45,125 nt of DNA from Haloterrigena salina JCM 13891 (GTDB taxonomy: Archaea; Halobacteriota; Halobacteria; Halobacteriales; Natrialbaceae): NCBI RefSeq assembly GCF_000337495.1, contig NZ_AOIS01000011.1, positions 142,292 to 187,416 of the forward strand, given 5' to 3'. A model generated the notes under the pieces. The model did not search any database. It was given only the letters and a program-made list of their open reading frames with translations, and was not told the origin of the DNA. Positions 1 through 45,125 of the stretch are shown here, piece after piece; within the stretch, counting starts at the first letter, position 1, and each line of letters starts with the position of its first letter. The position numbers and the translations under genes were made by a program.

Positions 1-7
1 GTTGGAA

Positions 8-80
8 GCCCGGATGGTGTAGTGGCCCATCATACAACCCTGTCACGGTTGTGACGCGGGTTCAAATCCCGCTCCGGGCG
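8..80 (+). tRNA. tRNA-Asp (anticodon GTC)
   Basis: The sequence folds as a complete cloverleaf. The acceptor stem GCCCGGA pairs with TCCGGGC and is followed by discriminator G. The anticodon stem CAACC/GGTTG encloses loop CTGTCAC with anticodon GTC, and the T arm is GCGGG-TTCAAAT-CCCGC. The 3' CCA is not encoded, as is common in haloarchaea. It decodes GAC/GAT, which are very frequent in acidic halophile proteins. Its 3' end is duplicated about 140 bp downstream, so it has probably served as an integration site. Confidence 0.96.
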
Positions 81-93
81 TCTTCTTCCGCGA
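59..93 (+). repeat. tRNA-Asp 3'-end direct repeat, copy 1 (att-like)
   Basis: These 35 nt cover the T loop and acceptor end of tRNA-Asp plus 13 nt downstream. They recur exactly at 199-233. Integrases that target tRNA genes leave this arrangement: the intact gene on one side and a copy of its 3' end on the other. The role is inferred from the exact repetition and the tRNA location. Confidence 0.8.
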
Positions 94-198
94 ATAACAA
101 CCGACGAGCGTTGCGTGTATTTGTCACTAATAAGCGGGAGACGGAAAATAAGGGATTTGAACTACGGAACGAGCGAACCAACGTGAGCGAGTTCAGGT

Positions 199-233
199 GG
201 TTCAAATCCCGCTCCGGGCGTCTTCTTCCGCGA
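199..233 (+). repeat. tRNA-Asp 3'-end direct repeat, copy 2 (att-like)
   Basis: This is an exact 35-nt copy of 59-93, lacking the rest of the tRNA. An inverted copy of part of the T arm, GGGATTTGAAC at 152-162, faces GTTCAAATCCC at 200-210, so the 140-bp interval could form a hairpin. The layout suggests a nearly empty or collapsed integration site. Confidence 0.75.
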
Positions 234-302
234 CCAATTTCGAGAAAGAGTTAGCTATCGATCAACCGATTGTTTTTATCCGATAACCGAACCACGTGCG
301 GT

Positions 303-758
303 GTGCGCAACTCGAAGGAGATCGGTGATACGACTGAGTCGCGGGCGCTCGCGACGTTAGTCGCTTACGGACACAGCGTTTCAATTCCGTTCGGAGACAA
401 CGACAGATATGACCTCGTCGTCGACGACGGCGAGACACTCTACCGCATTCAGTGCAAAACGGCGTGGTCCAACAAGGAGCAGACGATACGCTTCAATACC
501 CACTCACAAACGACAAAAGACGGAACGTACCACGAACAGCCGTATCGGAACGATATCGATGCGTTCCTGGTCTATTATCCGGAAAACGAGCAGTTCTACT
601 GGATCAATGTGGCTGATGCAACCGAACAGAAGATGGAACTTCGGTTCGCGGCTGAAATCGATCATCCCTCTATAAACTGGGCGGAAACGTACGAGTTCGA
701 CGGAACGATCCCCGAACGGTCGAGATCGGAGAACGCTACCAGCCGTGACCGCGACTAG
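303..758 (+). CDS. PD-(D/E)XK endonuclease-like protein
   Basis: The product is about 151 aa and resembles the small PD-(D/E)XK nucleases often annotated as group I intron-associated endonucleases. The visible signature is an acidic strand YDLVVDD followed by YRIQCKT, where Q-C-K stands at the (D/E)XK position, in a short alpha/beta fold. A TTG at 270 would also open the frame. I prefer the GTG at 303 because the T-rich, TATA-like stretch at 271-279 would place transcription start near it, and because the protein then begins MRNSKEIGDTTE, a plausible family start. The gene lies directly beyond the duplicated tRNA-Asp end, consistent with a mobile-element remnant. Catalytic activity is not proven. 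Confidence 0.7.
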   Translation: MRNSKEIGDTTESRALATLVAYGHSVSIPFGDNDRYDLVVDDGETLYRIQCKTAWSNKEQTIRFNTHSQTTKDGTYHEQPYRNDIDAFLVYYPENEQFYWINVADATEQKMELRFAAEIDHPSINWAETYEFDGTIPERSRSENATSRDRD

Positions 759-843
759 AGTTTGCCACGGAAAGAACCTAATTATTTAGTGGCCACTCGG
801 ACATCCCTCAGTGGACTGCAGCGACTTGCACTACTGGTTACCA

Positions 844-2946
844 ATGACGAAACCGATCACCGTTCTCATCGTCGATAACGAACCGGGGTTCGCCGATCTC
901 GCCGGCGAGATGCTCGAGCGCGAACGCGATGCGATCGTCGCCGAGGCGGCGACGGATGCGACGGCGGCGCTCGAGATCCTCGAGCAACGAGAGATCGATT
1001 GCATCGTCAGCGATTACGAGATGCCCCGGATGACGGGGTTGGAGCTGTTGGAGCGAGTTCGCGAGGACGATCCGGATCTGCCGTTCATTCTGTTTACGGG
1101 GCGGGGCTCCGAGGAGATCGCCAGCGAGGCGATCGCGGCCGGCGTGACCCAGTACCTCCAGAAGGAGTCCGGCAAGGAGCAGTACGCGCTGTTGGCGAAC
1201 CAGATCACGAACGCGGTCTCTCAGTATCGGACCGAGACGGAACTGCGGGAGAGCGAGCGACGGTACGAGCGGACGCTGACGACGTTACACGAGACGACGC
1301 GGGATCTGATGCGTGCGGGCACGAAACGGGAGATCTACCAGTCGGCGGTCGATACGGCGGGCGAGATCCTCGACGTGCCCGTCGCCGCGGCGTACACGTT
1401 CGAGCCGACGGACGGGATCTTAGCGCACGCGGCGTCGATGCGAGAGTCGCGGGAACTCGTCGATCCGGAGATGCAGTTCGAGCAGGGCGAGGGCCACGTC
1501 TGGGAGGTGTTCTCGGAGGGGGAGAGCGCCTACTACGAGGACGTGACGCGGGACGCCGACACCAAGACGCTGAGCCGGAGCGAGCTGATCGTCCCGCTCG
1601 GGACCCACGGCGTGTTGGTCGCGGGCACCGAGGACATCGACGGCTTCGACGAGACGATGACAGAACTGCTGCACATCCTGGCGGCCAACACCGAGGCGGC
1701 GCTCGATCGGGCCGAGCGCGAGCAACTGCTCCGGGACCACGATCGGACGCTCACCCAGCAAAACGAGGAGCTGACGCGGCTCAACCACACCAACGAGATC
1801 GTTCGCGAGATCAATCACGGCGTGGCCCAAGCCTCGACGCGAACCGAAATCGAGACGACGGTCTGCGAGCGGTTGGCCGACACCGAACGATACTGCTTCG
1901 CCTGGATCGCCTCGAGCGACGACGAGCCGTCCGAGCCGACGGCGTGGGCCGGCATCGACGCGGCCTTTATCGACCGAATTCGCGACGACGGCGAGTGCGC
2001 GCCGGAGCACTCGCTGGTCGCGGAGACCCTCGAAACCGGCCGCGTGCAGATCGTCCGGAACGTCCTCGAGACCGACGGCTGGGATCGGCGCCGAAAGGAG
2101 GCGTTGACCTACGGCTATCAGACGATCCTGGCGGTCCCGCTGACCGATACCGAACGCCAGTACGGCGTCTTGCTCGTCCACGTGGCGGGAGTCGACTCGA
2201 TCGGCGACAGCGAACTGGAGGTGCTCGGCGAACTCGGCGAGACGATCGGCCACGCGATTCGATCGGTCGAGCGGACGCGAGCCATGCTGACGGACAGCCG
2301 ACTCGAGCTCGAACTCGCCGTTTACGATTCGCGACTGCTCTTGAACCGGTTTGCCGAGCACGTCGAGGGGACGGTGACCATCGAGGGGATCATCGAACGG
2401 GACGACGACGTCGTCATGTTCGTCAGCGCCCCTGAAACCGCCGATCTCACGCCGCTCGAGGAATGGGCGTCGCTCGAGACGATCTCGGTCGTCTCGGAAG
2501 GCGACGACGAGATCCTCTTCGAGGTGACGGTCACCTCGTCGCCGATCTTGGAGATCCTGCGGACCTTCGACGTCCAGTTGCGGACCGCGACCGCACAGAA
2601 CGGGTCGACGACGCTCGTCCTCGAGGTCCCCCAGCGGGTCGAAACCCGATCGCTGGTCGAAGCGATCAGGGAGGGGTATCCCGAGACGGAACTGGAGGCG
2701 CGACGCGAGACGACGAGCACGCGGTCGGCCCGACAGCTCGACACACACCTCGAGGAGCGGCTCACCGACAAGCAGTTCGAGGCGTTACAGGCGGCCCACT
2801 ACAGCGGGTTCTTCGAGTGGCCGCGAGAGAGCACCGGTGAGGATCTCGCCGACGCGCTCGACGTCACGCCGCCAACGTACCATTACCACCTGCGAGCGGC
2901 CGAACGAAAACTCGTTACGCTGGCGTTCGACGGCCACTCTAACTAA
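844..2946 (+). CDS. Bat-like regulator: receiver, two GAF domains, HTH-10
   Basis: This multidomain regulator has about 700 aa. An N-terminal response-regulator receiver (about 4-120) has acidic residues D11/E13, a phospho-acceptor Asp near 57 in SDYEMP, and a conserved Lys in QYLQKES. Two GAF-type sensor regions follow (about 165-300 and 330-470), each introduced by a coiled-coil stretch. The C-terminus (about 635-695, from LTDKQFEALQAAHYSGFFEW) is the HTH-10 domain of the bacterio-opsin activator family. It probably turns a phosphorelay or small-molecule signal into transcription control. An in-frame GTG at 811 sits about 27 nt after an ATTATTTAG element and could be a leaderless start. I chose the ATG at 844 because MTKPITVLIVDNEP matches receiver N-termini. 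Confidence 0.9.
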   Translation: MTKPITVLIVDNEPGFADLAGEMLERERDAIVAEAATDATAALEILEQREIDCIVSDYEMPRMTGLELLERVREDDPDLPFILFTGRGSEEIASEAIAAGVTQYLQKESGKEQYALLANQITNAVSQYRTETELRESERRYERTLTTLHETTRDLMRAGTKREIYQSAVDTAGEILDVPVAAAYTFEPTDGILAHAASMRESRELVDPEMQFEQGEGHVWEVFSEGESAYYEDVTRDADTKTLSRSELIVPLGTHGVLVAGTEDIDGFDETMTELLHILAANTEAALDRAEREQLLRDHDRTLTQQNEELTRLNHTNEIVREINHGVAQASTRTEIETTVCERLADTERYCFAWIASSDDEPSEPTAWAGIDAAFIDRIRDDGECAPEHSLVAETLETGRVQIVRNVLETDGWDRRRKEALTYGYQTILAVPLTDTERQYGVLLVHVAGVDSIGDSELEVLGELGETIGHAIRSVERTRAMLTDSRLELELAVYDSRLLLNRFAEHVEGTVTIEGIIERDDDVVMFVSAPETADLTPLEEWASLETISVVSEGDDEILFEVTVTSSPILEILRTFDVQLRTATAQNGSTTLVLEVPQRVETRSLVEAIREGYPETELEARRETTSTRSARQLDTHLEERLTDKQFEALQAAHYSGFFEWPRESTGEDLADALDVTPPTYHYHLRAAERKLVTLAFDGHSN

Positions 2947-3017
2947 TTAGTACCCATCTCTGGAAGACTCTAGTAGATTAGAAGCTATACTTACCACCTC
3001 CCGGTACATATGGGTAA

Positions 3018-3078
3018 ATGGCGATCTGCGATAGTCTATCGCCACCCCCAATCCCCCCACCCCCAACTTTCCCCCCTG
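3018..3078 (+). repeat. Hairpin/C-tract repeat, copy 1
   Basis: The element begins ATGGCGATCTGCGATA, forms the hairpin GCGATA-GTC-TATCGC and continues as a long C-rich run. A near-identical unit lies at 3428-3485. A TATA-like TATACTTA near 2986 would place transcription start close to the first base, so the unit may be the 5' end of a small RNA or leaderless peptide. Function is unknown. Confidence 0.6.
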
Positions 3079-3427
3079 ACTTACCGTCCGAGAGCCATCA
3101 GCGCGGTTCACTGTGGCGCTCGACCAACAATATCGTCGATCAGTCGCCATTGTACGCATCGATTGACTGTTCTCGTGAGCCCCGCGTTCGAACTGAGTCC
3201 AGCCGAGCGCAGACAGTTCTCGACGCGAGGCGGACGCCGACCGCCGTGAGCGAGAGCAATCGATCGCTACGCGCCTCGGTAGTCATCGATCGCGTCGGAC
3301 TCGAGCACCGCTCCGACGGATGCGTCTCGGTGACCCGCCTCCAGAATCTAAGTAATTAGATGAAACCATCATTGTGATGCTAATCACATAGTAAGTATAT
3401 TTAATCCCCCGCGGCGCGTACGAATTG

Positions 3428-3485
3428 ATGGCGATCTGCGATACTCTATCGCCACCCCAATCCCCCCCACCCCCCACTTCTCCCC
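3428..3485 (+). repeat. Hairpin/C-tract repeat, copy 2
   Basis: This is the second copy of the unit at 3018-3078. It differs mainly at the hairpin loop (CTC instead of GTC) and in the length of the C runs. TATATTTAA near 3397 lies about 30 nt upstream, the usual promoter distance. The copy ends about 40 nt before the stop codon of the leftward methyltransferase-like gene, so it could also act on the 3' end of that transcript. Confidence 0.6.
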
Positions 3486-3524
3486 GGAACGACGTTGGAA
3501 GCGGCGGCTGTCGGACCGGCGACT

Positions 3525-4274
3525 TCACTGCGAGCCGATCGACTCTTCCCACTCGATCCAGTCCTGTTCCCAGCCGCGCCGGGATTCGGCGCGGCGCACG
3601 GCGTGTTCCCGATCTTCGCGGGCCGTCCGGTTTCGCTCGACGGCACCCGACTGTTCGCCCTCGACCAACAGCGGCGCAAACGAGACGGGGTCGAACTGCG
3701 AGCGGCCGCCGTCGGCGGAGACCGCCTCGAGTCGCTGCCGCTGGGTTCCCCGCGGGAACACCAGTCGGCCGTCGTCGGTCAGTTGCCCGAGCAGGGCTCG
3801 CGGCGGTTCGACGGCGGCGGCTTCGAGGAGCACGCGATCGAACGGCGCGTACTCCGGGAGGCCGTCGGCGCCGTCACGGCGGTCGACGAGGACGCCCTCG
3901 TAGCCCGCCCGAGCGAGGTTCTGGCGGGCTTCGACGACCAGCGGTCGGGAGATGTCGACCGCGTGGACGTTAGTCTCGCCGACGACTTCGGCCACGACGG
4001 CGGCCGTGTACCCGACCCCGGCGCCGACGATCAGCACCTCGTGGTCGTCCTCGAGGGCCAGCGCTTGCAGCAATCGGGCGGCCGTGCTCGGAGCGAGGAC
4101 GCGCGTCCCCAACACCTCGTGTTCTCGGTCGGCGTAGGCCGACCGGTCGTCCTCGAGGAATTCGTGGCGGGGAACGTCCCGCATTGCGACGGCGACGACC
4201 TCGTCGTGGAGGACATCCTTGGCGGCGGACTCGAGGCCGTCGACCATATCCTCGCGCAGTACCGCAGGGTCCAT
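3525..4274 (-). CDS. Isoaspartyl methyltransferase-like paralogue lacking GQTIS
   Basis: This 249-aa SAM-dependent methyltransferase belongs to the protein-L-isoaspartate O-methyltransferase group. The N-terminal region runs in parallel with the upstream pcm product (VPRHEFLEDD versus VPRHAFVPPD), and SAM motif I reads VLIVGAGVGYTAA at about 80-92. The GQTIS active-site motif of PIMT enzymes is replaced by GTRVLAPSTA, so classical isoaspartate repair is doubtful. The start is the ATG at 4274, 64 nt after the pcm stop. The frame extends further upstream but there overlaps pcm. It probably forms an operon with pcm and the zinc-finger gene. A changed substrate or a non-catalytic role is inferred only from the motif change. 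Confidence 0.85.
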   Translation of the reverse strand: MDPAVLREDMVDGLESAAKDVLHDEVVAVAMRDVPRHEFLEDDRSAYADREHEVLGTRVLAPSTAARLLQALALEDDHEVLIVGAGVGYTAAVVAEVVGETNVHAVDISRPLVVEARQNLARAGYEGVLVDRRDGADGLPEYAPFDRVLLEAAAVEPPRALLGQLTDDGRLVFPRGTQRQRLEAVSADGGRSQFDPVSFAPLLVEGEQSGAVERNRTAREDREHAVRRAESRRGWEQDWIEWEESIGSQ

Positions 4275-4338
4275 ACTCGAGGTATCGCTCGGGTCGTTAT
4301 CAATGGCGCGCTTGCGCCGCCCGGCGGTCAATCCGCCG

Positions 4339-5028
4339 TTACCGTCCGCGCATTTCCACGAATCGGACCCCGCCGTGCTCGGTGCGCTCGAGGCCCCCCT
4401 CCTCCCGCTTCGTCGCCTCGACGAGGGTCTGGAACCCGGACCCGATCGGCGCGAGGAGCGTGGCGCCGGGCCGCACCTGCTCGACGACGGGATCTGGGAA
4501 CGTCGCGGCCGCACACGTGAAGTACGCGGCGTCGTAGGGCGCGTGCTCGGGCCAGCCCTCGCGACCGTCGCCCGTCCGAACGTCGACCCCGTCGTACCCG
4601 AGTTCGGCGAGTTGCTCGCGGGCTCGGTCGGCGAGGTCGGCGCTGTACTCGACGGTCGCGACCGACTCGCCGCCGACGAGTTCGGCCGTGACCGCGGCGT
4701 GGTAGCCACAGCCGGTGCCGATCTCGAGGACCTCGTCGCCGGGATCCAACTCGAGCAGATCGGCCATCACGGCGACCATGTGGGGCGCGCTGATCGTCTG
4801 GCCGTCCCCGATCGGGAGGGGCCGGTCCGCGTACGCCCGATCTCGTCGGTCCGGCGGGACGAAGGCGTGTCGGGGGACCAATTCCATGGCCTCGAGAACG
4901 CGGTCGTCGTCGACGCGAGACGCGACGGTTCGGACCATGCGCTCGCGTACGGCTTCGTAGTCGTCGGAGTCGGACTCGGAGTCGGACTCGGACTCGGACT
5001 CGGCGTCGGAACCGAAGTTGCGAAACAT
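4339..5028 (-). CDS. pcm: Protein-L-isoaspartate O-methyltransferase
   Basis: This 229-aa cytosolic repair enzyme uses S-adenosylmethionine to methylate L-isoaspartyl residues in damaged proteins. The diagnostic motif GDGQTISAPHMVA is at about 74-86 and SAM motif I LEIGTGCGYHAA at 101-112. The N-terminus carries an unusual Ser/Asp/Glu run (about 7-23) encoded by near-repeating codons. This may be a halophile-specific acidic tail, or it may mean that translation starts later, at the Met at residue 31, though the family domain already begins near residue 24. It lies between a zinc-finger gene upstream and the GQTIS-less paralogue downstream, all in one direction. Confidence 0.93.
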   Translation of the reverse strand: MFRNFGSDAESESESDSESDSDDYEAVRERMVRTVASRVDDDRVLEAMELVPRHAFVPPDRRDRAYADRPLPIGDGQTISAPHMVAVMADLLELDPGDEVLEIGTGCGYHAAVTAELVGGESVATVEYSADLADRAREQLAELGYDGVDVRTGDGREGWPEHAPYDAAYFTCAAATFPDPVVEQVRPGATLLAPIGSGFQTLVEATKREEGGLERTEHGGVRFVEMRGR

Positions 5029-5138
5029 GGTCCGATATACCGTCTCGCAAGCAATAGACCGTGGGTAGCGAGTGCCGGCACCGCCGAGCGAGCGTCGCTT
5101 GTCGGACCAACGGCGTCCGATCGATCGGCTACCTCTAC

Positions 5139-5792
5139 CTACCAGGCCGACCAGGCGCTGGTCTGCTGGTCGTAGGCGTAGATGCGCTTTGCGTCCTTCG
5201 CGAGGATGGAATCGCCCTCCATCTCGTAGCGATCCCGGTCGTAGTCCGCGGCGTCGCTGCGGACGACGAACGCGTCGATCTCGAACTCGTCGTCGCCGAA
5301 CTGTTCGACCTCGCCGACCTCGAACTCGTAGTCGCCGGGCACGTGGACCGTGATACTGCGGCTGTCGTCGCGCGAGCCGTCCTGGGGGTGGACCGTGACG
5401 TTGACTGCGACGTTGTCAACCTCGCGGGTCCAGACGGTCTCGATATCCTCGACGGATGCTTCCTCGCGGCGCTTCTGGCCGTCGAGTTCGACGCTCGTGA
5501 CCCGAACCGTCGAAAGCACTTCCTCGGTCTCGAGGATGAACTCGTCGCCGACCTCGACGGTCTCGTCTTCGGGCGTCGTCACGTTCGCGGTGAAGGACTC
5601 GCCGCCCTGGGAGACGACCACGTCGAGGGTGACCTCTCGCTCGCGCTCGGGCTGGATCTTGTGGACGTGACTGCACTCGCTACAACGAACCGTGAGGGTG
5701 CCGCCGCCTTCCGTGAGTACCTCGTGGACCGTCTCGAGGTCCGGCGAGCACGAAGGACAGGGCGTCGGAACCCGATCCGGAATTTCGCTCAT
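5139..5792 (-). CDS. HVO_0476-type zinc finger protein
   Basis: The product is 217 aa. Two Cys pairs near the N-terminus, CPSC (about 12-15) and CSEC (about 37-40), form a probable zinc ribbon. A mostly beta, acidic region follows. I recognise it as the haloarchaeal family named after HVO_0476. Its biochemical function is not known to me. It is the first gene of a leftward set with pcm and the pcm-like paralogue (110 nt to pcm), so a link to protein quality control is possible but only inferred from context. Confidence 0.8.
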   Translation of the reverse strand: MSEIPDRVPTPCPSCSPDLETVHEVLTEGGGTLTVRCSECSHVHKIQPEREREVTLDVVVSQGGESFTANVTTPEDETVEVGDEFILETEEVLSTVRVTSVELDGQKRREEASVEDIETVWTREVDNVAVNVTVHPQDGSRDDSRSITVHVPGDYEFEVGEVEQFGDDEFEIDAFVVRSDAADYDRDRYEMEGDSILAKDAKRIYAYDQQTSAWSAW

Positions 5793-5908
5793 AACCGTTC
5801 TAGACGCTACGCACTGAAAAAGCGATTGAAGCCGTCGTCACGCCGAGAACCGGAGCCGGTCGAGACGACCGCGAGTTCGGTTCGACCCGATGCCTGCCCC
5901 GCAACGAG

Positions 5909-6490
5909 CTAGTTCCCCTGAATCGCGTCGATGACCATCGCCGCGGCGACGACAGGCTCTTTCGGGACGGAGCTGGCGTCGTCGACGGTGATATCGTAGC
6001 GATCGCGCAACGAGATTCGGCCGCTGATCGAGCCGACGTGAGCGCCCTCCGCGTCGGTGATCTCGTACTTGTGCGGGATCCACTCGCCGAAGGGAACGAC
6101 GTTCCGGGCCAGCGTTACCATCGCGCCGCGAGAGTTGATCTCGGCCAGTTTCTCCTCGGTCGTCGCGTCGCGGATCGTCCACGTATCCTGTAGCAGCGAG
6201 TAGTCGTTATCCAGCACGACGAGATTCTCGCCGGTCTGGGCGTCCGAGAGCACGTAGTTACCCGCGACGTCGATGATTCCCCCGGCTTTCACGGTGAACA
6301 CCTCGTTGCCCTCGCCGTCGGTGAAGGGGAACTCATCTTTCATCTTGAACATCTTCTGTTTCCCCTTGAGGACGGTGTTGCCGCCGGCGTCGAGCGCCTT
6401 GTACTTGTTTCGAACGAACCCCTGCTCGACCGTATACCGGTCGTCGACGAGCTCGATCCCCTGAATATCGTACTCCCGAGTGTTACGCAT
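5909..6490 (-). CDS. LURP-one/Tubby-C-terminal-like protein
   Basis: This 193-aa soluble protein matches the LURP-one-related family in layout. It has repeated beta-strand units of the form YVLSDAQTGENLVVLDND and WTIRDATTEEKLAEI, and ends in a hydrophobic helix PVVAAAMVIDAIQGN. The Tubby-C fold binds phosphoinositides in eukaryotes, but the prokaryotic role is unknown. The gene has its own 117-nt gap to the downstream zinc-finger gene and about 130 nt upstream, where ACCGG-AATATTTTA-CCGGT forms an inverted repeat (near 6541-6559) that may be part of its promoter or operator. Confidence 0.8.
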   Translation of the reverse strand: MRNTREYDIQGIELVDDRYTVEQGFVRNKYKALDAGGNTVLKGKQKMFKMKDEFPFTDGEGNEVFTVKAGGIIDVAGNYVLSDAQTGENLVVLDNDYSLLQDTWTIRDATTEEKLAEINSRGAMVTLARNVVPFGEWIPHKYEITDAEGAHVGSISGRISLRDRYDITVDDASSVPKEPVVAAAMVIDAIQGN

Positions 6491-6619
6491 CGGTCCGAAC
6501 TATCCCCGGTATCACTTGAAACCACTAGGTACATACAGTTAACCGGAATATTTTACCGGTAGTGTGGCGGTGTTTCGGGGGTAGTGTGGAAGACTCGGCT
6601 CGCTCGAGTCGCGCCGCGA

Positions 6620-7573
6620 TCAGGCGTCGGTCGCGGTCGGAAGGTCGATCGGCTCGCCGTCGGCGTACACCGTCGGTTCCCGCAGGATACCGTCCAGGTG
6701 GATCGGCGCCTCCGTCTGGCCGCCGATGCCCGCGTTGTCGCCGATCGCGATGTGGACGGTGCCGCCGGCCTTCTCGTCCAACAGGACGGAGCCGACGAGG
6801 TCGGTGACCGCGACGTTCGTCCCGATCCCCAGTTCCGCGAGGTTGTAGGCGGCGTCGCCGACCTTCTTCGCGGCGCCCTCGACAGTTTCCCGTATCTCGT
6901 CGTCGGAGATGTGCGTGACCAGGCCGTCCTCGACCTCGAAGGTGAGTTCCTGACCGTCCTCGAGCAGGCCGTGGGGCCGCATCGTCCCGTCGACGACGAA
7001 CGTCCCGTCGGCGGTTTCGGGGCTGACGAACACCTCGCCGGCGGGCAGGTTCGACATCTGACCGGCCTCGTGGACGATCCCGGTGTCCGAGAGCCACTCG
7101 CGGTCGCCGATGCCGAACGCGATGTCGGTGCCGGCGGGGGTCGTCACGCGAATCTCGTCGGCGTCGGCCACCTGCGCTCTGACGTCCTCGCAGCGGGCGG
7201 CGATCGACTCGTAGTCGGCGTCCAGTCCCGTCGTGAAGGCCTCCTCGGTGATCCCCGGCAGCGTCGCGACGCGGGCGCCGGCCTCGTTGGCCTCGGTGCG
7301 GGCGCGCGTGTGACTCAAACTCTTCGTCGTCGGCGCGAGGACGACGTCCGCGCCGGCCATCGCCGCGGCGACGGGTTCGGGCGGTTCGCTCCCGTGGGTC
7401 TCGCCGGGCGGGTAGCGGACGACGACCGCGTCGTCGGTGATCTCGCTAGCGACCTCGTAGAGAGCCTCCCCGATCGGAACGCGGTCGTCGTCGGTGACTA
7501 CGGCACACGATTCGTCGCTCTCGAGGGCCAGACACTGCCGCACGGCCTCGGCGGCACCGCGCAGTTCGGACAT
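6620..7573 (-). CDS. M29-like aminopeptidase
   Basis: This 317-aa protein has the features of metal-dependent aminopeptidases of the M29 (aminopeptidase T/II) type. Candidate metal ligands are the Glu in NLPAGEVF (about 190-197), the Glu in AELGIGTN, and the His/Asp in VHIAIGDN and IHLDGIL near the C-terminus. The family removes N-terminal residues from peptides in the cytosol. I took the ATG at 7573 (MSELRGAAEA) because the upstream extension lies in an intergenic segment and has no family character. The gene is followed leftwards by the LURP-one gene, and 127 nt separate it from the TrkA-C gene on the right. Confidence 0.85.
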   Translation of the reverse strand: MSELRGAAEAVRQCLALESDESCAVVTDDDRVPIGEALYEVASEITDDAVVVRYPPGETHGSEPPEPVAAAMAGADVVLAPTTKSLSHTRARTEANEAGARVATLPGITEEAFTTGLDADYESIAARCEDVRAQVADADEIRVTTPAGTDIAFGIGDREWLSDTGIVHEAGQMSNLPAGEVFVSPETADGTFVVDGTMRPHGLLEDGQELTFEVEDGLVTHISDDEIRETVEGAAKKVGDAAYNLAELGIGTNVAVTDLVGSVLLDEKAGGTVHIAIGDNAGIGGQTEAPIHLDGILREPTVYADGEPIDLPTATDA

Positions 7574-7700
7574 ACGCGCATATTGTCTCAGGGGGTCGAA
7601 AGCTATTGCCCTTGGCGTCCGGCCGACCTGCGGTTCGGAGCCGCCGGCAGCGAACGCACTCCCGACTGCGGTCATCGCCTCGAGCGGACGGAGTCGGCCG

Positions 7701-8963
7701 TCAGTCCGCCGTCTGCGGCGTCGCTTCCGGCGGTTCGTCAGCGTCCGCCTCCACCGTCGAGTCGTCCGCGTCCGAGGGCGACGCCTCGAGTTCGTCGGGC
7801 GTCCCGAAGACGTAGAGCATGTCGCCGGCCTCGAGCGGTTCCTTGTCGGCCGGCAGCGAGACGATCTCGTCGCCGCGCTCGATCGCGAGCGCGCGGCCCG
7901 ACACCCAGCCGACGAACTCGTTCGCGAGCGGGCCGCCGTCCTCGACCGCGGTCGCCGTCACCGTCTCGTCGCTGGCCCTGATCGCCGCGACGAGCGCGTG
8001 ACCGGCGCTCGGCGTCTCCGGCCGCGTCGTGAGGCGATACCGCCGGCCGAGATCGAACGCCTCGGCGTCGCCCGCGTCGACGAGCAGCGTCGTGATCGGT
8101 CCCGCACTCGCTCGCAGCGTTCCCGTCGCGACATACTGTCGGGCGCCGGCACCGCCGGTCCAGACTTCGACCGGATCGCCGGTGCTCGCTCGCGCGGGCG
8201 GATCGCCGGCGACGGCGACGGCGACCCGATCCGGCCCGAGCGCGGGGCTGATTCCGGGTCGGCGATCCCCGACCGCGACGGCCTCGACGGCGCCGTCCGC
8301 AGAGAGGTCCGCGCGGACGTAGCCGATATCGAAGTCGGACTCGAGGCGCGCCTCGAGTCGGGATCGAAGTTCGGGCACCGACAGGTCGTTGGGGAACAGG
8401 AATCGCCGTCCCGCGAGGTCCCGTTTGACGCCGTCGTCGACGGCGGGGTACCCCTCGGCGTCGTCGATCGACTCGGGGAGCGTAACCGCGACGGCGAGTC
8501 CGGCCGACCGGACGAGGTCGGCCGCCGGCCCGTCGGTCTCGAGTCGCGTCACGTCGTAGACGCCGCACGCGAGGTGGTCGCCGAGCCGGTGGCCGGCGGT
8601 CGCGGCGAGGGCGCCCGCGGTCACCAGCCCGAGGAGATAACTGCCGGACGTGTAGTGGACCAGCGGCGAATCGACGACGACCTCGCCGCGGCGGATCGCC
8701 TCGAGCACGAGCCAACCAGACGGGAGTGCGAGCCCGGCGAGAACGGCCGCTCCGCGCGGTAGTTTGCGAACGGTCGCCCCTCGATAGCCGAACGCGACCG
8801 CGAGCGCGCCGGCGCCCGCCAGCAGCCCGTACCCGAGGATGCCGAGCAGGGCCGTCCGCGTCCATTCGACCGTCGTCGAGCCGCCGAACGCGTCGCCGGT
8901 CTGCAGGAGTTCGACCGCGAGCAGCGCGTCCGGGAGCGCCTCGAGCGCCATCGCGACCGTCAT
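7701..8963 (-). CDS. Membrane protein with C-terminal TrkA-C (RCK_C) domain, paralogue B
   Basis: The product is 420 aa. Hydrophobic segments at about 40-62, 70-90 and 108-128 anchor the N-terminal third in the membrane. The C-terminus (about 325-395, with SLPADKEPLEAGDMLYVFG) has the signature of a TrkA-C/RCK_C domain, which in potassium transporters and channels binds small ligands. No recognisable pore or NAD-binding TrkA-N domain is present, so this is not a standard Trk subunit. It follows a related gene (8965-10272) with only 1 nt between them and the same architecture. The two products probably act together, perhaps as a heteromeric membrane regulator. Transport activity is not shown. 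Confidence 0.8.
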   Translation of the reverse strand: MTVAMALEALPDALLAVELLQTGDAFGGSTTVEWTRTALLGILGYGLLAGAGALAVAFGYRGATVRKLPRGAAVLAGLALPSGWLVLEAIRRGEVVVDSPLVHYTSGSYLLGLVTAGALAATAGHRLGDHLACGVYDVTRLETDGPAADLVRSAGLAVAVTLPESIDDAEGYPAVDDGVKRDLAGRRFLFPNDLSVPELRSRLEARLESDFDIGYVRADLSADGAVEAVAVGDRRPGISPALGPDRVAVAVAGDPPARASTGDPVEVWTGGAGARQYVATGTLRASAGPITTLLVDAGDAEAFDLGRRYRLTTRPETPSAGHALVAAIRASDETVTATAVEDGGPLANEFVGWVSGRALAIERGDEIVSLPADKEPLEAGDMLYVFGTPDELEASPSDADDSTVEADADEPPEATPQTAD

Positions 8964-8964
8964 C

Positions 8965-10272
8965 TCAGTCGTTCACCTCGATTGCTCGTCGGCCGAGGTC
9001 GTCCGAGTCCGTCCGTTTCTCGAGGGCCTCCTCGTCGGTTCCGAGGAGGATCGCCTCCGCGCCGACCGAAATCGCGGCCGGGTCGGGATCGAACCGCCAC
9101 GGTCCCTCGTTCGTTGCCGCGTCGGGGCGGGGTGCGTCGTCGGAGTCGCCGCTAGCGTCGCGTTCCGCCCGCCGGACCGCGAACACCTCGAGGTCGACCG
9201 TGTCGTCGTCGATCACCGCCAGTATCGGTTCGGTCAACCGCACCTTCCGGATCGCCGTCCCGTCGCGTTCGAGCAGCGAGACGGCGTCGAACTCGCGGGT
9301 GGTCTCGCCCGGTACGACGACGATCCGCGCCCGCTCGGCCTCGAGCAGCGCCTCCGCGTCCGTCGTCGGTACGACGACGGTGACCCGTCCCTCGCCGCCG
9401 CGAGCCACGGTCGCCGACGGCCGGGTCGCTCCGCCAGTACCGTCGCCGTCGGCTGCGGACGTCGCGGTCGCGTCCGGCACGGCGCGTCCGCCGTCCGTGA
9501 CGACGTCGTCGCGGACGCTGGTGCCGAGTACGGTCCCGGCGACCGTCGTCGCCTCGGTCATCGCGAGAACGTCGTCGCCCGGCGCGAGCCCGGTCGGGAG
9601 GAGCGTCCGCACCGACACGGCGCGCCGGCCGTCCGGAACCCGCTTCGCGACGCCGTTGGCCGGCGGCGCCGCGGCGATCGTCGCCCGCCCCCGACCGTCG
9701 ACGGCGACCGAGGCCGCCTCGAGGTCGTAGGTCGTCTCGAGTCGATCCTCGAGGCGGGTCTCGAGTGCCGCGAGCGGAAGGTCCGCCGGCAGCCGCCACG
9801 CGCCATCCTCGAGGGCCGCCCGGAGGTCGGGGTCGAGCGGCGGATAGCCGTCGAACGCGCGGACGTCGCCGCTCGCGCGGATCGTCACCTGCCCCATCGC
9901 GTCGACTGCGTCGATCGCGTCGCCGGACAGCGTCCGACCGCGCTCGACGGGCAGCGACGTCTTCCGGGGGAGTTCGGTCGCAAGTCGCCAGCCAAGGCTG
10001 TCCGCGTAGGCAGCGGTCACCCCGACGGCGAACAGCGCCGTGGCGATCCGGACCGCCTGCGCCGACAGGGGGTCGACGTCGAAGACGCCGATCGCGTAGC
10101 CGATCCCACCGGCCAGCGCGATTGCGACCAGGACCGACGCGGCTCGCGGCAGTCGTCGCCGGCGGACGTAGCCGAGGCCGAGCGCGACCGCCGCGACGAG
10201 GGACGCCGTCACGACGGCGATCAACAGCCCATACGAGATTCCGATCACCGATTCGTACGCTACCGTATCCAT
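8965..10272 (-). CDS. Membrane protein with C-terminal TrkA-C-like domain, paralogue A
   Basis: The product is 435 aa. It has three predicted membrane segments in the first 105 residues (about 10-33, 42-65 and 75-92), then a soluble part with an RCK_C-like end (ISVGAEAILLGTDEEALEK). Blocks such as GYPPLDPDLRAAL and DLPLAALETRLEDRLE correspond to GYPAVDDGVKRDL and LSVPELRSRLEARLE in the next gene, which shows an ancient tandem duplication. The ATG at 10272 begins the leftward pair. The gap to the rightward HerA-like gene holds divergent promoters. A potassium-related role is commonly assumed for such proteins but is unproven here. Confidence 0.8.
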   Translation of the reverse strand: MDTVAYESVIGISYGLLIAVVTASLVAAVALGLGYVRRRRLPRAASVLVAIALAGGIGYAIGVFDVDPLSAQAVRIATALFAVGVTAAYADSLGWRLATELPRKTSLPVERGRTLSGDAIDAVDAMGQVTIRASGDVRAFDGYPPLDPDLRAALEDGAWRLPADLPLAALETRLEDRLETTYDLEAASVAVDGRGRATIAAAPPANGVAKRVPDGRRAVSVRTLLPTGLAPGDDVLAMTEATTVAGTVLGTSVRDDVVTDGGRAVPDATATSAADGDGTGGATRPSATVARGGEGRVTVVVPTTDAEALLEAERARIVVVPGETTREFDAVSLLERDGTAIRKVRLTEPILAVIDDDTVDLEVFAVRRAERDASGDSDDAPRPDAATNEGPWRFDPDPAAISVGAEAILLGTDEEALEKRTDSDDLGRRAIEVND

Positions 10273-10498
10273 AGCGTCCCAACTCGTGCCGTCGTACCGG
10301 TTCGATTCCCCGTCTTTCTCGAGGGGTCGCCGGACATCACCTGTCGCTTCCCGGCGGATCGCCGACTCGGCCGTCCCGCGATTGACCTGCCGTCCCGGCG
10401 GAAGCGACTGCTCGATCCGCGATCAGAGCCGTCAGTTCGCATCTCCTTGCGGAGCATGCCGCTATTCTCCCATCCTTTCTACTTAAACTGTGGCGAGA

Positions 10499-10508
10499 AA
10501 TTATAATT
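10499..10508 (+). promoter_or_regulatory. TATA element of the HerA-like gene
   Basis: AATTATAATT lies about 27 nt before the ATG at 10532, in an otherwise GC-rich region. That spacing predicts a leaderless transcript starting at or next to the ATG, and it decided the start choice for the ATPase gene. Confidence 0.7.
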
Positions 10509-10531
10509 TGTATAGTGAGCATATTATCCCC

Positions 10532-11611
10532 ATGAGCTTCGTAATTGGGCGCGGCGACGATCTGGCGGAGGGACCCGCGGGACGGCTCGGCCGATACCGG
10601 GCGCTCGACGGGAGCGAAGGGGCCGACCTCTTTCTCGACCTCGACGGCCCGCACGCCACGCTCGTCGTCGGCAAGCGCGGGTACGGGAAGTCATTCACGA
10701 TGGGCGTCATCGCGGAGGAACTCGCGCGATCGCGGGGCGTCGCGCCCGTGATCGTCGATCCGATGGGCGTCTTCGACACGCTCGCCGCCGACGCCGAGGG
10801 CGATCCGGTCCCCGCCGAGGTCGTCGCGTCCCCGGCGGTCGAAGCGACCTCGCTCGATCCGAAATCGTGGTGTGCGCTGCTGGACCTCTCGCCGGAAAGT
10901 GGCGCCGGAAGCCTCGTCTGGCAGGCCGCGACCGAATCGACAACCATCGCCGCCATGCGCGACCGCGTCGAGGCGACCGACGCGCCCGACGCGGACAAGC
11001 GAACCGCGATCAACCACCTGAACCTCGCGGCGTCATGGGGCGTCTTCGATCCGGACGGCCTCTCGGCGGCCGACCTCGGCGGGCCGGAGGTGACGATCGT
11101 CGACGTCTCCGGCCTCGAGGCCCGAGCGATGAACGCCGTCTGCCGCGGCGTCGGCGAGGCGCTCTACCGGGCTCGAGTCCGCGGGACGATCGATCGGCTC
11201 CCCTGGCTGTTGCTCGACGAGGCCCACACGTTCTTCGAGGGCGTAGCCGAGCCGGCCCTTCGAACGATTCTTACGCGCGGCCGCGCGCCCGGCGTCAGCC
11301 TCGTGACCGCGACCCAGCGGCCCGGCGCCGTCCCGCCGGTCGGCATCTCGCAGTCGGACGTGCTTGTTTCCCACCGGCTCACCTCCGAGGCCGACCTCGA
11401 GGCGCTCGAGAGCGCCCAGCCGACGTACATGAACGGGTCCCTCGACGACCGAATGCCGACGGAGCCCGGCGAAGTGGTGGTCATCGACGACGCCACGGAG
11501 ACCGTCCACGCCGCGCAGGTTCGGTGGCGGGACACGCCCCACGGCGGCGACAGTCCGCGCGCGAGCGATTACAGTGACTCTGATACCACTCCGACGGCCG
11601 GCACCGACTGA
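10532..11611 (+). CDS. HerA-like ATPase
   Basis: This 359-aa P-loop ATPase is of the FtsK-HerA superfamily. Walker A is GKRGYGKS at 47-54 and Walker B WLLLDEAH at 225-232. A sensor-like TQRP lies at 261-264, and an Arg in ILTRGRAPG is placed like an arginine finger. Such proteins form hexameric rings that move DNA or drive other motors. Here the usual partners NurA, Mre11 and Rad50 are absent from the window. The next gene encodes an acidic coiled-coil protein with its own promoter. At about 360 aa it is shorter than canonical archaeal HerA (about 500 aa), and it lacks an obvious N-terminal HAS barrel. Confidence 0.85.
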   Translation: MSFVIGRGDDLAEGPAGRLGRYRALDGSEGADLFLDLDGPHATLVVGKRGYGKSFTMGVIAEELARSRGVAPVIVDPMGVFDTLAADAEGDPVPAEVVASPAVEATSLDPKSWCALLDLSPESGAGSLVWQAATESTTIAAMRDRVEATDAPDADKRTAINHLNLAASWGVFDPDGLSAADLGGPEVTIVDVSGLEARAMNAVCRGVGEALYRARVRGTIDRLPWLLLDEAHTFFEGVAEPALRTILTRGRAPGVSLVTATQRPGAVPPVGISQSDVLVSHRLTSEADLEALESAQPTYMNGSLDDRMPTEPGEVVVIDDATETVHAAQVRWRDTPHGGDSPRASDYSDSDTTPTAGTD

Positions 11612-11776
11612 ATGGACGTTCGGGCCGTTCCGTCCCGGACGACCGGCCGCTGGTCGACGACACCGGTCTCCGTCACGTTGACTGAACCGCGCATCCGCCG
11701 CTCGAGGGAGCCACCTCCCGCTATCGGCTCCTTCGTCGTGTTGAGGTTTAAATGGAAACGAGCGGGCAGATAGCCC

Positions 11777-12556
11777 ATGGCCGATATCGATCGAATCGAC
11801 CATCGTCTCGCCGCCGTCGAACGGGCCGTCATCGACGGCGACTACGAGGTCGATGCGCTGGGGGATCTGGCGACGCTCACCGAGACCGTCGAACGCCTCG
11901 AGACGCGGGTCGACGAACAGGAACGGCGGCTCGCGGCCCTCGAGGCGGAGACGGAGTCGCTGACCGGGTTCGTCGACAACGTCGAGTCGGTCAACGACGA
12001 CGTCGAACGGCAGGCCGCGATGGCCGTCGCGACCGTCGACCGGCTCGAGGATCGGATCGGCGAACTCGAGTCGGCCCTCGAGGCGGTTCGACGGGAAACC
12101 GCCGACGCCGAAGCGGCGACCGGGCGGTCGAAAGCGCTGGCCGGCGACGACACCGACGACGCCGATCGACGGAGCGCGGCGTCGACGACGAGCGAAGTTC
12201 CAGTCGCCGAACGGGAGTCGGCGCCGGACGACGACGGATCGAAGTCGCCGGAAACCGCGGTCTCGGAGATCGTCAGCGGTGTCAGCAGTAACGGTGCTGG
12301 CAGCGGTGTCGACGATTTCGAGTGGGGCGCCGAGGAGTCGGCCGCCGACGGGAGGGCCGCGGAATCGCCGGCCGACGAGTCCGGTGTGGCCGGGATGGAC
12401 GCGGCCGAACAGGAGTCCGTCGACCGACTGCTCGCCGACTCGGAGCGCGATCGATCGGAATCGGCAGTCGGCGAGACGGCGACCGAGGATACCGGCGACG
12501 AAGAATCGGTCGAGTCGGACGGGTTCCTTTCGTCGGTTCGCTCCAAACTACCGTGA
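11777..12556 (+). CDS. Acidic coiled-coil protein (DUF7310-like)
   Basis: The product is 259 aa. Residues about 1-115 form heptad-rich coiled coils (IDRIDHRLAAVERAV, LTETVERLETRVDEQERRL, VDRLEDRIGELESAL). The rest is a disordered, extremely acidic Ser/Glu/Asp tail that ends in a short conserved-looking piece, FLSSVRSKLP. It resembles the haloarchaeal family I know as DUF7310; function is unknown. GTTTAAAT at 11746-11753 lies about 27 nt upstream and predicts a leaderless start. It lies 165 nt after the HerA-like ATPase, so the two are neighbours but not obviously one transcript. Confidence 0.75.
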   Translation: MADIDRIDHRLAAVERAVIDGDYEVDALGDLATLTETVERLETRVDEQERRLAALEAETESLTGFVDNVESVNDDVERQAAMAVATVDRLEDRIGELESALEAVRRETADAEAATGRSKALAGDDTDDADRRSAASTTSEVPVAERESAPDDDGSKSPETAVSEIVSGVSSNGAGSGVDDFEWGAEESAADGRAAESPADESGVAGMDAAEQESVDRLLADSERDRSESAVGETATEDTGDEESVESDGFLSSVRSKLP

Positions 12557-12652
12557 TCCGATCGCTCGTCGACCGACGGCGCCGCCGTGGTCGTGCTCCG
12601 ACTCGGCGGTCGACGTCGAACCGGAACAGCGCCGACAACGCAGTAATCTTCG

Positions 12653-13180
12653 TTACCGTTCGTGCCGGACCTCGAGTTCGAACGACTCGAGGACCGTTCC
12701 GTTCGGGTCGTGGATCTCGCCCTCGAGAGCCGTTCCGTCCGCTCGCTCCTCGAGGACGGCGAATCCGGGTCGGTTTCCGCGCGGATCAGCGTGGCTGCCG
12801 GGGTTCAACAGGAGAGCGTCCTCGGTCTCGACGACGGTCGGCCGGTGGCTGTGGCCGAAGACGACGACGTCGGCGTCCCGCGAGCGGCCGAACATCGCTA
12901 GCCCCGTCTCGCCGCCGTCCCGGCGGTGGGTGACGGCGAAGCGGACGCCGTCGGCCTCGACGACGCGGGCCGTCGGCAGTCGCTCCCGGACGGCCGCGCT
13001 GTCGGCGTTGCCGTGGACGGCGTAGAGCAGGTCGCACTCCGACTGAACGGCCTCGAGGGCCGCCTCGCTCGTGAAATCTCCGGCGTGGATTACGGTGTCG
13101 GCCTCGCGGGCCGCGGTCAGGGCCTCGCCCTCGAGTTGGTGGCCGTCGCCGCTGTGCGTGTCCGAGAAAATCGCGATCAT
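12653..13180 (-). CDS. YfcE/MJ0936-type metallophosphoesterase
   Basis: The product is 175 aa and carries the complete calcineurin-like set: SDTH (D7, H9), HAGD (D35), HGNAD (N58), VTHRR (His) and FGHSH (two His). These bind two metal ions and hydrolyse phosphodiesters such as cyclic nucleotides or small substrates. The length is typical for the YfcE/MJ0936 family. The ATG at 13180 begins directly with the first catalytic strand MIAIFSDTH. It is divergent from the cation diffusion facilitator on the right, with 97 nt between the starts. Confidence 0.93.
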   Translation of the reverse strand: MIAIFSDTHSGDGHQLEGEALTAAREADTVIHAGDFTSEAALEAVQSECDLLYAVHGNADSAAVRERLPTARVVEADGVRFAVTHRRDGGETGLAMFGRSRDADVVVFGHSHRPTVVETEDALLLNPGSHADPRGNRPGFAVLEERADGTALEGEIHDPNGTVLESFELEVRHER

Positions 13181-13245
13181 GGTCGCCCTTCGGGCGGCGC
13201 CGACAGGTTCCTTTCGAAGTCGAACACTGTCGTCGCGCGGTCGAC

Positions 13246-13254
13246 ACTTTTAAC
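13246..13254 (+). promoter_or_regulatory. TATA element of the cation diffusion facilitator gene
   Basis: ACTTTTAAC lies about 27 nt before the ATG at 13278, the spacing of a haloarchaeal promoter with a leaderless or near-leaderless mRNA. Confidence 0.6.
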
Positions 13255-13277
13255 GGACCCGCTCGAAGGGAACGACG

Positions 13278-14222
13278 ATGGCCAGTAGCACCTCCGTTGT
13301 CCTCGCCGCACTGTTCGCGAACGGCGCGATCGCGATCCTGAAGTTCGGCGGCTACCTGTTGACCGGGAGCCCCGCGATGCTCTCGGAGACATATCACTCG
13401 ATTTCGGACACGGGTAACCAGGTCTTCCTGCTTGTCGGGATCAAGTACGGCGCACAGGAAGCGAACCGGAGCCACCCATTCGGCCACGGGAAGGCGCAGT
13501 TCTTCTACAGCCTCCTCGTGAGCGTCATGCTCTTCGGCATCGCCGGTTGGGAAAGCGCCCGCCACGGCTACAACGCGCTGACCCACGGCGGCGTCCACCG
13601 CGCCAGCGGAGACGTTGCGCTGCTGGGACGGTCGTTCGATCCGGTCCTCGTCAACTACGCGGTGTTGCTCGGCGCGATCGCGTTCGAATCCTACGCGCTC
13701 TGGAAGGCCTACCAGGGAATCAGCCGCCAGATGGACGAACACGGGTGGACGAGCCTCCGCGAGGCGTTCAGCAAGACCAGCGACGTGACGACCCTGACCG
13801 CGCTCACCGAGGACTCCATCGCGCTCGCCGGCGCGGGGATCGCGCTGCTCGGGATCTACCTTCGTCGGGTCACCGGAAACCCGATGTACGACGCCGGCGC
13901 CGCGCTCATCATCGGGATCATGCTCATGGGCTTTGCCGTCGCGCTCGCCTGGGAGAATAAGCGTCTCATCCTCGGCGAGAGCCTGCCGAAAGCGGACGAA
14001 GACGAACTCAGGCGGATCGTCGCCGACTGGGACGGCGTCACCGAACTCATCGACCTCCGAACCGTCTACTTCGGAGCCGAGGAACTGCTTCTCACGGCCG
14101 ACGTCGCGTTCGATTCCGGCCTCGACACCGACGAGATCGACGAACGCATTACGGCGATCGAACGCGCGCTGATGGAGCACGACGATCAGGTGCAGAAGGT
14201 GTACATCGAACCGGAAACCTAA
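13278..14222 (+). CDS. Cation diffusion facilitator (metal efflux)
   Basis: This 314-aa inner-membrane protein should exchange divalent metal ions (Zn, Mn, Fe or Co) for protons. Six membrane segments lie in about 1-220. The metal site is visible as HSISD (H40, D44) in TM2, with its partner in TM5, TALTEDSIAL. The conserved HPFGHGKAQF loop follows TM2. A cytosolic C-terminal domain of about 90 residues has the ferredoxin-like fold usual for CDF dimers. The specific metal cannot be told from the sequence. It is transcribed alone and converges with a small hypothetical gene. Confidence 0.93.
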   Translation: MASSTSVVLAALFANGAIAILKFGGYLLTGSPAMLSETYHSISDTGNQVFLLVGIKYGAQEANRSHPFGHGKAQFFYSLLVSVMLFGIAGWESARHGYNALTHGGVHRASGDVALLGRSFDPVLVNYAVLLGAIAFESYALWKAYQGISRQMDEHGWTSLREAFSKTSDVTTLTALTEDSIALAGAGIALLGIYLRRVTGNPMYDAGAALIIGIMLMGFAVALAWENKRLILGESLPKADEDELRRIVADWDGVTELIDLRTVYFGAEELLLTADVAFDSGLDTDEIDERITAIERALMEHDDQVQKVYIEPET

Positions 14223-14234
14223 GCAGCGGTCGCG

Positions 14235-14654
14235 TTACGCGGACGTCTCGTCGGATTCGTCGTCTCGGTCGTCGTAGCCCGCGACGACCGTCGACCCCGG
14301 CGGCCGATCGTTGAGCAGGGCCGTCACCGTCGTCTCCTCGAGGTCGACCGTCGACTCGAGCGGTTCCCACCCTTTGTCGGTGTCGACGGCGACCGCGACG
14401 TCCGTCGGACTCGCGCCCGGCGGGAGCCGCGACGGATCGTAAACGAGCGTGATCTCGACGGCCTCGACGGCTTTCAGGTCGTCGACGGCCTGTAGTTCGA
14501 CGGGGTCGCCGAGGGCGTCGACCGGCCCCTCGTCCCCGCTCTTTTCGAGTCCGAACGCGTCGGGGACGACGCCCGCGACGACGGCGACGCGGGCGCCGAC
14601 CTGCTCGAGTGTGTACTCCGCGACGTTGCTCGAATCGTACCCCGGGATGGCCAT
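14235..14654 (-). CDS. Conserved haloarchaeal protein of unknown function
   Basis: This 139-aa acidic soluble protein has no motif I recognise. It has a beta-rich pattern with VEAVEITLVYDPSRLPPGAS and two segments, GWEPLESTVDLEETTVTALLN and PPGSTVVAGYDD, that look like strands of an Ig-like or jelly-roll domain. It has no signal peptide and no Cys. Codon use is like that of its neighbours and the acidic bias is typical, which supports a real gene. It lies 79 nt downstream of the methyltransferase gene in the same direction and may be cotranscribed with it. Confidence 0.65.
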   Translation of the reverse strand: MAIPGYDSSNVAEYTLEQVGARVAVVAGVVPDAFGLEKSGDEGPVDALGDPVELQAVDDLKAVEAVEITLVYDPSRLPPGASPTDVAVAVDTDKGWEPLESTVDLEETTVTALLNDRPPGSTVVAGYDDRDDESDETSA

Positions 14655-14733
14655 GTTCGAGGCGATGGACTCGAGACGTTTGTCGCTGTACCCCGCGATA
14701 GCCGGCCGGCGGAGACCGCGGAACGCCGTCGGG

Positions 14734-15354
14734 TCACGGTGATCGCTCCGGATCGCCGGCCGTTCGGGTGGCTTCGGTCGTTCCGACGCGCGCCAGTGTC
14801 CAGATCCAGTTTTCCTCGGTTTCGACGCGTACTGGCTCGAACGCCGCCCTCTCGAGGAGCGCGCGGATCTCGTCCGGACGATAGTACTCGAAGTGCCTGT
14901 CGCGTGACTCGTCGGGCGTCGTCGGGGCGCGCTTGACCAGACAGAAGACGACGCCGTCGGGACGGAGCACGCGACGGAACTCCCGCAACGTCGCAGTCGC
15001 GTCGGATCGGGGCACGTGCAGAAAGGACGCGGAACTCCAGACGCCGTCGAAGGCGCCGTCCTCGAACGGCAGGTCGCGCATGTCGCCCCGGACGAACGGC
15101 GCGGTCGGTTCGCGGTCGCGGGCCGCTCGCAGGAACGAGGCCGTCAGATCGAGTCCGACCGCGTCGTAGCCGGCGGCGTCGAACGTCGAGACGTCCGATC
15201 CGGGACCGCAGCCGACGTCCAGCAGTCGCTCGCCGGCGAGGGCGTCGAAAAAGGGGTCGCCGTACAGGTCAGCGACGGACTCGGCGCGATACTTCCGAAC
15301 GTAGGCGTCGGCGTCGGACTCGTATTCCTCGAGCGTGCGTGAGAGTTCGTCCAT
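14734..15354 (-). CDS. Class I SAM-dependent methyltransferase
   Basis: The product is 206 aa. SAM motif I LLDVGCGPGSDV (about 45-56), motif II AVGLDLTASFL, motif III FVRGDMRDLPFEDGAFDGVW and the post-motif FRRVLRPDGVVFCLVKR form a standard Rossmann methyltransferase of the UbiE/type-11 group. The substrate is unknown. The final 50 residues (HFEYYRPDEIRALLERAAFEPV) are the usual cap. It is divergent from the helicase gene at 15482. Confidence 0.88.
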   Translation of the reverse strand: MDELSRTLEEYESDADAYVRKYRAESVADLYGDPFFDALAGERLLDVGCGPGSDVSTFDAAGYDAVGLDLTASFLRAARDREPTAPFVRGDMRDLPFEDGAFDGVWSSASFLHVPRSDATATLREFRRVLRPDGVVFCLVKRAPTTPDESRDRHFEYYRPDEIRALLERAAFEPVRVETEENWIWTLARVGTTEATRTAGDPERSP

Positions 15355-15450
15355 GGTCGCGCGTTCGACCGGTTCCGACGGCCCCGATGTAGTTGTTTTG
15401 GTGACATAACGGGCGCCGACGCGGAGTCGGGCGGCGAATCGAGACGAACG

Positions 15451-15460
15451 CTTTTATCGG
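15451..15460 (+). promoter_or_regulatory. TATA element supporting the GTG start of the helicase
   Basis: CTTTTATCGG lies about 27 nt upstream of the GTG at 15482. This spacing supports a leaderless transcript that begins with the GTG codon. Confidence 0.65.
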
Positions 15461-15481
15461 ATCGGGAACTGATCGTCTAGC

Positions 15482-17653
15482 GTGTCCGAGACAACCGGGT
15501 ACATGCGCTTTTTCCCGTACGACCAGCCGTACGAGAACCAGCGCGAGGCGATGGACCGCATCCACAACTCGCTGACCCGCGGCCAGGACGTCCTCTTCGA
15601 GGGGGCCTGCGGGACCGGGAAGACCCTCTCGTCGCTGGTCCCCGCCCTCGAGGTGGCCCGCGAGCAGGACAAGACGGTGGTCATCACGACCAACGTCCAC
15701 CAGCAGATGCGCCAGTTCGTCGCCGAAGCCCGCGCGATCACCCGCGAGGAGGACATTCGGGCGATCGTGTTCAAGGGGAAATCCTCCATGTGTCACATCG
15801 ACGTCGGCTACGAGGAGTGCCAGGCGCTCCGGGACAACACTCGCGCCGTCGTCGACGCCGAACGCGACAAGCGGCAACTCGAGCGCCGCCAGCGCGAACT
15901 ACTGGAGGAGAGTCAGGACGGCGACGGCGGTGCGGCCGACGCCCGCTCGGCGGTGATGGACGAACTCGAGGACATCGAGGAGCGACTCGAGGACTTAGAA
16001 GAACAGAACGTCTGCGACTACTACCGGAATAATCTCACCCGGGATACGGACGACTTCTTCGCGTGGCTCTTCGAGGACGTCCGGACGCCCGACGAAATTT
16101 ACGAGTACGCCGAGCGGGAGGGCTTTTGCGGCTACGAACTGCTGAAGGAGGGGATCGAAGGGGTCGACCTGGTCGTCTGTAACTACCACCACCTGCTGGA
16201 CTCGACGATCCGCGAGCAGTTCTTCCGGTGGCTCGGCCGCGATCCGGAGGACGTCATCGCCGTCTTCGACGAGGCCCACAACGTCGAGGACGCGGCCCGC
16301 GAACACGCCACCCGGACCTGCTCCGAGCGGACCTTCGACTCCGCGCTCGACGAGTTGGCCGACGCCGACGACCCGCGATCCGAGGACGCCGCCAACGTCC
16401 TCTCGGCCTTTCACCGCGCGCTCGTCGAGACCTACGAGGACTCCTTCAGTTTCGGCGAGCGCGAGCGGATCGACGAGAACTGGGACGACGTCCCCATCGC
16501 CAACGAGGACCGGAAGGACGACCTCACGCTCGAGTTCCTCCAGCGCTACTCGGGTCGAGGGATCGAGGACGATCTGGAGGCCGCGATGAAGCTCGGCCAG
16601 GAGTTAGACGAACAGTACGAGGAGGCCTACCGGGAAGGCGAGACCGCCACGCGGACCGAGTGTCAGACCTTACAGGCCGCCGCGTTCGTCAGCGCCTGGA
16701 TGAACGAGGGGAGCAAGGAGGGGCTCTACCCCGTCGTCTCCGTCACTCGAGACGCGGGCACCGACGAGATCTACGGCCGCGCGGAGCTGTACACCTGTCT
16801 CCCCCGTCAGGTCACGGGCCGACTGTTCGAGGAGGTGTACGGGACGATCCTGATGAGCGCGACGCTGCAGCCGTTCGACGTCACCGAGGACGTGCTCGGC
16901 CTCGAGGACCCCGTCACCATGGCCTACGGGCTCCAGTTCCCCGAGGAACATCGGCGCACCTACGCCGTCGAGACGCCGCCGCTGTTCTCGTCGGACCGGG
17001 ACGATCCCGCGGTCCAGACGGCGGTGACCGACACGATCCACGACGCCGTCCGGATGACGCCGGGGAACACGCTCGCCTTCTTCCCCAACTACGGCGAGGC
17101 GAGTCGCTACGCCGAGCGACTCGAGGGGCGAACCGAAAAGACGGTGTATCTCGACGAGCCCGGGACGTCCGTCGAAGAGTTACGCCAGCAGTTCGTCGCG
17201 GACGACGGCGCCGTGCTCTGTACCTCGTTGTGGGGAACGCTGGCGGAGGGCGTCAGTTTCGACGGCGACGACGCACACACCGTGCTGGTCGTCGGCGTCC
17301 CGTACCCCCACCTCGACGACCGCGCCGAGGCGGTCCAGGAGGCCTACGACGCGGCGTTCGACGGGACCGAGACGGGCTGGCGCTACGCCGTCGAGATCCC
17401 GACGGTTCGCAAGACCAGACAGGCGCTCGGTCGGGTCATCCGCTCACCGGAGGACGTCGGCGTCCGGGCCCTGCTCGATCGGCGCTACTCGCGGTCGGCG
17501 AAGTCGGACCTGGGTCGGTACAGCGTCAACGGCACCTTCCCTCACGAGGAGCGCGAGGAACTGATCGACATCGACCCCGAGAAGCTGAAGTTTTCGATGC
17601 TGAACTTTTACGGCGACCACGACGCCTACGACGGCGAGACGCCGGCGCCCTAG
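15482..17653 (+). CDS. XPD/Rad3/DinG-like iron-sulfur DNA helicase
   Basis: This 723-aa superfamily 2 helicase unwinds DNA 5'-3' in repair or R-loop and replication-fork processing. Walker A is GACGTGKT at 41-48 and the DEAH box is at 263-266. Four Cys at 104, 113, 178 and 216 are placed as the ligands of the 4Fe-4S cluster between helicase motifs Ia and II. Later motifs include LMSATL, VLCTSLWGTLAEGVSF and the motif VI QALGRVIRSPEDVG. A charged coiled coil (about 127-175) sits inside the Fe-S domain, perhaps as the Arch. The GTG start is supported by the TATA spacing. It appears to be a single gene. Confidence 0.93.
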   Translation: MSETTGYMRFFPYDQPYENQREAMDRIHNSLTRGQDVLFEGACGTGKTLSSLVPALEVAREQDKTVVITTNVHQQMRQFVAEARAITREEDIRAIVFKGKSSMCHIDVGYEECQALRDNTRAVVDAERDKRQLERRQRELLEESQDGDGGAADARSAVMDELEDIEERLEDLEEQNVCDYYRNNLTRDTDDFFAWLFEDVRTPDEIYEYAEREGFCGYELLKEGIEGVDLVVCNYHHLLDSTIREQFFRWLGRDPEDVIAVFDEAHNVEDAAREHATRTCSERTFDSALDELADADDPRSEDAANVLSAFHRALVETYEDSFSFGERERIDENWDDVPIANEDRKDDLTLEFLQRYSGRGIEDDLEAAMKLGQELDEQYEEAYREGETATRTECQTLQAAAFVSAWMNEGSKEGLYPVVSVTRDAGTDEIYGRAELYTCLPRQVTGRLFEEVYGTILMSATLQPFDVTEDVLGLEDPVTMAYGLQFPEEHRRTYAVETPPLFSSDRDDPAVQTAVTDTIHDAVRMTPGNTLAFFPNYGEASRYAERLEGRTEKTVYLDEPGTSVEELRQQFVADDGAVLCTSLWGTLAEGVSFDGDDAHTVLVVGVPYPHLDDRAEAVQEAYDAAFDGTETGWRYAVEIPTVRKTRQALGRVIRSPEDVGVRALLDRRYSRSAKSDLGRYSVNGTFPHEEREELIDIDPEKLKFSMLNFYGDHDAYDGETPAP

Positions 17654-17998
17654 ACGATACTCATCGAGTCACGCAGTAGAGTGGCGTATTGTGTGGGGTT
17701 GTCTGGGGGTTTGAAGAAATGAGTTGTCGAAGCCGAGAGTTCTGCTATCGTGGCACCAGAGAACTGCCACGTCCTCCACAGCCGATTTCTGCTCACGGGT
17801 GCTTCGCACCCGTTCGCATGGTTTGCGGAACGAAGGTTCCGCGCTAACGCTCGCTCGCGCTCACTCATCCCTCGCACACCGTCGACGACGTCCCTTCGCA
17901 GTGCTCAGGCACGTCGTCAGCGCGCGCCACCGTTGGCCGAATAGTCGGGTTAGAGCGACAGAGGGCCTGTATTTCCCAATATGGCGATAATCCGCCCG
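17654..17998. other. Noncoding region with hairpins
   Basis: This 345-nt gap contains several short inverted repeats: ACGGGTGCTTCGCACCCGT near 17798-17816, CGGAACGAAGGTTCCG near 17826-17841, and GTGGCACCAGAGAACTGCCAC near 17751-17771. I see no gene with a clear start and family character. A T/G-rich segment (17690-17730) after the helicase stop could terminate transcription. The cluster of palindromes resembles haloarchaeal miniature-element debris, but I cannot identify an element. Confidence 0.45.
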
Positions 17999-18370
17999 CT
18001 ACTCGCTCGGTTCGACCGTGACGTCGGCGGCGCCGTTCGTGACGATGACGATGTGCGCGCCGCCGGTTTCGATCGTCACGTCGAACGCGGTCGGTTCCGA
18101 GATCGACTCCGTCATGACCGGGCCCTCCTCGGCGTGGTCGAGCCGAAAGCTGATCGCGTCCGGCTGGACGGTCGACTCGTTATCGGCCTCGGCGACGTCG
18201 ATATTCTCGACCGTGACGGTCAGTTCTTCGCCGGCTTCGGCGTCGAATCCCGCCGTCTGTTCGTCCTGTATCGTCTGGTCGACGTACCCATCATCCATCA
18301 GACTCGTTACCTCACTGCAGCCCGCAAACAGTATCGTCGTCGAACTCGCGAGTAACGCGCGGCGGTGCAT
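17999..18370 (-). CDS. Small exported lipoprotein
   Basis: The product is 123 aa. The N-terminus MHRRALLASSTTILFAGC has a twin-Arg pair, a short hydrophobic stretch and a lipobox FAGC with Cys at 18, so it is probably Tat-exported and lipid-anchored on the outer face of the membrane. The mature part is acidic and beta-rich (EELTVTVENIDVAEA, AFDVTIETGGAHIVIVTNGAADVTVE). This suggests a compact single-domain fold of unknown function. It is monocistronic; the 2H phosphoesterase gene lies 64 nt upstream in the same direction. Confidence 0.8.
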   Translation of the reverse strand: MHRRALLASSTTILFAGCSEVTSLMDDGYVDQTIQDEQTAGFDAEAGEELTVTVENIDVAEADNESTVQPDAISFRLDHAEEGPVMTESISEPTAFDVTIETGGAHIVIVTNGAADVTVEPSE

Positions 18371-18434
18371 GACCGGAGGTTCCGAGAGCGTCGAGTAATA
18401 GCTACCGGGCGACTCACCGTTCGATTCGAGCCGT

Positions 18435-18935
18435 TCACGCGGGCAGCGAGACGCGACTCACCGGCAGTTTGTACGTCCCGTCCCAGAACTCGAGTTCGCT
18501 GACCGTCCACTGAATCGGCTCGATTTCGCGGTCGGCCACGCGCTTTGCGGCCTCGAGGTCGCCGCCGCGGGCCAGCGTGACGTGGGGGACGTAGTCGCCG
18601 CCCTCGAGCCCCTCGACGGTCTCGAAGGAGTCGGTCAGATCGGCGTGGATCGACTCGAGGCCGGGGCTCTCGACGGCGAGGTAGACGACGGGGGCGGTCC
18701 CGAGCGGCGGGTCCTCGAAGTAGTCGATGCCCGTAATCTGGGCCTCGACGGCGGGCGCGCCCTCGAGCGCGCGGTGGGCGCGGTGTTGCAGCTGGGCGAC
18801 GTGGTCGGCCTCGCCGAGGCGTTTGAGCAGACACGAGTGATCCTCGCGGACGCTGTCGAAGCCGACGAGTTCGGGGTAGAGCTCGTCGGCGAGCCGGCGG
18901 ACGCGTCCGGGGACCGGAACGTTGACGCTGTACAC
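18435..18935 (-). CDS. 2'-5' RNA ligase-like 2H phosphoesterase
   Basis: The product is 166 aa and has the length and arrangement of LigT/ThpR-like proteins, which act on 2',3'-cyclic phosphates or 2'-5' bonds in RNA. The second catalytic motif is the canonical HVTL at about 118-121. The first appears as EDHSCLLK with His 33, where Cys stands at the position usually held by Thr/Ser, a deviation that may alter activity. The end (WTVSELEFWDGTYKLPVSRV) is the usual final strand pair. It is upstream of the lipoprotein gene. Confidence 0.85.
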   Translation of the reverse strand: MYSVNVPVPGRVRRLADELYPELVGFDSVREDHSCLLKRLGEADHVAQLQHRAHRALEGAPAVEAQITGIDYFEDPPLGTAPVVYLAVESPGLESIHADLTDSFETVEGLEGGDYVPHVTLARGGDLEAAKRVADREIEPIQWTVSELEFWDGTYKLPVSRVSLPA

Positions 18936-18988
18936 TTCAGTCGAGGTAGGGCGCGTTCGCGTATCAGTGTGATGGTCGCCGGGCCCGT

Positions 18989-19183
18989 TCAGATCCGCTC
19001 GAGGAGCCAGAGGACGATGACGACGGCGACACCCAACTGGACGAGGACGAAGAACGGGCCGAGCAGGCTCGCGATACTGCCGATGACCGTCTGCAGGATC
19101 TGAAACGCCAGAAAGACGGCGAGCAGTGCGAGCACGATCTTCAGGAGGGTCTCGACCTCGAGTTCGCCGCGCGAGTCGTGCAT
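18989..19183 (-). CDS. Small two-helix membrane protein
   Basis: The product is 64 aa. After a short charged head, MHDSRGELEVE, two hydrophobic helices (about 13-35 and 38-60) are separated by GSIASLLGP and followed by a terminal LLERI. It matches the size and pattern of small haloarchaeal membrane proteins of unknown function. The ATG at 19183 removes an implausible upstream extension. It is divergent from the membrane winged-helix gene at 19269 with 85 nt between starts, so they share an intergenic control region. Confidence 0.75.
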   Translation of the reverse strand: MHDSRGELEVETLLKIVLALLAVFLAFQILQTVIGSIASLLGPFFVLVQLGVAVVIVLWLLERI

Positions 19184-19268
19184 ACAGTCACGATCGACTG
19201 ACTGTGTGAAAAATTCACCGTTGCGCGCTCGGAAAGACCTATCTGGGCGGCTATGGGATGTATCTACA

Positions 19269-20405
19269 ATGGACCTGAAAGAGCAGGGGCGCTGGGCCCT
19301 GTTCTGGGTGCTCGTGGGAATCGGGTGCATGCTCGTGGCGACCGTTGCGGTTCCGATCGGTGCGGCCGCCGACACTGGAGCACAGGGGGCAGCCCTGCAG
19401 GACGAGGCCAGCGCGAGCGACCGCCTCGACGCGGCCGACGAGATACACATCGACGTCTTCGTTCACGAAAACGGGTCGGCGACGTTCGTCGTCGACTACC
19501 GGTTCGAGAACCAGAGCGACGGGGAGTGGGGAGGGCTCAGTAGCGACGTCCAGTCGAATCGGGAGGTGTACGCCGACAGCCAGGAAGCTCGGTGGAACGA
19601 GATCCTCCGCGAAGGGGAGAACGCGACCGACCGGGACATGGCGATCGAGAACGTCACCGTCTCGACGGACAACAGTTCCGCGCCGCGGGAGATGGGCCAC
19701 GTCATGGTGACCTTCGAGTGGGACTCGTTTGCCTACCCACAACTGACTCAAATCGAGGCGGGTTCGGCGCTCGCCGACCTCTCCCTGCCCAGCGGAACCT
19801 GGTTGCAGGTGTACGCGCCCGAAGGGTATACCATCGACGAGGTGAGCCCCGAACCCGAAGGGAGCGACGGATCGGTGACCGGCGGCACCGAGGACAGCGA
19901 GCGGGAGTCGGTTCGCTGGGGCGACTCCGGCGATCCGTTCTCGTCGACGTCGCCGACCATCGTGATGATCGAGGAGAGCAACGAGACCGACCCGGCGGCC
20001 GAAACCGATCCCGGAACCGACGGGCCGGCGCCGTGGCTGCTCGTGCTCGGCGCCCTCGCCCTGCTCGCGACCGTCGGCGCGGCCGGCTGGTGGCTCAGGG
20101 GCGATCGAACCGACGACCGGACCGCCAGCGCGACGAATGGCGGGTCGACGACGAACGAGAACGCAGCCGTACCCGAGGCGGAGACGCCGCCCCCAGAACT
20201 GCTCAGCAACGAGGAACGAGTCCTGCAGTTGCTCGAGGAGCGGGGCGGCCGGATCAAACAGCAGGAAGTCGTCTCGGAACTGGACTGGACCGAGGCGAAG
20301 ACGAGTCAGGTCGTCAGCGGATTGCGCGAGGACGAAGAGATCGAAGTCTTCCGGATCGGTCGGGAGAACGTTCTGGCGTTGCCCGACGGGGAAGACGAAG
20401 AGTAG
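19269..20405 (+). CDS. Membrane-anchored winged-helix protein
   Basis: The product is 378 aa. A signal/anchor helix (about 8-33) is followed by an extracytoplasmic domain (about 50-235) rich in acidic residues and N-glycosylation sequons such as NAT and NSS. A second membrane helix (PWLLVLGALALLATVGAAGWW, about 253-275) precedes a cytosolic winged helix-turn-helix (about 311-375: EERVLQLLEERGGRIKQQEV, WTEAKTSQVVSGL). This layout allows an outside signal to be passed to a DNA-binding domain at the membrane. It corresponds to the haloarchaeal DUF7345/DUF7343 type. The target genes are not known. The start is the ATG at 19269, directly before the anchor. Confidence 0.85.
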   Translation: MDLKEQGRWALFWVLVGIGCMLVATVAVPIGAAADTGAQGAALQDEASASDRLDAADEIHIDVFVHENGSATFVVDYRFENQSDGEWGGLSSDVQSNREVYADSQEARWNEILREGENATDRDMAIENVTVSTDNSSAPREMGHVMVTFEWDSFAYPQLTQIEAGSALADLSLPSGTWLQVYAPEGYTIDEVSPEPEGSDGSVTGGTEDSERESVRWGDSGDPFSSTSPTIVMIEESNETDPAAETDPGTDGPAPWLLVLGALALLATVGAAGWWLRGDRTDDRTASATNGGSTTNENAAVPEAETPPPELLSNEERVLQLLEERGGRIKQQEVVSELDWTEAKTSQVVSGLREDEEIEVFRIGRENVLALPDGEDEE

Positions 20406-20510
20406 CCACCGGCGCCGGTCCGACGCGTTCGCACTGCTCGCTTCCATGTGGTGTGACACCACCGCACAGCCGACTCGCAGCCTGATACCCGCGATATTTG
20501 CGAGGTAGCA

Positions 20511-20520
20511 GGATTTAATA
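20511..20520 (+). promoter_or_regulatory. TATA element of the Arg-rich mini-gene
   Basis: GGATTTAATA lies about 27 nt before the ATG at 20545, which predicts a transcript that begins at that ATG. Confidence 0.6.
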
Positions 20521-20544
20521 CCGATGCTGCCCATAGCACCACCA

Positions 20545-20637
20545 ATGAGTCACACCGTCGGCGCCACGACCGCCGCACCCGGTACCGACGGGGCTGTTTC
20601 TCCGCGGCGACCGCGACGACGACGGCCGGGCCGTTGA
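20545..20637 (+). CDS. Arg-rich 30-residue leader peptide (putative)
   Basis: The frame starts MSHTVGATTAAPGTDGAV and ends SPRRPRRRRPGR, with seven Arg among the last ten codons (CGG, CGA and CGT). It sits about 150 nt upstream of argG, the first gene of the arginine cluster, and its ATG is at leaderless distance from a TATA element. A run of codons for the end product just upstream of biosynthetic genes is the classic layout of an attenuating leader peptide in bacteria. In an archaeon this is inference. The final codons overlap a possible hairpin (ACGGC-CGG-GCCGT). It could instead be a chance frame within a small RNA. Confidence 0.5.
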   Translation: MSHTVGATTAAPGTDGAVSPRRPRRRRPGR

Positions 20638-20661
20638 GCCCGATTACTACCTACCTCCCCT

Positions 20662-20673
20662 CGAACCGGTTCG
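20662..20673. promoter_or_regulatory. Perfect 12-bp palindrome upstream of argG
   Basis: CGAACCGGTTCG reads the same on both strands. It lies between the Arg-rich mini-gene and the argG promoter, a position suited to an operator for a dimeric regulator. No regulator of the cluster is encoded nearby, so binding is only a possibility. Confidence 0.4.
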
Positions 20674-20748
20674 TTCCAACGATCCACCAAATGCAGAATT
20701 TTCGGCTAGCAGCCGCTCTATCGTTAATTTACGCGACTTAAACCAATG

Positions 20749-20758
20749 AGCTTAAGTC
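20749..20758 (+). promoter_or_regulatory. TATA element of argG
   Basis: AGCTTAAGTC lies about 27-30 nt before the ATG at 20786, so argG can be transcribed as a leaderless mRNA independently of the upstream mini-gene. Confidence 0.55.
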
Positions 20759-20785
20759 CCTCCTTCCGCTTTCCTCGCATACGAC

Positions 20786-22030
20786 ATGACCCGCGTGGCA
20801 CTTGCGTTCTCGGGCGGCCTGGACACGACTGTCTGTGTCCCGTTGCTCGAGGAAGAGTACGGATACGACGACGTTATCGGCGTCACGGTTGACGTCGGCC
20901 AGCCGGCTTCCGAGTTCGAGGAAGCCGAAGAAACCGCCGACGCGCTCGGCTTAGAGCACTACGTCGTCGACGCGAAAGAAGAGTTCGCCGACCTCTGTCT
21001 CGAGGGCGTTCGCGCGAACGCGACCTACCAGGGCTACCCGCTGGGGACGGCCCTGGCTCGCCCGGTGATCGCCGAAGCGATCCTCGAGGTCGCCGAAGAA
21101 CAGGACTGTACCGGCATCGCCCACGGCTGTACCGGCAAGGGTAACGACCAGCTCCGCTTCGAAGCGGTCTGGCGCGACTCCGACCTCGAGGTCATCGCCC
21201 CCGTGCGCGAGCTCGGCCTGACCCGCGAGTGGGAACAGGAGTACGCCGCGGAGAAGGACCTGCCCGTCGAGGGCGGCAGCGGCGGCGACTGGTCGATCGA
21301 CACCAACCTCTGGAGCCGCTCCGTCGAGGGCGACGAGCTCGAGGATCCCAACTACGTCCCGCCGGAGGACATCTACGCCTGGACCCAGGCGCCGACGGGC
21401 GAGACCCAGGAGATCGAGATCGAGTTCGAGGAGGGCTACCCCGTCGCCGTCGACGGCGTCGAGTACGATCCCGTCGACCTCATCGAGCACTTGAACGGCG
21501 TGGCCGGGGCCTACGGCGTCGGCCGTACGGACACGATGGAAGACCGCATGCTCGGCCTGAAGGTCCGCGAGAACTACGAGCACCCGGCGGCGACGACGCT
21601 GCTCAACGCCCACGAGGCGCTGGAAGGGCTCGTGCTCACCCAGGAGGAGCGCCAGTTCAAGCAGCAGATCGACCAGCAGTGGGCCCAGAAGGGCTACGAG
21701 GGCCTGATCGACGCGCCGCTCGTGGACGCGCTTGAAGGCTTCATCGCGGAGACCCAAAAGCGCGTCACCGGGACCGTCACGATCCGCTTCGAGGGCGGCC
21801 AGGCTCGTGCGGTCGCACGCGACAGCAAGTTCGCGGCCTATTCCGCCGAGCACGCTTCCTTCGACACCGAGACCGTCGGCAAGATCAAACAGGAGGACGC
21901 CACCGGCGTCGCGAAGTACCACGGCTTCCAGCGCCGCCTCGCCAACGAGGCGATCGCGGCCAACGCCGAGGACGTCGAGAAGCCGGAGCTCGCCACCGAC
22001 GGGAGTGGCGAAGACGAGGACGAGGAATAA
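20786..22030 (+). CDS. argG: Argininosuccinate synthase
   Basis: This 414-aa enzyme joins citrulline and aspartate with ATP to give argininosuccinate, the penultimate step of arginine synthesis. The PP-loop SGGLDTT lies at 9-15 and the family signatures AHGCTGKGNDQLRFE and EGGSGGDWSIDTNLW are present. The C-terminus carries a short acidic tail typical of halophiles. It is followed by argH with 2 nt between stop and start, so the two are certainly cotranslated from one mRNA. The mini-gene and palindrome upstream suggest control by arginine. Confidence 0.98.
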   Translation: MTRVALAFSGGLDTTVCVPLLEEEYGYDDVIGVTVDVGQPASEFEEAEETADALGLEHYVVDAKEEFADLCLEGVRANATYQGYPLGTALARPVIAEAILEVAEEQDCTGIAHGCTGKGNDQLRFEAVWRDSDLEVIAPVRELGLTREWEQEYAAEKDLPVEGGSGGDWSIDTNLWSRSVEGDELEDPNYVPPEDIYAWTQAPTGETQEIEIEFEEGYPVAVDGVEYDPVDLIEHLNGVAGAYGVGRTDTMEDRMLGLKVRENYEHPAATTLLNAHEALEGLVLTQEERQFKQQIDQQWAQKGYEGLIDAPLVDALEGFIAETQKRVTGTVTIRFEGGQARAVARDSKFAAYSAEHASFDTETVGKIKQEDATGVAKYHGFQRRLANEAIAANAEDVEKPELATDGSGEDEDEE

Positions 22031-22032
22031 CG

Positions 22033-23529
22033 ATGACCGAGGAGAGCGCTCGCGACGGGGTGTTTGCGGCCGACGGAGGATCCAGCCGCGGCGACGAGGG
22101 CGTCGTCCGACGAGATCGCTTCAGCGGCGGCCCCGCCCGGAGCTTCCTCTCCTCGCTCGCAGCCGACGAACGGATCTTCGAGGCCGACCTCGAGGTCGAC
22201 CGCGCGCACACGGTGATGCTCGCCGAGCAGGGGATCGTCGAGGACGACGTGGCCGGACAGATTCTGACCGCGCTGGACGCCATCGAGGTCGACGGCCACG
22301 GCTCCCTGCCCGACGGCGAGGACGTCCACGAGGCCATCGAGACGGCCGTCATCGAGCGCATCGGCGCCGAGGGCGGCAAGATGCACACCGCGCGCTCGCG
22401 CAACGACGAGGTCGCGGCCTGCATCCGGTATCGCCTGCGCGAGGACGTCCTCGAGGCCGTCGAGACGACGCTGGCGCTGCGCGAGTCGCTGGTCACGGTC
22501 GCCGAGGCGCACGCGGAGACGATCATGCCCGGCTACACCCACCTCCAGCCCGCCCAGCCGACCACCGTCGCCCACTGGGCGCTGGCCTACGAGGGCGCAG
22601 TGGGTCGCGACACCGAACGCCTGCTCGAGGCCTACGGACGGATCAACGAGTCGCCGCTGGGCGGCGCCGCGTTCGCGGGGACGACGTTCGATATCGACCG
22701 CGAGCGCGCCGCGGAACTGCTCGGTTTCGACGGCGTCGTCGAAAACTCGATGGACGCCTCCTCGAGCCGGGATTTCCTGCTCGAGGTGACGCAGGCGCTG
22801 TCGACGCACGCGACGACGCTGTCGGGGCTCGCCGAAGACGTCGTCATCTTCGCAAACCGCAGCTTCGTCGACCTCTCGGACGACTACTCCTCGACGTCGT
22901 CGATCATGCCCCAGAAGAAGAATCCCGACACGCTGGAACTTGTTCGCGCGGTCGCGGGCGACGCGGCCGGCGGGGTCCAGGGGCTGACGACGACGCTCAA
23001 GGGACTGCCCCGCGCGTACAACCGCGACCTCCAGCGGGCGACGACCCACGCCTGGGAGACCGTCGACGCCGTGACGGAGGCCAGCGAGGTCGCCGCCGGC
23101 GCGGTGGCGACCGCCGACTGGAACGAGGCGACGCTGGCCGCCGAGGCCGGCGAGGGGTTCTCGACGGCGACCGGCGTCGCCGACCTCCTGGCCGCGAACG
23201 GCCTCCCGTTCCGCACTGCACACGAAATGGTGGCCCACGCGGCGGAACAGGGCGGCGACTACGACGCCCTCGAGGCCGCCGCCCGGGAGGTCCTGGGTGA
23301 ACCCCTCGAGTCGCTGGTCGACCCCGACGCCGTCGAGGAGGCCCTCGATCCCGCTGCGAGCGTCGCGAGCCGCGACTCGCAGGGCGGCCCCGCCCCCGAG
23401 GCGGTCACCGACCAACTCGAACTCGCTCGCGAGTCGCAGTCGGACGACCGCGCGACCCTCGAGGAACTGGAGGCGGCGCTCGAGGCGGCCCACGAGACGC
23501 TCCGCGAGGAGGTGAACGGCTATGTCTGA
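22033..23529 (+). CDS. argH: Argininosuccinate lyase
   Basis: This 498-aa enzyme splits argininosuccinate into arginine and fumarate. The fumarase/ASL superfamily signature SSIMPQKKNPDTLE is clear (about 293-306), as is TARSRNDEVA near residue 120. Compared with bacterial ArgH (about 460 aa) it has an extended acidic C-terminal helix (about 455-495). It forms the argGH pair. The stop is followed by two strong hairpins, which may end the argGH transcript before the LysW-pathway genes. Confidence 0.97.
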   Translation: MTEESARDGVFAADGGSSRGDEGVVRRDRFSGGPARSFLSSLAADERIFEADLEVDRAHTVMLAEQGIVEDDVAGQILTALDAIEVDGHGSLPDGEDVHEAIETAVIERIGAEGGKMHTARSRNDEVAACIRYRLREDVLEAVETTLALRESLVTVAEAHAETIMPGYTHLQPAQPTTVAHWALAYEGAVGRDTERLLEAYGRINESPLGGAAFAGTTFDIDRERAAELLGFDGVVENSMDASSSRDFLLEVTQALSTHATTLSGLAEDVVIFANRSFVDLSDDYSSTSSIMPQKKNPDTLELVRAVAGDAAGGVQGLTTTLKGLPRAYNRDLQRATTHAWETVDAVTEASEVAAGAVATADWNEATLAAEAGEGFSTATGVADLLAANGLPFRTAHEMVAHAAEQGGDYDALEAAAREVLGEPLESLVDPDAVEEALDPAASVASRDSQGGPAPEAVTDQLELARESQSDDRATLEELEAALEAAHETLREEVNGYV

Positions 23530-23611
23530 GGCCGTTCCCGCCGTCGCTCCGCGTCGGCCGCGACCGCCGCGACTACCGCCGTCCGTAGGTGAGGGACGAA
23601 CCTTCGGGCGA

Positions 23612-23630
23612 GCGGGAGCACCGCTCCCGC
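23612..23630 (+). terminator. Hairpin downstream of argH
   Basis: GCGGGAGC-ACC-GCTCCCGC has eight perfect pairs and a 3-nt loop, starting 83 nt after the argH stop. With the next hairpin (23635-23650) it could slow or end transcription, or protect the 3' end of argGH mRNA. Classical archaeal T-tract termination is not visible, so the role is uncertain. Confidence 0.45.
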
Positions 23631-23634
23631 CGCC

Positions 23635-23650
23635 GTCCCCGCGAGGGGAC
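23635..23650 (+). terminator. GNRA-capped hairpin downstream of argH
   Basis: GTCCCC-GCGA-GGGGAC has six perfect pairs capped by a GNRA tetraloop. It lies 4 nt after the previous hairpin and is followed by AAATAACC. The pair of stacked hairpins between argH and lysW may be a terminator, a processing site or a structured leader element. Confidence 0.45.
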
Positions 23651-23755
23651 AAATAACCTACCAGATGATATGTCAAATTAAAATTGCGGTGTGCTGGTGT
23701 CAGCGGCCCGTTAGCGGACGGTGCAGTTAATGTAATTTCTCTGTTAATTTCGAAG

Positions 23756-23763
23756 GCTTTAAG
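23756..23763 (+). promoter_or_regulatory. TATA element of the lysW operon
   Basis: GCTTTAAG lies about 28 nt before the lysW ATG at 23791, in an AT-rich 100-nt stretch. It predicts a leaderless start for the lysW-argF transcript, independent of argGH. Confidence 0.65.
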
Positions 23764-23790
23764 GGATACCGGCCCCCAGTTGCAGGTACA

Positions 23791-23955
23791 ATGACCGAAT
23801 GCGTCGAGTGTGGGGCTGAGGTGTCCCTGCACGACGATCTGGAAGTGGGAGAGATCGTTGACTGTACCACGTGCGGAGCAGAGCTGGAAGTCGTCGACAC
23901 CGAGCCGCCAGTCCTCGAGCGAGCCCCGGAGCTCGAAGAGGACTGGGGTGAGTGA
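23791..23955 (+). CDS. lysW: LysW amino-group carrier protein
   Basis: This 54-aa acidic protein is the carrier for the alpha-amino group of glutamate during arginine (or lysine) synthesis. Two Cys pairs, CVEC (residues 4-7) and CTTC (about 28-31), form the zinc ribbon. The C-terminus ends EEDWGE, whose last Glu is the attachment site in the family. Intermediates stay bound to this Glu until ornithine is released. The gene overlaps argX by 4 nt (GTGA). It is easily missed because of its size. Confidence 0.95.
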   Translation: MTECVECGAEVSLHDDLEVGEIVDCTTCGAELEVVDTEPPVLERAPELEEDWGE

Positions 23956-24842
23956 CCTTGCAAGTAGGAATACTCTATTCCCGGATCCGCAAGGACGAGA
24001 AGCTCCTCCTGAACGAGCTTCGCGAGCGCGACCACGAAATCGAGAAGATCGACGTCCGCAAGCAGACCTTCGACATCAGCGAGGCGCCCGAGGAGTTCGC
24101 GGACCTCGACATCGTCGTCGACCGCTGTCTCGCCACGAGTCGGAGCCTGTACGCCACGCAGTTCTTCGAGGCGTACGGCATCCCCGTGATCAACAGCCAC
24201 GAGACCGCGGACATCTGCGCCGATAAGGTGAAAAACAGCCTCGCGCTCGAGAAGGCGGGCGTGCCCACGCCCGCGACGAAGGTCGCGTTCACCAAGGAGA
24301 CCGCGATGGAGGCCATCGAGGAGTTCGGTTACCCCTGCGTCCTCAAACCCGTCGTGGGCTCGTGGGGCCGCCTGATGGCCAAGATCGACTCGAAGGACGC
24401 CGCGGAAGCGATCTTAGAGCACAAGGCGACGCTGGGCCACTACGAGCACAAGGTGTTCTACGTCCAGGAGTTCGTCGAGAAACCCGGACGGGACATTCGC
24501 GTGCTCGCGACCGACGGCGAACCCATCGCCGGCATGGTCCGATCCTCCGACCATTGGATCACCAACGCCGCGAAGGGCGCCGAGACGGACGTCTTCGAGC
24601 CCGACGAGGAGGCGAAAGAACTCGTTCAGAAGGCCAGCGACGCCGTCGGCGGCGGCCTGCTGGGCATCGACCTCATGGAGACCGAGGACGGCTACACCGT
24701 CCACGAGGTCAACCACACGGTCGAGTTCAAGGCCCTCGACGGCGCCGTCGAGACCGACGTCGCCGGCACCGTCGTCGACTGGCTCGAGTCGAAAGCCGAA
24801 GCCGCGACCGAAGATAAAGACGAACTCGAGGTGAGCGCCTGA
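23952..24842 (+). CDS. argX: Glutamate--LysW ligase ArgX (LysX family)
   Basis: This 296-aa ATP-grasp enzyme links the amino group of glutamate to the C-terminal Glu of LysW, the first committed step. ATP-grasp features include PCVLKPVVGSWGRLMAKI and, near the end, EVNHTVEFKAL, which supplies metal-binding residues. The start is a GTG overlapping the lysW stop. Whether the natural substrate is glutamate or alpha-aminoadipate cannot be settled from sequence alone. The surrounding argF, argG and argH favour glutamate and arginine. Confidence 0.94.
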   Translation: MTLQVGILYSRIRKDEKLLLNELRERDHEIEKIDVRKQTFDISEAPEEFADLDIVVDRCLATSRSLYATQFFEAYGIPVINSHETADICADKVKNSLALEKAGVPTPATKVAFTKETAMEAIEEFGYPCVLKPVVGSWGRLMAKIDSKDAAEAILEHKATLGHYEHKVFYVQEFVEKPGRDIRVLATDGEPIAGMVRSSDHWITNAAKGAETDVFEPDEEAKELVQKASDAVGGGLLGIDLMETEDGYTVHEVNHTVEFKALDGAVETDVAGTVVDWLESKAEAATEDKDELEVSA

Positions 24843-25918
24843 TGGCGGTCGGCACCGAGACCGGCGCCGACGCGAACGCCGAGGCCGTCACCGCGACTGT
24901 CATCGGCGGCTCCGGCTTCACGGGCGGCGAGCTCCTTCGCCTGCTCGCGGGCCACCCGAACTTCGAGCTCACCGAGGTCACCAGTCGCTCGAAGGCCGGC
25001 AAGAGCGTCGGCTCCGTCCACCCGCCGCTTCGCGGGACGGACCTGCGTTTTACCGAGCCCGACGATCTCGAGAGCGTCGACGTCCTGTTCGCGGCGACGC
25101 CCCACGGCGTCTCCATGGGTCAGATCGACGAGTTCTTCGAGATCGCCGACACCGTCGTCGACCTCTCGGCGGACTTCCGCCTCGAGAGTGAGGAACAGTA
25201 CGACGAGTGGTACGACGGCCACGAGGCCCCGGAATACTTAGAGAAGGCCGAGTACGCGCTCCCGGAGATCAACCGCGAGAACCTCAAAGGCGCGGGCCTG
25301 ATCGCCGGCGGCGGCTGTAACGCCACCGCCACCATTCTGGGCCTGTATCCGCTCTTCGAGCACGACATCCTCGAGGGCGGCGAGCAGATCGTCGTCGACG
25401 TCAAAGTCGGCTCCTCGGAAGGGGGCGCCGGCGGCGGCGAGGCGTCCTCGCATCCCGAGCGCTCGGGCGTCGTCCGTCCCTACGCGCCGACGGGCCACCG
25501 CCACGAGGCCGAGATCGAGCAGTTCCTCGACACGAGCGTCTCCTTTACCTGCCACGCCGTGGACATGATCCGCGGCGCCAGCGCGACCAACCACGTCTTC
25601 CCCTCGGGGCCGGTCTCGAAAGGCGACCTCTGGCAGGCCTACCGCGCGTGTTACGAGGACGAGCCGTTCGTCCGGATGGCCGCCGGCGGCTCCGGCGTGT
25701 ATCGGTATCCGGAGCCCAAATCGGTCGCCGGAACGAATCTCGCCGAGGTCGGCTTCGAACTCGACCCCTCGAACAAGCGCATCGTCGTCTTCTCGGCGAT
25801 CGACAACATGATGAAGGGATCCGCGGGACAGGCGGTCCACGCGGCCAACATCGCGCTCGGTCTCGAGGAGACGGCCGGACTCGAGTTTACGGGAATGCAC
25901 CCCGTGGGGGCGCCGTAA
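24842..25918 (+). CDS. argC: LysW-gamma-glutamyl-phosphate reductase
   Basis: This 358-aa NADPH-dependent enzyme reduces the LysW-bound glutamyl phosphate to the semialdehyde. The Rossmann start TVIGGSGFTGGELLRLL, the catalytic Cys in GGGCNATA and the later His region SFTCHAVDMIRGA are typical of the ArgC/LysY family. A Glu/Gly-rich insert (GSSEGGAGGGEASSH) follows the expected position. The start overlaps the argX stop by one base (TGATG), a sign of translational coupling. Confidence 0.95.
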   Translation: MAVGTETGADANAEAVTATVIGGSGFTGGELLRLLAGHPNFELTEVTSRSKAGKSVGSVHPPLRGTDLRFTEPDDLESVDVLFAATPHGVSMGQIDEFFEIADTVVDLSADFRLESEEQYDEWYDGHEAPEYLEKAEYALPEINRENLKGAGLIAGGGCNATATILGLYPLFEHDILEGGEQIVVDVKVGSSEGGAGGGEASSHPERSGVVRPYAPTGHRHEAEIEQFLDTSVSFTCHAVDMIRGASATNHVFPSGPVSKGDLWQAYRACYEDEPFVRMAAGGSGVYRYPEPKSVAGTNLAEVGFELDPSNKRIVVFSAIDNMMKGSAGQAVHAANIALGLEETAGLEFTGMHPVGAP

Positions 25919-26787
25919 TGACCGTAGTGGTCAAGATCGGCGGCGCGCGCGCCGTCGACCCCGAAGGAGCGCTCGCCGACGTCGCGAGCCTCGTCGAGGA
26001 CGGCGAGGACGTCGTGCTCACCCACGGCGGCTCGACCGCCGTCGACGAGACCCTCGAGGATCTCGGGAAAGAGCCCACCTACGTCGAGACACCCGGCGGC
26101 GTCGTCGGGCGCTTTACCGACGAGGAGACAATGGACGTCTTCAAGATGGTCATGCCCGGTAAGCTCAACACCGATCTGGTCGAGAGCCTGCACAACGAGG
26201 GCGTCGACGCCGTCGGCCTCTCGGGCACGGACGGCAAGCTGCTCTGTGGCAAGCGCAAGTCCGCCGTCCGCGTCAAAGAGGACGGCAAGAAGAAGATCAA
26301 GCGCGGCGACCACTCGGGCAAGATCGAGTCCGTGAACGCGGACCTGCTCGAGACGACCCTCGAAGGCGGCTACACGCCCGTCGTCTCCGTTCCGATGCTC
26401 GGAAAAGAGAAGGACGGCGGGTACACCGCAGTCAACGCCGACGCCGACCGCGCCGCGGCCGCAATCGCGGGCGCGCTCGAGGCCGACCTCGTCGTCCTCA
26501 CGGACGTTTCGGGGATCTACGAGGATCCCGACGACGAGTCGACGAAGATCGACTCCGCGTCGACGCCCGACGAGTTCGAGGCCGTCAAGGACGCCGCGGA
26601 GGGCTTCATGACGAAGAAAGTCATGGCCGCCGAGGAGGCCCTCGAGGGCGGCGCCGCGAGCGTCACCGTCGCGACGGCCAACGCCGACGAACCGATCACG
26701 AGCGCGCTGGACGGCGAGGGGACGACCCTCGAGCCCGGCGTGCTCGCCGACGAAGCGGACGAAACCGCACAGGAGGCCGCAGAATGA
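25918..26787 (+). CDS. argB: LysW-glutamate kinase
   Basis: This 289-aa amino-acid kinase phosphorylates the side chain of LysW-bound glutamate. It begins MTVVVKIGGA (phosphate-binding Lys/Gly-Gly), has HGGSTAVDE in place of the HGGG-type loop and later DLVVLTDVSGIYEDP and TKKVMAAEEAL. The true start is the ATG at 25918, which overlaps the argC stop (TAATG); the upstream open frame is inside argC. It catalyses the step before argC although it is encoded after it. Confidence 0.95.
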   Translation: MTVVVKIGGARAVDPEGALADVASLVEDGEDVVLTHGGSTAVDETLEDLGKEPTYVETPGGVVGRFTDEETMDVFKMVMPGKLNTDLVESLHNEGVDAVGLSGTDGKLLCGKRKSAVRVKEDGKKKIKRGDHSGKIESVNADLLETTLEGGYTPVVSVPMLGKEKDGGYTAVNADADRAAAAIAGALEADLVVLTDVSGIYEDPDDESTKIDSASTPDEFEAVKDAAEGFMTKKVMAAEEALEGGAASVTVATANADEPITSALDGEGTTLEPGVLADEADETAQEAAE

Positions 26788-27938
26788 GCGACCTCGACTT
26801 CGTCTCCGGCAGCAAGCCGATCGGCATCGAGCGCGGCGAGGGAGTGTCCCTCTACACCGCCGACGGCACGGAGTACATCGACGCCGGCGCGAGTTTCGCG
26901 TGTACGCCGCTGGGCCACAGTCACCCCGCGGTCGTCGAGGCCGTCCAGGAGCAGGTCGGCGACCTGACGTTCGTCGACTCCTCCTATCCCGTCGAGGCCC
27001 GCGAGAACGCCTACGCCTCGTTCGTCGCGTCGACGCCGGACGGCCTCGAGTTCGCCTGGTTCTGTAACTCCGGGACCGAGGCCAACGAGGCCGCCCTGAA
27101 GTTCGCCCGGTCGGCGACCGGCGAGTCGAAGATCGTCGCGGCGACCCGCTCGTTCCACGGCCGGACGATGGGCGCGCTCGCGGCCACCTGGAAGGACAAG
27201 TACAAGAAGCCCTACGAGCCGCTGGCCGGCGACGTGGAGTTCGTCCCCTACGGCGACGGCGAGGAGCTCGCTGACGCCGTCGACGACGAGACCGCGGCCG
27301 TCATCCTCGAGCCAATTCAGGGCGAGGGCGGCATCAACGTCCCGCCGACGGGCTACCTCGAGACGGCCCGCGAACTCACCGACGAGGCCGGCGCGGCGCT
27401 CGTCTTGGACGAGGTCCAGACCGGCATGGGCCGGACGGGATCGATGTGGGCCTGCCAGAACGCGGGCGTCACGCCCGATATCCTCACGACGGCGAAGGGC
27501 CTGGGCAACGGCCTGCCCGTCGGCGCGGTCGCAGTGCAGGACTGGATCGCTGACGGCGCGGCCTCGCACAACGCCACGTTCAGTGGCGGCCCCGTCGTCG
27601 CCGCGGCGGTCCACGCGACCGTCTCGACGCTGGTCGAGGAGGAGTACCCCGCCCACGCCGCCGAGATGGGCGACTACCTCACGACCGAACTCGAGTCCGC
27701 ACTGGGCGACTCGGTCCGCGAGGTCCGCGGCGAGGGCCTGCTCGTCGGCCTCGAGTTGAAACGCGGCGCGAACCGCGTCGCCCGCGACCTGGCGATGAAC
27801 CACCAGGTACTGGCGCTGCCCGCGGGACGGACCGTCCTGCGCCTGCTGCCGCCGCTCGTGATCGACGAGGCGGAGGCGGACCGGCTCGTGGACGCGCTGA
27901 CCGCAGTCATCGCACCCGAAGCCGAGGCGGAATCATGA
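26784..27938 (+). CDS. argD: LysW-ornithine/lysine aminotransferase
   Basis: This 384-aa pyridoxal-phosphate enzyme of class III transfers an amino group from glutamate to the LysW-bound semialdehyde. The PLP pocket includes FCNSGTEANEAALKFAR and LVLDEVQTGMGRTG, and the Schiff-base Lys lies in TTAKGLGNG. Start and argB stop overlap by 4 nt (ATGA). Family members acting on acetylornithine or LysW-bound substrate are hard to tell apart; operon context favours the LysW form. Confidence 0.95.
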   Translation: MSDLDFVSGSKPIGIERGEGVSLYTADGTEYIDAGASFACTPLGHSHPAVVEAVQEQVGDLTFVDSSYPVEARENAYASFVASTPDGLEFAWFCNSGTEANEAALKFARSATGESKIVAATRSFHGRTMGALAATWKDKYKKPYEPLAGDVEFVPYGDGEELADAVDDETAAVILEPIQGEGGINVPPTGYLETARELTDEAGAALVLDEVQTGMGRTGSMWACQNAGVTPDILTTAKGLGNGLPVGAVAVQDWIADGAASHNATFSGGPVVAAAVHATVSTLVEEEYPAHAAEMGDYLTTELESALGDSVREVRGEGLLVGLELKRGANRVARDLAMNHQVLALPAGRTVLRLLPPLVIDEAEADRLVDALTAVIAPEAEAES

Positions 27939-29044
27939 GCGCGAGCATGAGCGAACCGGCCGACGTGTCGCTCGACGAAGCGCGGCAGTTACTGACCGAC
28001 CTCGTCTCGATCCCGTCGCCGACCGGCGAGGAGCGCAAGGCCGCCGAGCGGCTGGTGGCCTTCTTCGAGCTCCACGACCGAGAGGCCTGGATCGACGAGG
28101 TCGGCAACGTCCGCGCGCCCGCGGACGACTCGGTTCTACTCACGTCCCACGTCGATACCGTCCCCGGCGAGATTCCAGTCGAAGTGCAGACGGCCGACGA
28201 AGACGATGTCGACGCCGAAGTTGCGGACGAAACCGGCGAGGACGTGCTCTGGGGACGGGGCAGCGTCGACGCCACGGGCCCGCTGGCCGCGATGGCCGTC
28301 GCCGCCGTCCGCACCGGCGTCTCCTTCGTCGGCGTCGTCGGCGAGGAGACGAACTCCCGCGGCGCGCGGCACCTCGTCGCCGACCGCGAGGAACCCGACG
28401 CGGTCATCAACGGCGAACCCAGCGGCGCGACGGGAATCACGCTGGGCTACCGCGGCTTTCTCGCGGGCACCTACGTCGCCACTAGCGAGTCCGGCCACAC
28501 CTCGCGTCCCGAACCCAACGCCATCCAGCACGCGACCGAGTGGTGGACCAGCGTCGAGGACGCCTTCGAGAACGACGAGTACCAGGCCGTCTTCGAGCGC
28601 GTGACCGCAAAGCCCGTCGATATGGATGGCGGCATCAGCGACGACGGCCTCTCCGTCGAGGCGACCCTCGACGTCCAACTGCGAATTCCGCCGTCGCTCG
28701 ACGCCGAATCGGTCCGCGAGACAGCCGAGGCCGAGCTCGAGATCGGCACCGTCTCCTGGGCCGAGCCGATCCCGCCGGTGATGGAGAGCCCCCGGACGGA
28801 GGTCGCCCGCGCGTTCCGCGTGGCGATCCGTAACGAGGGTGGCGACCCGCGGCTCCTGCGCAAGACCGGCACCAGCGACATGAACCTCTACGCCGGTACG
28901 TGGGACTGCCCGATGGTCACCTACGGCCCCGGCAACTCGGAACTCGATCACGCGCCCGACGAGCGGCTCTCGCTGTCGGAGTACGACCAGTCGGTGAAAG
29001 TCTTAGAGCGCGTCGCGACGACCCTGTCCGGAGGTGAGGAGTGA
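27935..29044 (+). CDS. argE: LysW-ornithine hydrolase (M20 family)
   Basis: This 369-aa zinc peptidase frees ornithine (or lysine) from LysW. Metal-binding motifs include LTSHVDTVPG, the Asp in GRGSVDATGP and the Glu pair in VVGEETNSRG, and KTGTSDMNLY completes the site. The family is LysK, also written ArgE. The ATG at 27935 overlaps argD by 4 nt; a second in-frame ATG at 27947 (MSEPADV) could be the real start. It is followed by argF with a one-base overlap. Confidence 0.93.
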   Translation: MSASMSEPADVSLDEARQLLTDLVSIPSPTGEERKAAERLVAFFELHDREAWIDEVGNVRAPADDSVLLTSHVDTVPGEIPVEVQTADEDDVDAEVADETGEDVLWGRGSVDATGPLAAMAVAAVRTGVSFVGVVGEETNSRGARHLVADREEPDAVINGEPSGATGITLGYRGFLAGTYVATSESGHTSRPEPNAIQHATEWWTSVEDAFENDEYQAVFERVTAKPVDMDGGISDDGLSVEATLDVQLRIPPSLDAESVRETAEAELEIGTVSWAEPIPPVMESPRTEVARAFRVAIRNEGGDPRLLRKTGTSDMNLYAGTWDCPMVTYGPGNSELDHAPDERLSLSEYDQSVKVLERVATTLSGGEE

Positions 29045-29958
29045 TGACCGACGAACCCCGTCACTTCCTCGACGTCGACGACGTCTCGCCGACCGAACTC
29101 GAGACCATCCTCGAGCGCGCGGAAGCGTACAAACGCGCCCAACACACCGGCGAGGACCACAAGGACCTCGACGGCCAGACGTTGGGCATGATCTTCCAGA
29201 AGCCGAGCACCCGCACCCGCGTCTCCTTCGAGACGGGGATGACCCAACTGGGCGGCCACGCCGTCTTCCTCGGCGAGGACGACATCCAGCTGGGACGAGG
29301 CGAGCCGCTGAAGGACACTTCGCGGACGCTCTCTCGGTACGTCGACGCGGTGATGGCCCGGGTGTTCAAACACGAAAACATGGAGGTGTTAGCGGAGTAC
29401 TCCTCCGTGCCGGTCGTCAACGGCCTCACCGACGACGCCCACCCCTGCCAGACGCTCGCCGATCTGCTGACCATCCGCGAGCAGGAGGGCGGCTTCGAGG
29501 ATGTCTCCGCGGCCTGGATCGGCGACGGCAACAACGTCGCCCAGTCGTTCGCGATCAGCGCCGCGCTGACCGATATCGACCTGACGGTCGCGACGCCGGA
29601 GGGGTACGGTATCGACGACGCGGTGCTCGAGCGCGCCCGCGATCTCGGCGGCGACCCGACGACGACCCACGACCCCGTCGAGGCCGCCACGGACGCCGAC
29701 ATCATCTACACGGACGTCTGGATCAGCATGGGCCAGGAGGACGAACGCGACGTCCGGATGAACGACTTCGAGGGGTTCCAGATCAGCGCGGACCTCCTCG
29801 AGCACACCGCCGACGCCTCGGTGATGCACTGTCTGCCCGCCCACCGCGGCGAGGAGATCACCGACGACGTCATCGAGAGCGACCGCTCGGTCGTCTTCGA
29901 TCAGGCGGAGAACCGGCTCCACGCTCAGAAGGCGTTGCTGAGTTGGCTGCTCGAGTGA
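29044..29958 (+). CDS. argF: Ornithine carbamoyltransferase
   Basis: This 304-aa enzyme combines ornithine with carbamoyl phosphate to give citrulline, which argG and argH then use. The carbamoyl-phosphate loop KPSTRTRVSFE (about 48-58), HPCQ in DDAHPCQTLADL, and HCLPAHRGEE near the C-terminus identify it. A GTG three bases earlier is in frame, but the ATG at 29044 overlaps the argE stop (TGATG) and is preferred. It is the last gene of the overlapping operon. Confidence 0.97.
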   Translation: MTDEPRHFLDVDDVSPTELETILERAEAYKRAQHTGEDHKDLDGQTLGMIFQKPSTRTRVSFETGMTQLGGHAVFLGEDDIQLGRGEPLKDTSRTLSRYVDAVMARVFKHENMEVLAEYSSVPVVNGLTDDAHPCQTLADLLTIREQEGGFEDVSAAWIGDGNNVAQSFAISAALTDIDLTVATPEGYGIDDAVLERARDLGGDPTTTHDPVEAATDADIIYTDVWISMGQEDERDVRMNDFEGFQISADLLEHTADASVMHCLPAHRGEEITDDVIESDRSVVFDQAENRLHAQKALLSWLLE

Positions 29959-30323
29959 CTGGCGGATCACCCCGACGTTTTCCGTCGCTAATACGGAACT
30001 AACTCGAGTAAACACTGTGTTGAAAGTCGACTCGTCTCTGTTCGTAATTTTGAACAGTCTCAAGACATTATATTAACTGAGAGCAGAGTATCGGTCAGCA
30101 GCATGTCGTTCCGACTACTGCTCGCCGCGCTCATCATGCTGCTGGGACCAACGGTCCTCATCGCAGTACAGTTCACGTGAGCGAATCGGGTACGCGTATC
30201 GGCAGTCGAACAGGGTACTCACTTCGTCCGGTCATTTTTGGGATCGACGCGTCCGGCGCCGAGCGTATCGAACGACGGCCGAACCCACGTCCTTTTTCTC
30301 CTTCGCCTCCCTCTCGAGGCACA
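29959..30323. other. Gap between argF and thrC
   Basis: After argF, GACG-TTTTC-CGTC near 29973-29985 is a small T-containing hairpin that may end the operon. An AT-rich stretch with a clear TATA element (30068-30075) follows, then a 25-codon membrane peptide frame (30103-30180). The last 140 nt carry a CTTTTTCT tract about 28 nt before thrC as its probable promoter. Confidence 0.5.
30103..30180 (+). CDS. Putative 25-residue membrane microprotein
   Basis: The frame ATG to TGA encodes MSFRLLLAALIMLLGPTVL followed by IAVQFT: a short positive head and one hydrophobic helix with a central Gly-Pro, then a short tail. It could be a free membrane microprotein. TTATATTA at 30068-30075 is an excellent TATA element at about the right distance, so a transcript from this point is likely. 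No similar gene is known to me. It could also be a leader of the thrC transcript, as its stop is 143 nt before the thrC ATG. Confidence 0.5.
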   Translation: MSFRLLLAALIMLLGPTVLIAVQFT

Positions 30324-31583
30324 ATGAGTCTCAGCCTCTCCGCTGATCAGCCGGCCGTCCCGGACGATGCCGACGACGGCGTCTGGCTCGAGTGTATCGA
30401 CTGCGGCGAGACGTTCGCGCCCTTCGACGACGTCCGCTACACCTGCGACGACTGCGACAGCCTGCTCGAGGTCCGTTACGCCGACCTCCCGACGTTCGAC
30501 GACTTCGAGGGCCAGGGTGTCTGGCGCTACGCCGACGCCCTGCCCTTCGAGTCGGGCGTCTCGATCCAAGAAGGTGCGACGCCGCTGTACGAGGCGCCGC
30601 GACTCGAGGAGTCGATCGGCGTCGAGGCCCTGCGAATCAAACACGAGGGGATGAACCCGACGGGGTCGTTCAAGGACCGCGGCATGACCGTCGGCGTCAG
30701 GGTCGCCGAAGAACTCGGCGTCGGTCGCCTCGCCTGTGCGTCGACGGGCAACACGAGCGCCGCGCTGGCCGCCTACGGCTCCCGCGGCGGGATGGAGACG
30801 CTCGTGCTCCTCCCCGCGGGGAAGGTCGCGGCGGGCAAGATCGCCCAGGCCAGCCTCCACGGCGCCCGCATCCTCGAGGTCGACGGCAACTTCGACGCCT
30901 GTCTCGACATCGTCCAGGAACTCGCGGGACAGGGCGAGGCCTACCTGCTGAACTCGTTGAACCCCTTCCGGCTGGAGGGCCAGAAGACGATCGGCCTCGA
31001 GATCCTCGAGGGCTTCCTCGCGGATTACGACGCCGTGCCGGATCGAATCGTCCTGCCGGTCGGCAACGCCGGCAACACCTCGGCGCTGTACAAGGCGTTC
31101 CGCGAACTCGTCCAGGCGGGCGAACTCGAGGAAGACGACGTCCCCAAGCTGACCGGCGTCCAGGCCGAGGGCGCGGCGCCGATGGTCGAGGCCGTCGAGA
31201 ACGGCGCCGACGAGGTCCGGCGCTGGGAGGACGTCGAGACGCGAGCGACCGCGATCCGTATCGGCAACCCCGTCAACGCGCCGAAGGCCCTCCCCGGGAT
31301 CCGCGAGACGGGCGGCACCGCCGTCGCGGTCTCCGACGAGGAGATCACCGAGGCCCAGCGCGACATCGCGGCCGAGGGGATCGGCGTCGAACCCGCGTCC
31401 GCCGCCTCCGTCGCCGGGCTCCGAAAGCTCCGCGCGGAAGGGATCGTCGACGACGACGAGCGCGTCGCCTGTCTCACGACCGGCCACCTGCTCAAGGACC
31501 CCGACGCCGCCGCCGCGGCGGGGAGCGACCCCGAGCCCGTGCCGGCCGATACCGAGGGCGTGCTCGAGCACCTGCAGGACTGA
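30324..31583 (+). CDS. thrC: Threonine synthase
   Basis: This 419-aa PLP enzyme converts O-phosphohomoserine to threonine. The N-terminus has two Cys pairs (CIDC at about 24-27 and CDDC at about 41-44), the rubredoxin-like extension common in archaeal ThrC. The PLP Lys is in NPTGSFKDRGM, and VGNAGNTSALYKAF forms the phosphate-binding loop. The ATG at 30324 is preferred over an upstream open frame because the zinc-ribbon family N-terminus starts there and a pyrimidine-rich promoter lies just before it. Confidence 0.96.
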   Translation: MSLSLSADQPAVPDDADDGVWLECIDCGETFAPFDDVRYTCDDCDSLLEVRYADLPTFDDFEGQGVWRYADALPFESGVSIQEGATPLYEAPRLEESIGVEALRIKHEGMNPTGSFKDRGMTVGVRVAEELGVGRLACASTGNTSAALAAYGSRGGMETLVLLPAGKVAAGKIAQASLHGARILEVDGNFDACLDIVQELAGQGEAYLLNSLNPFRLEGQKTIGLEILEGFLADYDAVPDRIVLPVGNAGNTSALYKAFRELVQAGELEEDDVPKLTGVQAEGAAPMVEAVENGADEVRRWEDVETRATAIRIGNPVNAPKALPGIRETGGTAVAVSDEEITEAQRDIAAEGIGVEPASAASVAGLRKLRAEGIVDDDERVACLTTGHLLKDPDAAAAAGSDPEPVPADTEGVLEHLQD

Positions 31584-31674
31584 GACGACCGCGGGTCGGA
31601 CAACGCGCGTCGGACGCGTCTGACGGCCGACTGACTGAGCTTTTTCCGAGTCCGACTCGAACCGAAAGCGATTC

Positions 31675-31947
31675 ATGTCCGCCGATCGCCTGGGTGACGA
31701 CACCACTCCTGCTCGCGTCGACTCAAGCGACCAGCGACCTTCCGTCTCGCTTTCCGCTCGCATCGAACGGATGCAACTCGAGTTGCGGATCGCAGCCCTC
31801 GAGGAGGCACTTAAGACGAGCGAGCGCCGCCGGCAGGCGGTGATCGATCGATACGAACGACTCCTCGAGGAGCGTGCGGCGCCCGACGGGACCTCGGTAT
31901 CCGGCGGACGACTTCCCGCACTGGTGGCGCGATTGCGCGACTCGTAA
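31675..31947 (+). CDS. Small coiled-coil protein
   Basis: The product is 90 aa. A heptad-rich helix (SARIERMQLELRIAALEEALKTSERRRQAVIDRYERLLEERA in outline, about 27-68) suggests a dimeric coiled coil between short polar tails. Composition and codon use match a haloarchaeal gene. There is no signal peptide or known domain. It lies between thrC and the TFB gene, about 90 nt after the thrC stop. Function is unknown. Confidence 0.6.
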   Translation: MSADRLGDDTTPARVDSSDQRPSVSLSARIERMQLELRIAALEEALKTSERRRQAVIDRYERLLEERAAPDGTSVSGGRLPALVARLRDS

Positions 31948-32047
31948 CAGTATCCATCGACCGAACGTCATGGCGATCGGCCGAACGCGAACTGAGTGTT
32001 TCTCGGAAGGCGGAGCGACGCGCTGTTAATTACCTTCGAAATTCCAG

Positions 32048-32056
32048 TATTTTAAG
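32048..32056 (+). promoter_or_regulatory. TATA element of the TFB gene
   Basis: TATTTTAAG lies about 50 nt before the TFB ATG. With the usual 25-27 nt spacing, transcription would start near 32078 and give a short leader that contains the Shine-Dalgarno sequence at 32083. Confidence 0.55.
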
Positions 32057-32082
32057 TACCATGAACAGTCTACCAATTATAC

Positions 32083-32088
32083 AGGAGG
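32083..32088 (+). promoter_or_regulatory. Strong Shine-Dalgarno sequence of the TFB gene
   Basis: AGGAGG ends 9 nt before the ATG at 32098. Most genes in this window appear leaderless, so a perfect ribosome binding site is unusual and fixes the start of this TFB. Confidence 0.75.
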
Positions 32089-32097
32089 AAATTACCA

Positions 32098-32997
32098 ATG
32101 GTGAATACGAACTCAGCACCCGTCTGTCCGGAATGTGATGGGAGGTTGCGGACTCGAGGTACCGAAACGATCTGTGAGGAGTGCGGTCTCGTCTCTTCGG
32201 AAGATGCGATCGATCGCGGCCCCGAATGGCGCTCGTTCGACGGCGAGGAGACCGACCGCCGGCGGACGGGCGCGCCGCTGACCCGCTCGCGACACGATCG
32301 CGGGCTCTCCACGAAAATCGGCTACGGTTCCGGCTCGAGCGGCAAGTACAACTCGCGGTTGACCGGGCGAAAACGCCGGCAAATCGCCCGCCTTCGGCGC
32401 GAGCACAATCGAGCACGGATCTCCTCGAAAGCCGACCGGAATCAGGTCTACGGCTTCACCGAGATTCGGCGGATCAACACCCACCTCTCGCTCTCGGAAT
32501 CGGCCAGAGAACAGTCGTGCGCGCTCTTCGAGTCGGCCCAATCCGCGGGACTTCTTCAGGGACGATCGCTCGAAGGGTTCGCCGCCGCCGCAGTGTACGC
32601 GACCTGCCGAACGCGCTCGAACGCCCGGACGATCGACGAGATTACCGACGTCGCCCGCGCCGACGAGGACGAACTCACCGTCGCCTACGACGCGCTCAAT
32701 CGCGAACTCGGCCTTCCGACGGGGCCGATCGACCCGACTCAGTACCTGCCGCGGTACGCCTCGCAACTCGACCTCGAGACGGAGATCGAGAACCGGGCCC
32801 GCGAGTGCGTCGCCGCGCTCCTCGAAGAGGGGCTGATCGGCGGCCGCAACCCGAGCGGGGTCGCCGCGGCGTGTCTCTACAAGGCCGCCGGCGAACGCGA
32901 GACGTGGCCGACGATCACGCAGGCCGACGCGGCCGCCGTCGCCGACGTCGCGCCGGTGACGATCCGCTCGACGGTGATGAATCTCAGAGAACTCTGA
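32098..32997 (+). CDS. tfb: Transcription initiation factor TFB
   Basis: This 299-aa archaeal TFIIB homologue bridges TBP-promoter complexes and RNA polymerase. The zinc ribbon uses C10, C13, C26 and C29 (CPEC...CEEC). The B-reader-like stretch is Arg-rich (RRTGAPLTRSRHDRGLSTKIG). Two cyclin folds follow (about 110-195 and 205-295, with LQGRSLEGFAAAAVYATCR and NPSGVAAACLYKAAGE). Haloarchaea carry several TFB paralogues that pair with different promoters or conditions. At about 300 aa this is a short form. Confidence 0.95.
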   Translation: MVNTNSAPVCPECDGRLRTRGTETICEECGLVSSEDAIDRGPEWRSFDGEETDRRRTGAPLTRSRHDRGLSTKIGYGSGSSGKYNSRLTGRKRRQIARLRREHNRARISSKADRNQVYGFTEIRRINTHLSLSESAREQSCALFESAQSAGLLQGRSLEGFAAAAVYATCRTRSNARTIDEITDVARADEDELTVAYDALNRELGLPTGPIDPTQYLPRYASQLDLETEIENRARECVAALLEEGLIGGRNPSGVAAACLYKAAGERETWPTITQADAAAVADVAPVTIRSTVMNLREL

Positions 32998-33060
32998 AGC
33001 GGCGGTTGTTGGCGTCTCGAACGCGATTCGACGGCGGATTACAGACGTCGATCGGCGCAG

Positions 33061-35703
33061 CTACGTCGTCCGCAGAGTATCAGTACTCGGCTCGTAGACC
33101 TCGCCTTTCTGCTTGAGTTTCTCGATCTCGTGTTCGGCCTTGGACTGATCCATGCCGACCTCCTCGGCTCGCTCCATGACGATGTCGACCGGCGCGCCGT
33201 CGTCGTACTCCTCTTCGATGTCGCTGATCAGCTGTTTCAAGTTCTTGATCCGGTCGCGCTGGGACTTCGAGGTCCCGGCCTCGACGATGTCCGCGTCGAA
33301 CTCGCCCGTCTCCGGGTCGACGCCGATGTCCTGGAGACACGAGCGGACGATTTCGACGGACCGCTCGGCGTCGTGTTGCTCGACCGTGTCCGAAAGCCGA
33401 ACGCGGGCGCTGGCCTCCGCCAGTCGGACCAATGCCTCGAGCTTCCGCGCCGTGACGGGTACGGCGGCGTCTTCGTCGGTCCCCCTCGAGCGCAGGTCGA
33501 CGTAGAAGTCCCGGATCGTTTCCTGGGCCTCGTCGGTCATCCGCGGGTGACAGTTCTGCTTCGCGTAAGCGATGTACTTGCGAAGCAGTTCGGCGTCGAT
33601 CTCCGGGTCGACCTGATCGGTCATCTCGTCGATCTCCTCGGCGGTAACGTCGGGCGCGTTCATCTCCTCGCGCTGGGTGGTCAGTTCGCCGGCGTAGTTC
33701 GTGGTGATGATGTGTTCCGCGAGGTTCTTGTCCTTCTCCTCGTCGGGCTGGTCGGTGACCGTAAAGATTAGGTCGAACCGCGAGATGAGCGCCGGCTCGA
33801 GGTCGATCTGCTCGCCGATCGGCTCGTACTGGTCGAAGCGGCCGTACTTGGGGTTGGCCGCACCGAGCAACGAGCAGCGGGACTTCAGCGTCGCGTTGAT
33901 GCCGGCCTTCGAGACCGAGATCTTCTGCTGCTCGAGGGCCTCGTGCATGGCGCTGCGGTCTTCACTTCGCATCTTGTCGAGTTCGTCGACCGCGGCGATC
34001 CCCTGATCGGCGAGAACGAGCGCGCCGGCCTCGAGGGTCCACTGCTGACCGTCACCGAAGTCGTCGCGAACGGCGGCGGCCGTGAGACCGGCCGATGACG
34101 ACCCCTTCCCGGAGGTGTAGACAGATCGGGGCGCGATGTTCTGGATGTACCCTAGCATCTGGGAGTTGTGTGAGATGACGCCCTCCGAGACGTAGTTGTG
34201 CGTTCCCTCGATCTCGAGGTCGTAGACCCAATCGTAGTCGGGCTTGAGTATCTCGATTGAGACGATTTGATCCGTCTCGATAGCCCCGTGCGCAGCCACA
34301 ATACCACCATCAGCCAGTACTTCTCTCGTGTTCGTCTGGTCGGCTGAATTTGCGGTCGTTTCCATCGCAGCAACCGAGTCACCGATCGATAGCTCGTCGG
34401 CACGGGCCGCTCGAAAACCGGTTTCAGCAGGAACGAACAGCGGATGCGACGGCGTCACCTCGAGTTCTCGTCCGCTCGAGGTCTGAATCCGATACATCTG
34501 TTCGGGCGCTTCGCGTTTCCAGACCGTTGTCGCCCGCTGTAGGGCGACCGATCCGTCGTCCTGTAAGGAGGGAACCTCGAGATCGATCTCGTCGTACCAG
34601 CCGTCGTCGATCGGCTTCGGATCATCGAGATTCGATTCGACGAGATCACGGATCGGAACGTCCTGTCCGTTCGCGAGTGTGACCTTCGTATCTCCGCGGA
34701 CACACTTACCGGTACCAGGGTCCCCGATAAGCAGCATGTGCAGGTCGCCACGAATCCGCGAGCCGTCGGGCAACTGCTTGGTGACGCCCGAGAACAACTG
34801 GAGGATCATCGCGAGCTTCTCCTGATCGTAGCCGTAGATGGAGGGCGCGATGGAGGCGATCATCCGCTCGTAGACGTCGTCCTGGTTGGAGATCTCGTAG
34901 ATCGTCTTCTTATCCTCGTCGGTGATGTCCATGTCCTCGAACTGCTCTTCGTCGATGTCGACGGACATCCCCTCCATGTAGAAGTCGAAGACGGGCGACT
35001 TCTCCTGCTGGTCGCCCTGTTGCTCGAGACGGAGGACGCCGGTCGCCGAAACGTGGTCGCCGGGTGTGACTTCGCCGGTGATGTCGTCCTCGATGTGGAC
35101 GTCCAGCGACTGGGGCGTCTCGCCGCCGCGCAGTCCCTCGGGGCTCTCCTGAATGCGGAGCTTCTGGGAGTCGACGAACTCGGACTGGTCGAAGTTCACG
35201 CGGAAGGGCCCCTGTCGCTCACAGCCCTGGCACTCGTGGGGTTCCTGGAAGTCGCCGCTGGACTGGGGGACGCGGGTCAGGGTGCCACAGAGCTGGCACT
35301 CGAAGGCGGCCTCCTCGATCTTCGGGCGAACGTCGGTCGCTTTCCGAACGATCCCGTGGACCTCGACGAGGGTGTTCATATCGCGGGCGCGGATCTCTCG
35401 GATCTCGGGGGTCTCGGTCTCCGGGAGGTTGTGGATCCGGACGTGGGCCTGTCCGAGGCTGACGTCGATCGGGAGGTCGTAGAGTCGCAGCGCCTCCTCG
35501 GCGTAGCGCTGGAGCTGTTCGGGCTGGGCGAGGAAGTCGTCGGCGAGGTCGGGGTCGAAGCGATAGAGGTCCTGCCAGTCGAGATAAAGCGAGCGCTGCT
35601 CGTTGGGATACTGCTGCGCAAGCTGCTTGATCTCGTTGTCGTAGTAGTTGCGGAAGAACTGCTCGAACGAGTCGACGAGTTCAGAATTGCCCGCTTGCGC
35701 CAT
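33061..35703 (-). CDS. mcm: MCM replicative helicase with intein
   Basis: This gene encodes 880 aa, of which about 700 aa form the spliced MCM helicase that unwinds DNA at the replication fork as a hexamer. The N-terminal domain has a zinc site (C136, C139, C158, C161). The P-loop GDPGTGK is interrupted after Lys 333 by an intein (334-513). The rest has Walker B-like AAVDELDKM (about 570-578), an arginine finger in SRFDLIF (about 641-647) and a winged helix at the C-terminus. The frame stays open through the intein. ATTTATACC on the minus strand lies about 27 nt before the ATG, so the mRNA is probably leaderless. Confidence 0.97.
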   Translation of the reverse strand: MAQAGNSELVDSFEQFFRNYYDNEIKQLAQQYPNEQRSLYLDWQDLYRFDPDLADDFLAQPEQLQRYAEEALRLYDLPIDVSLGQAHVRIHNLPETETPEIREIRARDMNTLVEVHGIVRKATDVRPKIEEAAFECQLCGTLTRVPQSSGDFQEPHECQGCERQGPFRVNFDQSEFVDSQKLRIQESPEGLRGGETPQSLDVHIEDDITGEVTPGDHVSATGVLRLEQQGDQQEKSPVFDFYMEGMSVDIDEEQFEDMDITDEDKKTIYEISNQDDVYERMIASIAPSIYGYDQEKLAMILQLFSGVTKQLPDGSRIRGDLHMLLIGDPGTGKCVRGDTKVTLANGQDVPIRDLVESNLDDPKPIDDGWYDEIDLEVPSLQDDGSVALQRATTVWKREAPEQMYRIQTSSGRELEVTPSHPLFVPAETGFRAARADELSIGDSVAAMETTANSADQTNTREVLADGGIVAAHGAIETDQIVSIEILKPDYDWVYDLEIEGTHNYVSEGVISHNSQMLGYIQNIAPRSVYTSGKGSSSAGLTAAAVRDDFGDGQQWTLEAGALVLADQGIAAVDELDKMRSEDRSAMHEALEQQKISVSKAGINATLKSRCSLLGAANPKYGRFDQYEPIGEQIDLEPALISRFDLIFTVTDQPDEEKDKNLAEHIITTNYAGELTTQREEMNAPDVTAEEIDEMTDQVDPEIDAELLRKYIAYAKQNCHPRMTDEAQETIRDFYVDLRSRGTDEDAAVPVTARKLEALVRLAEASARVRLSDTVEQHDAERSVEIVRSCLQDIGVDPETGEFDADIVEAGTSKSQRDRIKNLKQLISDIEEEYDDGAPVDIVMERAEEVGMDQSKAEHEIEKLKQKGEVYEPSTDTLRTT
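34165..34704 (-). mobile_element. Mini-intein in the MCM P-loop
   Basis: The 180-residue in-frame insert starts with Cys 334 (CVRGDTKVTL, block A) and has block B with ELEVTPSHPLFV (T417, H420), block F DYDWVYDLEIEGTHNYV, and ends ISHN with Asn 513 followed by Ser 514 of the extein. These are the splicing residues: Cys nucleophile, TxxH, penultimate His, terminal Asn, then Ser. The length is that of splicing domains only. The middle (about 440-480) is a short linker where a homing endonuclease would be expected, so the endonuclease has been lost. Base composition inside the linker is visibly less GC-rich than in MCM, consistent with transfer. Confidence 0.95.
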
Positions 35704-36045
35704 TGCACTCTCGTAGGGGCCCCAGCCGGTATAAATGGTGGCAAAGCGGGGCGGAACTGAACCGCGACCGTTCCGTGGCGATCGGGTCGCCGGTCGCAGA
35801 ACGGTGTCACCGCTCGATTCGAGATTTCAGTCATCAAAACCGGACGGATCGATGCCGGGCCACGACGAACCGTCCGTTCGCCGCTCTCGTCGCCGGCGAC
35901 CGCCGGCAACGCACACGCCGTATCCTGATACCCAGTCAGGTCACGTGGCCACACAGGGTATGGGGTCCACTCGAGTATGTATATACGGCCAATCTGTTTT
36001 GGTCGGTATCGGGGACCGTTCGGAACGCGAGCCCGTCGCCGACGA
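35704..36045. other. Intergenic region between mcm and the DUF502 gene
   Basis: This 342-nt stretch holds the leftward mcm promoter next to 35730 and no gene I can support. A short direct TATA-like run (GTATGTATATACGG) lies near 35976. The remaining sequence is GC-rich with no strong repeat. Confidence 0.5.
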
Positions 36046-36696
36046 TCAGGTGTCGTCGCCGAGGTCGTCGGAGGCGACGCCCAGCGTTGCGATCGCACGA
36101 AACGCCTCCTCGACGGTGACGTCGACGTCGTAGACGTGTTCGGCCGGCATGTGCATGATGAATCCGTTCGTCGTCGGGTTCGGTGCCAGCGGAACCATGA
36201 TCGTCACCATCGGCCCGTTGTCGACCTGCGTCTCGATCTCCGGGGGCGTCTGGGCCGTCAGAAAGCCGAGCATGTAGGCGTCTCGATGGGGAAACTCGAC
36301 GAGTTTGACGTCCTGAAACTGGTCCGTGTCGTCGTCGACCAGCAGTTTGCTGGCTCGCCGGACGCTCTCGTAGATCGTGCTCACGCCCGGAATGGTCTCG
36401 ATGGTCGCGTGGATGCGCTGGGAGATCGCCTTGCCGGGCGTGTACTCGGCGACGATCCCGACCAGCAGGAAGAAGGCGAACAGCGAGATCATCATGACGA
36501 TCTGGACGACCGCCTCCGGCGGCTCGTTGGGCCAGACGAACATCACGCCGCTGACGATCGGCGAGAGCATGCCCAGAACGAAATCCACGACGAGGATCAA
36601 CACCAGTACCGTGATCACCAGCGGAATCGTCAGTGCGACCCCGTTGATGAGCCAGCGTTTGAAACGAGACGTGACGCCGCCACCCGATTTCGACAT
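36046..36696 (-). CDS. DUF502 family membrane protein
   Basis: The product is 216 aa. Two membrane helices (about 17-42 and 62-82) precede a cytosolic beta-rich domain with YTPGKAISQRIHATIETIPGVSTIYESVRR, a signature of DUF502. The C-terminal half ends in acidic residues. The family is widespread in bacteria and haloarchaea but its role is not established; membrane or envelope stress has been suggested only from context. The ATG at 36696 (MSKSGGG) is preferred over upstream in-frame sequence that has no family features. Confidence 0.88.
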   Translation of the reverse strand: MSKSGGGVTSRFKRWLINGVALTIPLVITVLVLILVVDFVLGMLSPIVSGVMFVWPNEPPEAVVQIVMMISLFAFFLLVGIVAEYTPGKAISQRIHATIETIPGVSTIYESVRRASKLLVDDDTDQFQDVKLVEFPHRDAYMLGFLTAQTPPEIETQVDNGPMVTIMVPLAPNPTTNGFIMHMPAEHVYDVDVTVEEAFRAIATLGVASDDLGDDT

Positions 36697-36944
36697 TGGT
36701 CTCGAGTGATGCGACCTGCCGGGGAAGCCGTTCGGCTTGCATGGACAGTCGCGGTAACTGATGAGTCGATGGGGCGGAAACGCGATCGAACGCGTCGAAA
36801 AGAGACGCCGGACTTGCCGTGCGCGGCGGTCACTCTCCGTCACGAAGCCCGTCGGCGACGAGCGCGAAACCAGAGATGTACTTTTCGAGACGACTCGAGC
36901 GGTGCGGCCTCGAGCAACCGTTATGCGTCGAGTAAACGTGCGTG

Positions 36945-37395
36945 GTGTCGTCTGTCCGGGGCCGACAAATCGACGCGACGGGCGGTGCTCGCGGTCGTCG
37001 GAACGGGCGCCGCGACGACCGGCGTCGTCGGGGGCGACGATACGCCGCAGGTGACCGACGGCGGCTACGAGTTAGACTCGGATCGGATCCAGATCCGGAT
37101 TTGCGACTGTTACACTGCGACGGTTCGGACGCAGAATCCGGCCGCCGAGGTCGTCACCGCCGGGCTGTACTTCCACGAGACCGATTGCTACGACTTCCAC
37201 CAGACGCGGGCCGAGTTCCCGTACGAACTCGACCTCCGGGAGTTCGACTGGGCGTGCGAGCAGGGCGCGGTGCTCACGGACGTTACGGTCGAGGACATCG
37301 ACTTCACTGCGCTCGCCGAGGCGTCCGTTCCCGACGCGTGGGGCTGCGAGGAGGGCGATGTCGAGTTCGACCGAGACTGTTCTGACGACGCCTGA
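36945..37395 (+). pseudogene. Tat-signal, Cys-containing exported protein with N-terminal frameshift
   Basis: The frame ending at 37395 encodes DKSTRRAVLAVVGTGAATT (twin-Arg signal) and then a Cys-rich domain (CDCY, ETDCYDFH, WACEQ, WGCEE, RDC). It has no in-frame ATG/GTG/TTG close to the signal. A GTG at 36945 (MSSVRG) is one frame off. Removing one G from the GGGG run at 36957-36960 would join them into MSSVRADKSTRRAVLAVVG. So the gene either has a real one-base insertion, an assembly error, or a non-standard CTG start at 36952. The mature domain looks intact. Function is unknown; no neighbour explains it. Confidence 0.6.
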
Positions 37396-37442
37396 ACGGG
37401 CCGTCCGCGGGTCAAACCGAGACGACGCTGCTCATCCCGTCC

Positions 37443-37886
37443 TCATCGCGGATCAACGGTGTGCGGGCCGCGCGGGTCGGAGCCGCGACGCGTCGCCCAC
37501 CACTGTCGAAGCCGCCGTCGGAGGCGCTCGAGGCGCGATTCGCGACGGTAGCTGACGGACATCGACCGGACGCTGCGCGTTCCCGTCTCGTCGGTGACGT
37601 CCAGGATATCCGCGTCCACGAACGCGTCGACGTCTACTCGGAACTCGCTTCGCCGACCGTCGTCGGTCTCGACGGTCCGACCGGGGACTTGACTCACCTC
37701 CGGCCACGCGCTCTCCTCGTCGGTGGTGATGGCGGTCAACAGTCGAACGTCCGGATCGGTACGAACGACCGCTACGGTCGCGTCGTCGGGCGCCGGCGGC
37801 AGCGTAACGAACGATTCGGTGTTCGAGAGTAGTCGGACGATTCGCTCGTCGTCGGATTCGGATTCGCGAATCGATTCGGACTTCAT
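37443..37886 (-). CDS. Hypothetical haloarchaeal protein
   Basis: The product is 147 aa. An acidic N-terminal two-thirds (ESFVTLPPAPDDATVAVVRTD, VDVDAFVDADILDVTDETG in outline) is followed by an Arg-rich tail (RRESRLERLRRRLRQWWATRR) that could bind membrane surface or nucleic acid. There is no signal peptide and no known domain. TATTTAGTGG on the minus strand about 27-30 nt before the ATG at 37886 is a good promoter, which supports expression. The 250 nt to the next gene shows no other feature. Confidence 0.6.
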   Translation of the reverse strand: MKSESIRESESDDERIVRLLSNTESFVTLPPAPDDATVAVVRTDPDVRLLTAITTDEESAWPEVSQVPGRTVETDDGRRSEFRVDVDAFVDADILDVTDETGTRSVRSMSVSYRRESRLERLRRRLRQWWATRRGSDPRGPHTVDPR

Positions 37887-38138
37887 ATGCTAGTTGTCAA
37901 CAAACGCCACTAAATACTCACCGCCCAGCTGTCGATTCGCGCCCGTCGGCAGCCAGTGGAGGGCCGAAGAGTAGTCCGTCCGGACACCACGGTTGTCCGT
38001 CGTGCAACCGATCGAGACGAACGTCGGATAGATGGTCTTGTTGTGATTGTTCCTTCACCCAGAAATAGATCGTTCGTCCGTTTATCGCCGCGTTCGATCA
38101 ACGATCTAAGCGTCGAAGAGGGTAGTCCTTTGGTCTTC

Positions 38139-39020
38139 TCAGGAATCGTCTTCGGGGCACTCTTCGATGACTTGCTCGTCATCGGAATCGTCCGATGTGT
38201 CACCGGCCGAGTCATCGGTCGTTGTCTCGGGTTCGAACAGTCCCGCTTCGGTCAGGTTCGTCACTAACCGTGTGTGCCAGTCAATGCGCGTCTCGAGGTC
38301 GGGACCGCGCGAGAAGGTTTCGATGAGAAACGACTGCGCGTTCAGGTCTCGAGAGGCCTTGTGGACGAGCAACCCGCTCGGTTCGTTTTCCGGCCTCGAA
38401 AAGGTATCAGTCTCGAACTCGAGTCCGGGCTCGTCGACGTGGTTTCGGTTCACGGCGTCAGCAGCTTGCTCGGCATCGGTAGCGGTTTCGGTACCATCCG
38501 AGTGGAAGATCGCCTGCCCGACGCCGTCGACGGGACCGCCGGCGTAGATGCCGATCGACTCGTGGAGGTCGATAACTACGTCGGGATCGGAGCGGTCAAC
38601 GACGGTCCAGAGCGCTCGAGCGAGGTCCGTCGTTGGCTCCTCGCCTTCGGGAAACTGACGGTTGAGGTCGACGCCGTCGTCGCCCGTGCGTGTCCGCTGC
38701 TCGACAGCATCGGCGTTCGCGTAGGGGATCGTTACGAGCGTGCCGGCATCGATTTCCCACTCGGCAATGGCGCTCGCCGCCTCGTACCCTGCAACCTCGT
38801 TGCCGTGCATTCCGCCAACGACCAGTACGGTCGGTCCGTCGGCGTCTGCAACCGTCTGGTACACCGTCGTTTCGTGATCAGTACCTTCGAGAATTTGTTG
38901 TGAGTCTCTCGAGAGATCGCTGCTGGATTCGGCGCTCGAATTAGCACTAGCGACGCCGGCGAGTGCACAACTGGCTGCGGCTGTCAACAACGTTCGTCGA
39001 GATGTCTGTAATGACCCCAT
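38139..39020 (-). CDS. Tat-exported M14/aspartoacylase-like deacylase
   Basis: The product is 293 aa. The N-terminus QTSRRTLLTAAASCALAGVASA is a Tat signal. The mature part is a zinc carboxypeptidase fold of the succinylglutamate desuccinylase/aspartoacylase type: GGMHGNE (H72, E75), DLNRQFPEG (R121), IDLHES (H153), and a late Glu in SFLIETFSRG. It ends in a disordered Asp/Ser-rich tail. Exported versions are likely to act on extracellular acyl-amino acids or peptides; the substrate is unknown. The start is the ATG at 39020, directly before the Tat motif. Confidence 0.85.
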   Translation of the reverse strand: MGSLQTSRRTLLTAAASCALAGVASANSSAESSSDLSRDSQQILEGTDHETTVYQTVADADGPTVLVVGGMHGNEVAGYEAASAIAEWEIDAGTLVTIPYANADAVEQRTRTGDDGVDLNRQFPEGEEPTTDLARALWTVVDRSDPDVVIDLHESIGIYAGGPVDGVGQAIFHSDGTETATDAEQAADAVNRNHVDEPGLEFETDTFSRPENEPSGLLVHKASRDLNAQSFLIETFSRGPDLETRIDWHTRLVTNLTEAGLFEPETTTDDSAGDTSDDSDDEQVIEECPEDDS

Positions 39021-39448
39021 GTGATCGTTACCTCGGAGAAACAGATCATTATTATAGTTCTGATAGCGCGTTGCACGCCGTTCGGTTGGTGATAGCGACC
39101 GTCTCTCCCGGCTAAGTGAACGCACACCCGACAGGTCGGAAGATATGGAATTTCGAATCGCCGTTTCGCTGCTCGAAATGTCACCGGCGTATATGGAGAG
39201 AGTGAAACTGTCCTGCAATCATCGCTAACTCGATTGTAAGTATAACCGTGTGAGTCCAAGAGAGGCGATAGCCAACGGATCCAGAACAGGAGGGATAATC
39301 CCCTCGCAGATTCGAACCGACCGCAGTAGCGAAACGGAGACGGCGTCGACTCGAGGCAAAGTAGCTGCGGAACGAGACTGGTCGCCGCTGGTACTGTAGA
39401 CGGCGCCGGCGATTGATGGAAGATCTACTCAGACACCACCCAAAACAC
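39021..39448. other. Divergent intergenic region
   Basis: This 428-nt gap separates two outward-facing exported-protein genes. It contains an AT-rich leftward promoter (ATTATTATAG near 39047) and a small hairpin GAGGG-ATAATC-CCCTC near 39290. I see no gene in it. Confidence 0.5.
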
Positions 39449-40246
39449 ATGACATTCGAAACAACTCGAGAAACCCGATGGACCGTACTCGCCGCAGTGA
39501 TGATCGCGTCGATAGTCGCTCTGTCGACAGTCGCTGCGGGCGCAGCAACCGCGGCCGCTGCAAACGCCGACGAAAGTGCTGATACGAACCTTGAGGTGAC
39601 GGTCAATGCACCGGACTCGGTCGCAACGACCGAATCGAGCACGTTCGACGTGACCGTCACCACATCCGATGGCGAGCCAGCGACGACTACTGTCGTCTTC
39701 GAGATCAACGGAGAGGAGATCCAGGAGGAAGTGACTGCCAGCACCGACGACACGGGGTCTGTCACCTTCACCGCTGAAGGGATCGCCCTCCCCGAAGGCG
39801 ACTACGAGTGGACGATCACCGCCGGTGACGAGGAACGTTCGGGGACACTCACTGTTACCGATACCGCGGACGACGGTGCTACCGACGGTACCGCCGCTGA
39901 CGGCGACACCGAGACCGACGACGACGACACTACCGTTTCGGAGAACGACGCTACCGCTGACGAGACCGCTAACAATACTACTACTGACGACGCCGAGGTC
40001 GCTGAGAACGACACTACCGTTTCGGAGAACGGCACTGCCGTTGACGATACTACTGCTGGCAACGACAGCGAAGCCGCCGACAACGAGACTACCGCTTCGG
40101 AAAACGAGACCGGTACTGACGATACCGCTGACAACGACAGCGAAACCGAGGAGGAGGAAGAGGAATCAGTTCCCGGCTTCGGCGTCGGCGGTGCGCTCTC
40201 CGCCGTGGTCGCAGGAACGTTGCTGTTAGCCCGTCGGCGTAGCTAA
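39449..40246 (+). CDS. PGF-CTERM surface glycoprotein-like protein
   Basis: The product is 265 aa. A Sec-type signal peptide (WTVLAAVMIASIVALSTVAAGAATAAAA in outline, residues about 9-36) is followed by an Ig-like beta domain (about 45-140). A long Thr/Asp/Glu/Asn-rich linker of degenerate repeats such as ENDTTVSENG has many N-X-T/S glycosylation sequons. The C-terminus is VPGFGVGG, a hydrophobic helix and LARRRS, the PGF-CTERM signal recognised by archaeosortase A, so the protein should be processed and lipid-attached at the cell surface. An ATG at 39416 is in frame; I prefer 39449, next to the signal peptide. Confidence 0.85.
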   Translation: MTFETTRETRWTVLAAVMIASIVALSTVAAGAATAAAANADESADTNLEVTVNAPDSVATTESSTFDVTVTTSDGEPATTTVVFEINGEEIQEEVTASTDDTGSVTFTAEGIALPEGDYEWTITAGDEERSGTLTVTDTADDGATDGTAADGDTETDDDDTTVSENDATADETANNTTTDDAEVAENDTTVSENGTAVDDTTAGNDSEAADNETTASENETGTDDTADNDSETEEEEEESVPGFGVGGALSAVVAGTLLLARRRS

Positions 40247-40519
40247 GCACCCAGCGACGGGATTCGGCACTTTTTGTCGCGCGTGATTTCTTCGCGGCGT
40301 GGCTGGGAGGTTGCTGACCCTCACGGAAGTCGTCGAGTAGTAGATACCGTGGTTTTGAACGGCTCCGCCGCCGATCGACCCGGAAAACTTCGCTCGAGTC
40401 TCGATGCTCAGTTCCGACCGTTCACTGTCATGCCGTCACGGCTGACACGTTCGTCCTCGAGCGCGGGGCAGAACTGCTCATCATTTCCTTCCTTCCAAAA
40501 GGAACCGATGAAGTGAGAT

Positions 40520-41491
40520 TCAACACCCCTCTCCGAACGTCCCATTGAGAGCCATTGAGTGATTGGCATAATAGGAGTAGAGGTTTTGTGGAGCCACGTA
40601 CCTCCCGCCGTAGTACCCGGCAGGGCCATTCGTTTCGATGATATTGGTTTCGTGGTCTTCCGTGAATCTCAGATCTCTCCGATCATAGATGAGATCGCCA
40701 TCGAGCCAGTACTGGATGACGCCGTCCGAATTTGCCACGCCATCATCGTCAATTGTGTTCATACAGACATAATACTCTAATTCGTACCACCGTCCCGGAA
40801 CGATTTCCGGTTGACGTACGGCGTAGGGTTCCTGCTGAAGGAGATAGTCGTGATCTTGATTCTGGTCCATATGGTATGTATAGGAGAGCAGATGGAAGGG
40901 TCCATCTGGATCGGTTTCCTTTGTACTGACATAGAGGCGGTTACTCCATCCATTGGTGCCATCAGGGACACCGCCGCTGGCACTCCCCTCCCCGAGCGAC
41001 ATGGCACAGTTCCAGATCCGACAGTGTTCACTCTCGTTCCCCATCGTCCAACTCGTATTGAGTGCGAAAGCGACACGACCATTGAGTTCGAGTAGTCCAT
41101 CATCGAAGCTATAGTGGGTGCTTAGCCCCCAATGCTCGCCGTCCCGAACACGAAGCTGGAGTGCGGTATCGCCAGCGTAGGTCGGGCTGGAGACAATTGA
41201 GAGGTTCTCACGATCACCGTTGGACATCCAGTAGATGTCCTCCCAGCTCTCGTACGCTCCGTAATCGAGATGGACGACCTCATCCGGCCGATTACAGCCG
41301 CCACCTGCCGCGCCCTCTATCTCTTCCGCTGCCGTATTATCGACTCCTGCCCCAGTCACCCCGAGCAGGCTTCCCACGCCCAAGAGGCTCCCCCCGCGTA
41401 ATAGTCGACGACGAGAGACACCAGCACTGGGTGTCCTCTCAGCCACACTCGGTTCATCTAAGACTGGATCATCAGTAGTATTCTCTTGCAT
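40520..41491 (-). CDS. Tat-exported polysaccharide lyase-like jelly-roll protein
   Basis: The product is 323 aa. A Tat signal (VSRRRLLRGGSLLGVGSLLG, about 25-44) is followed by a beta-jelly-roll domain. The segment YVCMNTIDDDGVANSDGVIQ and then YWLDGDLIYDRRDLRF is typical of PL14-like lyases and related lectin-like folds, where a strand with an Asn and a later W-x-D-G follow each other. Conserved aromatic and charged residues (NGWSNRLYVS, EPYAVRQPEIVPGRWYELEYY) fit a carbohydrate-binding groove. It probably degrades or binds an extracellular polysaccharide. The assignment is from motif resemblance only. Its base composition is lower in GC than the operons to the left. Confidence 0.75.
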   Translation of the reverse strand: MQENTTDDPVLDEPSVAERTPSAGVSRRRLLRGGSLLGVGSLLGVTGAGVDNTAAEEIEGAAGGGCNRPDEVVHLDYGAYESWEDIYWMSNGDRENLSIVSSPTYAGDTALQLRVRDGEHWGLSTHYSFDDGLLELNGRVAFALNTSWTMGNESEHCRIWNCAMSLGEGSASGGVPDGTNGWSNRLYVSTKETDPDGPFHLLSYTYHMDQNQDHDYLLQQEPYAVRQPEIVPGRWYELEYYVCMNTIDDDGVANSDGVIQYWLDGDLIYDRRDLRFTEDHETNIIETNGPAGYYGGRYVAPQNLYSYYANHSMALNGTFGEGC

Positions 41492-42077
41492 GCGATTTTG
41501 TAACTATGAAAACCAGGAGTATTGTATTATATTAACTAGGAAAATCAGGGTATACTTTCAGTGGGTTTGAGACACCCTACCTGTGAGCTCCCCTGTAGCC
41601 ACGGGTCACGATGGAATTTCGCCCAAGTGCGGGATGTCGATCCCGATGTATACGAAGACTAATTCAGTGGTCGGTCCAATCGCGCCCTCGAGCGAACGGA
41701 GAGTACTTCGGAACTCTTCTCCAGGTCCTCGTCGTTCGGCGGGAGCGGTACAACGAAACTCCGGTGCGGAGAGCGCGACGATCACACCGAGACAACGGTT
41801 CTTCCGGAAGAGCGAGACGACGAGAATCAGAAGATGATCTATCACCGCTGGGTAACGAGTCATCTACGAGATGTAGAACTGTTGGAAGAGAAGACGCGCG
41901 GGGAACTGTGCGAATTAATTTAGAGTGGAACGGTCGATATTTGAACTAACGGAAGACGATCACTCTCGCTTCACTCGAGCGCTGCGACTTCCGAGATTCA
42001 AACCGGTCGATCAGCACGAACTCGTCGCTCACGGTGTTGTTCGCGACGACGTAAGTGGGATCGCCCGGATTCAAACA
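41492..42077. other. Degraded region left of the recombinase remnant
   Basis: This 585-nt region has short open frames on both strands without family resemblance. A leftward TATA element (TAATATAATA, near 41523-41532) serves the lyase-like gene. Two tRNA 3'-end-like fragments lie near its right end (41983-42004 and 42056-42076, minus strand). The whole stretch looks like decayed mobile DNA. Confidence 0.45.
42056..42076 (-). repeat. tRNA 3'-end-like fragment (possible relic att site)
   Basis: Read on the minus strand, GTTTGAATCCGGGCGATCCC and a final A resemble a T arm plus acceptor end with discriminator A. The T loop has T where the conserved C56 should be, so it is a decayed copy, not a gene. 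It ends 2 nt from the stop of the recombinase remnant, as expected for an old integration site. A second similar fragment lies at 41983-42004. Confidence 0.4.
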
Positions 42078-42371
42078 TCATTGACCTTCGCCCTCCTTGT
42101 CACTGAAGGTAAGCCGATCTAGGTATGGCCGCCTTCGCTCTCGCATTTCCTCCATTCGGGTCGGCTGATCATAATGTCTAAGCAGTACATCGATTGAAGT
42201 GTTCATTCGCTCCGAGACACGTTCCAGAGGAATCCCACGGTTGAGCTGCCAAGTGATTGATCCAGTTCGGATCGCGTGAGGATTCACCGATGACGGGCAC
42301 TTGCTGATCGACGAGTAATCGGGACATTCGCATATCGATCGATTGTTCCTGTGGGGGCAGTCCGAATGCCA
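42078..42371 (-). pseudogene. Tyrosine recombinase (integrase) C-terminal remnant
   Basis: The last 97 residues of a minus-strand frame match the end of haloarchaeal phage-type integrases. KCPSSVNPHAIRTGSITWQL carries the HxxR motif, SERMNTSIDVLLRHYDQPT contains the catalytic Tyr, and MEEMRERRRPYLDRL is the usual tail. The N-terminal core and catalytic domain with the first Arg are absent, and the upstream sequence in the same frame is unrelated. It is a truncated, inactive copy and marks this end as an old integration locus. Confidence 0.7.
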
Positions 42372-42464
42372 CGGTGCCGGTGTCGAAGCGACTACCCGCG
42401 ACGTAGGTGGGTTAGATGTCTGAAACGCCGCAGAGTGGAGCGAATTGGCCGCCGACATCTCTAT

Positions 42465-42700
42465 GATGAACTCATCTACCAGGCTACCAATCGCCCCGAG
42501 CAAGCCCTCCGAGATGTTGCTGAAGACATTAGCAACGGCCACGGGGTGGCTCGGTCAGACACTTGGAACACCTCGCTTGAGCGTTCTATGAGGAGTTGTT
42601 GTTCATCCAGGAGTGCATTGTCCCGCTCGTTGACGACATCGACGAGTTGAGTACCTACTTCGAACTCGAGGCGCGGCCAGAAGCGAACGAAGAGACATGA
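42465..42700 (+). pseudogene. Broken ORF with apparent frameshift
   Basis: Two adjacent plus-strand frames look like one broken gene: DELIYQATNRPEQALRDVAE to WNTSLE, then, in another frame, FYEELLFIQECIVPLVDDID to the stop at 42700. One missing base near 42583 would join them. The joined piece has halophile-like acidic composition. The stop overlaps the ATG of the next gene (ATGA), as real operons do. The start and family are unknown. Confidence 0.35.
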
Positions 42701-42954
42701 GCGAAACTATCGAAGTCGTGGGCGAGTCGGTCGAAAAGGGAGAGAACTATAACCCTCCGACTCTGGAAGAGTTAGAGCAGCACATGACCGAACTCGAAGA
42801 GCGGGGCGTTCCGGTCGAACTCGAGTGCTTTGAGCGTGGTAACTCTGTCGACCACCGCGTACTCCCCGAAGAACGGGATTTGGACAAGCCATTAGGAAAG
42901 ATGCTGTGTAGAAGTTGCATGGTGGAACACCCTCAGGCCAGAAACCTGTTTTAG
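42697..42954 (+). CDS. Small hypothetical protein with C-terminal CxxC
   Basis: The product is 85 aa. It is highly charged (NPPTLEELEQHMTELEERG) and ends with LCRSCMVEHPQARNLF, a CxxC that with the Cys at about 46 and His residues might bind metal. Its ATG overlaps the stop of the broken upstream frame (ATGA), suggesting that the two once formed an operon. No family recognised. It lies in the island between the recombinase remnant and the AT-rich stretch. Confidence 0.5.
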   Translation: MSETIEVVGESVEKGENYNPPTLEELEQHMTELEERGVPVELECFERGNSVDHRVLPEERDLDKPLGKMLCRSCMVEHPQARNLF

Positions 42955-43446
42955 GCGTCTATTCTTTTTGCGTTGCTATCATGTCTCACAGGTTTAATAA
43001 GGATAATAGGTACTCGAGAATCCGGTAGTAGTGTGATCACAATGGGAGAATTCTTCTATGACACCCCAAAATTACACCCTTGGTCTCCATTAGACCACAA
43101 GGAATACCAATTAGTAGTTAGTCGAACTGACGCGCAGTACATCATTTTGCTTTTGTATTGAGGGTCATTCCGAATTCTATGTATATAATATATCTTCCCC
43201 CACCATCTATTCTTTAGTATTAGGCCCTAATTCTATCAATTAAAAATAATAAATAAAGTCCTCCGTTCACAACTATATACCCTTTTCCTATGTAACATTC
43301 TCAATATATTATTATTTTCTATTATTTCTTCCGTAATCATATAATGTCAAGGTACATAAGTTGTTCTGTTGAACACCTTGTTTTACTCATTGAAATTGAA
43401 TTATTAAACTAGTACTCATGGCCAATGGTTCCTCAGACTTCAATGC
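42955..43446. other. AT-rich intergenic region
   Basis: About 490 nt, with 43160-43440 strikingly AT-rich compared with the rest of the window. A 39-codon frame (43042-43161, MGEFFYDTPKLHPW) lies near a TTTAATAA element but has no family resemblance. TTATTAAAC at 43401-43409 is a probable promoter of the beta-helix gene. No repeat units or inverted repeats of note were seen in the AT-rich core. Confidence 0.5.
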
Positions 43447-45125
43447 ATGTCCGACACGGAAAAAGATATTCGCAAAAGTAGTAAGAATAAGAGAATAAGA
43501 TCCTCTAATAAGTTCGGTCGGCGCAGTTATTTGAAGGCAGGTGGAGCCAGCATCGGAGCGCTGCTATTAGGATTCACGCACGGGACGGAACCAGCGGCCG
43601 CATCTACAACTAGCTCTGGCAGCGAGATTAACCTCACGCCGGAAGTCCCGCAGTGGGCATACGACATCTGGCAAAACGCCCCCGACGACCCTCGCGACGA
43701 GTGGCCGACCGAGGACGGCACAGGATACTCGGGCCGAAGCGGCGACCTCACAAATGCAATCAACAGTGCCTCGGGGAGTGCTATCGTCGACCTCGGCAGC
43801 GGCGGGGAGTACGAAATGCAGACCTCGCCCTCGAGCGCGTCTCTCGTCGGGTTGATCGGTGATCCCAATGACCCGCCAACTGTCTATCTCACCATGACGG
43901 GGACCTGTTGGGAAATGAGCCCCGATGAGCTCGTGCTTGAGGGAATCACGTTCGACATTAGCGAGACGTCAGACGTCTCACTGCTGCGCTCGTATGGTAT
44001 CAGCGATCGTCTCCACGTTCGGGACGTAACCCTTCGGGGGGAGCGCGAGCGTGTCGCGACCGGCGGGGGCAACCGGTCCAACTTCCTCGCGCAGATGGGC
44101 CCGAACGGCGAAGGGCTGATCGAACGGCTATCGCTCCCCGACGGGTGTATCGAGGATCTCAACTCCAGCGGCGACTACGCTATCCCCGCCGGCGCCGACC
44201 CGAGCCACGAGGGGCGGAACGTCTGGAAAGACTGCTACGTCGAAGGCTTCCGTGATAACGGGTACTACGTCCGTAATTCGCCAGGGCACAATCTACTGTG
44301 GAATTGCGAGGCGCTCAACAACGCCCGCACGAATATGAGGATCGGCGAAAACGACAGTATCGTCGGCGGACACTCGGAGATCAACACGGACTTTCCTCAT
44401 GAGGAACCCGACGAGCCCGGCCGCGCGCTCGGCAACGACGGACCCGAGTTCGACAAAGTCGTCGGACTAACGTGTGTTCTCGAGGGCGACGACTGGGGGA
44501 GTGCGGGCTTTATGCACTGGTCAGGCGGTGGCACCCCGGCTGAAGGCGGCCGGCTATATAATACCGTCTTCCACTTCAAATCGGGTGACTCGACGCCGAT
44601 TCGCGTTGACTCTAGCGCGAACCCCGTCTCGACATACGAGGATTGCTACATCCTTGACGAGACCAGCGGTAACGAGACGTTTGCAGTCGGCTACTTTAGA
44701 GTCGGCGACTCTGAGCCGCAACCCGGTACCGTCACTCTCAACGGAGGCAACCAAGTTGACAGCAACGCCGACACAACGTTTCGGATGGGTGCTGACGGCA
44801 CACTCAACACGGCCGACGGATCGAGTTATTCCAATACGGCCGTTTCGGCCAGCCAGGCCGGCGTTGAGGCTTCGCTGACGCCTGACGACTTCCCAACGTT
44901 CTACTTCGATTATGAGGATGACACCGGTGGCGGCAGCGATGGTCAAATCGATCTTGGAACTGATAACAACGCAGATTCCACAAGCAACGAAAATGGAATC
45001 CACTTTGAGGCCAAACAGGAGATCGATAGTATTCATCTCACCATCTCACAAAACAGTGAGGGGTTCACGACCTGCCGTCTCCGGGATGCCACTAGCACAG
45101 ATCTTATCGCAGAAAAGGATGTCTC
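43447..45125 (+). CDS. Tat-exported right-handed beta-helix protein (partial)
   Basis: 559 codons are visible and the gene continues beyond the window. The N-terminus has a Tat signal, FGRRSYLKAGGASIGALLLG. Residues about 60-420 have the short repeating strands and turns of pectate-lyase-like parallel beta-helices (LEGITFDISETSDVSLLRSY, VWKDCYVEGFRDNGYYVRNS, LLWNCEALNNARTNMRIGEN). After a Gly/Asp-rich linker (DDTGGGSDGQ) a second beta domain starts near 500 (GIHFEAKQEIDSIHLTISQN), possibly a carbohydrate-binding module. Such proteins bind or cleave polysaccharides, or form virus tail spikes. Its GC content is lower than the core genes, in line with an island gene. Confidence 0.85.
   Translation, partial: MSDTEKDIRKSSKNKRIRSSNKFGRRSYLKAGGASIGALLLGFTHGTEPAAASTTSSGSEINLTPEVPQWAYDIWQNAPDDPRDEWPTEDGTGYSGRSGDLTNAINSASGSAIVDLGSGGEYEMQTSPSSASLVGLIGDPNDPPTVYLTMTGTCWEMSPDELVLEGITFDISETSDVSLLRSYGISDRLHVRDVTLRGERERVATGGGNRSNFLAQMGPNGEGLIERLSLPDGCIEDLNSSGDYAIPAGADPSHEGRNVWKDCYVEGFRDNGYYVRNSPGHNLLWNCEALNNARTNMRIGENDSIVGGHSEINTDFPHEEPDEPGRALGNDGPEFDKVVGLTCVLEGDDWGSAGFMHWSGGGTPAEGGRLYNTVFHFKSGDSTPIRVDSSANPVSTYEDCYILDETSGNETFAVGYFRVGDSEPQPGTVTLNGGNQVDSNADTTFRMGADGTLNTADGSSYSNTAVSASQAGVEASLTPDDFPTFYFDYEDDTGGGSDGQIDLGTDNNADSTSNENGIHFEAKQEIDSIHLTISQNSEGFTTCRLRDATSTDLIAEKDV

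Follow-up and report, generated by a model that had tools for sequence, protein, structure and literature searches.

The two short units that begin at positions 3,018 and 3,428 of the window (the whole 45,125-nucleotide stretch of Haloterrigena salina DNA that was analysed) are probably genes for small RNAs controlled by the product of the gene directly upstream of them, a REC-GAF-BAT-HTH_10 transcription regulator; we give this reading, exclusive of the decoy step discussed below, a probability of about 0.75. In the proposed mechanism two tandem genes would give rise to non-coding RNAs of approximately 50-60 nt, each from its own promoter. The original prediction of twin small RNAs linked to a Bat-like regulator thus gains strong support from comparative genomics, in which the family, its promoter anatomy, the sharing of an operator and the synteny can be followed directly from genome to genome. 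As judged from openly licensed papers and Rfam, the units appear to represent an undescribed and well conserved family of sRNA genes for which a dedicated regulator is proposed. To our knowledge, archaeal sRNAs that belong to a conserved family, or whose regulator is known, are few; here the regulator, the operator, the RNA and the start site can each be predicted with nucleotide precision in dozens of cultivable haloarchaea, such that an archaeal regulator-to-sRNA circuit becomes directly testable.

The paired units and their relatives

The two predicted sRNA genes and their parts are as follows.

3,017 to 3,070, plus strand: sRNA unit 1, predicted start at about 3,017-3,019
3,019 to 3,044, plus strand: hairpin of unit 1
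3,045 to 3,065, plus strand: C-tract tail of unit 1
3,067 to 3,069, plus strand: T-run of unit 1
3,427 to 3,482, plus strand: sRNA unit 2, with its hairpin at 3,429-3,454, a C-tract tail and a short T-rich end

The head ATGGCGATCTGCGATA that had been claimed for both units is matched exactly at 3,018 and at 3,428, and copies of 97 nt (2,979-3,075 and 3,389-3,485) are 75% identical. Each unit is about 55 nt long and comprises a UGGCGA…UCGCCA hairpin, C-tracts and a T-run. A 24-nt hairpin pattern is matched twice in the window (chance expectation 0.00) and never in shuffled sequences, and both units out-fold all of 200 shuffles (z values of -4.0 and -3.4). A genome-wide search revealed no copies in the organism's own genome beyond those at 3,018 and 3,428; the units are hence not a dispersed repeat, and the hundreds of scattered copies that would have marked a simple repeat are excluded. 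The functional element exceeds the span originally assigned to it, beginning at the distal operators (2,939 and 3,348). Overall, the sequence comparisons strongly support the existence of a conserved, promoter-driven element.

A DNA search with unit 1 gave matches in 85 of 125 Natrialbaceae genomes, with Natrinema, Natrialba, Natronorubrum, Halovivax, Halopiger and others among the genera represented, and a profile search of the fetched loci identified 113 units at 85 loci, 57 of which have one unit and 28 two, with paired units spaced by 246-646 nt. The window units share the features that define the family, i.e. the UGGCGA/UCGCCA stem followed by C-tracts and a T-run. When a covariance model was applied to 293 genomes of the order, convincing matches were restricted to the Natrialbaceae; of the weak matches, those at loci L142, L150 and L153 were rejected as coding-like coincidences and those at L141, L143, L144 and L154 as unrelated elements consisting of a hairpin and a C-tail. 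The haloarchaeal matches listed in a pattern scan of 84,980 species comprise Natrialbaceae and one Halorubrum, the locus of which (L251) was the one inspected; the many bacterial matches listed are taken as chance, the pattern being short. With the Rfam 15 covariance models the sole match above the gathering score in the whole window was a tRNA at 8-80, and a search of the openly licensed literature gave no match for C-rich haloarchaeal sRNAs or for the regulator-sRNA pair.

Divergent members of the family occur in genera g10 and g12, the former having a second unit at an unlinked locus, beside a thioesterase gene, with both operators kept. In one of the genomes with such an unlinked unit (G061) this second unit is directly followed by a gene for a hybrid histidine kinase (REC-PAS-HisKA-HATPase; locus L135, 790-2,823, minus strand), a suggestive, single case; in three genomes related to it the corresponding unit faces a gene for a Vut_1 transporter, as assigned by Pfam in one genome and by an ORF of the same length in two.

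The family also bears on the proposal, likewise part of the original prediction, that the units encode leaderless peptides beginning MAICD. Although the ATG in the window is at the leaderless distance expected from the TATA box, 39 of the 113 units run only three codons before a stop, an ATG, GTG or TTG start is missing from 17 of 113, and the lengths of the C-tracts shift the frame freely, so that it is not kept. For the family, a micro-ORF is already refuted, and we accord it a negligible probability.

Promoters, operators and the adjoining regulator

The features surrounding the units are listed below (operators without strand; negative positions are relative to the hairpin).

778 to 789: perfect operator upstream of the regulator gene, CTAATTATTTAG
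844 to 2,946, plus strand: gene for the REC-GAF-BAT-HTH_10 transcription regulator, 700 amino acids (PF00072, PF13185, PF15915, PF04967), the proposed sRNA controller
2,939 to 2,950: distal operator of unit 1, CTAACTAATTAG, at -80, overlapping the regulator stop codon
2,970 to 2,981: proximal operator of unit 1, CTAGTAGATTAG, at -49
2,986 to 2,994, plus strand: TATA box of unit 1, TATACTTAC, at -33 to -25 (113-unit ungapped profile)
3,348 to 3,359: distal operator of unit 2, CTAAGTAATTAG
3,380 to 3,391: proximal operator of unit 2, CTAATCACATAG
3,396 to 3,404, plus strand: TATA box of unit 2, TATATTTAA
3,525 to 4,274, minus strand: pcm1, protein-L-isoaspartate O-methyltransferase (PF01135), convergent, the usual downstream neighbour

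Ungapped alignment of the 113 units on TGGCGA gives an upstream profile with operators of the form CTAAN4TTAG at -80 to -69 and at -49 to -38, a TATA box (TATANTTAA) at -33 to -25, TA at -10/-9 in 99% of units and a purine at -2 in 93%; the proximal operator is present with at most one mismatch in only 76 of the 113. Both window units carry this family promoter, with operators at -80 and -49 and TATA at -33/-25, and the TATA-like boxes that had been noted before them are real, occupying -33 to -25 relative to the hairpin in the relatives as well. The arrangement fits the haloarchaeal promoter consensus of BRE, TATA and a -10 'WW' element (PMC4983044), and transcription is therefore predicted to start within about 3 nt of the hairpin. 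Since pcm1 is convergent, the unit is not the leader of a downstream gene; pcm1 itself is not thought to be part of the regulator-sRNA circuit.

The window units lie directly downstream of the regulator gene, and an orthologue of the regulator is found upstream of, and on the same strand as, the unit or units at all 82 scorable loci; the distance from its stop codon to the hairpin is exactly 72 nt at 53 of these 82 loci, and the distal operator overlaps the stop codon at 47. The translation of the window regulator shows that its receiver domain still has the acidic pair and the D, T and K expected of a receiver that can be phosphorylated. In 38 of 52 genomes the 250 nt that precede the regulator start contain a perfect operator, compared with none of 148 starts of neighbouring genes. 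The organism's own genome has only eight perfect operators, three of them at this locus; across the six genomes of the genus the number of perfect sites ranges from 3 to 8 per genome, with 2 to 4 of them at the locus, and in one sister species all three perfect operators of the genome are there. By these genome counts, the operator is nearly private to the regulator-sRNA locus. Two perfect off-locus sites (L211/L361/L370 and L212/L360, position 1501), in sequence common to several species of the genus, are possible minor members of the regulon; the TATA arrangement is absent at both.

We propose that the REC-GAF-BAT-HTH_10 protein binds the paired CTAAN4TTAG palindromes just upstream of the BRE/TATA, that it controls its own gene via the same operator, and that it probably activates, rather than represses, the sRNA promoters, since sites just upstream of the BRE/TATA and 31 bp further up would suit an activator. 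An alternative, for which the few genomes that retain a unit without a close regulator orthologue speak, is that the operator belongs to another transcription factor and that the adjoining regulator is merely syntenic. Co-occurrence was examined in 12 genomes, most of them without a unit match. Unit and close orthologue are both absent from eight; two have a full-length orthologue (59-61%) and no match in the DNA search, yet a divergent unit lies right behind the orthologue; and the remaining two (G026 and G091), like G021, have a unit but lack a close orthologue. The presence of the unit and that of the orthologue thus largely agree, and G026, which is without the orthologue, has lost the operators yet retains the hairpin and the TATA box. 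Together with the marking of the regulator's own promoter by the operator, these observations make another factor unlikely and favour control by the adjoining regulator.

Upstream of the regulator gene, a gene for a PD-(D/E)XK nuclease-like protein (PF11645; window 300-758) keeps its position in many relatives. The tRNA gene at 8-80 has its 3' end and flank (GGTTCAAATCCCGCTCCGGGCGTCTTCTTCCGCGA), at 57-91, repeated at 198-232, some 140 nt further downstream, an arrangement reminiscent of an old integration site.

Predicted RNA anatomy and possible modes of action

The predicted RNA consists of a 5' hairpin, with an invariant outer stem and a variable inner part, and a single-stranded tail of about three C-tracts that would end at the T-run. 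The outer stem UGGCGA/UCGCCA is present in the minimum free energy fold of 110 of the 113 units, and the inner part of the hairpin varies among units; the tail usually has three C-tracts, which are single-stranded in the predicted fold, and a TTT follows within 35 nt of the hairpin in nearly all units, the T-runs being short (3-4 T). The hairpin as first drawn, GCGATA-GUC-UAUCGC, is possible, but folding and conservation both favour the outer stem UGGCGAU...AUCGCCA; in 75 relatives 98.5% of the cells in the outer stem are paired compared with 81.3% in the inner stem, which was accordingly rejected as the conserved structure. Two-sided compensatory change in the outer stem was sought in the 75 relatives and never seen; being practically invariant, this stem has no covariation support, and its invariance could have an alternative origin in a DNA-level or protein-binding constraint. 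Covariation in the inner stem is weak.

The invariance of the stem without covariation, along with the G-tract-rich opposite strand, is what might be expected if the element acted as DNA, with TGGCGA...TCGCCA serving as an operator, the C/G-tract forming a block prone to G-quadruplexes, and no functional RNA being made. However, the BRE/TATA/-10 promoter puts the predicted start exactly at the repeat, with fixed spacing, in the 113 units; a T-run follows the repeat; wobble changes in the 5-bp inner stem of the g10 units (CAGCG/CGCUG) preserve pairing; and there is no co-directional downstream gene for such an operator to serve. We thus regard a purely DNA-level role as improbable, and transcription of the units into sRNAs as the better reading.

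The sRNAs would act most probably via their C-tracts. The linkers between the tracts differ (AAT, TTT, TAA, A), whereas the tracts persist, and a search of the genome for an 18-nt complement with up to three mismatches found, besides the units themselves, a single poor site; the idea of an extended antisense target in the organism's own genome was dropped. Because the linkers vary freely and there is no long genomic complement, it is probably the C-tracts themselves that are recognised. With odds that we put a little short of even, the tail may titrate an RNA-binding protein that binds C-tracts, a mode that we prefer over pairing with short G-runs; if the C-tracts do bind protein, they would point to a class of RNA-binding regulator hitherto unknown in archaea.

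Pairing of the same sRNAs with mRNAs, in which the C-tail would engage G-runs in the manner that RsaA and RNAIII of Staphylococcus aureus engage Shine-Dalgarno sites, is possible without being probable. The tail is C-rich and unpaired in the fold, and there is precedent for C-rich unpaired motifs acting as seeds (PMC3961350). Against an antisense mode, however, the inter-tract linkers are not conserved, the organism's own genome has no extended complement, and the Shine-Dalgarno motif GGAGG is not complementary to CCCCC. Many haloarchaeal mRNAs are, moreover, leaderless, which also argues against it. The presence of several gene copies would fit either a decoy or a pairing RNA.

Known systems and other C-tailed elements

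In its logic the proposed circuit most closely resembles GacA-RsmY/Z, i.e. a receiver-domain regulator with one or two sRNAs as its main local output. With GacS/GacA-RsmX/RsmY/RsmZ (BarA/UvrY-CsrB/C) it would share a receiver-domain regulator, a palindromic upstream sequence, related sRNA copies and repeated short single-stranded motifs; in Gac/Rsm, several sRNA genes are recognisable by a palindrome upstream of them, and the repeated motifs of their RNAs sequester RsmA (PMC2375449, PMC7911923). Membership of Gac/Rsm nevertheless fails, because the archaeal HTH_10 regulator has another DNA-binding domain, because the two window units have no GGA motifs, C-tracts being their repeated motif where Gac/Rsm has GGA, and because RsmA/CsrA is not known here. 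The palindrome also differs, the RNA is about half the size, and the sRNA gene lies physically behind that of the regulator. It is conceivable, though somewhat doubtful, that the locus is an independently evolved archaeal counterpart of Gac/Rsm, in which a phosphorylatable receiver-HTH_10 regulator, acting through a nearly private operator, would drive its own gene and one or two C-tract decoy RNAs, and these would titrate an undescribed post-transcriptional regulator that binds C-tracts.

The sRNA132 of Haloferax volcanii is likewise an intergenic sRNA of a haloarchaeon that has its own promoter and lies in a conserved neighbourhood. By its published description it differs in distribution and neighbours, being reported from no genus but Haloferax, where it lies between two hypothetical genes and is linked to the phosphate regulon (PMC6560208). 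The S. aureus RNAs RsaA and RNAIII combine a hairpin with an unpaired C-rich motif that masks Shine-Dalgarno sites (PMC3961350); they are, however, bacterial, and a sequence relation to the units is not known. The regulator is, by Pfam (BAT and HTH_10), a member of the Bat/bacterio-opsin activator (HTH_10) family, from which it is distinguished by its N-terminal receiver domain and by a proposed output that is an RNA rather than an opsin gene.

In genus g65, of another family, a second and apparently unrelated element with a hairpin and C-tail (TGGCACAG...CTGTGCCACCCCCACC...) is present at the following loci.

L143, oriented 3002: g65 element
L160, 1501: g65 element
L161, oriented 1501: g65 element
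L163, 1501: g65 element

It has a TATA box of the TTTAT type about 27 nt upstream, and its loop-adjoining pair varies between A-U, U-A and G-U; its occurrence suggests that C-tailed RNAs of haloarchaea form a wider class. Three more elements with a hairpin, a C-tract and a T-run are found in genome G334, around the centre of each of loci L141, L144 and L154, and two of these have in common an upstream palindrome, TTGCCCC...GGGGC.
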